A stretch of DNA of 53,669 nt from Gammaproteobacteria bacterium (GTDB lineage: Bacteria > Pseudomonadota > Gammaproteobacteria > Chromatiales > Chromatiaceae), in contig RZZN01000028.1 in the NCBI GenBank assembly GCA_009929855.1, forward strand, positions 1 through 53,669. Reading direction: 5' to 3'. The number at the start of each line of letters is the position of its first letter. The first letter of the stretch is position 1. Below, one piece after another: positions 1 through 53,669 of this stretch. The notes beneath the pieces are model-generated. The model was given only the letters and a program-made list of their open reading frames with translations, did not search any database and was not told the origin of the DNA. The position numbers were made by a program, and so were the translations under genes.

Positions 1-431
1 TGACGACAGTGCCCTTTGTGATCATCGGTGTCTTGCTGGTTCGCCTGCATCTGTGGATGGTCGGCGCGAGCGGCGTCAAGGGCTATTGGGATTTCGTCCC
101 CACCTGGATTTCTCACCGCTATCGTAACGCGGAGCATATCCGCATCGAGGAGGTGGGGCGTTGGAGTCTCCCTCGCACACGCGCTTTTTGGATCTTTAAC
201 TGTAAGCTCTACTGCCCCTTGAGCGTCGCATTGATGGCCTATGCGGCCTATTTGGTCAAGATCGTCGAGAACTGGTGGTGCCCATTTGCACACGACCGCA
301 AATCGACCTACGCCGAGGGTGCCATCGATATGTCTTTTTGGCATACCCTTCCAGATCAGCGACAACGGCTGCATCCAGATGACCGGGACAATCCGATTTG
401 GAACGAGGCATCGGAGCGCCCCGACTCCTGA
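1..431 (+). CDS. Hypothetical membrane protein, 5' end outside the window
   Basis: The frame is open to the window edge, so the true start probably lies upstream; the first start codon inside is GTG at 9, giving 140 residues. A hydrophobic segment occupies the first 15 or so residues (VIIGVLLVRL) and a second lies near residues 70-85 (LSVALMAYAAYLV). Between them is an aromatic-rich stretch, and the tail is polar. I do not recognise the family. It converges on the iron-sulfur gene at 496-1665 with about 65 bases between the stops. A membrane subunit working with a redox protein is possible, but nothing here shows it. Confidence 0.55.
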   Translation, partial: TTVPFVIIGVLLVRLHLWMVGASGVKGYWDFVPTWISHRYRNAEHIRIEEVGRWSLPRTRAFWIFNCKLYCPLSVALMAYAAYLVKIVENWWCPFAHDRKSTYAEGAIDMSFWHTLPDQRQRLHPDDRDNPIWNEASERPDS

Positions 432-495
432 CCTGCCGAGCGGTGTGGGTGTCGCATGCGCCGCACGCCGATCCGCTGGAGCGCGGGGATCGGAT

Positions 496-1665
496 TCAAG
501 GCAATCGTCGTTTCATCCGATCCAGGGCAAAGGGCCACAGGCGGCCCTTTTCCCAAAGGATGCGTCCGAAGAGCTGACGACGCGTCTTCGGCGGTCGAGG
601 TCGCCGTGCCCGCTCGACCAGATGAATCGCCCCCTGGTCGCAGACCGCCACGCAGGCACCGCAACCAAGACAGACGGAGGCATCGACGGCGGCGTAGCGA
701 GCGGCTCTGGGCACCTGGCGGGCGCCGGCTGCAAGACCGATGCACTTGACATTGCAGGTCTTGAGGCAGGCGCCGCAATAGTTGCAACGCCCTGGGTCGA
801 TTTCGACCAGGAATGGTGTCTTGGCGATCCCCTCGTTGAAGCCCATTTGGACGCCTGCCATCAGCTCGCAGCAGCAGCGACAGCAATTGCAGATGAATGA
901 GGGGCGTTCCCGGACATTGTCGGTCACATGGGTGAGACCAAGTGAGCGGGCGTCGTCGAGTGTCTTGAGCATGCTCGCCTTGTCGCGCTCCCGCGCAAAA
1001 CCGCGACGGACCAAGAAGCGCGCGCCTTCACCGAGCACCATGCAGATGTCCTCGACGGGCGCCCCCTTGCGACAGACATCTCCTAGATGCTCCTTCTTGT
1101 GGCGACAATAACAGAGTGTGACGGCACAGAAATCCGCCTCCTGGATGATGCGTCTGGCATCCTCGTAGGCGGTGATGTGTGAGCGGACCGGGATGTGCGC
1201 GTCATGGACGAGTGCGCGGGTGAGCTGGGTGCGGCTGCCGAAGAACTCGCCGGACTGACCCGCTTGGCCGTTCTCCTTCAAGTATTGCGTCATCAGCTGG
1301 GCCAGATCGGCGAGCGGCACATCGGCCCGCCGCCGCATGAAGGTGAATTCCATGAAGCCGATGAGACCGGGGACCAAGAGATAGTAGGTCGTGCCGGCGA
1401 ATTCCATGTCCATCACCAAGCCCTTATCGGCCATGCGCTCGAGCACTGGCAAGAGGTGCTCGTTGGACAGCCCGGTCCGTTCGACGAGCTCACCCAGGGT
1501 TGACTCATGCAAGGGGAAGCAGGATCCGACGAAGGCCTCGGTCTCATCGAAGAGGCGTGACAGGATCTCCCGGAGCAGGGCACTGTCCACGAGCCCGATC
1601 GGATAGCGGTTGAGCCGATCGATCAACGGCGTCAACGCGGACTTGCGACCTGCCAAATGTCCCAT
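496..1665 (-). CDS. 4Fe-4S dicluster protein with extra cysteine motifs
   Basis: The protein has 389 residues. Two bacterial ferredoxin motifs (CxxCxxCxxxC) sit near residues 294-304 (CNYCGACLKTC) and 332-342 (CLGCGACVAVC), enough for two [4Fe-4S] clusters. Upstream are a dense cysteine patch, CNCCRCCC at about 259-266, and a further cysteine set near 180-198 (including CYCRH). The N-terminal 130 residues look helical, like a winged-helix segment, so the protein may be a redox sensor or electron carrier. The ATG at 1665 is preferred because AGAGGAG lies about 10 bases upstream; the frame stays open further 5' but that part is low quality. No signal peptide is seen, so it is likely cytoplasmic. 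The function is unknown. Confidence 0.8.
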   Translation of the reverse strand: MGHLAGRKSALTPLIDRLNRYPIGLVDSALLREILSRLFDETEAFVGSCFPLHESTLGELVERTGLSNEHLLPVLERMADKGLVMDMEFAGTTYYLLVPGLIGFMEFTFMRRRADVPLADLAQLMTQYLKENGQAGQSGEFFGSRTQLTRALVHDAHIPVRSHITAYEDARRIIQEADFCAVTLCYCRHKKEHLGDVCRKGAPVEDICMVLGEGARFLVRRGFARERDKASMLKTLDDARSLGLTHVTDNVRERPSFICNCCRCCCELMAGVQMGFNEGIAKTPFLVEIDPGRCNYCGACLKTCNVKCIGLAAGARQVPRAARYAAVDASVCLGCGACVAVCDQGAIHLVERARRPRPPKTRRQLFGRILWEKGRLWPFALDRMKRRLP

Positions 1666-1847
1666 CGGAAATCGCGCTCCTCTGCTCGGATGCGGTCGCC
1701 GGATGCACGGCGTGCTCAAGTGAGTATCGCGCTGGCGACCCGAGTGCACCACAAAAAATTCCTGGTGCTCGCGCACGGCGGTGCGGTCCGCCATCCCTGC
1801 ATGGATCTCGGGTCACGCGCTGCTGCATGGGTGACCCCTTGATGTCG

Positions 1848-3221
1848 CTATTCCAGGACCAGTTTGCGTCCGAAGGGGTGTGGGCGTTCGGCGTGGGCGG
1901 CGGGGACGGCCCAGATGAGTGGGTAGTTGGGAGCGTAGTGGGCGGGGCCATCGAGGTCGGTGAGGATGACGCCGATGTCGGGGGCGTGGCGCTCGGCCTC
2001 GCGCAGGAGTGGGGTGAAGTCGGTGCCGCCGCCGCCTTGGACGCGGATGGCGCGCAGGTTGGAGCGGCCGGGGGTGAAGTGGGTCACGCTGTTGACCTGG
2101 GTGTCGCCGATGATGATGACGAGCGCGGCCTCGAGACGGCGGCTGATGGACTCGATCTCGGTGGCGAAGCGGTCGAGCAGGGGGGCTTCGATGGAGCCTG
2201 AGACGTCGACCATGACGACCAGGCGGGCGACCGCGCGGCTGGCGGTGGTGCCGGGCTCCCAGGGCATGCGCGGGCAGTTGCGTCGGCCTTGGTTGGCCAG
2301 GTAGGAGCGTGAGGGGCGTGACCAGGAGCGGTCGGGCTGGTGTGATAGTGCCCGAGCGAGTCGTGTGCGGAGGATCTGCTCCCAGGGTGTCCGAACCCTG
2401 GGCCGGTCGGCGAGCAGCGCGCGCAGCATGGAATGGGGACCGTCGCCGGCGTGGGCGCGGGTGATGCGCTCGCGCCATTCGCGGGCCTGCTCGGCGTCCT
2501 GCTCGGGGTGTGCGTCGTCCGGCGCGGGCAGCAGGTCGGGTGGGTTGTCGGCGGCGAGGTGGCGGGCGCGGGCGGCGCGTGGGCCATCGGTGTGGATCCG
2601 CGCGGGGGGGCTGGCGGACGGCTGGGGTGGGCCATTGGGGTTGGTGCGTGCCGTGGGTCGTTCACCGTCTGCGCCACCGGTCCCGGGACGGCGGCCGGCG
2701 CCGTCTGTCTGCTCGGCTGGGCGGCGGTCGTCGATGGCGCGATAGAGCCCCTCCAGGTCCCATTCGAGGAGCGCGGTCTCGACACCTTGATGGATGTCGA
2801 GCACGCTCTCCAGCAGCTGCTCGAGCTGGATCGCGCCGGGAGGCAGCTCGAGCCAGCTCAGGTGGCTGAGTGTGCTGTTGACGATGGCGTCGGCGCAGAG
2901 GTTGAAGAGCTCGTCGTCGAGCGTGCCGCGCAGTCGCTGCAGCGCGGCGCGGCGCTGTGGGTGGCGCAAGGCCACATGCAGCACCTGATGGGCGACCAGG
3001 CCGGTCTGCAGCGGGAGGGGCAGGGTTTCGAAGGCGGGACCATAGAGGATGCGCGTGCCGTCGTTTGCGGCGAGGAGTCCCTGTGGCCCCTGCCGCAGTG
3101 GCAGGGGCGCATCGGGCGCCAGGTCCTGGTGCCGGATCCAGAGCGCGAGTCCGCCGGTGGCGGGGGCGTATTCGACCAGACGCTGGATGGCGCGCGTGCC
3201 GCGATGCCGATGGGACGCCAT
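1848..3221 (-). CDS. VWA-like protein with a DUF2201 N-terminal metallopeptidase-like domain
   Basis: The protein has 457 residues. The N-terminal half resembles the putative metallopeptidase domain of DUF2201 proteins, but the expected HExxH reads HQVLH at residues 78-82. A Pro/Gly/Arg-rich linker follows. The C-terminal part is a VWA-like domain with a MIDAS-type signature: DVSGS, GGGGTDF and TDLDG. Its start lies 5 bases after the stop of the MoxR ATPase gene, so the two are almost certainly co-translated. MoxR ATPases commonly act as chaperones or metal-insertion factors together with VWA partners. The longer reading frame reaching 4073 is a shadow of the ATPase gene and was trimmed to the ATG at 3221. 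Confidence 0.85.
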   Translation of the reverse strand: MASHRHRGTRAIQRLVEYAPATGGLALWIRHQDLAPDAPLPLRQGPQGLLAANDGTRILYGPAFETLPLPLQTGLVAHQVLHVALRHPQRRAALQRLRGTLDDELFNLCADAIVNSTLSHLSWLELPPGAIQLEQLLESVLDIHQGVETALLEWDLEGLYRAIDDRRPAEQTDGAGRRPGTGGADGERPTARTNPNGPPQPSASPPARIHTDGPRAARARHLAADNPPDLLPAPDDAHPEQDAEQAREWRERITRAHAGDGPHSMLRALLADRPRVRTPWEQILRTRLARALSHQPDRSWSRPSRSYLANQGRRNCPRMPWEPGTTASRAVARLVVMVDVSGSIEAPLLDRFATEIESISRRLEAALVIIIGDTQVNSVTHFTPGRSNLRAIRVQGGGGTDFTPLLREAERHAPDIGVILTDLDGPAHYAPNYPLIWAVPAAHAERPHPFGRKLVLE

Positions 3222-3226
3222 GGCCC

Positions 3227-4330
3227 TCAGTGGCCCTCCCGGGCCCGCTGCTCGAGGTAGCGCGCGTAGACCGGGCTGTGCAGGATGGTCTGCTCCAGCC
3301 CACGCTCCAGGGCCTTCTCGAAGAGTCGCTCCATGGCCAGAGTCTGAGCCTCGCGCAGTGGCAGGGGGGTGGGTGCCTCGATCTCGGGCAGCTGTTCGAT
3401 GATCTCCAGTGCGCGGGCCAGGCGGGGGGCATCGGTACTGGCTGCCAGGAGTGCGTAGAGCAGGCCGTAGAGCCCGTCGAGCGTGGTTGGCAGGAGGGCG
3501 ATGGTGGCCGCCCCAGGCGCCGCCTCGAGCAGGCGCAGGACGTCGGTGGCAGCCTGGATCTCGCGCAGGACGCCGAACAGCTCGGCGGCGTTGGCGGCCC
3601 CGATGCGCCCTTGCACGAAGAGCCGCTTGGCAGTCTCGGAGAGGTCCGACTGGAGCACGGTGGAGACGTCCTCCCAACCGCGCGGACTGGCACCGATCAG
3701 ATGGTCGTTGGCGAGCTGGGTGTGGGTGTCGTCGAGCTTGTCGGGTCGCACCTTGAGGTAGGCCATGACCTCGGGGGCGAAGTCGTTGGCCAGGGCATGG
3801 TCGAGGAATGCCTCGATGACGGTCTGGACATTGAAATGGAACATGCGGTCGGCCAGCGCGGTGCCCATGTCGTGGCTGACTGCGCCATGGTGGGCGGCGT
3901 TGCCGGCGGCGACCACCAGCCAGCCGTCGGGCAGCTGATAGCGACCGACCCGGCGGTCCAGGATCAGCGAATAGGCCGAGATCTGCAGACGTTGATCGGC
4001 AGCCGTGAGCTCGTCGAGGAAGAGGATGCCCTCGGGCTGCTCGGGTCCGGGCAGGAACTCCGGGGGGAACCAAACCGTCTGCTCGCGGCGCTCGTCGGCA
4101 TAGATGGCGCCGCGGATATCGACCGGCTCGATGGTGGTGAGGCGCAGATCCACCAGCGGCACCCCATAGTGTACGGCGACCTGGCGGACCACCGAGGACT
4201 TGCCGACCCCGCGCGTGCCCCAGAGCATGGAGGCGCGCCGGCGCAGCCTGGGATCGGCATATTGCGCGATCAGCGCCTGTTTGGCCGCCGCGATCGACAC
4301 CGGCGGGATGTTCATGGGGTCACCCTGCAT
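3227..4330 (-). CDS. MoxR-type AAA+ ATPase
   Basis: The protein has 367 residues. Walker A is GTRGVGKS (about residues 38-45) and Walker B is GILFLDEL (about 101-108), followed by sensor-type residues (VVAAGN). This places it among AAA+ ATPases of the MoxR/AAA_5 type, which remodel or metallate VWA partners. I prefer the ATG at 4330 because GGAGG lies five bases upstream; an ATG at 4315 would remove five residues. With the 4330 start, the gene overlaps the end of the upstream membrane-protein gene by 11 bases, and the VWA gene follows directly. The three genes look like one operon. Confidence 0.88.
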   Translation of the reverse strand: MQGDPMNIPPVSIAAAKQALIAQYADPRLRRRASMLWGTRGVGKSSVVRQVAVHYGVPLVDLRLTTIEPVDIRGAIYADERREQTVWFPPEFLPGPEQPEGILFLDELTAADQRLQISAYSLILDRRVGRYQLPDGWLVVAAGNAAHHGAVSHDMGTALADRMFHFNVQTVIEAFLDHALANDFAPEVMAYLKVRPDKLDDTHTQLANDHLIGASPRGWEDVSTVLQSDLSETAKRLFVQGRIGAANAAELFGVLREIQAATDVLRLLEAAPGAATIALLPTTLDGLYGLLYALLAASTDAPRLARALEIIEQLPEIEAPTPLPLREAQTLAMERLFEKALERGLEQTILHSPVYARYLEQRAREGH

Positions 4331-5621
4331 CCGATCCTCCCGCTGGGCTCGGGTCGCGGTCCGCAGCGGCGTGCGCCGGCGTCTCGACCGATCCGCCCAG
4401 GTGCGTCCGGGTCCGGGTGGTCGGGGCCGGCGTGTCCGGCTGGATCCAGGCGGGGAAGGTGAGCGCGCGCGGGATGGGCGGGAGCTCGATGCGCGGGATC
4501 TCGCGGAGCATGAAGAAGCCCATGAGCAGCAGCGGCGGGGCGTGGAAGATGAGCATGCGCAGGACCGAGTCATCGGCCAGCGGCAGCCACTGGGTGGCCG
4601 GGGCGGCGGCCAGGATGAGCAGCCCGATCAGGAGCGGGATGCCGCGCTGCAGACTGGCCCGCCAGCGTGCGCGCCGGTGACGGCGGTGGAATTCGGCGGG
4701 GGGCGTGGCGAGCGTGCGCGCCAGGTGGCGAATGGTGCGCGCGAGCTTGGCCTCGATGTCGGCGGTGCGCGCCGGCTCGTCGGCGGCGACCCGGATACTG
4801 CCGCGCCAATCGCTGACGAGCAGCCGCAGCGGTCGCCACGACCAGCCGATGACGGCGAGCAGGTCCTCTGGGATTCGCAGCCTGAGGCCCGCGTCGGCCG
4901 CGAGACGCAGCGGCACCACTGGACCATCGAAACGGTCGGTGCGCAGCTCCAGGGTCACCCCCGCGACACGCGCCATCGCCCCCTGCAGCATCGGCTGGGG
5001 GTGTGCGCTCTGGTCGGGTGGCGGCGTCCGCGCCTCGGCCTCGGCCTTGTCCTCGGCCGGCCCTGGCGCCCGCTCATCCTGGCCGGCGCCCAGACCCCGG
5101 ACCAGCCGCGCACCCGCGTGCAACAGGCCCCCGGTCAGGCCCCGCGCCCGCCCCGAGAGCCCCGCCGCCGGCGGGCTGTCGATGCGATAGCTGCGCGCCA
5201 CCGTCACCCCCTCGACAACGTCGATCTGCCGCCCCACCGGCAGGGCATCGAGCTGGTCAAGCATGATCTCCAGATCGCTGCCCTCGAGGGTCGCCGTGGC
5301 GCACAGTCCGGTCGTATCCCAGACCTGGCGCACCAACCGGTGGCGGTCGTTCGTTGCCACCTCCAGGGTGAGGCGCGATTCGAGTGCCAGCGCCTGGGTG
5401 GCGCTCGGCGGATGCGGCAGCGGCTTGAAGCGCAGGATGCGCGCCTCGCGCTGGCTCGCCGCCATATCCAGATGCAGACCGCGGCGCGTGAAGGGCGCCA
5501 CCAGGGCGAGGATCTCATGGTGGGTCAGGGGCAGGGCCGGCGATTCCGCCCCGGTCCGCGCGGCGACGCCGGACGGCGGCAGCCGCCGCGCCTCATCTCG
5601 TACGACACGGATTCGGGTCAT
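4320..5621 (-). CDS. Hypothetical protein with two C-terminal membrane segments
   Basis: The protein has 433 residues. The first 330 are soluble and rich in Arg, Leu and Glu, without a motif I recognise. Two adjacent hydrophobic segments near residues 335-352 (LLIGLLILAAAPATQWL) and 365-382 (LIFHAPPLLLMGFFML) form a hairpin, followed by a Pro-rich tail. It is the first gene of the MoxR-VWA operon and overlaps the ATPase start. It may anchor that complex to the membrane; this is inferred only from position and topology. Confidence 0.7.
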   Translation of the reverse strand: MTRIRVVRDEARRLPPSGVAARTGAESPALPLTHHEILALVAPFTRRGLHLDMAASQREARILRFKPLPHPPSATQALALESRLTLEVATNDRHRLVRQVWDTTGLCATATLEGSDLEIMLDQLDALPVGRQIDVVEGVTVARSYRIDSPPAAGLSGRARGLTGGLLHAGARLVRGLGAGQDERAPGPAEDKAEAEARTPPPDQSAHPQPMLQGAMARVAGVTLELRTDRFDGPVVPLRLAADAGLRLRIPEDLLAVIGWSWRPLRLLVSDWRGSIRVAADEPARTADIEAKLARTIRHLARTLATPPAEFHRRHRRARWRASLQRGIPLLIGLLILAAAPATQWLPLADDSVLRMLIFHAPPLLLMGFFMLREIPRIELPPIPRALTFPAWIQPDTPAPTTRTRTHLGGSVETPAHAAADRDPSPAGGSDAG

Positions 5622-6012
5622 GGGTGTGTCTCTCTCGGCGCGAGCTCAGCGTGAGCGACCAGGTCGGCCAACGGCGATGCTGAATCCGCGAGTGTCGGAC
5701 GGGCTCGTGTTGGGACTCATCATGCGGGCGCTCTCAAAGGGTTTCGATGCGCGCCCAGTATAACCGCGCCGGCGCCGCGCCGAAGGCGCCGATCGGACAT
5801 CGTCTGTGGGGGTATTCAGGGCGCGATGGCCGCGCCCTGGATGGCGCTCGCGCGCATGGGCATTGGCATTGGCGTCATCCAGGGTGACTCGACACGCCCT
5901 TCAGGTCGGTGGCGAGACCCGCGGCTTGATCCGTGCCGGTTCAGGCGTCCGATGCTTCGCGTCACAGTGTCTATCATTGATGAATACTGCGAATGTGGAG
6001 GGGGAGTGGTCC
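5622..6012. other. Divergent intergenic region
   Basis: This 391-base gap separates the divergent MoxR-VWA operon and SulP gene, so both promoters should lie here. I found no convincing -35/-10 pair, operator or RNA structure. A purine-rich stretch just before 6013 serves as the ribosome binding site of the SulP gene. Confidence 0.5.
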
Positions 6013-8484
6013 ATGTCCAATCACGCCGCGTCTGGGGCCGAAAACGCGGGCCAGCAGCCTGGGCGCTGGTTTGCCGCGCTGACACATTGGCTGCCACTGA
6101 TTGCTCAGGTGCGCACCTATCAACGTCAGTGGCTGGTCGTCGATGTTGCTGCCGGGCTGGCACTTGGCGCCATCCTGGTGCCAGTCGGCCTGGCCTATGC
6201 CGAGCTGGCGGGCCTGCCAGCCGTCACCGGCCTCTATGCCAGCATCGCCTGTCTGTTTGCCTATGCCTTGGTCGGGCCATCGCGGGTGCTGGCTCTGGGC
6301 CCCGATTCCTCGCTATCACCCCTGATCTTCGCGGCCATCATCCCCCTGTTGGCAGTCCCGGATCCCGCTCAGGCCATTGCGCTGGCGAGCATGTTGGCGC
6401 TGATGGTGGGTGTGATCGAGATCGGCCTCGGGCTGGGCCGGCTCGGGTTCGTGGCCGACCTCTTGTCGCAGGAGGTGCAGGTCGGCTACATGAATGGTCT
6501 GGCGGTCGTGATCATCATCGGGATGCTGTCGAAGCTGTTCGGCATTTCGATCGCTGCCGACGACACGCTCGACAAGCTGATTGCCTTCATTGCCGGTCTT
6601 GCGGATACCAACCCGGTGTCTCTGGCGATCGGTATCGGCACGCTGTTGACGTTGCTCGTCTTGCCTCGTCTCACCCGGAAGGTTCCGGCGGTGGTCGTGG
6701 GTGTGGGCGGGGCGCTGCTGGTGACGGCGGCTCTCGGCTTGGACCGCTTCGGGGTGGACACGATCGGCGTGCTGCCGAGCGGGATCCCCGCGCCATCCTG
6801 GCCGCGGGTGTCGATTGAGACGCTCGCCACGCTCGTGGTGGCCGCATTCGGCATCGTGCTGGTGTCACTGGCCGACACGATCGCCACCTCGGCCAGTTTC
6901 GCCGCCAGGCGCGGGGAAGAGGTCGATGCCAACCGCGAGCTGACTGGGGTGGGGGTTGCCAATGTGGTGACTGGCCTGTTTCAGGGGTTCCCGATCTCGG
7001 TCAGTGCCTCTCGCTCGGCGGTGTTGATGCAGACCGGGGCGAAGAGTCAGATCAGCAATCTGGTGGGCGCCACTCTGCTGCTTGCACTGCTCATCTTGAA
7101 CCCAGGTCTGCTTCAGGATCTGCCGCAGCCGGCGTTGGCGGCGGTGGTGATCGTCGCCGCGCTGGGACTGGCCGACCCCGGCGTCCTGCGCACCTACTGG
7201 CGTGTGCGCAAGTCATCGCTCGCCATTTCACTGGTGGCCACGGGTGGCGTGATCGTCTTTGGTGTGCTGGATGGCATTCTCATCGCCGTCGGCATGGCCG
7301 TGCTGCTGTTCTTCCGCCGCAGTTGGTGGCCACCGGGTGAGGTGCTGGCGTATGACAGCACGCTCGATGACTGGCACTCGGCAAAACGGCTCAAGGAAGA
7401 TGGCACTCAGGCGCGAGGCATCCTGGTGTTTCGCTGGGAGGCCCCGCTGTTTTTTGCCAATGCCGGGATCTTTCGTCAGCAGCTGCGTCGACTGGTGCAT
7501 GAGCGCCAGCCGCGGTGGATCGTGCTGCAGTGTGAGGCCATCACCGATATCGACGTGACGGCAGCCGCCATGTTGAAGGATCTGGACGGCGAGCTCGATC
7601 ACCAGGGTATCCGCCTGGCGTTCGTCGGCATGCGCAGTCGTCTCAAGGCACTCATCCTTGATTACGGACTCTATGAGACGCTGGAGGGCGAGCGATTCTT
7701 TCCTTCGATCAAGCGGGCGCTCGGCGCGATGGAACGCCGCCGCAAGGCCAGCTCGGTATTCCTCTGCTCCCCCATCAACGCGATGGATGATGGCATCTAT
7801 CGCCAAGCGATCCCGCTCAAGACCCTGCGTGAACATGGCGATTTCGGCATCGGCATCTTCGATGACCTGGACGGCGATCTGGTGATGCTCGACGGGCGCT
7901 GTTTCCAGGTGATGAGCGACGGACAGGTCAAGGAGGTGAGTCAGCATGCCAGGACACCTTTTGCCTGTGTGACCGATTTCGAACCGATCAGTCATGACGA
8001 TCTGGAGCAGGAGCTCGATGACGCGGCCTTTCGGGACTGGCTGCTCGACTTGCTTCCTTCGCCGAACCTCTATTACGCCCTGCGCATCGAGGGCAGCTTT
8101 GCCGAGGTCGTGACCAGCAGCATCGCCAAGGCTCGACCTGGCGAAGGGCTTGACCAGGCTCAGCACCGCGTCGCGTCCGAGGTCAGAGGGACACTGGCTG
8201 GCTTCTATACACCCACCTTCCTCAAATCGCTGAACAGGCCTGGGTTACAACTGAGCTTCCTGACCGAGGATCGGCGGCGGGGTGGTCGGCTGGTGTCGTG
8301 CCGTCCGCGCCAGGTGCGAGCCCGCGTTCAGTTCATCACCGTCGTCGAGCTGGGTCTGCCCATGAGTCTGGGCTATCTGACCTGGACCTATGACGAGAGC
8401 GCTGGCGCCTATCGCGAGCCGGGCGGGCAAGATCATGGCGGGTCACAGGCTGGCCTGCGCCCGGCGGCACGGGCCTCGCGATAA
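6013..8484 (+). CDS. SulP anion transporter with STAS and a degenerate ALDC domain
   Basis: The protein has 823 residues. Residues about 40-450 form the SulP membrane domain (inorganic anion transport such as sulfate or bicarbonate), including GLAYAELAGLPAVTGLYAS near the first helices. A STAS domain follows at about 470-565. Residues about 575-805 match alpha-acetolactate decarboxylase (BudA) along their length: LREHGDFGIGIFDDLDGDL, then RTPFACVT, YYALRIEGSF and the terminal PG-x-x-L-x-FLTEDRRRGG segment. The three zinc-binding His of that segment are replaced by Q746, S748 and R759, and the TRTVPR-type stretch reads TSSIAK, so decarboxylase activity is unlikely. A cytoplasmic regulatory role for the extra domain is an inference. 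Start: ATG 6013 after a GGAGGGGGAG stretch. The last 17 or so residues overlap an antisense peptidase relic. Confidence 0.9.
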   Translation: MSNHAASGAENAGQQPGRWFAALTHWLPLIAQVRTYQRQWLVVDVAAGLALGAILVPVGLAYAELAGLPAVTGLYASIACLFAYALVGPSRVLALGPDSSLSPLIFAAIIPLLAVPDPAQAIALASMLALMVGVIEIGLGLGRLGFVADLLSQEVQVGYMNGLAVVIIIGMLSKLFGISIAADDTLDKLIAFIAGLADTNPVSLAIGIGTLLTLLVLPRLTRKVPAVVVGVGGALLVTAALGLDRFGVDTIGVLPSGIPAPSWPRVSIETLATLVVAAFGIVLVSLADTIATSASFAARRGEEVDANRELTGVGVANVVTGLFQGFPISVSASRSAVLMQTGAKSQISNLVGATLLLALLILNPGLLQDLPQPALAAVVIVAALGLADPGVLRTYWRVRKSSLAISLVATGGVIVFGVLDGILIAVGMAVLLFFRRSWWPPGEVLAYDSTLDDWHSAKRLKEDGTQARGILVFRWEAPLFFANAGIFRQQLRRLVHERQPRWIVLQCEAITDIDVTAAAMLKDLDGELDHQGIRLAFVGMRSRLKALILDYGLYETLEGERFFPSIKRALGAMERRRKASSVFLCSPINAMDDGIYRQAIPLKTLREHGDFGIGIFDDLDGDLVMLDGRCFQVMSDGQVKEVSQHARTPFACVTDFEPISHDDLEQELDDAAFRDWLLDLLPSPNLYYALRIEGSFAEVVTSSIAKARPGEGLDQAQHRVASEVRGTLAGFYTPTFLKSLNRPGLQLSFLTEDRRRGGRLVSCRPRQVRARVQFITVVELGLPMSLGYLTWTYDESAGAYREPGGQDHGGSQAGLRPAARASR

Positions 8485-8606
8485 CGCGCCAGGGCCGGCT
8501 CCAGGGCCTGCATGCGTGATTCGTGCGTTGGATGGGTGGAGAGGAAGACCAGCGGCTGGCCCCCGCTGGCGGCGGCCATGGCGCGCCAGAGCGTGCTGGC
8601 GGCGTG
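8433..8606 (-). pseudogene. Relic of an M48 metallopeptidase (C-terminus only)
   Basis: On the minus strand, 57 codons before a TGA at 8433-8435 read as the C-terminus of an M48 (LoiP/YcaL-like) peptidase: LWRAM, then FLSTHPTHESRMQALEPAL. The conserved end motif THPxHxxR is intact. Upstream of 8606 the homology stops, and no HExxH-bearing part exists nearby. The relic overlaps the 3' end of the SulP gene by 52 bases, so a deletion has joined the two. Confidence 0.7.
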
Positions 8607-8693
8607 CGGGGGTGTGGCTCTTCAGCGATGTCGCTGGTCCGGTTGCGGTCCACCGGCGGGCCGCGCGCTTCGACCAGATCCCGAGTGGACCGT

Positions 8694-8978
8694 TCAGCGC
8701 ACCACCTCGACCCCACGCCAGAAGGCGATATGCCCATTGATGCGCGAGGCGACGACCTTCGGCTCGGGATAGCGCCAGGCGGCGTCGACGTTGCAGTCGT
8801 TGCCGACCACGATGTGAAAATAGTGTGCCACGCCCTTGTTGGGACAAACCGACCGCCGGTCACTGGGCTCGAGCAGCTCCATGCGGACCGACTCGATCGG
8901 AAAATAGACGAAGCCATTCATCTCTTGGACCTGTTCGCTCTCGGCGATCACGCAATCCTTCCAAACTGCTTTCACCAT
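8694..8978 (-). CDS. DUF427 domain protein
   Basis: The protein has 94 residues, the usual size of a single DUF427 domain. Typical landmarks are YFPIESV, LEPSDRRSVCPNKG, DAAWRYPEPK and the closing INGHIAFWRGVEV. The family forms a small beta-rich fold with no firmly assigned role. The ATG at 8978 begins the conserved part; the frame remains open upstream to 9104 without homology. The ribosome binding site is weak. It stands alone between the peptidase relic and a long gap. Confidence 0.85.
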   Translation of the reverse strand: MVKAVWKDCVIAESEQVQEMNGFVYFPIESVRMELLEPSDRRSVCPNKGVAHYFHIVVGNDCNVDAAWRYPEPKVVASRINGHIAFWRGVEVVR

Positions 8979-9716
8979 GGTGTCTGCCTTCAGTGGTTGT
9001 CCGCGGTCCTGGGTGACCCCGAGGAGCCGCATGAAATGGTCCGCGCTGTCGCGACCAGTCTCGTCGGTCGCCTGGGTGAGTGCACTCAACCCACCCCGTC
9101 GCACCCCTGAGCACCGACACGCGAGGGTGTGATCGCGCTTGACGCGTCACTCTCGCCGAGCCTGGAGATCTCGCCAGGGGGTTGAGCAATGACCTCTCGA
9201 TCTAGGATAACGCTTGTCCGATCAAAGTATGATGTCCATACCAATGAGCCACCCTCAATTGACGTAAACTAATGGCGAACAGCGCGCATTTCATGGCCTC
9301 GGGTGGCGTGCTGGCGGTGCCATTCCACGGACACGCGCGGACAGTCGGCAATCCGCCCATCAGCGCGCTCGCCCCTGGCCTTGGCCTCCAGCCCGCCGGC
9401 TTGGGAGCTCAGCGGTCTCGCGCTTGGCGGCAGCCATCACACGGGCCGATGGTCGCGATGGGTGGATTCGCCGCTCCGAACGGTCTTCCGAGCCGGCGCC
9501 AGGGGATGTTTATTTGGCAAAATCGCCTGAGTATCTTGTCACCATCAGGTGGCTGTCGTGCACCGCGATCACGGCAGACGTCTACAATCGCACCAGAACC
9601 ATGGCGACCGTCGCGAGGCATCGGCGCTCACCATGACCATGAATGGCCTGACTGACCACGCGTGAGGTGGGCCTTCGTTGCGACTCGACTTTGTGGGGCG
9701 TTCGTCTGAGTTTCGT
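8979..9716. other. Long intergenic region without recognisable genes
   Basis: In about 740 bases I recognise no gene, RNA or repeat. A plus-strand frame at 9272-9655 has no family-like composition. The region around 9190-9280 is noticeably less GC-rich than its surroundings. TACAAT near 9586 could be a -10 element for the downstream operon, but I see no good -35. It may contain decayed DNA, as the neighbouring peptidase relic suggests. Confidence 0.4.
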
Positions 9717-10265
9717 ATGGAGCATGATCTTGGCTCAGTCATCCGTGATCCCATCGCCAGGTGGGAGCGGGATCCCTCGTCGAGCCCTTGGCTCGGATCA
9801 CCGACCCGGGGTCCATCGAGGAGCACGGCATCGCTCAGGGCCTCGCTGGTCCTCGCGTGGTCGCTCATGTGTGGCGGACTCCTGCTCAATGCCTCCCACC
9901 CGGCCCATGCCCAAGATCTCATCGCGCATCCGAGCACCGGGGTCGACTCACTGAGCCGCAACGAGGCGCGGCTGCTGTTCACGATGCGGGTCAAGCAATG
10001 GCCGGATGGCACGCCGGTGAAGGTCTTCGTCCTCCCCGACAACGACGCGCTACACGGTCGCTTCGTCAGCGGACTGCTCGAGCTCTATCCCTACCAATTG
10101 CGTCGCGTCTGGGATCGACAGCTCTTCTCGGGGACCGGCCAGGCGCCGGTGACTGTGGCGAACGAGCACGAGATGATGGAGCGGGTCGCCTCCAACCCCG
10201 GCGCCATCGGCTATGTCTCGGGTCCCTTCGACCCAACGAGCGTCCGCATCTTGGAGGTGCGTTGA
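9717..10265 (+). CDS. Small periplasmic phosphate-binding-like protein (PBP superfamily)
   Basis: The mature part resembles the short PstS-like proteins found beside porins: LSRNEARLLFTMRVKQWPDG, then FSGTGQAPVTV and NPGAIGYVSG. A signal peptide core (ASLVLAWSLMCGGLLL, cleavage near AHA-QD) lies unusually far in. Starting at ATG 9717 gives 182 residues and about 35 residues before the hydrophobic core. A TTG at 9678 would be longer; ATG 9867 would cut the signal short, so the start is uncertain. The stop is one base before the porin start. It probably samples a ligand for the trans-envelope set that follows. Confidence 0.75.
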   Translation: MEHDLGSVIRDPIARWERDPSSSPWLGSPTRGPSRSTASLRASLVLAWSLMCGGLLLNASHPAHAQDLIAHPSTGVDSLSRNEARLLFTMRVKQWPDGTPVKVFVLPDNDALHGRFVSGLLELYPYQLRRVWDRQLFSGTGQAPVTVANEHEMMERVASNPGAIGYVSGPFDPTSVRILEVR

Positions 10266-10266
10266 G

Positions 10267-11460
10267 ATGCGTCATGCGCTCCAATGCCTCGTTCTCCTGA
10301 CGAGCCTGACCTCCGCCTCGGCACAGGCACTCGATGTGCTGGACGGACGACTCCAGCTCCATGGCTTCGCCAGTCAAGCAGTGGTCGATAGCAGCGCCAA
10401 TCAGTTCTTCGGCAACAGTCAGGCGACCTCGTTCGATTTCACCGAGATTGGTCTCAATACCTCCTATCGCATCGCCCCGAGCGTCCTTGCCGCCGCTCAG
10501 GTCCTCGTGCGTCGCGCCGGCGAGATGTCCGATGGCACCCCGTCGCTGGATTATGGATTGCTTGACCTCACCGCGATCTCGAATGCACGACAGCGGCTCG
10601 GACTGCGCCTCGGACGCATCAAGAATCCATTCGGTCTCTACAACGAGACGCGCGATGTCCCCTTCACGCGTCCTGGGATCTTCCTGCCACAGGTCATTTA
10701 CTACGACAAGGTGCGCAATCTCTTGCTGTCCTACGACGGCGTCATGCTCTATGGCGATCTCTTCGGTGAGTCCGGGAACCTCTCATTGAACCTCGGCGCC
10801 GGACGCTCGGTGGTCGACGAGAACGTTGAATGGGCCTATTTCGGGGCCGATTACGACGGCGATCTCGAGGCCCAGGGGATCAACTGGGGGATCGGCAGCC
10901 TTTGGTTCTCCACCCCAGCCGACGAGCTCAAGCTCGGGCTCAGCGCCATCCTGACCGAGATGACCTACGATGCCGGCGCGACCTCGCCGCTCGACTCGGG
11001 CACCATCGATGTCTTCGACTGGGTCGCCTCGTTCCAGTACAACGCGGCGGACTGGACGCTCTCGGCCGAATACGCGCGCACCCCGACCCGCTGGAACGAC
11101 CTTGGCCCCTATTTCCCCTTCGATGATCAGGTCATGGAGGGTTACTATCTACAGGGTGCCTATCGCCTACGACCGGATCTCGAGCTCATGGCCCGCTACG
11201 AGGAAGGCTTCGCCAACCGCGACTCACGCGATGGCTGGGCCTTCTCGGCGCTCACCGGCGGCATCACACCCAGGTTCGACTTCTTCTCCAAGATCTGGAC
11301 GCTCGGGTTGCGCTGGGACATTGACCCACATGTCATGTTCCGGCTCGAATACCAACGTCATGACGGGACCTACGCGCTCTCCATCCGCGAAAACCCGGAC
11401 CCCAACGCTCTCGTTCGCGAGTGGGATGTCTTCGCCGCCTCGCTCTCTGTGCGCTTCTAA
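10267..11460 (+). CDS. Outer-membrane porin-like beta-barrel protein
   Basis: The protein has 397 residues. It has a signal peptide (MRHALQCLVLLTSLTSASAQA) and then alternating amphipathic strands rich in Tyr, Trp and Asp, ending in aromatic Phe (SLSVRF), as expected of outer-membrane barrels. The segment RLGRIKNPFGLYNETRDVPF is typical of porin-like barrels from small-operon contexts. The ATG follows the previous stop by one base, so translation is coupled, and the GGDEF-EAL gene begins 9 bases after it. The substrate is unknown; phosphate or another anion is a guess from the upstream gene. Confidence 0.8.
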   Translation: MRHALQCLVLLTSLTSASAQALDVLDGRLQLHGFASQAVVDSSANQFFGNSQATSFDFTEIGLNTSYRIAPSVLAAAQVLVRRAGEMSDGTPSLDYGLLDLTAISNARQRLGLRLGRIKNPFGLYNETRDVPFTRPGIFLPQVIYYDKVRNLLLSYDGVMLYGDLFGESGNLSLNLGAGRSVVDENVEWAYFGADYDGDLEAQGINWGIGSLWFSTPADELKLGLSAILTEMTYDAGATSPLDSGTIDVFDWVASFQYNAADWTLSAEYARTPTRWNDLGPYFPFDDQVMEGYYLQGAYRLRPDLELMARYEEGFANRDSRDGWAFSALTGGITPRFDFFSKIWTLGLRWDIDPHVMFRLEYQRHDGTYALSIRENPDPNALVREWDVFAASLSVRF

Positions 11461-11469
11461 GGGCGTCGC

Positions 11470-13914
11470 ATGAAGATCCGGGCGCCCGCCAAGGAGCGGC
11501 TCGCTTTTCTCAGTCTACGATGGAAATCATTGATCGCCTTGACGATCGCGCTCGTGCTCGTCAACCTGATCCTGGCCGTGATCGCCAATCTTCAATTCAT
11601 CGCGCAGTTCGATCTGCAACAGGGCAACACCCGCGCGCAGCAAGCGCTCCAGCTCCGCGCCCTGATCGACGAGCGCACCGCCGAGATGTCCAAGCTCGCG
11701 AGCCTCGTTGCACTGATCGGCACCGAGACCGATCCCGGACTCGGCCTGGAAGGCCATATCGCGCGGGCACTCGAGACCAACGGCGCCATGCTGGATCTGG
11801 AGTGGGACATCCGCTCGGTCTTCTGGATTCGGGCCGACGGCACCCCAGGGATCGCCTGGCCAGAGGCAGACGCCGTGCTCGCCGAGAGCCTGCTGGCGGA
11901 GATCGCGCGCTCACCCAAGGAGGCCCACGCCAACCTGTTGTGCGACCCGGACTGCCATCACTATGTCTCGACCCCACTCATCTGGGAGGGTGCATTCGCG
12001 GGTCATCTGGTGCTCGGGCGCTCGCTCGCCGATGCCTTGCTGACCTTCCAGGCCCTGACTGGGGCCGATGCGGCCATCGCCAGCACCACCCACAGGGCAC
12101 TGACCGAACGCACGCCCATTGGCGGCTTTGCCGCGGTCACCTACCCGGATCGGACCCTCCCGATTTTGAGTGCCGCGGCGAGCCTGCTCGAGCATTCCCA
12201 TCCCGCCGATGGACCCGTGGAGATCCAGCGCGGCTCGCGGTGGTTCGAGGTCTTTCGCATCCCAGCGCTCGCCCAGGGCATCGACGCCTATGTCGTCAAC
12301 GACATCAGCGCGCAACGCGCGGCCATCCGCGAGGCCACCATGGCGAGTCTGCTGATCGGTCTGCTCGGTCTCGTCTTCTCGGGCAGCCTGGTCCTGCTGA
12401 TCACCCGCGGCCCGCTCTATCGGTTGCGCGATCTCGCGAGCGTCCTGCCCTTGTTGGCCGACAACCGTTATGCCGACCTGCGCAATCAACTGCCGCGACG
12501 TGGCGCGCGTTTCATGCTGCGCGACGAGATCGATCTCATGACCGAGACGGTGCGCCAGCTGACCGATCGCATGGAGCTACTGCAACGCGATCGCGAGCAG
12601 GCCGAGGAGCGACTGGTCTGGCTGGCCGACCACGACCCGCTGACCAAACTCTTCAACCGCCGCCGCTTCAACGATGGCTTCGAGCGCCTCCTGGACCAGT
12701 CGAGACGCTTCGGACGCCAAGGCGCGTTGCTCCTGTTGGACCTCGATCAATTCAAGGACGTCAACGATCTCAGTGGCCATCAGGCCGGTGACATCCTGCT
12801 GGAACGGATCGCCGCGATGCTCGAGCGCTTGACCGAGTCCAGCGACCTGCTCGCGCGTCTCGGCGGGGACGAGTTCGCCGTGGTGCTCCCCGAAGCGACC
12901 GAGGACGACGCCACCGCCAGCGCCGAGGCCATCCTCGATGCCGTCCGCTCAGTCAGCCTGATCGAGCGCGGGCGTCGCCACCAGGTCTCCGCGAGCATCG
13001 GGATCAGCATGTTCCCGAGGCAGGGACTGGAGCCTGGGCAATTGATGGCGAACGCCGATCTCGCCATGTATCAGGCCAAGGAGAAGGGACGCAATCGTTG
13101 GTATCTCTTCAGCGAGCAGGACCAAGGCAAGGAGCTGCTGGACGCGCGCGTGCTCTGGCGCGATCAGATCGCTCAGGCGCTGAGCGACGACCGTTTCGAG
13201 CTCCATGTTCAGCCGATCATCGAGATCGCGACCGGCGCGGTCCGGCATCGCGAGGTGCTCCTGAGGATGCGCGACATGCATGGTCAGCTGGTCTACCCCG
13301 ATCGGTTCATCCCGGTGGCCGAGCGGACCGGGCAGATCGCGGCGATCGACCGCTGGGTCATCGATCATGCACTGGCCGCCTTGGAGACCGATCCGCACCT
13401 CCGCCTCGCGGTCAATCTCTCCGCGAGCGCCATGAATGATCCACTGCTCTTGCCCGACCTGCGACAGATGCTCGAACAGCATCATGTGTTGGCCGAGCGC
13501 ATCGCCTTCGAGGTCACCGAAACCGCCGCGATCAACAACATCGTCAATGCCAGTCGACTGATGCGTGGACTGCAAGCACTCGGCTGCCGCTTTGCGCTCG
13601 ATGATTTCGGCAGTGGCTATGCCTCCTATGCCTATCTGCGCAAGCTCCCCGTCGACGCGGTCAAGATCGATGGGGTCTTCATCCGTGACATCGCCAACAA
13701 CGACGTCGATCGGATCTTCGTCAAGGCGATCACGGATATGTCACATGGCATGGGCAAGCGCGTCACCGCCGAGTTCGTCGAGAGCCAGGAGATCCTCGAC
13801 ATCCTCGCGTCATTGGGTGTCGACGACGCGCAGGGCTATCACTTCGGCCGCCCACGCAAGCTGGAATCTCCCGACGGCGGTTTTGGCCCGCATTCTCAGC
13901 TCGACCGAGACTGA
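11470..13914 (+). CDS. Membrane GGDEF-EAL protein (c-di-GMP turnover)
   Basis: The protein has 814 residues. A transmembrane helix near residues 20-40 and another near 290-315 flank a periplasmic sensor region of about 250 residues, followed by a HAMP-like segment. The GGDEF domain has an intact GGDEF at 465-469, but the inhibitory RxxD site is ESSD (E456), so product inhibition at that site is unlikely. The EAL domain keeps E595 (EVLLRM), NLSASA, DDFGSG, the KIDG lysine, AEFVES and QGYHFG, so phosphodiesterase activity is plausible. It is the third gene of the binding-protein/porin operon, suggesting that periplasmic signals set cytoplasmic c-di-GMP. Confidence 0.9.
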   Translation: MKIRAPAKERLAFLSLRWKSLIALTIALVLVNLILAVIANLQFIAQFDLQQGNTRAQQALQLRALIDERTAEMSKLASLVALIGTETDPGLGLEGHIARALETNGAMLDLEWDIRSVFWIRADGTPGIAWPEADAVLAESLLAEIARSPKEAHANLLCDPDCHHYVSTPLIWEGAFAGHLVLGRSLADALLTFQALTGADAAIASTTHRALTERTPIGGFAAVTYPDRTLPILSAAASLLEHSHPADGPVEIQRGSRWFEVFRIPALAQGIDAYVVNDISAQRAAIREATMASLLIGLLGLVFSGSLVLLITRGPLYRLRDLASVLPLLADNRYADLRNQLPRRGARFMLRDEIDLMTETVRQLTDRMELLQRDREQAEERLVWLADHDPLTKLFNRRRFNDGFERLLDQSRRFGRQGALLLLDLDQFKDVNDLSGHQAGDILLERIAAMLERLTESSDLLARLGGDEFAVVLPEATEDDATASAEAILDAVRSVSLIERGRRHQVSASIGISMFPRQGLEPGQLMANADLAMYQAKEKGRNRWYLFSEQDQGKELLDARVLWRDQIAQALSDDRFELHVQPIIEIATGAVRHREVLLRMRDMHGQLVYPDRFIPVAERTGQIAAIDRWVIDHALAALETDPHLRLAVNLSASAMNDPLLLPDLRQMLEQHHVLAERIAFEVTETAAINNIVNASRLMRGLQALGCRFALDDFGSGYASYAYLRKLPVDAVKIDGVFIRDIANNDVDRIFVKAITDMSHGMGKRVTAEFVESQEILDILASLGVDDAQGYHFGRPRKLESPDGGFGPHSQLDRD

Positions 13915-14162
13915 GTCGGCGGGCGATTTCTGGGAAAGTACCCGATGTCTTGCCCACTTTGATCGCGGACTGCGTCTTGCGAGAGGATGCGGGAGGAAAT
14001 CAACGCGGCGGACATTGTCATCGACGGCTAGACTTAGAGCCGATCCAGCGTGCGATCCGTGAGCGACCTGTGATCAAGTCGCGGAGATGCTCGGTTTCTG
14101 GCCGCTGGACGTCATGCGCTGTTCAATGAGTGGTTTCACGATTGGCACTGCCCAAGATCAAC

Positions 14163-17960
<3,798 letters not shown>

Positions 17961-17971
17961 GTGGCGCTACC

Positions 17972-18073
17972 GTTCGATACCCGCAGGATCTGGACGTGCT
18001 GGCAGCCGTCACGCGGGCGATCCATCAAGCGTGCCCGTTGGCCGTCGAGTACCACTCGATTTCGAGCGGTCGG
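17972..18073 (+). pseudogene. Fragment of a WYL-domain transcriptional regulator
   Basis: The plus-strand frame reads VRYPQDLDVLAAVTRAI, then PLAVEYHSISSG, which matches the start of the ligand-binding WYL region of HTH-WYL regulators (a basic-aromatic lead-in, a helix, then xxxEYxSxSxG). Neither the HTH before nor the rest of the WYL domain after is present. It begins 12 bases after the stop of the hybrid kinase. Assignment rests on about 35 residues. Confidence 0.5.
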
Positions 18074-18110
18074 TCGCACAGCACGGGAGACCGTCCCACT
18101 CGCACTCATT

Positions 18111-18412
18111 GGGAAAATACGCCGGGCACTGGTTGTAGCCGGCGCGCAATTGGCGCAGCAGTGAGAGCAGGGTGTCGCCGACCAGAGTATCCACCTCGTC
18201 GAGCAGCAGCACCAGCGGCTGGTCTAGATGCTGACACCAGCGGCCAAGGAATGTCTGAATCGCCAGGTTGCGTGACGGACTCTCCAGCACATCTCGTGCA
18301 ATGCGCTCCACCTGGAGATCGTCGAGCTGCCAACGGGCACTGCTTGCCATGGCGGTGACCGCCGCCATCCCCTTGTCGACCTGCTCTCGATTGGGCGAGA
18401 CGCCCCGGCTCC
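18111..18412 (-). pseudogene. Fragment of an AAA-like ATP-binding protein
   Basis: The minus-strand frame reads QVDKGMAAVTAMASSARWQLDD, then FLGRWCQHLDQPLVLLLDEVD with a Walker B, then LLSLLRQLRAGYNQCPAYFP. This is the middle of a family of AAA-type ATPases common in Chromatiaceae and cyanobacteria. The Walker A half is missing: a TAA lies just upstream of 18412. Homology ends at 18111, where the frame runs into unrelated sequence. It is a deletion remnant. Confidence 0.65.
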
Positions 18413-18602
18413 TTTAAAACCCTGGCCCGCGATCGGCGCAAACCCAGTCCGACGACCAGCGTCTACTCGACCTTTGTCGTCTTTTGCTTCTTTACTTCAT
18501 GGACAATATTCGAAGATCAATGATCTGTTTCCCATTATCCACCGACAACTAACCGCCGATCACCGTCCACCGGGCACCGATCACGATTACACCCACGGTT
18601 GA
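18413..18602. other. AT-richer spacer with imperfect short repeats
   Basis: A stretch of lower GC than its neighbours (about 18470-18560) follows the ATPase relic. Toward 18600, minus-strand GTGATCGG occurs twice, with GGTGGA/GTCGGTGG variants between. It lies at the 3' side of the hybrid kinase gene on the minus strand. No U-tract terminator is seen. Confidence 0.4.
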
Positions 18603-21281
18603 TCAGGCGTGTCGAATCAGCTCATCGAATCCGTCGAGCAGACCTTGCGGATCGGCCGTGGACGGCTCTGACGGAAGTCGCTCGAGCTGCTCGATCAGCG
18701 GCTCGAATGAGCTCAGCGCATAGAATCCGCACAGACCCTTGAGCTCGTGAGCGATCTCGGCGATCGCTCGGCGCTGGCCCGCGGCCAGCGCGCTCGCGAG
18801 ACGCCCCCGCAGCTGGCCCAGGCTCAGACGCAGCTCAGACCTCAGCGCTTCGGTCAGTGGAGGAGACGCCGAGGAGCCAGGCGGCTGGCTCGCCCCGCAA
18901 GGATCCCCAATCCGCTCATCCGGGTTGGGCATGAGTGACCGACGCAGGATCTCGTCCAAGGCAGGCTCGGCGATGGGTTTTGGCATCAGCTCCTGAAAGA
19001 TCCTGACTTCGTCCGGAACCCGCTCTTGGACGAAGACGTCGGCGGTCAGGGCGATGATGGGCGGGCAACCCTCTTCACCATAGATGGTGCGAATCCGGCG
19101 CGCTGTTTCGATCCCGTCCATGCCGGGCATGTGGATATCGAGAAAGATCAGGTCGAAGCGCACCTGTCGCGCCATGCCCAGGGCAGCGATCCCATCGTGG
19201 GCCTCGCTGACGGAGAGCCCACGCAGCTCCAGGAGATGATGCATCAGCAGCCGGTTGAAGAGGTTGTCCTCCACCACCAGGACATGTCGACCCGCATAAC
19301 CCTGGGGAGCCGAGAGGCTTTCGCTGGTCAGCTCGCGAGGCGGCTCCGACCCCATGAGCCGGCTCAAGCGATCGAGCAGCAGCGAGCGGCGTGCCGGTTT
19401 GAGGGTCCATTCCCAGTCGCCCCGGTGTTCGAGTCCAGGCGGCAGATGCCAGTCTTCGGTCCCGACCAGCACCAGCACCGGCCCGCCGAAGCAGAGTCTC
19501 ACCCGAGTCGCCAGCTTCTTCAGATAGTGGCCGCTGCTCTCGGTGCGATCGAGTCCGAGGATCAGCAGGTCGAACGGGCGTCCACCATCCGCTGCACCTC
19601 GTAGCATCAAAGGGATACGATAGTCTTGTCCCGTGCCGAACACCTCCGCCGACCAGTCGAGCAGGATGGCGCGCAGCGCGCGCAGCTGAATGGCCTGTCG
19701 ATCATAGATCAGGATCTTGCGTCCGGCCAACGGGGTGGCACAGGCTTCTGCAGATGCCTCCGAGACCGGCTCGAAGGGGATGGAGACTACGAATCTGCTG
19801 CCCTGGCCGAGCTCGCTCTCGACCTCGATCTCGCCACCCATCAGCTCGACGAGTCCCTTGGAGATGACCAGCCCGAGCCCCGTGCCCCCGTAATGACGGG
19901 TGATACTGCTGTCGGCCTGTCCATAGGGTTGGAACAGAAGTGCACGTGCCTCCTCCGAGAGACCGATTCCAGTGTCGCTGACCGAGATGCTCAGCCGGTG
20001 CCGACCCCGCTCCATGAGGAGATAGCCCGCCTCGACGAAGACATGCCCTTGCGCGGTGAACTTCACCGCATTGTTGAGCAGATTCAACATCACCTGAGCG
20101 ACGCGATCCGGATCACCGATCAGGATCTCATCGACATCCCGATGCACCACCAGGGCGAGCTCCAATCCTTTCTCGTGGGCCGCCGGTGTCATCATGGCGA
20201 CGACGTCCTCGAGACAGTCACGCAGGTTGAATGGCCTGGACTCGAGCTTGAAGCGGCCGGCCTCCAGCTTGGACACGCTGAGTATCCCATCGATGACACA
20301 GAGGAGCTGACTGGCGGCCCGGTCGATCGTTCGGGTATATTCGAGGAGCTCGCGACGGTCCGGTTGGCGCTGCAAGAGTCGGCTGAATCCGATCACCGCA
20401 TTCAATGGGGTGCGGATCTCATGGCTCATCCGCGCCAGCAGATCCTGCTTTTCACGTCCGGTCGTCACGGCCTGCTCGCGCGCCGCCTCCAGCTGGGCAT
20501 TGCGCTCTGAGAGCACGGCGACGGTTCTTTGCAATTCTTGGGTCGTCTCGCTCACCTGCACGCGAAACGAGCCCTGCGCCTCTTCGATCGACTCGGCCAG
20601 ACGTTTGAACCCCTGGACCAGATCCCGGATCTCGCTTGGCGTGCCGGGATCGATCCGCACGGTCTGGCTCGCGCCAGGACGAAGCAGGGCCTGTCTGAGC
20701 GCCAGCAAGGGTTCGGAGATCCCGGAGCCGATCGTGCGCGCCGCGATCAGACCGAGCAACAGACCGCCCACGACGATGGCCAACCGGATCAGCATGGTCT
20801 CGCGCTCGCGAGCCAGGATCTGACGCAGCGAAAGCTGGATCTCGACCCAACCCAATGGCTCGAGCGATCCATGCGAGGTGACACGGCCCGCGGCATCCAA
20901 AGACATCCTGCCCTGGGTCTGGATCGCGACCCGAAACAGCCGGCTCGGATCCGCCGCAGAAGCAGCCGAGCCGCACTCGACCACCGGCTCGAGATCCGCG
21001 CCAAGCACGGCGGCCCGGATCACCTCGGGATGCCGAAGCGCCGATCCGCAGAGTACCCTCAGACGCTCCAGCTCACGCTTGGGTAAGGCGCGACTCGCCG
21101 AGATAGCCAACTGCTCGGCCACGCTTTGGCCCTGTTGCTCGAGGATCAAGCGGACCTCGCTCGGACTCGAGTCGAGTCGATCATCGACCATGAGCAAGGC
21201 CATGACGAGTGTCGGAGCCAGTGCCAGCATCAGGATCCGGGAACGGATCCCTAGGTCGAGTAAGGACTGTCTATGGATCAT
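18603..21281 (-). CDS. BarA/GacS-like hybrid histidine kinase
   Basis: The protein has 892 residues. Domains in order: TM1 (about 15-31), periplasmic region, TM2 (about 164-182), HAMP-like and coiled coil (185-275), HisKA with H287 ([15 protein letters not shown]), HATPase (about 390-500, NLLNNAVKF and GGTGLGL), a degenerate receiver (about 520-640), an intact receiver (about 665-775, VVEDN and FLDIHMPGMDG) and HPT (about 810-885, HELKG). The first receiver reads LILGLD where LLDxxMP is expected and lacks the acidic pair, so it is a pseudo-receiver, as in BarA-type kinases. It starts 74 bases after the LuxR-type regulator at 21356, which is its probable partner. Confidence 0.9.
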   Translation of the reverse strand: MIHRQSLLDLGIRSRILMLALAPTLVMALLMVDDRLDSSPSEVRLILEQQGQSVAEQLAISASRALPKRELERLRVLCGSALRHPEVIRAAVLGADLEPVVECGSAASAADPSRLFRVAIQTQGRMSLDAAGRVTSHGSLEPLGWVEIQLSLRQILARERETMLIRLAIVVGGLLLGLIAARTIGSGISEPLLALRQALLRPGASQTVRIDPGTPSEIRDLVQGFKRLAESIEEAQGSFRVQVSETTQELQRTVAVLSERNAQLEAAREQAVTTGREKQDLLARMSHEIRTPLNAVIGFSRLLQRQPDRRELLEYTRTIDRAASQLLCVIDGILSVSKLEAGRFKLESRPFNLRDCLEDVVAMMTPAAHEKGLELALVVHRDVDEILIGDPDRVAQVMLNLLNNAVKFTAQGHVFVEAGYLLMERGRHRLSISVSDTGIGLSEEARALLFQPYGQADSSITRHYGGTGLGLVISKGLVELMGGEIEVESELGQGSRFVVSIPFEPVSEASAEACATPLAGRKILIYDRQAIQLRALRAILLDWSAEVFGTGQDYRIPLMLRGAADGGRPFDLLILGLDRTESSGHYLKKLATRVRLCFGGPVLVLVGTEDWHLPPGLEHRGDWEWTLKPARRSLLLDRLSRLMGSEPPRELTSESLSAPQGYAGRHVLVVEDNLFNRLLMHHLLELRGLSVSEAHDGIAALGMARQVRFDLIFLDIHMPGMDGIETARRIRTIYGEEGCPPIIALTADVFVQERVPDEVRIFQELMPKPIAEPALDEILRRSLMPNPDERIGDPCGASQPPGSSASPPLTEALRSELRLSLGQLRGRLASALAAGQRRAIAEIAHELKGLCGFYALSSFEPLIEQLERLPSEPSTADPQGLLDGFDELIRHA

Positions 21282-21355
21282 CGCGGATGTCCGGGATGCT
21301 GCTCGGCCAGACCTCGCCGGTAGTGGCTCGAAAGGGTGGCGCGACTCGACCCGAA

Positions 21356-22087
21356 TCAGGCTGGATCCGCCCGTGGGTCAGCGACCTCAGGCCCGGCTCG
21401 AGCTGACTCGGCAGGGTCGAGCTCATCAGGTCCAGGATCGGAGCGACGCGCCAAGGCCACCGCCGCGGTGCGGTTGGCGGCATCGAGCTTGCGCAGGATC
21501 GCCGCGACATGGATCTTCACAGTATGCTGAGACAGTCCCAAGATCCGCGCGATCTGCTTGTTCGAGTGCCCGTTCTCCAACAACTCGAGGACCTCGCGCT
21601 GACGGGGCGTGAGCGACGCGGGCGCTGACGCGGATGTGGACATGGGCCGAGAGACCTCGACCGCCGCCCCCTCGGCCCTCGCCGGTTGTGTCAGAACGAG
21701 CTCGGGCGGCATATAGACACCGCCCGCCAGTACCAGACGCACGGCCGAGAGCATCAGCTCACGCCCCGCCGATTTGACGATGAATCCGGAGGCCCCGCAA
21801 TCAAATGACTTGCGCATCCAGGCCGGATCCTCGCTGGCCGAGATGACGACCACGGGCACCGCCGGCAGTGTCGTGCAGACCCGGCTCAAGAGCTCGAAGC
21901 CATTGGCGCCGGGCATCATCAGATCCAACAAGATGAGATCCAGATCCGGGTGCTCGCCGATCAGGCGCAGGACCTGAGCCGCATCCGTCGCCTCGAGATA
22001 GCGCGCATCCGGCCCCGCCAGCTCGGCGAGCGCGGCGATCATCCCGTCCCGCAGCAGGACATGATCGTCGGCAACCAGAAGCTTCAA
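21356..22087 (-). CDS. NarL/LuxR-family response regulator
   Basis: The protein has 243 residues. The receiver domain keeps the acidic pair (VADDH), the phospho-acceptor in ILLDLMMPGANG and the Lys in IVKSA. The C-terminal LuxR-type HTH is LTPRQREVLELLENGHSNKQ with HTVKIHVAAILRKL. A Pro/Ala-rich tail of about 25 residues follows the HTH. It is the first gene of a two-gene unit with the BarA-like kinase and is divergent from the cytochrome genes at 22364, which are possible targets. Confidence 0.92.
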   Translation of the reverse strand: MKLLVADDHVLLRDGMIAALAELAGPDARYLEATDAAQVLRLIGEHPDLDLILLDLMMPGANGFELLSRVCTTLPAVPVVVISASEDPAWMRKSFDCGASGFIVKSAGRELMLSAVRLVLAGGVYMPPELVLTQPARAEGAAVEVSRPMSTSASAPASLTPRQREVLELLENGHSNKQIARILGLSQHTVKIHVAAILRKLDAANRTAAVALARRSDPGPDELDPAESARAGPEVADPRADPA

Positions 22088-22363
22088 CGCGGTCGCTCCG
22101 GCCCGGCGTGGGCAGGGTCCTGGACTTTTTTGGCGAGCCTACGAATCAACGCCGCTGCGTCCTCCGTTCGAGGCAATCAGATGATCTGGAGCCTTCATCA
22201 TAGCCCGTTTGGGTGATCCGGACTAATGGCTGGGGTCCAGTGCTAGCCCATTCGAGCGATTTATTCCACCCGGACTTCGGCGCTAAGGTGTCGGCACGGT
22301 CGAAATCTTGACCAAGACGACCAAGTATTCGCGGATTCCCGCAGACATTAAGGAGTCATGACC

Positions 22364-22717
22364 ATGATGCGTCCTTTAATCCCCTCACTCGCCTTTGCGA
22401 CCGTCCTGATCACCGGCACCGCGCCGGCCTGGTCGGCTGACCGTGCAGTCATGGAAGGTGAACAATTATTCAGCTATCACGGCTGTGTCAACTGTCACGG
22501 TGCCTCCGGTTCGGATCCCACCAGCAAGCTGGTGCCAAAGATCGGTGGACTGGAGGCCGGCGAGATCATGGAGAAATCCAGAAAGATCCTCAAAGGCGAG
22601 ACCACCTCCGAGGAGGCCAAGCTGATGAAATCAGCCATCGCCTATAGCCAATCCTGCGACGCGCCGCCCACTGACGCCGAGCTGCAAAAGATCGCGACCT
22701 GGCTGGCGACACAGTAG
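22364..22717 (+). CDS. Monohaem c-type cytochrome
   Basis: The protein has 117 residues. A Sec signal peptide (PSLAFATVLITGTAPAWSA) precedes one haem motif, CVNCH, near residue 43. Downstream Met residues could provide the sixth ligand. I choose ATG 22364 because AAGGAG ends 8 bases before it; the ATG at 22358 is only 2 bases away, too close. Its TAG overlaps the GTG of the next gene by one base, so the two cytochromes are co-translated. It is probably a periplasmic electron carrier for the dihaem protein. Confidence 0.88.
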   Translation: MMRPLIPSLAFATVLITGTAPAWSADRAVMEGEQLFSYHGCVNCHGASGSDPTSKLVPKIGGLEAGEIMEKSRKILKGETTSEEAKLMKSAIAYSQSCDAPPTDAELQKIATWLATQ

Positions 22718-23331
22718 TGATCGGACGGATCGGCCGGTGCGGGCTCCGACCTCGGGTTGGGCGCCTGGCCCCGGCCTGGTTGCTCTGGTGTTGCGGCCTT
22801 GCGCCCGCACTGGCGGCATCCACCTCGGACCGACTCTTGGCCGAAAACTGCAACGGCTGCCATGGGACCAACGGGGTGAGCGCTGGGCCGACCATCCCGA
22901 GCTTTGCCGGCTTCGATCGCCAGTATCTGATCCGCATCCTCCAAGACTATCGCGATGGCGAGCGGACCCCGACCATCATGGACCGGATCATGCGGGGTTA
23001 TTCAGGCCCTGAGATTCGCCGCATCGCCACCTATTTCGCGGCGCAACCCTGGATCGGCGCGGCCGTCGTCACCGATCCCCGGATCCAGGCCACAGGCGAG
23101 CAGATCCATGACCAAGTCTGCGCCGAGTGTCATGAGCAGCAGGGTCGTCATCAAGATCGGGATACCCCGCGTATCGCCGGTCAATGGCCCGATTATCTGG
23201 TGCTCCAGATGCAGACCTATCGTGACCGACCCGAGGCCATGCCGCAGCCAACCAAGATGCTCGATGCCATGGCCGAATTGTCTGATGACGAGATCCAGGC
23301 ACTCGCTTGGTTTTACGCCGCCCAGCCTTGA
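22717..23331 (+). CDS. Dihaem cytochrome c resembling FccA (sulfide dehydrogenase haem subunit)
   Basis: The protein has 204 residues, with a signal peptide ending near ALA-AS and two haem motifs, CNGCH and CAECH, in two cytochrome domains. The segments NCNGCHGTNGVSAGP, IMDRIMRGYS and IAGQWPDYL follow the layout of the FccA subunit of flavocytochrome c. No flavoprotein FccB gene is adjacent, so it may serve another redox partner. Start is GTG 22717, overlapping the previous stop. The two haem domains also resemble cytochrome c4, the main alternative. Confidence 0.85.
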   Translation: MIGRIGRCGLRPRVGRLAPAWLLWCCGLAPALAASTSDRLLAENCNGCHGTNGVSAGPTIPSFAGFDRQYLIRILQDYRDGERTPTIMDRIMRGYSGPEIRRIATYFAAQPWIGAAVVTDPRIQATGEQIHDQVCAECHEQQGRHQDRDTPRIAGQWPDYLVLQMQTYRDRPEAMPQPTKMLDAMAELSDDEIQALAWFYAAQP

Positions 23332-23461
23332 GTGCCGGGTTGCTCACCCGTCTTGCCCTGCCCACTGACGCCCGAGGATCCAGCGGCGTCTCTCCGACGA
23401 CTGGATGGCGACCCTGAGGATCAGTCACGTCAGTCGTGATCGCGACCCAGAGGTGCCCAGC

Positions 23462-24217
23462 ATGACCACGATAACCCGATTCTTGTCTGGACTCGGTCTC
23501 CTGCTGATGCTCGTTTGCGCCGGATCAGTCTCCTGGGCCGAGACCGGCTCCGATCCGGCCGAGCTCAGCACGGAGGAGCTGGAACTCGAGCGCCAGCGCC
23601 TGCTGGAGGCCATGCGACAGGCACAGTCACCCGTACGCGACCTCGACCTCGACTTCCAGATCGAGGGCTTACCCGCGCTCGGCTCGACTGACGCCCCGCT
23701 CGTCCTGATCGAGCTGGCCGACTATCAATGCGGTTTTTGTCGCAGACACCACCAGATGGTCATGCCCGAGATCGTCCGCGACTATGTCGAGACGGGTCGA
23801 CTCAGGGCCGTGTTCGTCGAGTTCCCGGTCGAGCAGAAACATCCACAGGCCATCGCGGCGGCCAACGCGGCGCGTTGCGCACAGGATCAAGGACGCTATT
23901 GGGAGATGCGCCATCGTCTCTACGAGCATCCGTTCGCGCTCGACCCGGCGGGTTTCAGCGCGCAGGCCGATGCCATCGGCTTGGACCGAGCCTCTTTCGA
24001 CGCCTGCGTGCGCGATGCCGTGCATGAGCCGGCGATTCGGGCCGGCCTCACCCAAGCGCACACGCTGATGGTGCGCGGAACCCCGACCTTCTTGTTGGGT
24101 TGGTCGGTTGAGGGTGAAGAGCGGGTGCGACTGACGCGCCGCATCAACGGCGCCCAACCCTACGCGCTCTTTCAGGGCGAGATCGACACCTTGCTGAACG
24201 CTCGCTCCGCTTTGTGA
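23462..24217 (+). CDS. DsbA-family thiol-disulfide oxidoreductase
   Basis: The protein has 251 residues. A signal peptide (FLSGLGLLLMLVCAGSVSWA) is followed by a charged helical segment and a thioredoxin-like domain with the active site CGFC at C90-C93 and the cis-Pro region RGTPTF. It sits in the periplasm. It follows the two cytochrome genes by 130 bases and may reduce or protect their haem-binding cysteines, though a general oxidase role is equally possible. AGAGGTG precedes the ATG. Confidence 0.88.
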   Translation: MTTITRFLSGLGLLLMLVCAGSVSWAETGSDPAELSTEELELERQRLLEAMRQAQSPVRDLDLDFQIEGLPALGSTDAPLVLIELADYQCGFCRRHHQMVMPEIVRDYVETGRLRAVFVEFPVEQKHPQAIAAANAARCAQDQGRYWEMRHRLYEHPFALDPAGFSAQADAIGLDRASFDACVRDAVHEPAIRAGLTQAHTLMVRGTPTFLLGWSVEGEERVRLTRRINGAQPYALFQGEIDTLLNARSAL

Positions 24218-24431
24218 CTTTGTTTCAGCCAAATCGGCAGGGTCCTGGTCGCTGACCGCGGCCACCCCAGGATGCCGGATTCCTCCGGCCCCGGGCACGC
24301 GTGAGCCACTCACCAGAGCCCGCCATTGCATTCGAGACTCGCCTCAGCACGCTCGATGAGATGACCGGCGCTTGCCTGCTGCCCGGCAAATGATTGCCCG
24401 ATCACCTATCCTTGAAGCCAAGGAGGGCATC

Positions 24432-25412
24432 ATGCCAAGTCCAGTCTTGCTCATTCCGATCCTGCTCTGGACCCTGCTCACCACCCCGGGCGCGGTGCCG
24501 GCGGCGGATGGCACGCTCGCCCGTGTGGGTCTGCTGGTGCTGGATGAGCGCGAGTGTGGCAATGAGCCCTTGCGAGCCGGTCTGCGTGCACTGGGTCATC
24601 GGGAGGGCCTGAATCTGCGTATCGACTGCCGGCATGGCGGCGGACACTACGAGGGTCTCGCGCCCGCGGCGGTCGCGCTGGTGCGGGCCAGGCCCGCGGT
24701 GATCGTGGCCCTGACCCATCCCACCGCCGCGGCGGCTCAGCAGGCGACCAGCCAGATCCCGATCGTCTTCATCGCGGCCGGCGACCCGGTGCTCGCCGGC
24801 TTCGCCCTGAGTCTGGCGCGACCAGGGCGCAACATGACCGGCTTCACCTGCTATGCCGGCGGACTGAACGGCAAGCGTCTCGAGCTGCTGCAGGCCATGG
24901 CGCCTGGGCATCGGCGCGTCGCCGTGCTCTCCAGCCCTGTGATGTCGAGATCCTTCAACGCGACCTATGTCCGCGACCTGCGGCGCGCCGCGGACCAGCT
25001 CGGGTTGGAGATCGCGCTCTTCGAAGCGAGCGGCGAGCAAGACCTCGAGGGGGCCTTCGCCGCCATGGTCGATTGGGGCGCGGATGCGCTCTATCTCTTG
25101 CCGACCGTCGTCTTCGCCTATGAGGCCCAGGCGATCGCCGACCTGGCCAAGTGGCATGGTCTGCCGACCATGCACTGGTACAAGCCGTTCGTGACCAGGG
25201 GCGGACTCATGGCCTATGGCGTCGACTACCCGGCGCTGCAGCGCCGCGCCGCGGTCTATGTCGACAAGATCCTCGCCGGCAGCGCCCCGGCCGAGCTACC
25301 GATCGAGCAGCCCACCCATTATGACCTGGTGGTCAATGCCGAGACGGCGCGCGAGCTGGGGCTCGCGATTCCATTGTCCATCGCCTTGCGTGCCGCGCGC
25401 ATCCTCGAATGA
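24432..25412 (+). CDS. TrpX-like periplasmic binding protein (ABC_sub_bind family)
   Basis: The protein has 326 residues. A signal peptide (VLLIPILLWTLLTTPGAVPA) precedes a two-lobed binding fold typical of the ABC_sub_bind family: IVALTHPTAAAAQQAT, PIVFIAAGDPV, GRNMTGFT and LELLQAMAP. AAGGAGG lies just upstream of the ATG. No permease or ATPase gene accompanies it. Instead its stop overlaps the start of a hybrid kinase by four bases (ATGA), which suggests it delivers a ligand signal to that kinase. Confidence 0.9.
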   Translation: MPSPVLLIPILLWTLLTTPGAVPAADGTLARVGLLVLDERECGNEPLRAGLRALGHREGLNLRIDCRHGGGHYEGLAPAAVALVRARPAVIVALTHPTAAAAQQATSQIPIVFIAAGDPVLAGFALSLARPGRNMTGFTCYAGGLNGKRLELLQAMAPGHRRVAVLSSPVMSRSFNATYVRDLRRAADQLGLEIALFEASGEQDLEGAFAAMVDWGADALYLLPTVVFAYEAQAIADLAKWHGLPTMHWYKPFVTRGGLMAYGVDYPALQRRAAVYVDKILAGSAPAELPIEQPTHYDLVVNAETARELGLAIPLSIALRAARILE

Positions 25413-27736
25413 TCAAGGCAGCGCGGGGACTCCTGCCAAGACACTCGCTGTTTTGGAAATATTTCATCGATGTCTTCCTGCTCGTGGGCTGCGCGCTGCT
25501 CGCGAGCGAGGCGATCCGTGTCTATTTCGCATCCCAGGAGACCGCGGCGGCGGTACTCGCGCTGCAGCGCGAGAAGGCGCTGGCCGCGGCGGCACGCATC
25601 GAGCAGTTCGTCACCGATATCGAGCGCCAGATCGGTTGGACCAGCCTCCCGCACGCGAGCAATGACGACGTCCTCGCCGAGCGCCAGCTCGATCTCATCA
25701 AGCTGCTGCGCCAGGTCCCGGCGATCACCGAGGCCAGCTGGCTGGATGCGCGCGGACACGAGCAGGTGCGCGTCTCGCGTCTGCGCATGGATCAGCTCGG
25801 CCAGGATCACGACCGCTCGGACGAGCCGGCGTTTCGGGTCGCGGCCGCCGGGCAGACCTATCTGGGCCCGGTCTATCATGAGCACGAGACCGAGCCCTTT
25901 ATGCGGATCGCGGTGCCGAGCCTGCTGCGATCGGAGGGCGTCACGCTGGCCGAGGTCAATCTCAAGCTGGTCTGGGATCTGGTCTCGCGGATCCGGGTCG
26001 GCAAGAGCGGCTATGCCTATGTGGTGGATCGGCGCGGCCAGCTGGTCTCACACCCAGATATCAGTCGTGTCCTCGGCAAGAGCGATCTCTCCGACCTCCC
26101 GCAGGTCAGCGCGGCCTTGGCGTCTCGCCCCGAGCCGCACGCGGAACCCTGCGACTCGGTCGTGGGACAGGACCCGAGCGGCAGCGCGGTGCTGGCCACC
26201 CATGCCTCCATCCCCCGCCTGGACTGGCTGGTCTTCGTGGAGCAGCCGCTCGCCGAGGCCCATGCCCCGCTGTACGCGGCGCTGCGGCGCACGGCGATCC
26301 TGCTGCTGATCGCGCTCGCACTCACCCTGCTGGTCAGCCTGGCGCTGGCCAGACACATGGCCAAGCCGATTCGGGTCTTGCAGCAAGGCGCGGCGCGGAT
26401 GGGGGCCGGTGAGCTCGATCAGCCGATCCAGGTGCCGACCGGCGATGAGCTCCAGACCCTCGCCGAGGAGCTCAACCGCATGGCCGAGCGACTGCGCGAG
26501 TCCTATGCGGATCTCGAGCGCAAGGTGGCTGAGCGCACCCGTGAGCTCGAGCTCGCCAACCAGTCACGGGCGCGCTTCCTGCGTGCCGCCAGTCACGACC
26601 TGCGCCAGCCGATGCATGCGCTGGGTCTATTCGTGGCGCAACTGACACAGCGGGCCAGCGCGCCCGAGACCCGGCGGATCGCGGCCCAGGCCGAGGTCGC
26701 GGTGGCCTCGCTGCAAGACCTGCTGGATGCCATCCTGGACATTTCGCGTCTGGATGCCGGGGTCGTCGCGCCCGAGATCAGCGACTTCTGTGTCGACGCA
26801 CTGCTCGAGCGGGTGGCGACCAGCTTTGCGCCGAGCGCGGTGGAGAAGGGTCTGCGTCTGCACCTAGTGCCCAGCCGGCTGTGCGTGCGCAGCGATCCGC
26901 TGCTGTTGGAGCGGATCCTGCTGAACCTCACCGCCAATGCGGTGCGCTATACCCAGCGGGGCGGGATCGCCATCGGCTGTCGACGCCGCGGCCAACAGGT
27001 CCGCGTCCTGGTCTGTGATACTGGGATCGGGATCACGCCCGCGCAGCAAGAGAGCATCTTCGATGAGTTCTACCAGGCCGCCAACCCGGAGCATGACCGT
27101 CGTCAGGGGCTGGGGCTGGGTCTGGCCATCGCCAAGCGTCTGGCACGCCTGCTGGGCGGTGACATCCAGCTGCGCTCGCGACCTGGCCGGGGCTCGGTCT
27201 TCGCGGTCGAGGTCCCGCGCGGTCACTGCCTGCCAGGACCGCCACCCGCGCGGGCGGCGATCGGACCGACCAATGCACTTCTTGGCACGCTGGTCTTGGT
27301 CGTCGATGACGACCTGCTGGTGCGTGATGCGCTGCAGGGCCTGTTGAGCCAATGGGGCTGCGAGGTCGCGGTCGCGGCGACGGCTGAAGAGGCCAGCGCA
27401 CTGCTCGCCGCCAGCGACCGCCTGCCCGACGCGTTGCTCTGCGACTACCGTCTGACCGGCGAAGAGACCGGCCTCATGGTCATCCAGCGGCTCCATGCCG
27501 AGGCCGGCATCAGCATCCCCACGGCCCTGATCAGCGGCGACAGCACGCCTGAATCACTGCGCGAGATCAAGGCGAGCGGCTATCCACTCTTGCCCAAACC
27601 GGTCGCGCCGGCCCGGCTCCGCGCACTGCTCGAGCATCTGGTGGCGTCGCCGACACACTCCCCAGTTGATTCACCCGTGGGTGCAACCTCAGCCGCGAAA
27701 TCTTGCGACGCCGACGGCGCTGAACAGGTTGGCTGA
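25409..27736 (+). CDS. Hybrid histidine kinase with dCache-like sensor and receiver
   Basis: The protein has 775 residues. TM1 lies near 18-35 and a large periplasmic sensor (about 45-285, with YAYVVDRRGQLVSHPD as in Cache domains) is followed by TM2 near 297-315 and HAMP. HisKA carries H396 in ASHDLRQPMHALG, the variant typical of this kinase group, then HATPase ([12 protein letters not shown]) and a C-terminal receiver (VVDDDLLVRD and LLCDYRLTGEE). It overlaps the binding-protein gene, so it is probably controlled by it. The regulator at 28153-28851 is the nearest candidate output. Confidence 0.92.
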   Translation: MIKAARGLLPRHSLFWKYFIDVFLLVGCALLASEAIRVYFASQETAAAVLALQREKALAAAARIEQFVTDIERQIGWTSLPHASNDDVLAERQLDLIKLLRQVPAITEASWLDARGHEQVRVSRLRMDQLGQDHDRSDEPAFRVAAAGQTYLGPVYHEHETEPFMRIAVPSLLRSEGVTLAEVNLKLVWDLVSRIRVGKSGYAYVVDRRGQLVSHPDISRVLGKSDLSDLPQVSAALASRPEPHAEPCDSVVGQDPSGSAVLATHASIPRLDWLVFVEQPLAEAHAPLYAALRRTAILLLIALALTLLVSLALARHMAKPIRVLQQGAARMGAGELDQPIQVPTGDELQTLAEELNRMAERLRESYADLERKVAERTRELELANQSRARFLRAASHDLRQPMHALGLFVAQLTQRASAPETRRIAAQAEVAVASLQDLLDAILDISRLDAGVVAPEISDFCVDALLERVATSFAPSAVEKGLRLHLVPSRLCVRSDPLLLERILLNLTANAVRYTQRGGIAIGCRRRGQQVRVLVCDTGIGITPAQQESIFDEFYQAANPEHDRRQGLGLGLAIAKRLARLLGGDIQLRSRPGRGSVFAVEVPRGHCLPGPPPARAAIGPTNALLGTLVLVVDDDLLVRDALQGLLSQWGCEVAVAATAEEASALLAASDRLPDALLCDYRLTGEETGLMVIQRLHAEAGISIPTALISGDSTPESLREIKASGYPLLPKPVAPARLRALLEHLVASPTHSPVDSPVGATSAAKSCDADGAEQVG

Positions 27737-27884
27737 ACCTGCGCACTGATTCATGATCAAACCATCGAGCAGCCACGCATTCGCGACCTCGCTCGAGGAA
27801 CCCGGGACAGCGTCGCGCCAACTTGTGATCACTGACCTCGCTCGTTAAGCTCTTGACATCCTCTTGACCGCCCCGAGCACGACC

Positions 27885-28100
27885 ATGGCCCTGGCACAGG
27901 AAGACCTCGACTACATCAAGGCCCATCTTGGCACTTGGCTCGCCGAGCAATCGCTGGCCCGTCCGCCGGTCGTCTACGAGATCGAGCTGCGTGAGCGGAT
28001 GGTGCGGGTGGAGGAGGAGCTGCGCCATCAGCGCGAGCTGATCAAGGCCATGCTCGAGCAGATGGAGAAACGCTTCGAAGCCGTGGACAAACCCAACTGA
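27885..28100 (+). CDS. Small coiled-coil protein
   Basis: The protein has 71 residues from the ATG at 27885; a TTG start at 27864 would add seven. It has no signal or membrane segment. Residues about 32-65 form a heptad-like helix (RMVRVEEELRHQRELIKAML, then QMEKRFEAV). I recall similar short proteins as recurrent in Chromatiaceae genomes, function unknown. It converges on the LuxR-type regulator gene, with an octamer repeat between them. Confidence 0.65.
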   Translation: MALAQEDLDYIKAHLGTWLAEQSLARPPVVYEIELRERMVRVEEELRHQRELIKAMLEQMEKRFEAVDKPN

Positions 28101-28109
28101 TTGAAAAAT

Positions 28110-28133
28110 CTTTGCGTCTTTGTGCCTTTGCGT
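28110..28133 (+). repeat. Three tandem octamers (CTTTGCGT-like)
   Basis: CTTTGCGT, CTTTGTGC and CTTTGCGT follow each other directly between two convergent genes. The first and third units are identical and the middle one differs at two positions. I recall similar CTTTGCGTCTTTG runs as dispersed repeats in cyanobacterial and proteobacterial genomes. Confidence 0.55.
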
Positions 28134-28152
28134 GAAAGCTGCTTTTTTTGGA

Positions 28153-28851
28153 TCAGTGCCCGCGCGGCGCCTCCCCGGTGGCGGCCTGCATGGGCTCATC
28201 CAGCCGCAGCCCAAGTTCATTGATCCTGACCACCGCCTGGGTGCGGGTCCTCACATCGAGCGCCTTGAGGATGGCACTGACATGGATCTTCACCGTGGGC
28301 TCGGCCAGACCCAGCTTGCGGCAGATCTCTTTGTTGGACCGACCCTGCGCAAGATGGACCAGCACCTCGCGCTGACGCTCGGTCAGGCCCAGATCGGTGA
28401 CCGACAGCGGTGCGCGGGTCGAGCCTGTGCTGGCCAGCGCGTCTCGATCGAGAGCGGGGGCGATCAGCTCGGGCGGCAGATAACGCCCGCCCGCCAGGAT
28501 CAGGCGCAATGCGTTGAGCATCACTGCATGGGAGGATGACTTGGGAATGAACCCCAAGGCGCCGCCGGCCAGCACGGCCCGGACGGTCTTCACATCGTCC
28601 AATCCAGACAAGACCACCACCGGCAGCATCGGATAGTCCCGACGGATCGCCTCGAAGAGCTCGAGCCCTCGCACGCTCGGCAGACAGAGATCGAGCAGGA
28701 TCAGATCGAGATCGGCGTCCTCGGCCAGGCATCGTCTCACGGCCAAACCATCCGCGGCCTCTCGCAGCACCAGGCCAGTGTCGAGCTCGCGGAGCACCTG
28801 ACCGAGCGCCTCGCGCAGCAGCGGGTGATCGTCGGCAACCAGCACCTTCAT
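28153..28851 (-). CDS. NarL/LuxR-family response regulator
   Basis: The protein has 232 residues. Receiver landmarks are VADDH, ILLDLCLPSVRG and the Lys in IPKSS; the HTH region is LTERQREVLVHLAQGRSNKE with PTVKIHVSAILKAL. The ATG at 28851 has an AGGAGGTG site about 7 bases upstream, better than the start six codons earlier. The receiver and HTH resemble those at 21356-22087, so the two regulators may be paralogues. It is probably the output of the hybrid kinase at 25409. Confidence 0.92.
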   Translation of the reverse strand: MKVLVADDHPLLREALGQVLRELDTGLVLREAADGLAVRRCLAEDADLDLILLDLCLPSVRGLELFEAIRRDYPMLPVVVLSGLDDVKTVRAVLAGGALGFIPKSSSHAVMLNALRLILAGGRYLPPELIAPALDRDALASTGSTRAPLSVTDLGLTERQREVLVHLAQGRSNKEICRKLGLAEPTVKIHVSAILKALDVRTRTQAVVRINELGLRLDEPMQAATGEAPRGH

Positions 28852-29180
28852 CGCGCCACACCTCCTCACTGACTCCCCAGACAGTCGCTCGGGCGGTGCC
28901 TCACCGGAGCGCTCGCGCCGAAGCAGCTGGCCTTGCCCAAGAGGATGCGCATCAGGTCGTGTCTGGTCGCCGAGCCGTCCAAGAAATCATTGCACGGAGA
29001 ATGACTTAGAAGCGACGAGCTTGGTCAGTAAGACCTTGGTACTAGGACGTCGGTGTGATAACCCTCGGTCGGCGCATGGTCCAGACTGTCATCAAGGGTG
29101 GAAGCGACGAGCCCGCGCCATCCGCTCCAAATCCCAAGCTGGCTCGCTATCGATCCAAGTATAGGAGAGAGGACACTGAC
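28852..29180. other. Divergent intergenic region
   Basis: About 330 bases between a regulator gene and a small secreted-protein gene. No gene, RNA or clear promoter was recognised. A TATAGG-like element near 29160 lies too close to the start to serve confidently. Confidence 0.4.
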
Positions 29181-29429
29181 ATGAAGACCAAGCTGATCAT
29201 CACCATCAACGCCATCCTGTTTGCCGTGGCCTGGAGCGCGCTCGCCAGCCCGGCGATCGACCCGAACCGACTCGAGCCCTGTATCAACGGACAGGTCTCG
29301 GCTTCAGGGCTGTATCCCACGCAAGCCGAGGAGGATGCCGCGCTTGCCGAGGCCAAACGACAGACAGCTGGCTTGCAAGAGAAGGTCTCGGCGGCTCAGC
29401 GCTTGATCAACCTCAGTGCCGTCCAGTGA
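29181..29429 (+). CDS. Small secreted hypothetical protein
   Basis: The protein has 82 residues, with a clear Sec signal peptide (MKTKLIITINAILFAVAWSA, cleavage near ALAS-PA). The mature part has a single Cys and a charged C-terminal helix (EEDAALAEAKRQTAGL). GGAGAGAGGA lies upstream of the ATG. No family is recognised. It converges on another secreted-protein gene with a GC-rich hairpin between. Confidence 0.65.
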   Translation: MKTKLIITINAILFAVAWSALASPAIDPNRLEPCINGQVSASGLYPTQAEEDAALAEAKRQTAGLQEKVSAAQRLINLSAVQ

Positions 29430-29446
29430 GGGCTGGAGTGGGTCTT

Positions 29447-29463
29447 CCGGGGCGCGGCCCCGG
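29447..29463. terminator. GC-rich hairpin between convergent genes
   Basis: CCGGGGC (29447-29453), loop GCG, GCCCCGG (29457-29463): a perfect 7-bp stem. There is no U-tract on either strand, so it would be an atypical terminator serving both genes. Confidence 0.4.
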
Positions 29464-29485
29464 GGCCCGCACCCCTCGCTGGTGT

Positions 29486-29956
29486 CTACTCGGCATCGAG
29501 CAGACGATAGCTGATCACACTGGCCGCGGGATCGGCACGGTAACCTTCGCCGTTCAACAGAGTCCAGGTCGCCGGCTCCGGGCCCTCCTGTACCTCGTCC
29601 TCGACGATCTGGGAGATCATGACCGCCTCATCGACGCCAGCAGCGATTGACACCTGCAAGCCCTCGATACTCCCGTCAGCTCGCTTGAGGACTTCGACTT
29701 GGGTCAGTCCCCGACCACCGTCGACGTTGTAGTCGATGTCTCCGGGGATCGGATCGCCATCATCGGTGAGCTCGATCAGCACGCTCAGGCCGGCGGCGGG
29801 CGTGGGCTGGCTCAGCGCGAACGTCCAGACCAGTTGACTGCCTTCTTCAACATCCAAGGGCTGCGAGCTGAGGCTGACGACGACTGCATCCTGGGCGGCG
29901 ACCGTCGCGGCGGCGAACATCGCCAATGAACTGACGAGCGCTCGGCTTTTCTTCAT
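29486..29956 (-). CDS. Secreted beta-rich hypothetical protein
   Basis: The protein has 156 residues. The signal peptide (MKKSRALVSSLAMFAAATVA, cleavage near AAQ-DA) is followed by beta-type sequence: VEEGSQLVWTFALSQPTPA, IELTDDGDP and GDIDYNVDGG, reminiscent of Calx-beta or cadherin-like domains, but too short to assign firmly. The ATG at 29956 follows AGAGGT. Likely periplasmic or outer-surface. Confidence 0.6.
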   Translation of the reverse strand: MKKSRALVSSLAMFAAATVAAQDAVVVSLSSQPLDVEEGSQLVWTFALSQPTPAAGLSVLIELTDDGDPIPGDIDYNVDGGRGLTQVEVLKRADGSIEGLQVSIAAGVDEAVMISQIVEDEVQEGPEPATWTLLNGEGYRADPAASVISYRLLDAE

Positions 29957-30315
29957 GGCGTGACCTCTCATGACTCGGGTCGTTCAGGTGCGTGATCCAG
30001 GGACGGTGACCAGATCAATGATTCACGAAACCCTCCCCATGCTGGGATGGGGCGCGGATGTTGTCAAGAAAGCGCCTTGCGTTGGGACAACTTCGCAGCC
30101 GACATGCACCAAGGCATGCGTGACTCGGGATCTAAGGAGAAGGCGAGTCAGTCTTTGGTCAGATCAGACGCCGTCCCTGTGATCCGCTGCCCCAGCGTCC
30201 AGTGTCGGGACGGGCGCTGAAGTAGCGAATCGGCGGAAGCCGTCGAAAGCAGCAACCGTCTGACTGCGCGTGATCCTCGCTGATCAATGCCGAGTCACCG
30301 CGAGTTTCCGCCGTC
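29957..30315. other. Intergenic region, nothing recognised
   Basis: About 360 bases between two minus-strand genes. I found no gene, repeat or RNA. The promoter of the secreted-protein gene is presumably here but not identifiable. Confidence 0.4.
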
Positions 30316-30954
30316 TCAGGTCACGGCCAGACAGATGCGCGGAGCGGCCGTCCTCGAGAGTTGGCGCAGAATGAAATCGGCCACATCCGCGCGGCTGATG
30401 AGGCCGGCCATGAGTCCAGGGTCGGTGCCGCTGCGATAGTCGCCGGTCCGTGGTCCGTCACTGAGCCCGCCTGGACGCACGATGGTCCAGTCCAGGTCGC
30501 TTGACTGGATGAGACGCTCCTGTTCGGTCTTGGCCGCGATGATGGGTTGCAATACCGTATCCATGGCCTGTTGGAACTCGGCACTGACCTGCGCGCGACT
30601 TTCGCCGACGCCCAGTGAGGTCACGGCGATGAGCCGGCGCACGGCGTGGCGCTGCATGGCCTCGATGATGCGTTGCGTGCCGCGCGCCTCGACCGGCTCG
30701 CTGCCGACTCTGGAACCCAACACGCAGATCACGGCCTGCGATCCCTGAACACAGCGACTGGTCGACTCCTGGTCGAGCACATCACCTTGGATGATGGTCA
30801 GCTGGTCGCGTGCATCGAGCTTGGTGGGATCACGGACCAGTGCGGTCACGCTGTGCCCCGCCGCGAGAGCCTGTTCCAGAACCTGTCGGCCGGTCCCGCC
30901 CGTGGCGCCGAAGAGTGCGATCCGCACTGGTGGCTGGATTGTTTCGGTCGTCAT
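30316..30954 (-). CDS. NAD(P)-binding atypical SDR-family protein
   Basis: The protein has 212 residues. The N-terminal dinucleotide-binding motif is FGATGGTGRQV, followed by TALVRDPTKL, IQGDVLD and the closing TIVRPGGLSDGP. This is the SDR_a5/NmrA-like atypical family, which includes NAD(P)H-dependent reductases and redox sensors lacking the usual YxxxK. No membrane segment. The substrate cannot be told from sequence. Confidence 0.85.
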   Translation of the reverse strand: MTTETIQPPVRIALFGATGGTGRQVLEQALAAGHSVTALVRDPTKLDARDQLTIIQGDVLDQESTSRCVQGSQAVICVLGSRVGSEPVEARGTQRIIEAMQRHAVRRLIAVTSLGVGESRAQVSAEFQQAMDTVLQPIIAAKTEQERLIQSSDLDWTIVRPGGLSDGPRTGDYRSGTDPGLMAGLISRADVADFILRQLSRTAAPRICLAVT

Positions 30955-31051
30955 GTCAGGCTCTCCGTCAGGCGGGCCCGCCTCGCGAGTGTCGGCAGCG
31001 CGTGAGCCATTGCGCGGCTGCCACCGTGAGCCAGTCTCCGCGGCGTGTTCT

Positions 31052-31429
31052 TCAATCGTAGTCTTGATGCCCGTGCTTGCCAGTGATCAGGCGTCCAGCG
31101 GACAGTGACATCATCAATAGGGCGATGGTCTCGTGCATGATCAGGGTATGGTGATTGTCGCTCTGGATCATGTGTTGGCGCAGCTGGTCGCGAACCTCTT
31201 GAGCTCCGGTGACGTCGATGATGATGTCGACCTTGGAGCCGAGCGCGGCCAGTGTCATGTAGTCGTCTGTCACCATGACGCCCTTCTCTTGGGCCAGCTT
31301 GATGCCTGGCTGATTCATGTCCAGGTCAGCCACCCCCACGACCTGGACGAAGGACACGGACAGAAGCTGGGCCAACAGTGGGGTGCCGGTTTCTCCAGCA
31401 CCAATGACGGCGACGCGGAAGCTGCTCAT
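31052..31429 (-). CDS. Short Rossmann-fold NAD(P)-binding protein
   Basis: The protein has 125 residues from the ATG at 31429, which has GAGG about nine bases upstream. It begins with a dinucleotide-binding motif (VAVIGAGETGTPLLAQLL), then VVGVADLD and IIIDVTG, as in the NAD-binding domain of Gfo/Idh or homoserine-dehydrogenase-like proteins. Only this domain is present; no catalytic domain follows, so it may act as a sensor or be truncated. Confidence 0.7.
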   Translation of the reverse strand: MSSFRVAVIGAGETGTPLLAQLLSVSFVQVVGVADLDMNQPGIKLAQEKGVMVTDDYMTLAALGSKVDIIIDVTGAQEVRDQLRQHMIQSDNHHTLIMHETIALLMMSLSAGRLITGKHGHQDYD

Positions 31430-31653
31430 GGTTCCAACCTCGAAGTGCTTGGCAGTGAGGCGGACCAGGTTCGGGGTTCCGGGTCCCGGAATCACTGCAT
31501 GTGGGAATGAGTCCACTATGCTAGTCGCGCCGTCGGGAGGCGACAAGGTGGCTTGATGCACCGGACACACTCGACATCCAGACCAGTGGATGGCATTCGA
31601 TCTTTCGCGCCATCCGGTCATGCGGCGCGCGGGTTTGCGCGACCCATCGTCTC

Positions 31654-32613
31654 TCAGTGATCGGTCGAGTCTCGCAGTCGCGGATCCATCAGCGCCCTCT
31701 TGATCTCGGAGTCATCGAGGATCGCGAGTCCCGCTTGCGCGCGCTCGAGCGCCTCATTGGCCTGGCGTGCTGTTGCCGCGATGGCATGCATGGGATCGCT
31801 GGACACAATGATCTCGGCCAGGTCTCGAGTCTCTCCACGTGCGAGCGATTCGCGCACACGCTGGATGTCGGCGGGCGCACAGTTGGCCAGGGTATGAATG
31901 ATCGGCAGCGAGATCCTGATGCGGGCTGTCATGGCCTCGGTGTCGGATGCCAGCAGGCGAGCGAGTGCTCGATGCGCCCTGATCTCGGATTGAAGCTGGT
32001 AGGCGATCCCGAGATTCAGACCGAGCTCGGCCATGGCCTGAGCGATCTGGGGCGATGTGGCGGAGAGCATCGCCGCGCCTCGCGCCGCCGCCTCGAAGAG
32101 ACAAGCCGTCTTGGCTTGGATGATCTCGAGATAGCGTGCCTCCTCCAGCATTGACTCGCGCGAGGCCACGAGGTGCATGACCTCGCCTTGCGAGATCACG
32201 TTGGTCGCCTTGGCGATGATGCGTGTCACCGGCAGGTCTTGAAGACTGACCAACTGCTTGAAGGCGCCGGTGTAGAGCAGGTCGCCCAGCAGGATCTTGA
32301 CCTCATCGCCGAGCAGCGCCATCTCAGGTGTCTCATCGACGGCGAGCGCCTTGCCGCCGACCTCAGCGTGGAGTGCCAGCGCACCGTGGATGAGCTCGAC
32401 CGCGCCAGCGAGCGCATGATGGCGGCTGTTCGGCTCGCCGAGCATGCGGGCGACCACCAAGACCAGGACAGGGCGAATCCGCTGCTTGCGCTGGATGATG
32501 TAGTCGGTGACGGTGCGAATGAGTGCGAGGTCCGTGTTGAGATGGGCGCGGATGGTGTCGTTCACACGCGTGAGATCGTCCTGGATCAGCGGGTGCGTAG
32601 ATTCGAGCAGCAT
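31654..32613 (-). CDS. IspB-like polyprenyl synthetase homologue lacking both Asp-rich motifs
   Basis: The protein has 319 residues, the length of octaprenyl diphosphate synthase, and aligns along its whole length: QRIRPVLVLVVARMLGE, VELIHGALALH, ILLGDLLYTGAFKQLVSL, NVISQGEVMHLV and KTACLFEAAA. The first Asp motif (DDxxD) reads AEVGG at 83-87 and the second reads SEIRA at 209-213, so Mg-diphosphate chemistry is not expected. It may be a regulatory or structural subunit of a prenyl synthase, or have a new role. Start is ATG 32613 with AGGAG about 12 bases upstream. It is divergent from rpmB. Confidence 0.85.
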   Translation of the reverse strand: MLLESTHPLIQDDLTRVNDTIRAHLNTDLALIRTVTDYIIQRKQRIRPVLVLVVARMLGEPNSRHHALAGAVELIHGALALHAEVGGKALAVDETPEMALLGDEVKILLGDLLYTGAFKQLVSLQDLPVTRIIAKATNVISQGEVMHLVASRESMLEEARYLEIIQAKTACLFEAAARGAAMLSATSPQIAQAMAELGLNLGIAYQLQSEIRAHRALARLLASDTEAMTARIRISLPIIHTLANCAPADIQRVRESLARGETRDLAEIIVSSDPMHAIAATARQANEALERAQAGLAILDDSEIKRALMDPRLRDSTDH

Positions 32614-32871
32614 GTGCCGGGGGTGCTCCTGAGTGGTTGAGTGCGCTGCTGAGCGAACCCGAGACCGCCGGGAGTGGGGCGGGGTGCCCCAGCCCCTTGC
32701 GCGTGTGGCGCCTGGGGCGATGCGCGCGCCCCGGCTGAGATCGCGCAGGCGCCGAGATGCCAAAGCGCGCTCGACGAAGGCCCCGACGACCTGCTCGGAG
32801 CCCATCCATCGGTTGGTCGGACAGTGCACTGAGTGACCAAAGAGTACAGTAACAAGCAGGGTTTGCAACCA

Positions 32872-32901
32872 TTGCGCCCTGTTTTGCTTCCATGCTATTC
32901 T
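32872..32901 (+). promoter_or_regulatory. Putative sigma-70 promoter of rpmB-rpmG
   Basis: TTGCGC (32872-32877) and TATTCT (32896-32901) are separated by 18 bases. Transcription would start near 32908, just before the leader hairpin and about 45 bases ahead of the rpmB ATG. Confidence 0.5.
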
Positions 32902-32910
32902 CTCCAGCCT

Positions 32911-32930
32911 TTCGTACCAAGCGGTACGAA
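32911..32930 (+). promoter_or_regulatory. Perfect inverted repeat in rpmB leader
   Basis: TTCGTACC (32911-32918), loop AAGC, GGTACGAA (32923-32930). It lies at the predicted start of the mRNA, 24 bases before the rpmB ATG. It may be a 5' stabilising hairpin, an autogenous control site or a DNA operator. Confidence 0.55.
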
Positions 32931-32954
32931 CACAGAATTTTGTAGGGATCAGCC

Positions 32955-33191
32955 ATGTCCAAGGTATGCCAAGTCACCGGAAAGCGCCCGATCACCGGTC
33001 ACAACGTCTCGCACGCGCACAATAAGACCAAGCGGCGCTTCTTACCGAATCTGCACGATCGTCGGTTCTGGATCGAAAGCGAGAGCCGTTGGATCAAGTT
33101 GCGGGTCTCGACCAAGGGGATGCGGATCATCGACAAGCGTGGTATCGATGTCGTGCTCAGCGAAATGCGTGCACGCGGTGAAAAGGTCTAA
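32955..33191 (+). CDS. rpmB: 50S ribosomal protein L28
   Basis: The protein has 78 residues, the typical length. It begins [20 protein letters not shown] and carries [12 protein letters not shown], both L28 hallmarks. It is a large-subunit protein. AGGGATC precedes the ATG. rpmG follows 14 bases later, the usual gammaproteobacterial order, and both likely share the terminator at 33439. Confidence 0.98.
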
Positions 33192-33205
33192 CTGGAGGCG
33201 CTCCC

Positions 33206-33373
33206 ATGGCTAAGGCTGCACGTGACAAGATTCGCCTCATCTCGAGTGCTGGCACAGGTCATTTCTATACGACCGACAAGAACAAGCGTAACACCCCGGG
33301 CAAGATGGAGATGAAAAAATACGATCCAGTCGTCCGGAAACATGTCATGTATAAGGAAGGCAAGATCAAATAA
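33206..33373 (+). CDS. rpmG: 50S ribosomal protein L33
   Basis: The protein has 55 residues: it begins [20 protein letters not shown] and has the L33 segment YTTDKNKRN and the end [11 protein letters not shown]. The paired-Cys zinc motif is absent, so it is the zinc-independent (C-minus) form. GGAGG lies 8 bases before the ATG. The gene is shorter than 60 codons but fully supported by homology and position. Confidence 0.97.
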
Positions 33374-33438
33374 TCGCCTTCCAGCACACCGCTTCGTTGA
33401 CATTGGATGGTCAGACGAAGGTTCGGTGTAATCTACTC

Positions 33439-33461
33439 GGCCCGCTGACGCGGGCCTTTTT
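33439..33461 (+). terminator. Rho-independent terminator of rpmB-rpmG
   Basis: GGCCCGC (33439-33445), loop TGAC, GCGGGCC (33450-33456), then TTTTT. The stem is perfect and directly followed by the U-tract. Confidence 0.93.
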
Positions 33462-33508
33462 ATTGGTCCAGGCCGACCCTTCAGCGCGTCTCGCGCGCAG
33501 ACACGTGC

Positions 33509-35269
33509 TCAAACGTCCGGATTGAGCGCGGGCAGGGCGGCGCGCTTGATCCTCGAGCCGCGGGCCAAGCGGCGCCAAATACCACTGCCGCGTCCGACTT
33601 GGCGCTGAAAATCCTGTTTCCAGCGCGCGAAGTCGAGGTCTTGTCGACCGTAGAGCACGCCATCGAGCTCTTGCATGAGTCGACTCAAGACGACTGGATC
33701 GGCGCCAGGGCGCAGCTCGATGATCAGCTTGATCAGGCTGGGTTGACTGGCCTCTCCTTGAAACCGCAGTCGACTGCGCGCGCCGGTGACGAAGCGCGCG
33801 CTCCAGTCCACTGGATTCGATGCCTGATTGGCATCGCGGACGCAGCGCAGGAAACGGCTGCTCGCCGGGAGCGCGCCGATCGCGGCCGTGCGCGCCCTGG
33901 CCAGGAGCGGCGAGGGGTCGAGTTGGCGGATGCCATGGCCAAGACGCCGAGCGGTCGCCCGTGCAAGCGGGCGCAATCGTCGCGTGAATCCACCCATGGC
34001 CGTGTCGCGCGCACGCGCACCCGGTCGAGTGTTGAGCAGCACGCCGCCCCAGTAGCCCACCATCAGCAGCAGGAGCGCACCGAGTGGGAGCCAGAAGAGC
34101 CCGGAGCCATCGCCGGAGACGGCTCGGACAGACTCACCAATAAAGCCGCCGTCACCTCGAATGCTCAGGGTACGCATGGGTAGCCGAGCAACCTCGCGCA
34201 CGCCGAGATCCGTGTTCCACCAAGCGATGCTGAGCTCTGGGAGCACGAGCCGACCAGGTGATTGTGGGACGAGTGTGTAGTATTCGGTACGCCGGCCGAA
34301 CAGATGGCGTCCGTCGGGCGACAGACCGCCCTCGGTCAAGACCTGCTCGCGATAGACTCGTACATCGGGTCCGGACAACTGGTCCTCGAGGCTTGGCAAC
34401 TGGGCTGCCGTCGCGCCGATCGCCGAGAGCTCGAGCGCCAGGGTGAGCGGTTGGCCTGGAGCCAGGCTTTCCTCCTGATCGATGCGCGCCTGCAGGTCCA
34501 ATGAGCGCAGTGGGAGCCAGGGCGTGACGGCACTGACAGCGGGTCGCACATTCAGGCGCAACGGTTGATCGGTTGCGGCCTCGTAACGCTGGCTGACGCC
34601 ACCATGGCCACGCATCTTGCCAGTGACCTTGATGGACGGGATCTCGAGTGGGCCCGAGCGCAGCGGGACCAGCATCAGGATGAAACGATTGACGAGCTCG
34701 CGTTTGCCCTCGCTGTTCAAGCGCGAGTCTGGGGTTGGTCCATCCAGGCGCTGGAGCAAGGCATCACCGGTGGACGGCAACTCCAGATTGGCTTCGCTGG
34801 GGTTGTCGCTGCTGATCAGCTGCAACCGCAGCAGGAGCGGCTGCTGGAGATAGGGCTCGCTTTCATCGAAGGTCGCCTCGAGCCGGGTCGTCACCCGCTG
34901 GGCCTGACCTGGGTACTGGTAAAGATATTGAGGTGGCGGCTGGCCAGGGTAGGGCGCATACCCAGGTGGCTGCATGTACATCTGCCCCGGCATCCCCGGC
35001 TGATAGGTCGGCGGTGTGCCTTGCGCGTTGCTCGGGGGTTGGGGCCTGAATTGCCATTGCGGGGATTGTGGCTGACCGTATCCGGCGGGCGGCTGAGCGG
35101 GGTTTTGCCCGGGTGGATAGACCCAGGCACCCACCACTGGGGCGATCAACAACAGCATGAGCGCTAGCAGTGGACGGCGTGCCGAGACCCCCGTCGGCGC
35201 GCTTGGCCAGCGCGCCGCGCGGGGCGGCTTCCCGGATCCGTGAGCAACCGGTGCGACGACTGCATTCAT
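33509..35269 (-). CDS. batD: BatD-like protein
   Basis: The protein has 586 residues. After a short N-terminus, a signal-anchor (LLALMLLLIAPVVGAWVYPP) leads into a Pro/Gln/Tyr-rich stretch of about 80 residues and then tandem beta-sandwich domains of the BatD type (ATFDESEPYLQQPLLLRLQL, YREQVLTEGG and RLVLPELSIAWWNT). A second membrane helix lies near residue 400 (LFWLPLGALLLLMVGYWG), and the tail is basic. It is the last gene of the Bat operon, 7 bases after batC. Bat proteins act in envelope stress tolerance, possibly as a membrane complex. Confidence 0.88.
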   Translation of the reverse strand: MNAVVAPVAHGSGKPPRAARWPSAPTGVSARRPLLALMLLLIAPVVGAWVYPPGQNPAQPPAGYGQPQSPQWQFRPQPPSNAQGTPPTYQPGMPGQMYMQPPGYAPYPGQPPPQYLYQYPGQAQRVTTRLEATFDESEPYLQQPLLLRLQLISSDNPSEANLELPSTGDALLQRLDGPTPDSRLNSEGKRELVNRFILMLVPLRSGPLEIPSIKVTGKMRGHGGVSQRYEAATDQPLRLNVRPAVSAVTPWLPLRSLDLQARIDQEESLAPGQPLTLALELSAIGATAAQLPSLEDQLSGPDVRVYREQVLTEGGLSPDGRHLFGRRTEYYTLVPQSPGRLVLPELSIAWWNTDLGVREVARLPMRTLSIRGDGGFIGESVRAVSGDGSGLFWLPLGALLLLMVGYWGGVLLNTRPGARARDTAMGGFTRRLRPLARATARRLGHGIRQLDPSPLLARARTAAIGALPASSRFLRCVRDANQASNPVDWSARFVTGARSRLRFQGEASQPSLIKLIIELRPGADPVVLSRLMQELDGVLYGRQDLDFARWKQDFQRQVGRGSGIWRRLARGSRIKRAALPALNPDV

Positions 35270-35276
35270 CGACTGA

Positions 35277-36899
35277 TCACCATGGACGATTCTCCAGCAA
35301 GGGTCCGCCAGCACCCTGCATCCAGCGCAACTCCTCCAGTCGAAACTGATTGCGGATCAGGAGCGATGGATCACCCTCGACCTGTTTGAGCCGTTGCTCC
35401 AGCGCCGCCATCGTCGAGCCGAGCGCGGGCGAGCCATCCAATGCGGCGCGCTCGGCGCTTGCGCCCTCGTCGAGTCGGTCACCGGCTTGCTCGTCGAGCT
35501 GGTCGAAACGATCGACCGCTTCGGAGCGATCCTCAGCGCCCAAGCGCTCCGGTGGCGTGACCTCGGCAGTGCCAGGCGCACCCGCCCGAGAGCCTGATTC
35601 AGGCTCTCCCGCCGAGCCCTCCTCGTGCGCGCGAGTCCCGCGATCGCCCTTGGGTGTGTCTCCAGCCTCTGCGGGTGACTCGGTCTCGGGACGTGATCCG
35701 GGCTCGGGACCAGTGTCCGCGTCTGAGCCGGACGATGGATCGGGGGCGGATTCGTCACGCTCGTCGCCTTCCTCATCCTGCTCGCGACTGGGCTCGTTGC
35801 CCGGTTCGCTGGATCTGGGCTCGGTGTCGCCCGCTTCGCCCTTGCGTGCTGAGGCGTCGCGATCGTCACCGTCGGTGGGCGATTCGGTCGACTCATCGCG
35901 ACCCTCACCCTGCTCGTGTCTGTCGGATTCCTCGCGCTCGCGGCCTGCTTGGCTTTCCTGCTGATCAGTGCCGGTCGCCGATGCGGTGTCCTGCTGCTCC
36001 TGCGCGTCCTCGCCCTTGGTCGGTTCCTGCTCTTGATCCCCTGTGCCCCCGGTCTGCTCTTGTTCTTGCTCCCGTGAGCCCCCGGTCTGCTCCTGCTCCC
36101 CTGATCCGGCTGACGACTCATCTTGCTCGCTGGTCTGTTGACCCTGCTGCTGATCCGAGGCTTGGCCGCCGGAGCCTTCTTGTTGATCGGACTGCTGCTG
36201 TTGATCAGACTGCTGCTGTTGATCGGACTGCTGCTGTTGATCGGACTGCTGCTGCTGGTCCGACTGTTGCTGTTGGTCGGATTGCTGCTGTTGCTCCGAC
36301 TCCTGCGCTTGCTCGGAGCGTTCCTGTTCCTCGGACCTCTCCTCGCTGGTCTGCTCGTCAGGCTCTTGCTCTTGCGTTTGTCGAGATTCGTCGCGGAACT
36401 GCTCTTGCTCGATGCGTGCCAGTGTGGCGCGGGTGACCGCGAGATTGTGCGCCGCGTCAGCATGGTCTGGCTCGACCCGCAGGACCGATTCATAGGCGCT
36501 CGAGGCACCGGCATAATCGCCTTGCATGAATCGGGTATTGCCGAGGTTGTAGCGCGCGGATTGGGCCTGGTCGCCCTGCTCGGCTGCGGTGAAGGCGCGT
36601 TCGGCCTCGCTCAGTCGTCCGGCGCGATAGAGTGCGACACCTTTGCGATACGGGTCCGAGAAGCCCTCGGCCGCGTCGTTGAAATCACCCGCTTCATAGG
36701 TCTCCAGCGCCTTCTGCTCAGAGGTCTTGAACCAGCTTGCGTCGACTGTCCGCGGGCTGCAGACGAGCAGCAGTGGGACGAGGCTGGCCGCGACGCTCAG
36801 ACAGACGGATCGGATGCGTCTCGCTCGCTGGATCGTGCCTGCACGGTGCGGCGACGTGGCGTCCAGGCCGGCCGGATCCAGATGAGTCCAGTCGCTCAT
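35277..36899 (-). CDS. batC: BatC-like TPR protein with long low-complexity acidic tail
   Basis: The protein has 540 residues. A membrane anchor (VCLSVAASLVPLLLVC) precedes TPR repeats at about 50-145 (YEAGDFNDAAEGF, then ARYNLGNTRFMQGDYAGASS). From about residue 160 the sequence is Gln/Glu/Ser/Asp-rich, with six QQQQSD repeats, then a folded C-terminus of about 60 residues. The start ATG at 36899 overlaps the batB stop (ATGA), which favours it over the ATG at 36920. Its partners are the VWA proteins BatA and BatB. Confidence 0.87.
   Translation of the reverse strand: MSDWTHLDPAGLDATSPHRAGTIQRARRIRSVCLSVAASLVPLLLVCSPRTVDASWFKTSEQKALETYEAGDFNDAAEGFSDPYRKGVALYRAGRLSEAERAFTAAEQGDQAQSARYNLGNTRFMQGDYAGASSAYESVLRVEPDHADAAHNLAVTRATLARIEQEQFRDESRQTQEQEPDEQTSEERSEEQERSEQAQESEQQQQSDQQQQSDQQQQSDQQQQSDQQQQSDQQQQSDQQEGSGGQASDQQQGQQTSEQDESSAGSGEQEQTGGSREQEQEQTGGTGDQEQEPTKGEDAQEQQDTASATGTDQQESQAGREREESDRHEQGEGRDESTESPTDGDDRDASARKGEAGDTEPRSSEPGNEPSREQDEEGDERDESAPDPSSGSDADTGPEPGSRPETESPAEAGDTPKGDRGTRAHEEGSAGEPESGSRAGAPGTAEVTPPERLGAEDRSEAVDRFDQLDEQAGDRLDEGASAERAALDGSPALGSTMAALEQRLKQVEGDPSLLIRNQFRLEELRWMQGAGGPLLENRPW
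36181..36294 (-). repeat. 18-bp tandem repeats encoding QQQQSD
   Basis: Six 18-base units within batC, each encoding QQQQSD, with synonymous differences among copies. The unit preserves the reading frame, so copy-number change would alter tail length without frameshift. Confidence 0.85.
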
Positions 36900-37927
36900 G
36901 GGGAGGGTCTCCGTGGCCAACCGAGTGCGCGAAACTGCCAGGCCAACGCCAGCATGAGCACCAGGACCGGGATCCAGAACCGCTCGTTCCAGATCCGGGT
37001 CCGCTCGTCGCGGGCCTGGGGCGGCAGGCGTGAGACCGCCACGGCGCGCAGGATGGCATCCGTGTCCGAGTCACGAAAATCGGCGCGCCGATAGATGCCG
37101 CCGCCGGTTGCGGCCAGTGACTCGAGCAGCGGCTCGTTGAGCGCTGTACGAACCGGCTCGCCATCCGGGCCTCGCAGTGCGCCACCACCCGGCGCCGGAA
37201 CCAGCGCGCCCTCGGGTGTGCCGATCCCCAGGACATGGACGCGGATCCCGGCCGCGGCGAGCGGTTCGACCAGCTCGGTGAGACCGGGCTCGTCGAGGTC
37301 GCCGTCCGAGATGAGCAGGATGGAGCGGGCACCCTCCTCGGGCAATCCGCTCAGGAGCGCCTCCGCGCGGGTGAGTGCCTCGCGCAACCGGCTCCCCTGG
37401 AGGTTGGGGCTGGCCAACTCGCCGGAGAGTGCCGGGAGTGCATTGAGGATGGTCCGGGTATCCTCGGTGATCGGCGAGACCACGTGTGGCACGGTCGCGA
37501 ACAGGATCAGTCCGAGCCGCACCTCGCGGTTCTTGCGGATCAGGTCGCTGATCTCGTGGCGGGCGCGTCCGAGCCGATTGGGATTCACGTCGCTCGCCTG
37601 CATGGAGCGTGAGATGTCGAGCAGGATGAGCAAGTGGTTGCCGGGATGGAAGAGTCGGACGTCGGTGGCATCCCAGCGTGGACCCGCCATCGCCGTCAGC
37701 AGCAGCGCCCAGAGGAGGCTCCAACGCAGATAGCGGCCCCATCGCTCGCTCGTTCGCAGGTCACGGGTCCCAGTCAGGTGGGGCAAGAGATGGGGATCGG
37801 CATAGCGATGCAGTGGACCCTGTGCCGCGCGGTCGGCGGTGCGCTTGAGCCACCAGGCGACCGGGATCAGGGCCAGCAGACCGAGAAACCAGAGCGGCTG
37901 CTCGAAATGGAAGCCTCCTTCAATCAC
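36896..37927 (-). CDS. batB: BatB-like VWA protein
   Basis: The protein has 343 residues. Membrane helices near 10-27 and 68-82 are followed by a VWA domain with the MIDAS motif DISRS (104-108) and ISDGDLDEPG, and a C-terminal helix near 315-335 (WIPVLVLMLALAWQF). The ATG at 37927 overlaps batA by 8 bases and the gene overlaps batC by four. It is membrane-anchored with the VWA domain facing the periplasm or cytoplasm; topology is not settled by sequence. Confidence 0.92.
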   Translation of the reverse strand: MIEGGFHFEQPLWFLGLLALIPVAWWLKRTADRAAQGPLHRYADPHLLPHLTGTRDLRTSERWGRYLRWSLLWALLLTAMAGPRWDATDVRLFHPGNHLLILLDISRSMQASDVNPNRLGRARHEISDLIRKNREVRLGLILFATVPHVVSPITEDTRTILNALPALSGELASPNLQGSRLREALTRAEALLSGLPEEGARSILLISDGDLDEPGLTELVEPLAAAGIRVHVLGIGTPEGALVPAPGGGALRGPDGEPVRTALNEPLLESLAATGGGIYRRADFRDSDTDAILRAVAVSRLPPQARDERTRIWNERFWIPVLVLMLALAWQFRALGWPRRPSP

Positions 37928-38963
37928 TGGCGATCCTCGCGATGAATCGCTTGCGTCCTTCCGGGAAGAAACCGATCGCCAGCAGCGCGAGCAGTGCCAG
38001 CCCCAGCGGCCATCGATAGAGTGGGCTCGGCAGATAGGCGGTGCGCGACTCAGCCTCGGTCTTCTCCAGTTGATCGATGCGCGCCGAGATCTCCTCCAGC
38101 GCGCGGGTGTCGGTCGCGCGGAAATAGGCCCCGCCGGTCAGCTCGGCGATCTCTAGCAGTGTGCCCTCGTCCATGGTGAGGTCGTCGCGATACCGCACCG
38201 CCCCCTCCTCGAGGATGGGAATCTGCTCCTCCTTGCTGCCGACTCCGACCACATAGATGCGCACGCCATGCAGCTGAGCAGCCAGCGCCGCCTCTTGCGG
38301 GGTGAAGCGACCCGTGTTGTTGTCCCCATCGGCGATCACGATCATCACGCGCGAGCCTTCCGGACGCTCGCGCAGCTTGCTCACCCCGAGCGCGATCGCG
38401 TCGCCGAGCGCGGTCGCTGGTCCGGCGAGACTGGGGACGATGCCATCGAGCGCCTGACGGACCGCGAGCCGGTCCAGGCTCAGGGGCGAGAGCACGAACG
38501 CTTGGCTGCCGAAGATCACGAGTCCGACGCGATCACCATCCCGACCCTCGATGAAGCGGCCCATCACCCCGCGCACCACGCTCATCCGGTTCACTGGACG
38601 GCTCTCGACGGTGAAGTCCAGTGCCTCCATCGAGTGTGATGCATCGACCGCGATCATGAGGTCATAGCCGGGGGTGCTGATCTCGGTATGGGGGCTCAGC
38701 CACTGGGGTTGCATCATGGCCAAGACCAGGGCGATCCAGAGCAGATAGAGCAGCCCGCGATAGAGCCAGCCCGCGAGGCGCAGGCGGGGTCGACGGACGC
38801 TGAACGCCGACTCCAGTGCGCTGATCCGCGGGTGCAGGAGTGTGACCTGCTGTCCCTCTGGACTGGCTGGCTCAACGGCTCGCGTTCGGGGTGGCCACAG
38901 CCAGGGCAGGAGCAGCGGGAGTGGCAAGAGCAGCGCGGCCCATGGCCAGTGAAATTCAAACAC
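37920..38963 (-). CDS. batA: BatA-like VWA protein
   Basis: The protein has 347 residues. Two N-terminal membrane helices (about 5-22 and 70-84) precede a VWA domain with MIDAS DASHS (107-111), GPATALGDAI and IADGDNN, and a C-terminal helix near 322-338. It overlaps the DUF4381 gene by 8 bases and batB by 8. With BatB it forms the VWA pair acted on by the MoxR ATPase in this operon. Confidence 0.93.
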   Translation of the reverse strand: MFEFHWPWAALLLPLPLLLPWLWPPRTRAVEPASPEGQQVTLLHPRISALESAFSVRRPRLRLAGWLYRGLLYLLWIALVLAMMQPQWLSPHTEISTPGYDLMIAVDASHSMEALDFTVESRPVNRMSVVRGVMGRFIEGRDGDRVGLVIFGSQAFVLSPLSLDRLAVRQALDGIVPSLAGPATALGDAIALGVSKLRERPEGSRVMIVIADGDNNTGRFTPQEAALAAQLHGVRIYVVGVGSKEEQIPILEEGAVRYRDDLTMDEGTLLEIAELTGGAYFRATDTRALEEISARIDQLEKTEAESRTAYLPSPLYRWPLGLALLALLAIGFFPEGRKRFIARIASD

Positions 38964-39549
38964 GCTTGGGTCCCCACGGCCAGCGCCAGGGCGGCGACCA
39001 GCGTCCGGCCGTGTCCACGGCCTCCACCCAACCCAGTGCGGCGTCGATCAACACCAGCAGGTCGTCTGTCTGGTTGGCTGAGGCGAGACGCTGGACCGGC
39101 GCATAGGGTCCATCGATGAGCAGACGACCGCGCTCGCGCCATGCGAAACCTTGCGGATCGTGCTCCGTCAGCCAATCGAGCCAGGCCGCGCCGGTGAGCC
39201 CCGCGCAGGCCGAGCGGCCGAGTCGAGCCATGGCGATGCGGCGCAGTAGCTCGGAGAGTTCGCCGATGAGTGGCTTGACCTCGTGGCCTCGGCGAACCCG
39301 TGCGCGCAGATCGCGCAGACCCGCCGCGCCATCCCAGCGCCAAGTGCCCAGCGTGATGCCAGGGACGGGGATGCGCAGACTGAGCCGGGCGAGCCTGCCG
39401 CGCCATCGCCAAGCGGCGACGAGGATGAGTAGCAGACCCAGCGCCAGTAGCCACCAGCCTAGGGCGGGAGGCCACCAAGGCAGCGGCGGGATGTCGTGGA
39501 TGTCGCGCAAGGCCGCGATCTGCGGGGTCGGGTCGAATCGCGGCTCCAT
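38956..39549 (-). CDS. DUF4381 protein of Bat operon
   Basis: The protein has 197 residues. It starts with a short soluble segment containing DIHDIPPLPWWPPALGWWL, a helix (LLALGLLLILVAAW) and a soluble C-terminal domain with ELSELLRRIAMARLGR and LTGAAWLDWL, which are DUF4381 features. This family occurs consistently between the DUF58 and batA genes. It begins 16 bases after DUF58. Confidence 0.88.
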   Translation of the reverse strand: MEPRFDPTPQIAALRDIHDIPPLPWWPPALGWWLLALGLLLILVAAWRWRGRLARLSLRIPVPGITLGTWRWDGAAGLRDLRARVRRGHEVKPLIGELSELLRRIAMARLGRSACAGLTGAAWLDWLTEHDPQGFAWRERGRLLIDGPYAPVQRLASANQTDDLLVLIDAALGWVEAVDTAGRWSPPWRWPWGPKRV

Positions 39550-39565
39550 CAGTGTCTCCAGTCCA

Positions 39566-40483
39566 TCAGACGGCCCGTGAGCGCGCGCGCTGCTCGAGTG
39601 CGCGGATGAGGCTCAGATGGATCTCGTCATCGGTCCGGACCGGGAGCAGGACGATCCCCAGCCGGTGCGCGACCGCTTGCAACATGGCGCGTCGCTCCTC
39701 CCAGGCCTGCCGATAGGCGCGGCGCGCCGTCGGGTCGTCGGTGTCGATCTCGATCAGGGTGCCGTCGGTTCCGGTGAAGGTTGCGATCCCCATCGCCGGG
39801 ATCTCCCAGTCGGCCGAATCGTCCACTGGGATCAGGGCGACCGAGTTGCGTTGGGTGAGATCGCCCAGGATCGACTCCAAGCCGAGCGCATCTCGGTTGA
39901 AGTCGGCGATGACGAAGACCAGCGAGCCGGTGGGCAGACCCGAGGTCGCGCGCCGCAGCGCGCCACCGAGACAGTCGATCGAGGGGTCGAGCTCGGCTCC
40001 TGGCTCGGTGAGCGTGCGCAGCAGCTGCCAGAGTGCGCGACGTCCGCGCGAGGGCCGAAAATGGCGCAGACCGGCAAGCGGGTCGCCGAAGACCAGACCG
40101 CCGACGCGGTCGTTGAGCCGGCTCGCGGCCCAGCCGATCAAGGCGGCGGCACGCGCCGCCTGCACCGACTTGAAGGTGCCGCGTGTGCCAAAGCCCATGT
40201 GTGGACCCTTGTCGACGCAGAGCACGACTGAGCGCTCGCGTTCCTCGCGGAAGATCTTCATGTGCGGGTCGTTGGTGCGTGCCGTGACCTTCCAATCCAT
40301 GTAGCGGATGTCGTCGCCCTCGCGATATTCGCGCACCTCCTCGAAATTGACGCCGGCGCCGCGAAAGACCGAGGCATAGAGCCCGGCGAAGGTCGAGTTG
40401 ACCAGGTGGTGCGACGGCAGACCCAAGGTATGGGCCTGATGACGCAGCTCCAGCAGGTCGTCCAGGCGGGGGTAGAGACTCAT
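39566..40483 (-). CDS. DUF58 protein of Bat operon
   Basis: The protein has 305 residues, soluble. Conserved parts are FRGAGVNFEEVREYREGDD, IRYMDWKVTART and KIFREERERSVVLCVDKG. The VWA-like fold shows DKGPH where a MIDAS DxSxS would be, so metal binding is doubtful, as in many DUF58 members. Located 25 bases after moxR, it likely bridges the ATPase and the VWA membrane proteins. Confidence 0.93.
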   Translation of the reverse strand: MSLYPRLDDLLELRHQAHTLGLPSHHLVNSTFAGLYASVFRGAGVNFEEVREYREGDDIRYMDWKVTARTNDPHMKIFREERERSVVLCVDKGPHMGFGTRGTFKSVQAARAAALIGWAASRLNDRVGGLVFGDPLAGLRHFRPSRGRRALWQLLRTLTEPGAELDPSIDCLGGALRRATSGLPTGSLVFVIADFNRDALGLESILGDLTQRNSVALIPVDDSADWEIPAMGIATFTGTDGTLIEIDTDDPTARRAYRQAWEERRAMLQAVAHRLGIVLLPVRTDDEIHLSLIRALEQRARSRAV

Positions 40484-40508
40484 CGCGCGGCGCTCGTCCG
40501 GGCGGTGC

Positions 40509-41465
40509 TCAGGGGATCGCCACCAGGGTCAGCAGGCGGTTGACGAAGGTGTCGGTCGTGATCCCCTCGGCCTCGGCCTCGAAGGTGAGCAGCAGACGAT
40601 GGCGCAGGATCTCGGGCACGACGGCCTGGATGTGATGCGGCGCGACAAAGTCGTCCCCGTCCAGCCAGGCGCGGGCGCGGGCGCAGCGGGCCACCGCGAT
40701 ACTGGCGCGTGGGGAGGCGCCGAAGCGGCACCAGCGCCCAAGGTCGGTGTCGTAGCGTGCTGGGTGCCGGGTCGCCTGGACGAGGTCGACGATGTAGTGG
40801 TGCAGCTTGGGATCCAGATAGAGCGCGGCCACGTCGCGGCGCATCGCGAACAGCTCTGACTGGGGCAGGCGCTTGATCGGCGGTGCCTCGGGCACCGTCT
40901 GATGCTGAGCGTCGAGCTCGAGGATCCTCAGCTCTTCCTCGCGGCTTGGATAGGTGACCACGGCCTGCATCAAGAAGCGGTCGAGCTGTGCCTCGGGCAG
41001 GTGATAGGTCCCCTCTTGCTCGACCGGGTTCTGGGTGGCCAGCACCATGAAGAGTCGGGGCAGCGGATAGGTTTTCTGACCCACCGTGATCTGATGCTCG
41101 GCCATCGCCTCGAGCAGGGCCGATTGCACCTTGGCGGGTGCGCGGTTGACCTCGTCGGCGAGCAGGATGTTGTGGAAGAGTGGTCCAGGGCGGAATTCGA
41201 ACTCACCCTTTTCATGCCGATAGATGTCGGTGCCGATGAGGTCGGAGGGCAACAGATCCGGGGTGAATTGAATGCGGTGGAAGTCACACTCCAGGGCCTC
41301 GGCGAGTGCCTTCACGGCGGTCGTTTTGGCCAGACCCGGCATGCCCTCGACCAGGAGATGCCCGTCGCTGAGCAGACAGATCAGCATGCTGTCGATGAAG
41401 GACGCCTGGCCGATGATTCGGGAGGCGATATGGTCGCGAACGGGCTTGAGGTCGGTTGGCGTCAT
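40509..41465 (-). CDS. MoxR-type AAA+ ATPase of Bat operon
   Basis: The protein has 318 residues. Walker A is GMPGLAKT (41-48), Walker B LLADEVNRAP (D104, E105), and ATQNPVEQEGTYHLPEAQLD follows, all classical MoxR. It is the first gene of the seven-gene Bat operon. The ATG at 41465 starts the conserved part; no good ribosome binding site is seen, and ATGs at 41525 and 41519 are alternatives. Confidence 0.95.
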   Translation of the reverse strand: MTPTDLKPVRDHIASRIIGQASFIDSMLICLLSDGHLLVEGMPGLAKTTAVKALAEALECDFHRIQFTPDLLPSDLIGTDIYRHEKGEFEFRPGPLFHNILLADEVNRAPAKVQSALLEAMAEHQITVGQKTYPLPRLFMVLATQNPVEQEGTYHLPEAQLDRFLMQAVVTYPSREEELRILELDAQHQTVPEAPPIKRLPQSELFAMRRDVAALYLDPKLHHYIVDLVQATRHPARYDTDLGRWCRFGASPRASIAVARCARARAWLDGDDFVAPHHIQAVVPEILRHRLLLTFEAEAEGITTDTFVNRLLTLVAIP

Positions 41466-41714
41466 GCGCGTATGCGTCCGGTCCGGGGCTGATTGGATGA
41501 GGGTCACGGCCGCCAACATGCGCATCGAGTGGCCGTTGATGATTGGCTATGCTGGACTTTTTCCGAGGTGAGTGCAAGTTTCAGTGGCCCTCAGCCGCGG
41601 CAGGGCTTCGCGCGGTCGGGGTGCCGCGGGAGCCTCGGCGTGGGTTTGCTGACAGCGGCTGACCTGCTGGGATCCTGGTCACCCAAACCCCGCCTGAGCA
41701 TGGGTGCTGGGTGG

Positions 41715-44255
41715 TCACTCGGCCGACTCGATCACCACCTGCCAATGCGTGTCGAGACGCAACCGGCACGGCCCGGGCCTATCGGTGTCCTGGGCGAGTC
41801 CCACGATGATCCCGGTGCGACCCTGCTCGATCAGCGCCTGGATGTCGGTCTCCGCCAGGGGGATCCCAGCGTGGCTCTTCCAGATCACGAAATCGCAGCC
41901 TTCGCGGTAGCGGTTGCAGCCGAAGCCGCGGCGTCCCTCGATGATCCGACCCTGACCGCATTTGGGGCAGGGCGGTGACTGCTCGCGCAGCGAGGGGTGC
42001 GCGGCTGGGGTGTCTGCTTGGTGCTCGGTGCTGAAGTCCAGCGTGACCTTGCCGGTCGCGTCGAGTCGGAGCGCGGCGCTGAATGGTTTGCCCGTCTTGG
42101 AGACGAAGCCGGCCAGACGCGGCAGACATCCCTGCTCCAGCAGTGCGCGCACCTGCTCCTCGCTCAATTCGAGACCGGCGATGGTCTTCCAGATGGTCAG
42201 ACCGCAGCCTTCGCGATAGCGGTTGCATCCAAAGGCGCGAGCGCTCTCGGTGACCTCGCCCTGCCGACAGATGGGGCATCGACCGAGCGTGCGTGCCGGG
42301 GTCTCGCGGGTGCGGGCGCGCTGCCCCCCTGCGCGGCCGCGTCGAGCGCCGGCGCGCGCGGGCCGGCCTTGGCGCTCGGCGGCGACCTGTTCGGCCGACA
42401 AGGCTGGCCCGTGCGCGATCACTGGCAGCAGCTCGTCGAGAAAGGTCAGGATGTCGCGGTAGAAGATGGCCTCGTCCAATTCGCCCTGCTCGATGTCCTT
42501 GAGCCGCTGCTCCCACTCGGCGGTGAGGGCGGGGCTGCACAGTGGCGCGGCGACCAGTCCGATCAGCGCGATCCCCTTGGGGGTGGCATGCAGCTGCTTG
42601 CGCTGGCGCTCGACATAGCCGGCGCGGATCAGCTTTTCGATGATCTCGGCACGGGTCGCCGGGGTGCCCAGACCGCAGGACTTCATGACCGCCGCCAGGG
42701 CGTCGTCCGCGATCTCGCGCCCGGCGCCCTTCATGGCGGCCAGGAGGCTTGCGTCATCATAATGACGCGGCGGCTGGGTCTCCTTTTCTTGGATCTCGAG
42801 ACGCTCGACCTGCACCTGCTGTCCCTGTGTGAGCGCGGGGAGGATCCCGGTGGGCTCGGCTGAATCGGATCCCATCACGCCGTCGGGGGCGGTGGGGCGT
42901 GCCGCCCTGCCTGCCAACTCGGCGCGTTTCCAGCCCGGCTCCAGTACCCGCGCGCCGCGTGCCAGGAAGCGTGCCTCGCCGATCTCGATCTCGGCGCGCG
43001 TGTCCTCGATCCGTTGGTCGGGCAGGAAGACCGCCACGAACCGGCTCGCGACCAGGTCATAGATGTTGCGCAGTGGGGGCGGGAGCTCAGCCGGTGGCCG
43101 TTTGCCGGTGGGCAGGATGGCATGATGATCGGTCAGTCGGGTGCGATCGACATAGGCCTTGCCGAGCCTGAAACCGCTCGCCAGTCGCGCGCTGGCCTCG
43201 CCAGCGAGCGGGTGGTCCACCCCCTCGAGGAGTCCTGGCAGCGCGGGGAGCATGTCCTCCGAGATGTGGCGGCTTTCTGTTCGTGGATAGCTGATGAGCT
43301 TGTGTGTCTCGTAGAGTGTCTGGGCGAGCTCCAGGACGCGCGCGGCGGTGAAGCCAAAGCGGCGATTGGCGTCACGCTGGAGGCTGGTCAGGTCGTAGAG
43401 TGGCGGCGGGCGCACCGTGCGGATCTTCTGCTCGACCTTGGTCACGATCCCGGTGCGCCGAGGGCTGAGCTCGCGGTGCAGTCGCTCGGCCTCCTCCTTC
43501 CGCTCGATGCGGGTCTCGCCGTCACGCCAATAGCGTGCCTCGAATGCGGCCTGATCGGCCGTGAGCAGGTGTGCGACCAGCTCGTAGTAGAGATGCTTGG
43601 TGAAGTTGGCGATCGCCTGGTCGCGCGTGACGATCATGGCGAGCGTCGGGGTCTGCACCCGTCCGATGGTGCAAAGCACCCGGTTGTGCACGCTGTAGGC
43701 GCGGGTGAGGTTCATGCCGATGAGCCAATCGGCCTGGGCGCGGGCGCGGGCCGCCGCGGCGAGATGGTCGTAGGCCGCGCCTGGGCGCAGGGTCTGGAAT
43801 CCCTCGCGGATCGCCGCGTCGGTCAGGCTGGAGATCCAGAGTCGGTCGAAGGGTTTGTGGCAGTGGGCATGCTGATAGATCAGCCGAAAGATATGCTCGC
43901 CCTCGCGTCCGGCGTCGGTCGCGCAGACGATCCGCTCGGTCTCGGCGGCCGTGAGCAGTGCCTTGATGACCTTGAGTTGCTTGACGGTCTTGGGGTTGGT
44001 CTTGAGCTTCCAGAGCCGCGGGGCCATGGGCAGCTGTGCCATCGACCAACGCCCCGACCAATCGACACCCTGAGTGTCGCCATAATCGTCCGGCTCGGCA
44101 TAATGGACGAGATGGCCGAGTGCCCAGGTCACGCGGTAGCCATTGCCTTCCAGGAAGCCCTCACCTTTGCGGCGGGCGCCGAGCACCCGCGCGATATCGC
44201 GAGCGACGCTGGGTTTTTCGGCGACGATGAGTGTGGACACGCGGGTCTCGCTCAC
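41715..44255 (-). CDS. topB: DNA topoisomerase III
   Basis: The protein has 846 residues. The Toprim domain has VAEKPSVARDIARVLGA and ATDAGREGEH; the catalytic tyrosine sits in LISYPRTESRHISED, followed by the rest of the type IA core. The C-terminus adds two copies of a cysteine-containing module (CPICRQGEV with CNRYREGC, and CPKCGQGRI with CNRYREGC), likely zinc-binding, which makes it longer than the 653-residue E. coli enzyme. It relaxes and decatenates DNA. The gene stands 49 bases after the DMT transporter gene. Confidence 0.95.
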   Translation of the reverse strand: MSETRVSTLIVAEKPSVARDIARVLGARRKGEGFLEGNGYRVTWALGHLVHYAEPDDYGDTQGVDWSGRWSMAQLPMAPRLWKLKTNPKTVKQLKVIKALLTAAETERIVCATDAGREGEHIFRLIYQHAHCHKPFDRLWISSLTDAAIREGFQTLRPGAAYDHLAAAARARAQADWLIGMNLTRAYSVHNRVLCTIGRVQTPTLAMIVTRDQAIANFTKHLYYELVAHLLTADQAAFEARYWRDGETRIERKEEAERLHRELSPRRTGIVTKVEQKIRTVRPPPLYDLTSLQRDANRRFGFTAARVLELAQTLYETHKLISYPRTESRHISEDMLPALPGLLEGVDHPLAGEASARLASGFRLGKAYVDRTRLTDHHAILPTGKRPPAELPPPLRNIYDLVASRFVAVFLPDQRIEDTRAEIEIGEARFLARGARVLEPGWKRAELAGRAARPTAPDGVMGSDSAEPTGILPALTQGQQVQVERLEIQEKETQPPRHYDDASLLAAMKGAGREIADDALAAVMKSCGLGTPATRAEIIEKLIRAGYVERQRKQLHATPKGIALIGLVAAPLCSPALTAEWEQRLKDIEQGELDEAIFYRDILTFLDELLPVIAHGPALSAEQVAAERQGRPARAGARRGRAGGQRARTRETPARTLGRCPICRQGEVTESARAFGCNRYREGCGLTIWKTIAGLELSEEQVRALLEQGCLPRLAGFVSKTGKPFSAALRLDATGKVTLDFSTEHQADTPAAHPSLREQSPPCPKCGQGRIIEGRRGFGCNRYREGCDFVIWKSHAGIPLAETDIQALIEQGRTGIIVGLAQDTDRPGPCRLRLDTHWQVVIESAE

Positions 44256-44304
44256 GGGCTCAGGGACGCGCGCGTCGCCGCGGGGCGCGCTGTCGAGATC
44301 GCGC

Positions 44305-45180
44305 TCACCGCTTCGCCTCTCGACTGAGTCCGTACCAGTTACCGGCGAAGATCACCAGCGCCCCGGCGAGGACCCAGGGATCGAGAATCTCGCCGTAGAC
44401 CAGCGTGCCGACGATAGCGATCAGTGGCAGACGCAGGAAGTCCATGGGCAGCACCAGTGTCGCGTCGGCGTGTTGGAAGGCCTTGGCGATACCCAGGTGC
44501 GCACTGATGCCGGTCGCGGCGGCAACCAGTAGCCAGGGTCCGTCGGACCACTGCGGCGTCTGCCAGAGGAGCAGGGCCGGGATGAGACCGATGACCAGCT
44601 GCATCACCAGCATCCAGAACAGGATGGTGAAGACACTGTCGTGACGTGTCAGTCCCTTGGTCGCGATCAGACTGATCGCGAAGCCGACCGCGGCCGCGAG
44701 CCCGATCAGGATGCCCAGTTCGAGCGGCTGCGCACCCGGACGAGTCATCAACAGGACCCCGACGATCCCCAGCAGCAGTGCGATCAGCCGGCCGCGATTG
44801 AGTCGCTCGCCCAGGAACACCACTGCGAGCAGCGCGGCCCAGACCGGCGTGGTGAACTCCAGTGCGAAGACCAGTGCCAGTGGCAGGATCCCGATGGCCG
44901 TGATCCAGGCGACCTGCCCGCCATAGTGGAAGACGTTGCGCAGCAGATGCAATGCCGGACGTCGGGTGCGGTGGAACCCGGGTGCCAGCCAGAGTGCGAG
45001 CGGGATCAGGAGGGGCAGACCCAGGGCGGTGCGCAAAAATAGGAATTGCACCGGTGACATGCTGTCGAGCAGCTCGCGCGCCGCCACCGCGAGGAGCGCG
45101 AACGAGCTCAGTGCCACCCCCATCCAGGCCGCGGCATGCAGGAGGCGGGTTGCGGCGTGGGCGGCGGGCGGAGTGCTCAT
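44305..45180 (-). CDS. DMT-family transporter (two EamA domains)
   Basis: The protein has 291 residues. About ten hydrophobic helices form two EamA repeats; a typical segment is FLRTALGLPLLIPLALWL and the second repeat ends LVIFAGNWYGLSRE. Such proteins export small metabolites such as amino acids or nucleosides; the substrate is unknown. The start is ATG 45180, 32 codons inside the longest frame, where the hydrophobic sequence begins. It follows pyrD by about 100 bases. Confidence 0.9.
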   Translation of the reverse strand: MSTPPAAHAATRLLHAAAWMGVALSSFALLAVAARELLDSMSPVQFLFLRTALGLPLLIPLALWLAPGFHRTRRPALHLLRNVFHYGGQVAWITAIGILPLALVFALEFTTPVWAALLAVVFLGERLNRGRLIALLLGIVGVLLMTRPGAQPLELGILIGLAAAVGFAISLIATKGLTRHDSVFTILFWMLVMQLVIGLIPALLLWQTPQWSDGPWLLVAAATGISAHLGIAKAFQHADATLVLPMDFLRLPLIAIVGTLVYGEILDPWVLAGALVIFAGNWYGLSREAKR

Positions 45181-45283
45181 GCCCCGCTGCCCCCCGCTGT
45201 CGAGTGTGCTGGGATCACCAGGCGCTGCCGCGATCGCATGAAGATCAGCATCCGCGCATGCAGGCGCGCGTGGCACGCGCTGC

Positions 45284-46327
45284 TCACGTCGTCAGCTCAT
45301 GCAGCACGCGGCGCACGAATCCAGGTCCGTGATAGATGAGTCCGGTGTAGACCTGGATCAGGTCGGCCCCGGCGGCCAGCTTGGCGGCGGCCCCGGCCGG
45401 GTCCATGACGCCGCCCACGCCGATGAGCACAGGATCCGGGCCGAGCGCCTCCCTGACCAGGCGCAGCAGCTCGGTGCTGCGTGCCAGGATGGGGCGCCCC
45501 GACAGCCCCCCGCTCAGACCCTCGGTTGGACTCTTGAGTCCATCGAAACGGATGCTGGTATTGGTGAGGATCAGACCGGCGCAGCCGGCGCTCAGCGCCG
45601 CGCGCGCGCAGGCGATGGCGTCCTCGTCGGCGAGGTCGGGGGCCAGCTTGAGCAGAAGCGGCTTGGGCTGGCTGAGACGCTGATTGGGCCCCTGGATGGC
45701 CTCGACGATGCGCATGACCTCGTCCACGCGCTGCAGGTCGCGCAGGCCGGGTGTATTTGGGCTGGAGATGTTCACGACCACATAGTCGGCAAATTGGCCA
45801 AGCTGCTCGAAGCCGCGCCGATAGTCGTTGGCGGCCTCCTCGGGCGGCGTCACCTTGGATTTGCCCAGATTGACACCCAAGGGAACCTGCAGGATGTTCC
45901 GCGCGCGCAGTCGGGCAAGTCGTGCCGCCGCCGCGTCGGCCCCGCCATTGTTGAAGCCCATCCGATTGATCAGCGCGCCATCGGCCGGCAGCCGAAACAG
46001 ACGTGGTTTGGGATTGCCCGGTTGCGCCAGTGCAGTGATGGTTCCAACCTCGATGAAACCGAAGCCGAGCGCCTGCCAGGCCGGCACCGCGATCGCGTCC
46101 TTGTCCAGCCCGGCGGCGAGACCGATGGGGTTGGGAAAGCGCAGACCCATGTGCTCGCGCGCCAGCGCCGGCGCGCGCGCGATGTCCCGCGCCTTCAGTG
46201 TCCCGTCGAACAGTGCCGACCAGCGCGCCAGCAGGGCCAGGGTCAGGTCGTGCGCCCGCTCCGGGTCGAGCCGAAAGGCCAGTGCCCGCGCCCAGCGCCA
46301 GGCTCCGGTGGTGTCCTCGATACTCAT
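45284..46327 (-). CDS. pyrD: Dihydroorotate dehydrogenase, class 2 (quinone-dependent)
   Basis: The protein has 347 residues, close to the usual 336. It has the membrane-associating N-terminal helix (FRLDPERAHDLTLALLARW) of class 2 enzymes, FMN-site segments GLAAGLDKDA and VGVNLGKSK-like PLGVNLGKSK, and the catalytic serine region VVNISSPNTPGLRDLQ. It oxidises dihydroorotate to orotate with quinone. Start: ATG 46327 with GAGG 4 bases upstream; an ATG nine bases upstream is possible. It is divergent from hemF. Confidence 0.96.
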   Translation of the reverse strand: MSIEDTTGAWRWARALAFRLDPERAHDLTLALLARWSALFDGTLKARDIARAPALAREHMGLRFPNPIGLAAGLDKDAIAVPAWQALGFGFIEVGTITALAQPGNPKPRLFRLPADGALINRMGFNNGGADAAAARLARLRARNILQVPLGVNLGKSKVTPPEEAANDYRRGFEQLGQFADYVVVNISSPNTPGLRDLQRVDEVMRIVEAIQGPNQRLSQPKPLLLKLAPDLADEDAIACARAALSAGCAGLILTNTSIRFDGLKSPTEGLSGGLSGRPILARSTELLRLVREALGPDPVLIGVGGVMDPAGAAAKLAAGADLIQVYTGLIYHGPGFVRRVLHELTT

Positions 46328-46546
46328 AGGCCTCATCCAATCGGTTGCAGTCATCAGGTCGGCGCCCGCGGGAGGCTTGGCGCTGACAGTGCGAATCATA
46401 CGCCTGATGGTTCCAGGCGAGGTCGCCAGCAGCTCGAGTGATCAGCAATCAAGCGGTCGTCACCCCGGTCTCTCACTCGGACGGCGGATTTGGTTAGTAT
46501 CCGGTCCTGAGAGGTTTCATCGAGGCTACCCGTGAGGGACTCATCC

Positions 46547-47470
46547 ATGTTCGATCGACCCGATGCCGAGGCCGTCAAAGCCTATCTTCTTGATCTGCAA
46601 GACCAGATCTGCGAGACCCTGCGCAAGACCGACGGCGGCGGTGATTTTCGCGAGGATCGTTGGGAGCGCCCCGGCGGTGGTGGCGGACGCACGCGCATCA
46701 TGCAGGATGGCGGTGTCTTCGAGCGCGGCGGCATCAATTTCTCGCATGTCTTCGGCGCGGCCTTGCCGCCGACCGCCAGTGCGAGTCGGCCCGAGCTTGC
46801 CGGGCGCGCCTTCCAGGCGATGGGTGTGTCGCTGGTGGTGCATCCACGCAATCCCTATGTCCCAACCTCGCACATGAACGTGCGCTTCTTCATGGCTGAA
46901 AAGCCGGATGCCGATCCAGTCTGGTGGTTCGGCGGTGGCTTCGATCTGACGCCCTATTATGGATTCGAGGAGGATGTGATGCACTGGCATCGCACCGCGC
47001 GCGCCGCCTGCCAGCCGTTCGGCGAGGAGGTCTATCCGCGCTACAAGGCGTGGTGCGACCGCTACTTCCATCTGAAGCATCGCGACGAGCCGCGCGGTGT
47101 GGGCGGGCTCTTCTTCGACGATCTGAGTGAGGGTGGATTCGCGCGGAGTTTCGAGGTCATGCGCAGTGTCGCCGAGCACTATCTACCCGGCTATCTCCCC
47201 ATCGTCGAGCGTCGCCGGGCGACGCCCTTCGGCGAGCGCGAGCGCGCCTTTCAGAAGGTTCGGCGTGGTCGCTATGTCGAGTTCAACCTGGTCTACGATC
47301 GCGGCACGCTGTTCGGTCTGCAATCGGGCGGACGGACCGAGTCGATCCTGATGTCGCTGCCGCCCGAGGTGAGCTGGCGCTATGAGGATCGTCCCGCCCC
47401 CGGGACGCCCGAGGCCGAGCTCTATACCCGTTTTCTCGTGCCGCGCGACTGGCTTGCCGAGGAGTCTTGA
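46547..47470 (+). CDS. hemF: Oxygen-dependent coproporphyrinogen III oxidase
   Basis: The protein has 307 residues, matching the family. Landmarks: [46 protein letters not shown] and [20 protein letters not shown]. It converts coproporphyrinogen III to protoporphyrinogen IX with O2. ATG 46547 is preferred with GAGGGA 8 bases upstream; a GTG at 46532 would add five residues. Its stop is 2 bases from the stop of the opposing antitoxin-like gene. Confidence 0.96.
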
Positions 47471-47472
47471 GA

Positions 47473-47889
47473 TCAGCGGTTGCCGTATTCGGCCTTGGAG
47501 CCGGTCAGATCCCAGGCGAAGGTGCAATCGAGATGTGAGAGCACCGAGATCAGACCACTCTCGCCATCCTCGACCATGACCGCGACTGGCGTACGCTTGT
47601 TGAAGTGCTTGTTGCCACGCTTCACCCAGAGATGGCGCATCTCCGGATTGCGTGGGAAGTAGGTGTGCAGCGAGTCCTCGATCCGCACCAGATAGGCCAG
47701 ACGCCGGTTGACACGCGGATCATCGGGGAAGCAATCGTCCTCACGATAGCGCGAGAGGTTGCGGGCCTTGATGGTCTCGGGCAATTGCAGCAGCCTCAGG
47801 ATGTCGCTGGCGGCAAGGTTCCAGCCTTCGAGGAGGTTCATGACGCGGCGCGTCAGTGCGCAACGCTCTTGCAGTGTCAACTCGGACAT
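47473..47889 (-). CDS. MbcA/ParS/Xre antitoxin-like protein (DUF2384), no toxin partner seen
   Basis: The protein has 138 residues. The N-terminal half is helical (ALTRRVMNLLEGWNLAASDI, then LLQLPETI). The second half matches the DUF2384 toxin-binding domain: NRRLAYLVRIEDSLHTYFP, MRHLWVKRGNKHFNKRTPVAVM and LSHLD. No RES- or other toxin gene lies next to it; hemF is opposite and spoT is 126 bases upstream. It may be an orphan antitoxin or a regulator derived from one. Confidence 0.75.
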   Translation of the reverse strand: MSELTLQERCALTRRVMNLLEGWNLAASDILRLLQLPETIKARNLSRYREDDCFPDDPRVNRRLAYLVRIEDSLHTYFPRNPEMRHLWVKRGNKHFNKRTPVAVMVEDGESGLISVLSHLDCTFAWDLTGSKAEYGNR

Positions 47890-48015
47890 GGCTCGGGTCT
47901 CGTCGTGAGTGGCGCTCGGTGACCGCAGGGGCCGCGGGATCCGCGCGATCGCATGCTTGACCGCTTTGCGCGGCTTTAGCCGATGTGGCGTCGCCAGGTC
48001 GCGGTTGCAACCGGG

Positions 48016-50247
48016 TCAGCGCGGGATGCGGGTGATGCGCAGCACGAGCGTGAGCTGGCGCAAGCGACGCATGATCGTCGCCAGATGCTGGCGACTCTTG
48101 ACCAGGATCAGGAACTCCAAGGCGGTCGTCATGCCGTCCTTCTCGCGCGAATGGACGTTCTCGATGTTCGAGCCAAGCTCAGCGATGACGCCGGCGACCA
48201 CCGCGAGCGCACCGCGGCGATTGCCGATCTCGACGCGGATCCCGGTCGGAAACTCGCCATCGGGCTCGCTTGCCCATTCGACGTCCAGGCGCTTGTCGCG
48301 TTTCGTCTCAAGGCTGCCCAGATTGCCGCATTCGCTGCGGTGGACCACGATGCCGCGCCCTGGACTGAAGAGCGCGGCGATGGGATCGCCGGGGATGGGG
48401 CGACAGCAGCGCGCGAAGCTCACCACCATCCCCTCGGTACCGCGGATCGCCAGGCGGTGCGGATGCACGTCGCGATCGACCGCGGGCGCCCCGGCCGCGT
48501 CCTCCTCCTCGTCGCTACCGACCAGACGGCGGGCGACGAAGGTGGCGAGTCGATTGCCCAGTCCGATGTCGCCGAGCAGCTCATCGAGGTCATTCTGGTG
48601 CGCCTGCTCCAGATAGGCCGCGATACGGATGGGATCGAGGCTCTCGAGGGCGACGCCGAGCGCGCTCAGCTCGGCGCCGAGCAGGCGCCGTCCCAGCGCC
48701 TGGGCCTCGCGCTGCTTGAGGTTCTTGAGATAACCGCGGATGCCGGCCCGGGCCTTGCCGGTGACGACGAAGTTGAGCCAGGCGGCATTCGGCTTGGCCC
48801 CCGGCGCGGTGATGATCTCGATCGTTTGGCCACTGCGCAGGATCGTGCTGAGCGTCACCATGCGGCGATCGATGCGCGCGGCCACGCAGCTGTTGCCCAC
48901 GTCCGAGTGGATCGCGTAGGCGAAGTCGATGACGGTCGCGCCCCGCTTGAGCGTGAGGATGCGTCCCTTGGGGGTGAAGACATAGACCTCGTCGGGGAAG
49001 AGGTCGATCTTGACATGGTCCAGGAACTCGACCGAGTCCCCAGCCTCGCGCTGCATCTCGAGGAGGTTTTGCAGCCAATCGGCGGCGAGCGTCGTGGCGC
49101 TGGCCGTGGCCTGGGCACCATTCTTGTACATCCAATGCGCGGCGATCCCGGACTCGGCCATGCGCTGCATGTCCTCGGTGCGGATCTGGATCTCGATGTG
49201 GGTGCCCTGGGGGCCGACCAGGACGCTATGCAGCGACTGGTAGCCATTGGTCTTGGGGATGGCGATATAGTCCTTGAAGCGACCGGGAACCGGCTTGTAG
49301 AGGTTGTGGACCAGACCCAGGACACGATAACAGGTGTCGACCCGATCCACGGTGATGCGGAAGGCGAAGACATCCACGATCTCCGAGAAGCCGCGGCGCT
49401 TGTCGCGCATCTTCCGATAGATCCCGTAGAGGTGTTTGCGCCGTCCCTCCACGACGCCCTCGATCCCTTCCTGATGGAGTGCGTGGCGCAAGGTCGTCTC
49501 GACGATCCCGACCATCTCGATACGCGCCCCGCAGACCTTCTGCAAGGCCCGTTGCAGGATGTGGCGGCGCCATGGCCAGTGATACATGAAGCCGAGGTCC
49601 TCGAGCTCGACCCGGATGCGGTCGATCCCGAGTCGGTTGGCGATCGGGGCGAAGATCTCGAGCGTTTCGCGCGAAATGCGCCGACAGGACTCGGGTTTCA
49701 TGGCACCGAGCGTGCGCATGTTGTGCAGCCGGTCGGCGAGCTTGATGAGGATGACGCGAATGTCGCGCGTCATGGCCAGCAGCATCTTCTGCAGGCTGGC
49801 CGCCTGGGCCTCGGCGCGCGAGGCGAAATCGATCTGCGAAAGCTTGCTGACCCCGTCGACGAGCTCGGCGATCTCCTCGTCGAAGGCGTCGACGAGCTGC
49901 TCCTTGGCGACCGGGGTGTCCTCGATCACATCGTGCAGGAGCGCCGCGATCAGACATTTGTAGTCCATCCGCATCTCGGCCAGGATGCGTGCCACCGCCA
50001 CTGGATGAAAGATGTACGGCTCGCCCGAGCGTCGCTTCTGCCCCTCGTGGGCCTCCGCCCCGAAGAGATAGGCGCGGTAGAATTCGCTGATCTGCTCGGG
50101 CGTGAGGTAGCTCTCGAGATAACTGCACAGATCGCTGATCAGATAGCGTGCATTGGGTGGGTCGCTGACTCGCGCGGGCTCGATCGCCGCGCTACGCGTC
50201 GTGGGTGTGGCCGCGGGAATGGTCGCAATTGCCAGGGCGGACGGCAT
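48016..50247 (-). CDS. spoT: Bifunctional (p)ppGpp synthetase/hydrolase
   Basis: The protein has 743 residues. The HD hydrolase domain shows AALLHDVIEDT and IKLADRLHNMRTLGAM. The synthetase domain contains GRRKHLYGIYRKM, the RFKD motif in GRFKDYIAIPKTNGYQSLHS, which marks the bifunctional type rather than the ExDD of RelA, and EIQIRTEDM. TGS (VFTPKGRIL) and a C-terminal ACT domain follow. It sets ppGpp levels during starvation. The start ATG 50247 has only a weak GAAG site. It follows rpoZ by 116 bases. Confidence 0.96.
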   Translation of the reverse strand: MPSALAIATIPAATPTTRSAAIEPARVSDPPNARYLISDLCSYLESYLTPEQISEFYRAYLFGAEAHEGQKRRSGEPYIFHPVAVARILAEMRMDYKCLIAALLHDVIEDTPVAKEQLVDAFDEEIAELVDGVSKLSQIDFASRAEAQAASLQKMLLAMTRDIRVILIKLADRLHNMRTLGAMKPESCRRISRETLEIFAPIANRLGIDRIRVELEDLGFMYHWPWRRHILQRALQKVCGARIEMVGIVETTLRHALHQEGIEGVVEGRRKHLYGIYRKMRDKRRGFSEIVDVFAFRITVDRVDTCYRVLGLVHNLYKPVPGRFKDYIAIPKTNGYQSLHSVLVGPQGTHIEIQIRTEDMQRMAESGIAAHWMYKNGAQATASATTLAADWLQNLLEMQREAGDSVEFLDHVKIDLFPDEVYVFTPKGRILTLKRGATVIDFAYAIHSDVGNSCVAARIDRRMVTLSTILRSGQTIEIITAPGAKPNAAWLNFVVTGKARAGIRGYLKNLKQREAQALGRRLLGAELSALGVALESLDPIRIAAYLEQAHQNDLDELLGDIGLGNRLATFVARRLVGSDEEEDAAGAPAVDRDVHPHRLAIRGTEGMVVSFARCCRPIPGDPIAALFSPGRGIVVHRSECGNLGSLETKRDKRLDVEWASEPDGEFPTGIRVEIGNRRGALAVVAGVIAELGSNIENVHSREKDGMTTALEFLILVKSRQHLATIMRRLRQLTLVLRITRIPR

Positions 50248-50363
50248 GTCGTGTGCTTCTCAGTGCATGGCGCGCGCCGCGGGGACAGGGCGAGCAGGTC
50301 GCGAGTGGCGAATCCTGGATCCGCTGGCGACGACCGATGCCCGCGACGGCCTGCCGTGGGGCG

Positions 50364-50666
50364 CTACTCGCGTGGATCGCCTTTTGGCTCGGACTCGCCC
50401 AGCTCCGCGGCAAGCTCTTCGGCGAGTGCCTGCTCGAGCGCGGCGGTGGTCTCGTCGATCTCGCGCTGCGCGGCTTGGAGCGAGGCATGGGAGATATTGC
50501 CAGCCGCGATCTCGCGCAGTGCCATGACGGTTGGTTTGTCGTTGGACCAAGTCAGTGTGGGCTCGACACCATTGGCGAGCTGGCGCGCCCGCTTGGTGGC
50601 GAGCAGCACCAGGTCGAAGCGGTTGTCGACGTGATCGAGGCAATCCTCAACGGTGATTCTGGCCAT
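50364..50666 (-). CDS. rpoZ: RNA polymerase omega subunit
   Basis: The protein has 100 residues. It begins [20 protein letters not shown] and contains [13 protein letters not shown] and [13 protein letters not shown], all omega signatures, with an acidic tail. GGAG lies about 10 bases before the ATG. Located between gmk and spoT, as in E. coli. Confidence 0.97.
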
Positions 50667-50803
50667 GCGAAGTCATCTCCATCAGGGAATCGGGTAGGTC
50701 TCGCGCGGCTTGGCGGGACACCCGATGGTCGCGGATAGCGGCGGTCATGCACCTCGAGGACTCGCGTCGCGAGCCGGTGCATGGTGTCTTGGATCAAAAG
50801 CCT

Positions 50804-50832
50804 AGCATAGAAGTCCGGGCATGAGTCAAAAC
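50804..50832 (-). promoter_or_regulatory. Putative promoter upstream of rpoZ
   Basis: On the minus strand TTTTGA (50832-50827) and TATGCT (50810-50805) are 16 bases apart; TTGACT/TAGGCT is an alternative reading with a long spacer. It overlaps an inverted repeat and lies about 140 bases before rpoZ. Confidence 0.35.
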
Positions 50833-50840
50833 ACTCATGC
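50819..50840. promoter_or_regulatory. Perfect inverted repeat at gmk stop
   Basis: GCATGAGT (50819-50826), loop CAAAAC, ACTCATGC (50833-50840). It spans the gmk stop codon and the -35 region of the putative rpoZ promoter. No U-tract follows on either strand. Confidence 0.5.
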
Positions 50841-51461
50841 ATCGACGCGAGGCGCGTGCCGATCGAGCAGCCGACTCAACCGCGTGCGCTGCCGCGCCAG
50901 ACGGTGTCGCTCGGCGGTGACGATCGCAGCGAGGGTGGCGCGCGCGGTGTCGAAATCCTCGTTGACCACCAGGTAGTCGTACTCGTCCACATGGGCCATC
51001 TCGGTGCGCGCCAGCGCCATCCGTTGCGCGATCACGGTGTCGCTATCGGTCCCGCGACCGCGCAGACGACGCTCGAGCTCGGTGATGGAGGGTGGCAGGA
51101 TGAAGATCCCGACCGCCGACGCGAAACGCTCGCGAACCTGACGCGCGCCCTGCCAGTCGATCTCGAGGATCAGATCCTGTCCGGCCTCGAGGGAGGTGCG
51201 CACGTCCAAGGCACGCGTCCCATAGAGGTTGCCGAAGACCTCGGCATGTTCCAGAAAGTCGCCCGCGGCGAGACTCTCCCGGAAGAGTGTCTGGTCGATG
51301 AAATGATAATGCACGCCGTCCTGCTCGCCCGCGCGGGGCGCGCGGGTGGTGCATGAGATCGACAGGGCTAGACCTGAGTCGCGATCCAGGAGCGCTTTGA
51401 CCAATGATGTCTTGCCGGCACCGGAGGGCGCCGAGACGATGAACAGGATTCCCTCGTGCAT
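50835..51461 (-). CDS. gmk: Guanylate kinase
   Basis: The protein has 208 residues. The P-loop is SAPSGAGKTSLVKALL, followed by SISCTTRAPRAGEQDGVHYHF and LEIDWQGARQV. It phosphorylates GMP to GDP, a substrate route to GTP and ppGpp, consistent with clustering beside spoT. Length is normal. It begins 10 bases after metF ends. Confidence 0.97.
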   Translation of the reverse strand: MHEGILFIVSAPSGAGKTSLVKALLDRDSGLALSISCTTRAPRAGEQDGVHYHFIDQTLFRESLAAGDFLEHAEVFGNLYGTRALDVRTSLEAGQDLILEIDWQGARQVRERFASAVGIFILPPSITELERRLRGRGTDSDTVIAQRMALARTEMAHVDEYDYLVVNEDFDTARATLAAIVTAERHRLARQRTRLSRLLDRHAPRVDA

Positions 51462-51471
51462 GAGCGGCCCC

Positions 51472-52335
51472 TTAGATCGCCGCCGGCAGCCCGAGCTCCT
51501 GCCAGAGCCGTCGTGTCGGTGCGGATTGGTTCATGGTGTAGAAATGAAGACCAGGCGCGCCGCCATCGAGTAGACGCCGACAGAGATTGAGCACGACCTC
51601 GTGCCCGAAAGCGCGCAGACTCGCCACATCGTCGCCATAGCCTTCCAAGCGGCGCCGGATCCAGCGTGGGATCTCGGCCCCGCAGGCATCCGAAAAGCGC
51701 GCGAGCTGGGTGTAGTTGGTGATCGGCATGATGCCTGGAACGATCGGCAGGGTGACGCCGACCCGCGCACAGCTCGCGACGAAGGCAAAATAGGCATCCG
51801 GGTTGTAGAAATACTGGGTGATGGCGGCATTCGCGCCGGCCTCCACCTTGCGCTTGAAATTCTCGAGGTCGCGCTGCGGATTGCCGGACTGGGGGTGATA
51901 TTCGGGATAGGCCGCGACCTCGATCACGAAGGTCTCGCCGAATTCGGCACGGATGAAGCCGACCAGCTCGTTGGCATAGCGGAAGTCGCCGCCGGTGCCA
52001 CCGCCCATTCCCGAGGGCAGATCGCCCCTCAGGGCGACCAGGCGACGGATCCCCTGGGTCTGATAGTGCGTCAGGATGTCGCGGATCTCGGCCCGCTTGG
52101 AGCCGACACAGGCGATGTGCGGGGCGGTCTCGATCCCCTGTTGTCGCAGCCAGGCGACGGTCTCGAAGGTGCGCTCGCGGGTCGAGCCGCCGGCCCCGTA
52201 GGTCACCGAGACATAGCTGGGCCCGAGGCCGTTGAGCGCGGCGATCTCCTGCTTGAGCTTGTCCATGCCCTCCGGGGTCTTGGGCGGAAAGAGCTCCAGG
52301 CTGTAGACCGGCGCGGCAGGGGGTGAAGATGACAT
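51472..52335 (-). CDS. metF: 5,10-methylenetetrahydrofolate reductase
   Basis: The protein has 287 residues, typical. Landmarks: SLELFPPKTPEGMDKL, SVTYGAGGS, LVALRGDLP, AAYPEYHPQS and ITQYFYNPDAYFAF. It reduces methylene-THF to methyl-THF for methionine synthesis. It lies downstream of ahcY on the same strand, about 100 bases away, and both act in the methyl cycle. Start: ATG 52335. Confidence 0.97.
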   Translation of the reverse strand: MSSSPPAAPVYSLELFPPKTPEGMDKLKQEIAALNGLGPSYVSVTYGAGGSTRERTFETVAWLRQQGIETAPHIACVGSKRAEIRDILTHYQTQGIRRLVALRGDLPSGMGGGTGGDFRYANELVGFIRAEFGETFVIEVAAYPEYHPQSGNPQRDLENFKRKVEAGANAAITQYFYNPDAYFAFVASCARVGVTLPIVPGIMPITNYTQLARFSDACGAEIPRWIRRRLEGYGDDVASLRAFGHEVVLNLCRRLLDGGAPGLHFYTMNQSAPTRRLWQELGLPAAI

Positions 52336-52371
52336 GATTTCTGGGCCTCCAGCCCCCGGCCCGCGGCCCCC

Positions 52372-52393
52372 GCGCGGTGCTCAGTCACCGCGC
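52372..52393. promoter_or_regulatory. Inverted repeat between ahcY and metF
   Basis: GCGCGGTG (52372-52379), loop CTCAGT, CACCGCGC (52386-52393), a perfect 8-bp stem. It lies in the ahcY-metF gap. No U-tract follows; it might reduce read-through or protect the ahcY mRNA end. Confidence 0.4.
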
Positions 52394-52436
52394 CGAGGGC
52401 CATGACCCGGCGGCGCAAGATGGGGATGGACGCGGA

Positions 52437-53669
<1,233 letters not shown>

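Follow-up and report, generated by a model that had tools for sequence, protein, structure and literature searches.

The window analysed here, a stretch of 53,669 nucleotides from a gammaproteobacterium of the Chromatiaceae, encodes a SulP transporter that carries, behind its STAS domain, a domain of the acetolactate decarboxylase (ALDC) family whose predicted fold is preserved and whose presumed catalytic and zinc residues have been replaced. The gene (6013..8484, forward strand; 823 amino acids plus stop) is defined by its open frame, by Pfam matches, and by an ortholog (L036/L005) in Candidatus Thiosymbion, and the same positions are lost in both. Retention of the dead enzyme is probably due to a regulatory or structural role within the transporter; we assign a probability of about 0.72 to the broad reading that the domain is non-catalytic and affects the transporter as an accessory, whatever the means and with sensing counted in.

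Domain layout and comparison with known transporters

The frame opens with an ATG at 6013 that is preceded by a purine-rich, ribosome-binding-like stretch. Residues 42–408 (6136..7236, forward) match the SulP transmembrane domain Sulfate_transp (PF00916) with 269.4 bits against a cut-off of 23.2, residues 466–569 (7408..7719, forward) match STAS with 56.4 bits (cut-off 22.6), and residues 582–789 (7756..8379, forward) match AAL_decarboxy (PF03306) with 168.8 bits (cut-off 25) and E 1.4e-49, well beyond chance. The open frame and these three matches bear out the original prediction, which had placed a SulP transporter, a STAS domain, and an ALDC domain in one chain. The STAS and ALDC parts are joined by a helix (residues 563–579) and a basic linker, MERRRKASS (573–581), at 7699..7755 (forward), where the structure model is of moderate confidence; the linker is identical in the Thiosymbion ortholog. 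A full-length match to the NCBIfam sulfate permease model TIGR00815 scores 377.3 bits, slightly short of the cut-off of 380.45. The fused domain scores 144.6 bits with the ALDC enzyme model TIGR01252, an equivalog, which is below the cut-off of 180.65, and a relative, L037, reaches 210.8 bits with the same model. All seven solved sequences matched by the ALDC part are ALDCs or are described as similar (best E 4.5e-30).

In an alignment with AtSULTR4;1, R334 falls at the position of Arg393 and D288 at that of Glu347, the equivalence being read by eye, and the Thiosymbion ortholog has, also by eye, the same Arg and Asp. In the portion of PMC8298490 available, the conserved Arg393 is described together with two helix dipoles, taken here as a description of the sulfate site, Glu347 is needed for proton-driven transport, and removal of STAS compromises the dimer and lowers transport. 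Judged from its sequence, the transporter core of the fusion probably works. The genome also holds other SulP genes, represented by nine matched stretches on seven contigs, some of which are pieces of one gene, and the substrate therefore cannot be guessed by elimination.

Like SulP/SLC26 proteins with a STAS domain such as AtSULTR4;1, prestin, and DauA, the fusion has a complete SulP and STAS, in which Arg393 and Glu347 of AtSULTR4;1 are matched by an Arg and an acidic residue; unlike them, it has an extra ALDC-like domain of 240 residues. A regulatory-type domain behind STAS is likewise found in SulP-STAS-cNMP transporters, one of which is encoded at L042:2948-5110, although their partner belongs to a nucleotide-binding family and that of the fusion is a former enzyme. 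An enzyme-derived domain within a transporter chain is known from SulP-carbonic anhydrase fusions (Felce and Saier 2004, cited in PMC6458275), and the available text of PMC6458275 contrasts the SulP-carbonic anhydrase clade with the STAS-bearing clades. That text regards the partner as an active enzyme connected with the transported ion, whereas here the ALDC lacks its catalytic residues and is located behind STAS; retention of the catalytic residues in the partner, which we would expect of carbonic anhydrase-type fusions from the same text, is not observed. A SulP protein fused to an enzyme domain is not new in kind. ALDC as the partner was found in no open-licence paper among the matches listed, as far as the matched text extends, and the listed papers that name both SulP and acetolactate decarboxylase do so in separate gene lists with no fusion.

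Replacement of active-site residues and constraint on the fold

The Glu of the LDGE motif, the Arg of TRxVP, and three His are residues that we take to be the catalytic and zinc residues of ALDC. In the ALDC alignment, the fusion has D622 (7876..7878, forward) in place of the invariant Glu, so that the motif reads LDGD; its former active-site loop (TRSVPR..., residues 699–722; 8107..8178, forward) has lost both the Arg, with S702 in the stretch TSSIAK, and a Gln, with V720; and the former zinc segment (8248..8289, forward) contains Q746, S748, and R759 instead of the three His. D622, S702, Q746, S748, and R759 had all been named in the original prediction and are correct as it gave them. The Thiosymbion ortholog has Cys at the Arg position, and at the Glu and three His positions it reads D, Q, Y, R where the window fusion reads D, Q, S, R; aligning the ALDC parts and scoring the zinc ligands, as that prediction had proposed, thus finds the same positions lost in two genera.

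Elsewhere in the family these residues are nearly universal. A 112-row ALDC alignment was built that includes the two fusions and from which L003, L005, and L024, repeats of the same places, had been dropped; the Glu and all three His are retained in 108 of its 110 non-fusion rows, L021 with its tetratricopeptide repeats being one of the 108, and the remaining two (L020 and L089) end before the zinc segment finishes. Nineteen more loci were scored, three of which (L148, L151, and L152) repeat places counted already: the Glu and three His are present in 17 of 17 long rows (L152 among these has Gly instead of the Arg), the fragment L159 keeps the Arg and three His, and in the fragment L158 only the last His is visible, with a Thr at the second His position in another alignment. 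Because rows down to 27% identity, which are farther from the fusions than L037 or L143, keep these residues, the loss is not explained by divergence alone. L158 (genome G407) is a short remnant of a broken ALDC gene, a 68-residue frame with 50 residues aligned, and the gene is whole in a genome of the same genus (G277).

Forty-two columns reach 90% conservation or more among the 108 rows. Of these, 31 are intact in both fusions, most of them Gly, Phe, Pro, or other core letters. Another five differ in a single fusion, and both fusions have lost the remaining six, namely Glu 622, Arg 702, Gln 720, His 746, His 748, and His 759. Both also lack a C-terminal Glu (805) that is less conserved (86%); neither it nor Gln 720 was among the residues named in the original prediction. 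The domain therefore resembles ALDC (BudA/AlsD; PF03306, TIGR01252) in its predicted fold and in 31 of 42 near-invariant columns, and is unlike it in lacking the Glu, Arg, Gln, and three zinc His and in lying C-terminal to a membrane transporter. Structure prediction, put forward with the original prediction as a means of checking the fold, came out in its favour, and in the model the ALDC domain of the fusion keeps the ALDC fold. The full-length model has a mean pLDDT of 61.2 and a pTM of 0.42 and is poor in the membrane part, which was too weak for the placement of the domains to be used.

Between the two fusions, the ALDC part has dN 0.171 and dS 0.835 (Nei-Gojobori), and the corresponding values are 0.117 and 0.885 for residues 1–410 and 0.102 and 0.682 for residues 411–575. 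Within the ALDC part, constraint is stronger in the first half than in the second (0.119/0.940 versus 0.227/0.758); YN00 gives 0.110/1.404 and 0.210/1.109 for the two halves, the value for the whole part coming from Nei-Gojobori only. On this single pairwise comparison of the two members, the ALDC part is under purifying selection, with dN/dS of about 0.2, slightly looser than the transporter. In residues 699–722, 8 of 24 positions are identical between the fusions, compared with 93 of 118 before this loop and 56 of 69 after it, and L143 and L037 have about four residues more in this loop. A drifting loop together with a conserved core would be expected if the substrate site were unused while the core was still used. 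The predicted fold, the same-site losses in two genera, and the constraint all support the earlier proposal that the domain has been kept as a fold.

Distribution and origin

Among 210 genomes of the family, 25 have an ALDC match and two have the fusion: the window genome and G031, whose fusion matches record JAHDND010000255.1 of Candidatus Thiosymbion sp. R3-B40. The order-level search, also of 210 genomes, gave the same tallies. These two genomes belong to different genera, so the search for SulP, STAS, and ALDC in one chain that the original prediction had suggested yielded a second fusion in another genus. The two proteins are 82% identical in SulP-STAS and 73% identical in ALDC, and the genes beside them differ between the genomes. 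In three other genomes of the genus of G031, the ALDC matches are located in short frames only. Judged by frame length, there is no SulP fusion except that of the window in a class sample of 369 genomes (18 with an ALDC match), and none in 39 genomes of the family of G277 (four with an ALDC match). The best 80 of 410 relatives from the contig search include one fusion (L036, on the same contig as that of G031, judged by length and protein), and two other long ALDC frames, L054 and L092, have no second Pfam domain. Since 208 of the 210 family genomes lack the fusion, it is dispensable for the family.

The ALDC part has matches in 133 plasmid records, none reaching 60% identity, and the 20 of these 133 that are listed are labelled ALDC or are unlabelled. 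The best unfused SulP relatives are 42–43% identical in samples comprising 204 genomes of the family, 398 genomes of the phylum, and plasmids, the family and phylum searches having scored only a few candidates per genome; the best plasmid matches of the SulP part are about 42% identical.

The two fused domains group together as a single clade (100/100) in a full tree of 33 selected rows, and the stem leading to them measures 0.72 changes per column. Their sister, with moderate support (92/74), is L037, a protein from a Thermoleophilia MAG, and ALDCs of several phyla are nearby; a 117-row tree in quick form agrees. The window genome has two further ALDC genes, L001:1429-2223 and L002:580-1530, both with intact sites, and G031 likewise carries a second ALDC with its site intact (L022), so in neither cell is the fused domain the sole ALDC. 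Derivation of the fused domain from the ALDC genes of its own genome is unsupported, as those fall elsewhere in the trees. L001 and L002 come from different ALDC branches, and the L001 protein begins with what appears by eye to be a signal-peptide-like stretch.

Possible roles of the fused domain and genomic surroundings

We propose that a cytoplasmic ALDC was captured once behind the STAS domain of a SulP/SLC26-type anion transporter and was then turned into a non-catalytic accessory domain, which would lie on the cytoplasmic side, attached to the last STAS helix, and alter transport via STAS. SLC26 transporters operate as dimers linked through STAS, and ALDC too forms a two-fold dimer. Depending on the latter, a dead ALDC pair could cap the STAS pair, fix its geometry, and offer a docking surface, with the old substrate no longer being read. 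We judge this cap to be the likeliest specific mechanism, at somewhat less than even odds, and place capping or docking above sensing because the loop of the old pocket drifts. Loop drift, together with Ser versus Tyr at one former zinc position, is easier to reconcile with a substrate pocket that has been lost than with one re-used for the same ligand. In the available portion of PMC11214054, a C-terminal helix of SLC26A9 located behind STAS can regulate transport, and in that of PMC8298490 the function of STAS is described as unsettled, with a docking station or small-molecule binding put forward as speculation.

A metal-free metabolite sensor, in which D622, Q746, and R759 would have been rebuilt into a pocket for an anion or hydroxy acid that gates transport via STAS, is a special case of the accessory domain. 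Both fusions share D, Q, and R where other ALDCs have E, H, and H, and the Arg could replace the positive charge of zinc, but the adjoining Arg loop is both poorly conserved between the fusions and shortened, and they have different residues (S and Y) at position 748, so we regard such a sensor as doubtful. Slightly less likely still is its more specific form, in which an Arg-Gln-Asp pocket would detect an anion of central metabolism (acetolactate, pyruvate, or a related compound) and signal this via STAS to a SulP anion/proton symporter. If the ALDC part were instead a rotting passenger still to be lost, its missing catalytic residues, the long stem of the fused pair, and its lower identity relative to the SulP part would all follow; however, a dN/dS of about 0.2, a frame open in both fusions, the many conserved columns kept, and an intact predicted fold make neutral decay improbable.

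The domain might still be catalytic, using different ligands or carrying out a different reaction, and feed the transporter as carbonic anhydrase supposedly does in its fusions with SulP. The precedent of those fusions (PMC6458275, in the text available) and the intact predicted fold are consistent with this, but the Glu, Arg, Gln, and three His are all changed in both members, and Q/S/R or Q/Y/R would be an unlikely zinc site, which leaves this reading very improbable. The fragmentation of the genome into 414 contigs could suggest that an assembly or frame artefact had joined two genes; the same join, with the identical linker, in a separate assembly of another genus refutes this, and we give it practically no weight. 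The original prediction had also held that homologues existing as separate genes with intact His would mark this copy as chance decay or an artefact. Many such homologues do exist, yet the second fusion with the same losses argues against either interpretation. The accessory-domain reading would make the dead enzyme behind STAS, present in two genera, a natural experiment on a region that can regulate transport, and a clean case of the passage from enzyme to accessory, with six near-invariant columns (five of them presumed catalytic or zinc positions) lost in both fusions and 31 kept.

The nearest likely genes on either side of the fusion are on the opposite strand. Upstream, one frame has no Pfam match, another matches AAA weakly (22.7 bits, cut-off 21.2), and a third encodes a DUF2201 protein; downstream is a DUF427 protein. 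The fusion locus has no promoter-like site, against a mean of 0.3 in shuffles, and a single terminator-like site, against a mean of 1.6. The upstream genes belong to a run on the reverse strand at 496-5621 of the window, which comprises a ferredoxin-type protein, the DUF2201 metallopeptidase/VWA protein, the weak-AAA frame, and the frame without a Pfam match.

On one strand of a Chloroflexi MAG (L042:2948-6696), the SulP-STAS-cNMP gene is followed by a frame that looks HAD-like by eye and then by an ALDC gene whose site is intact. A separate SulP gene at E 1e-5 was detected at no other examined ALDC locus, many of which have short flanks, and the L042 neighbourhood, seen at one locus only, is taken as chance. 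An ALDC domain also occurs at the start of a 565-residue frame that ends in tetratricopeptide repeats (L021:478-2172, reverse strand; the same gene as L152), and this protein keeps the three His and the Glu and has Gly at the Arg position.
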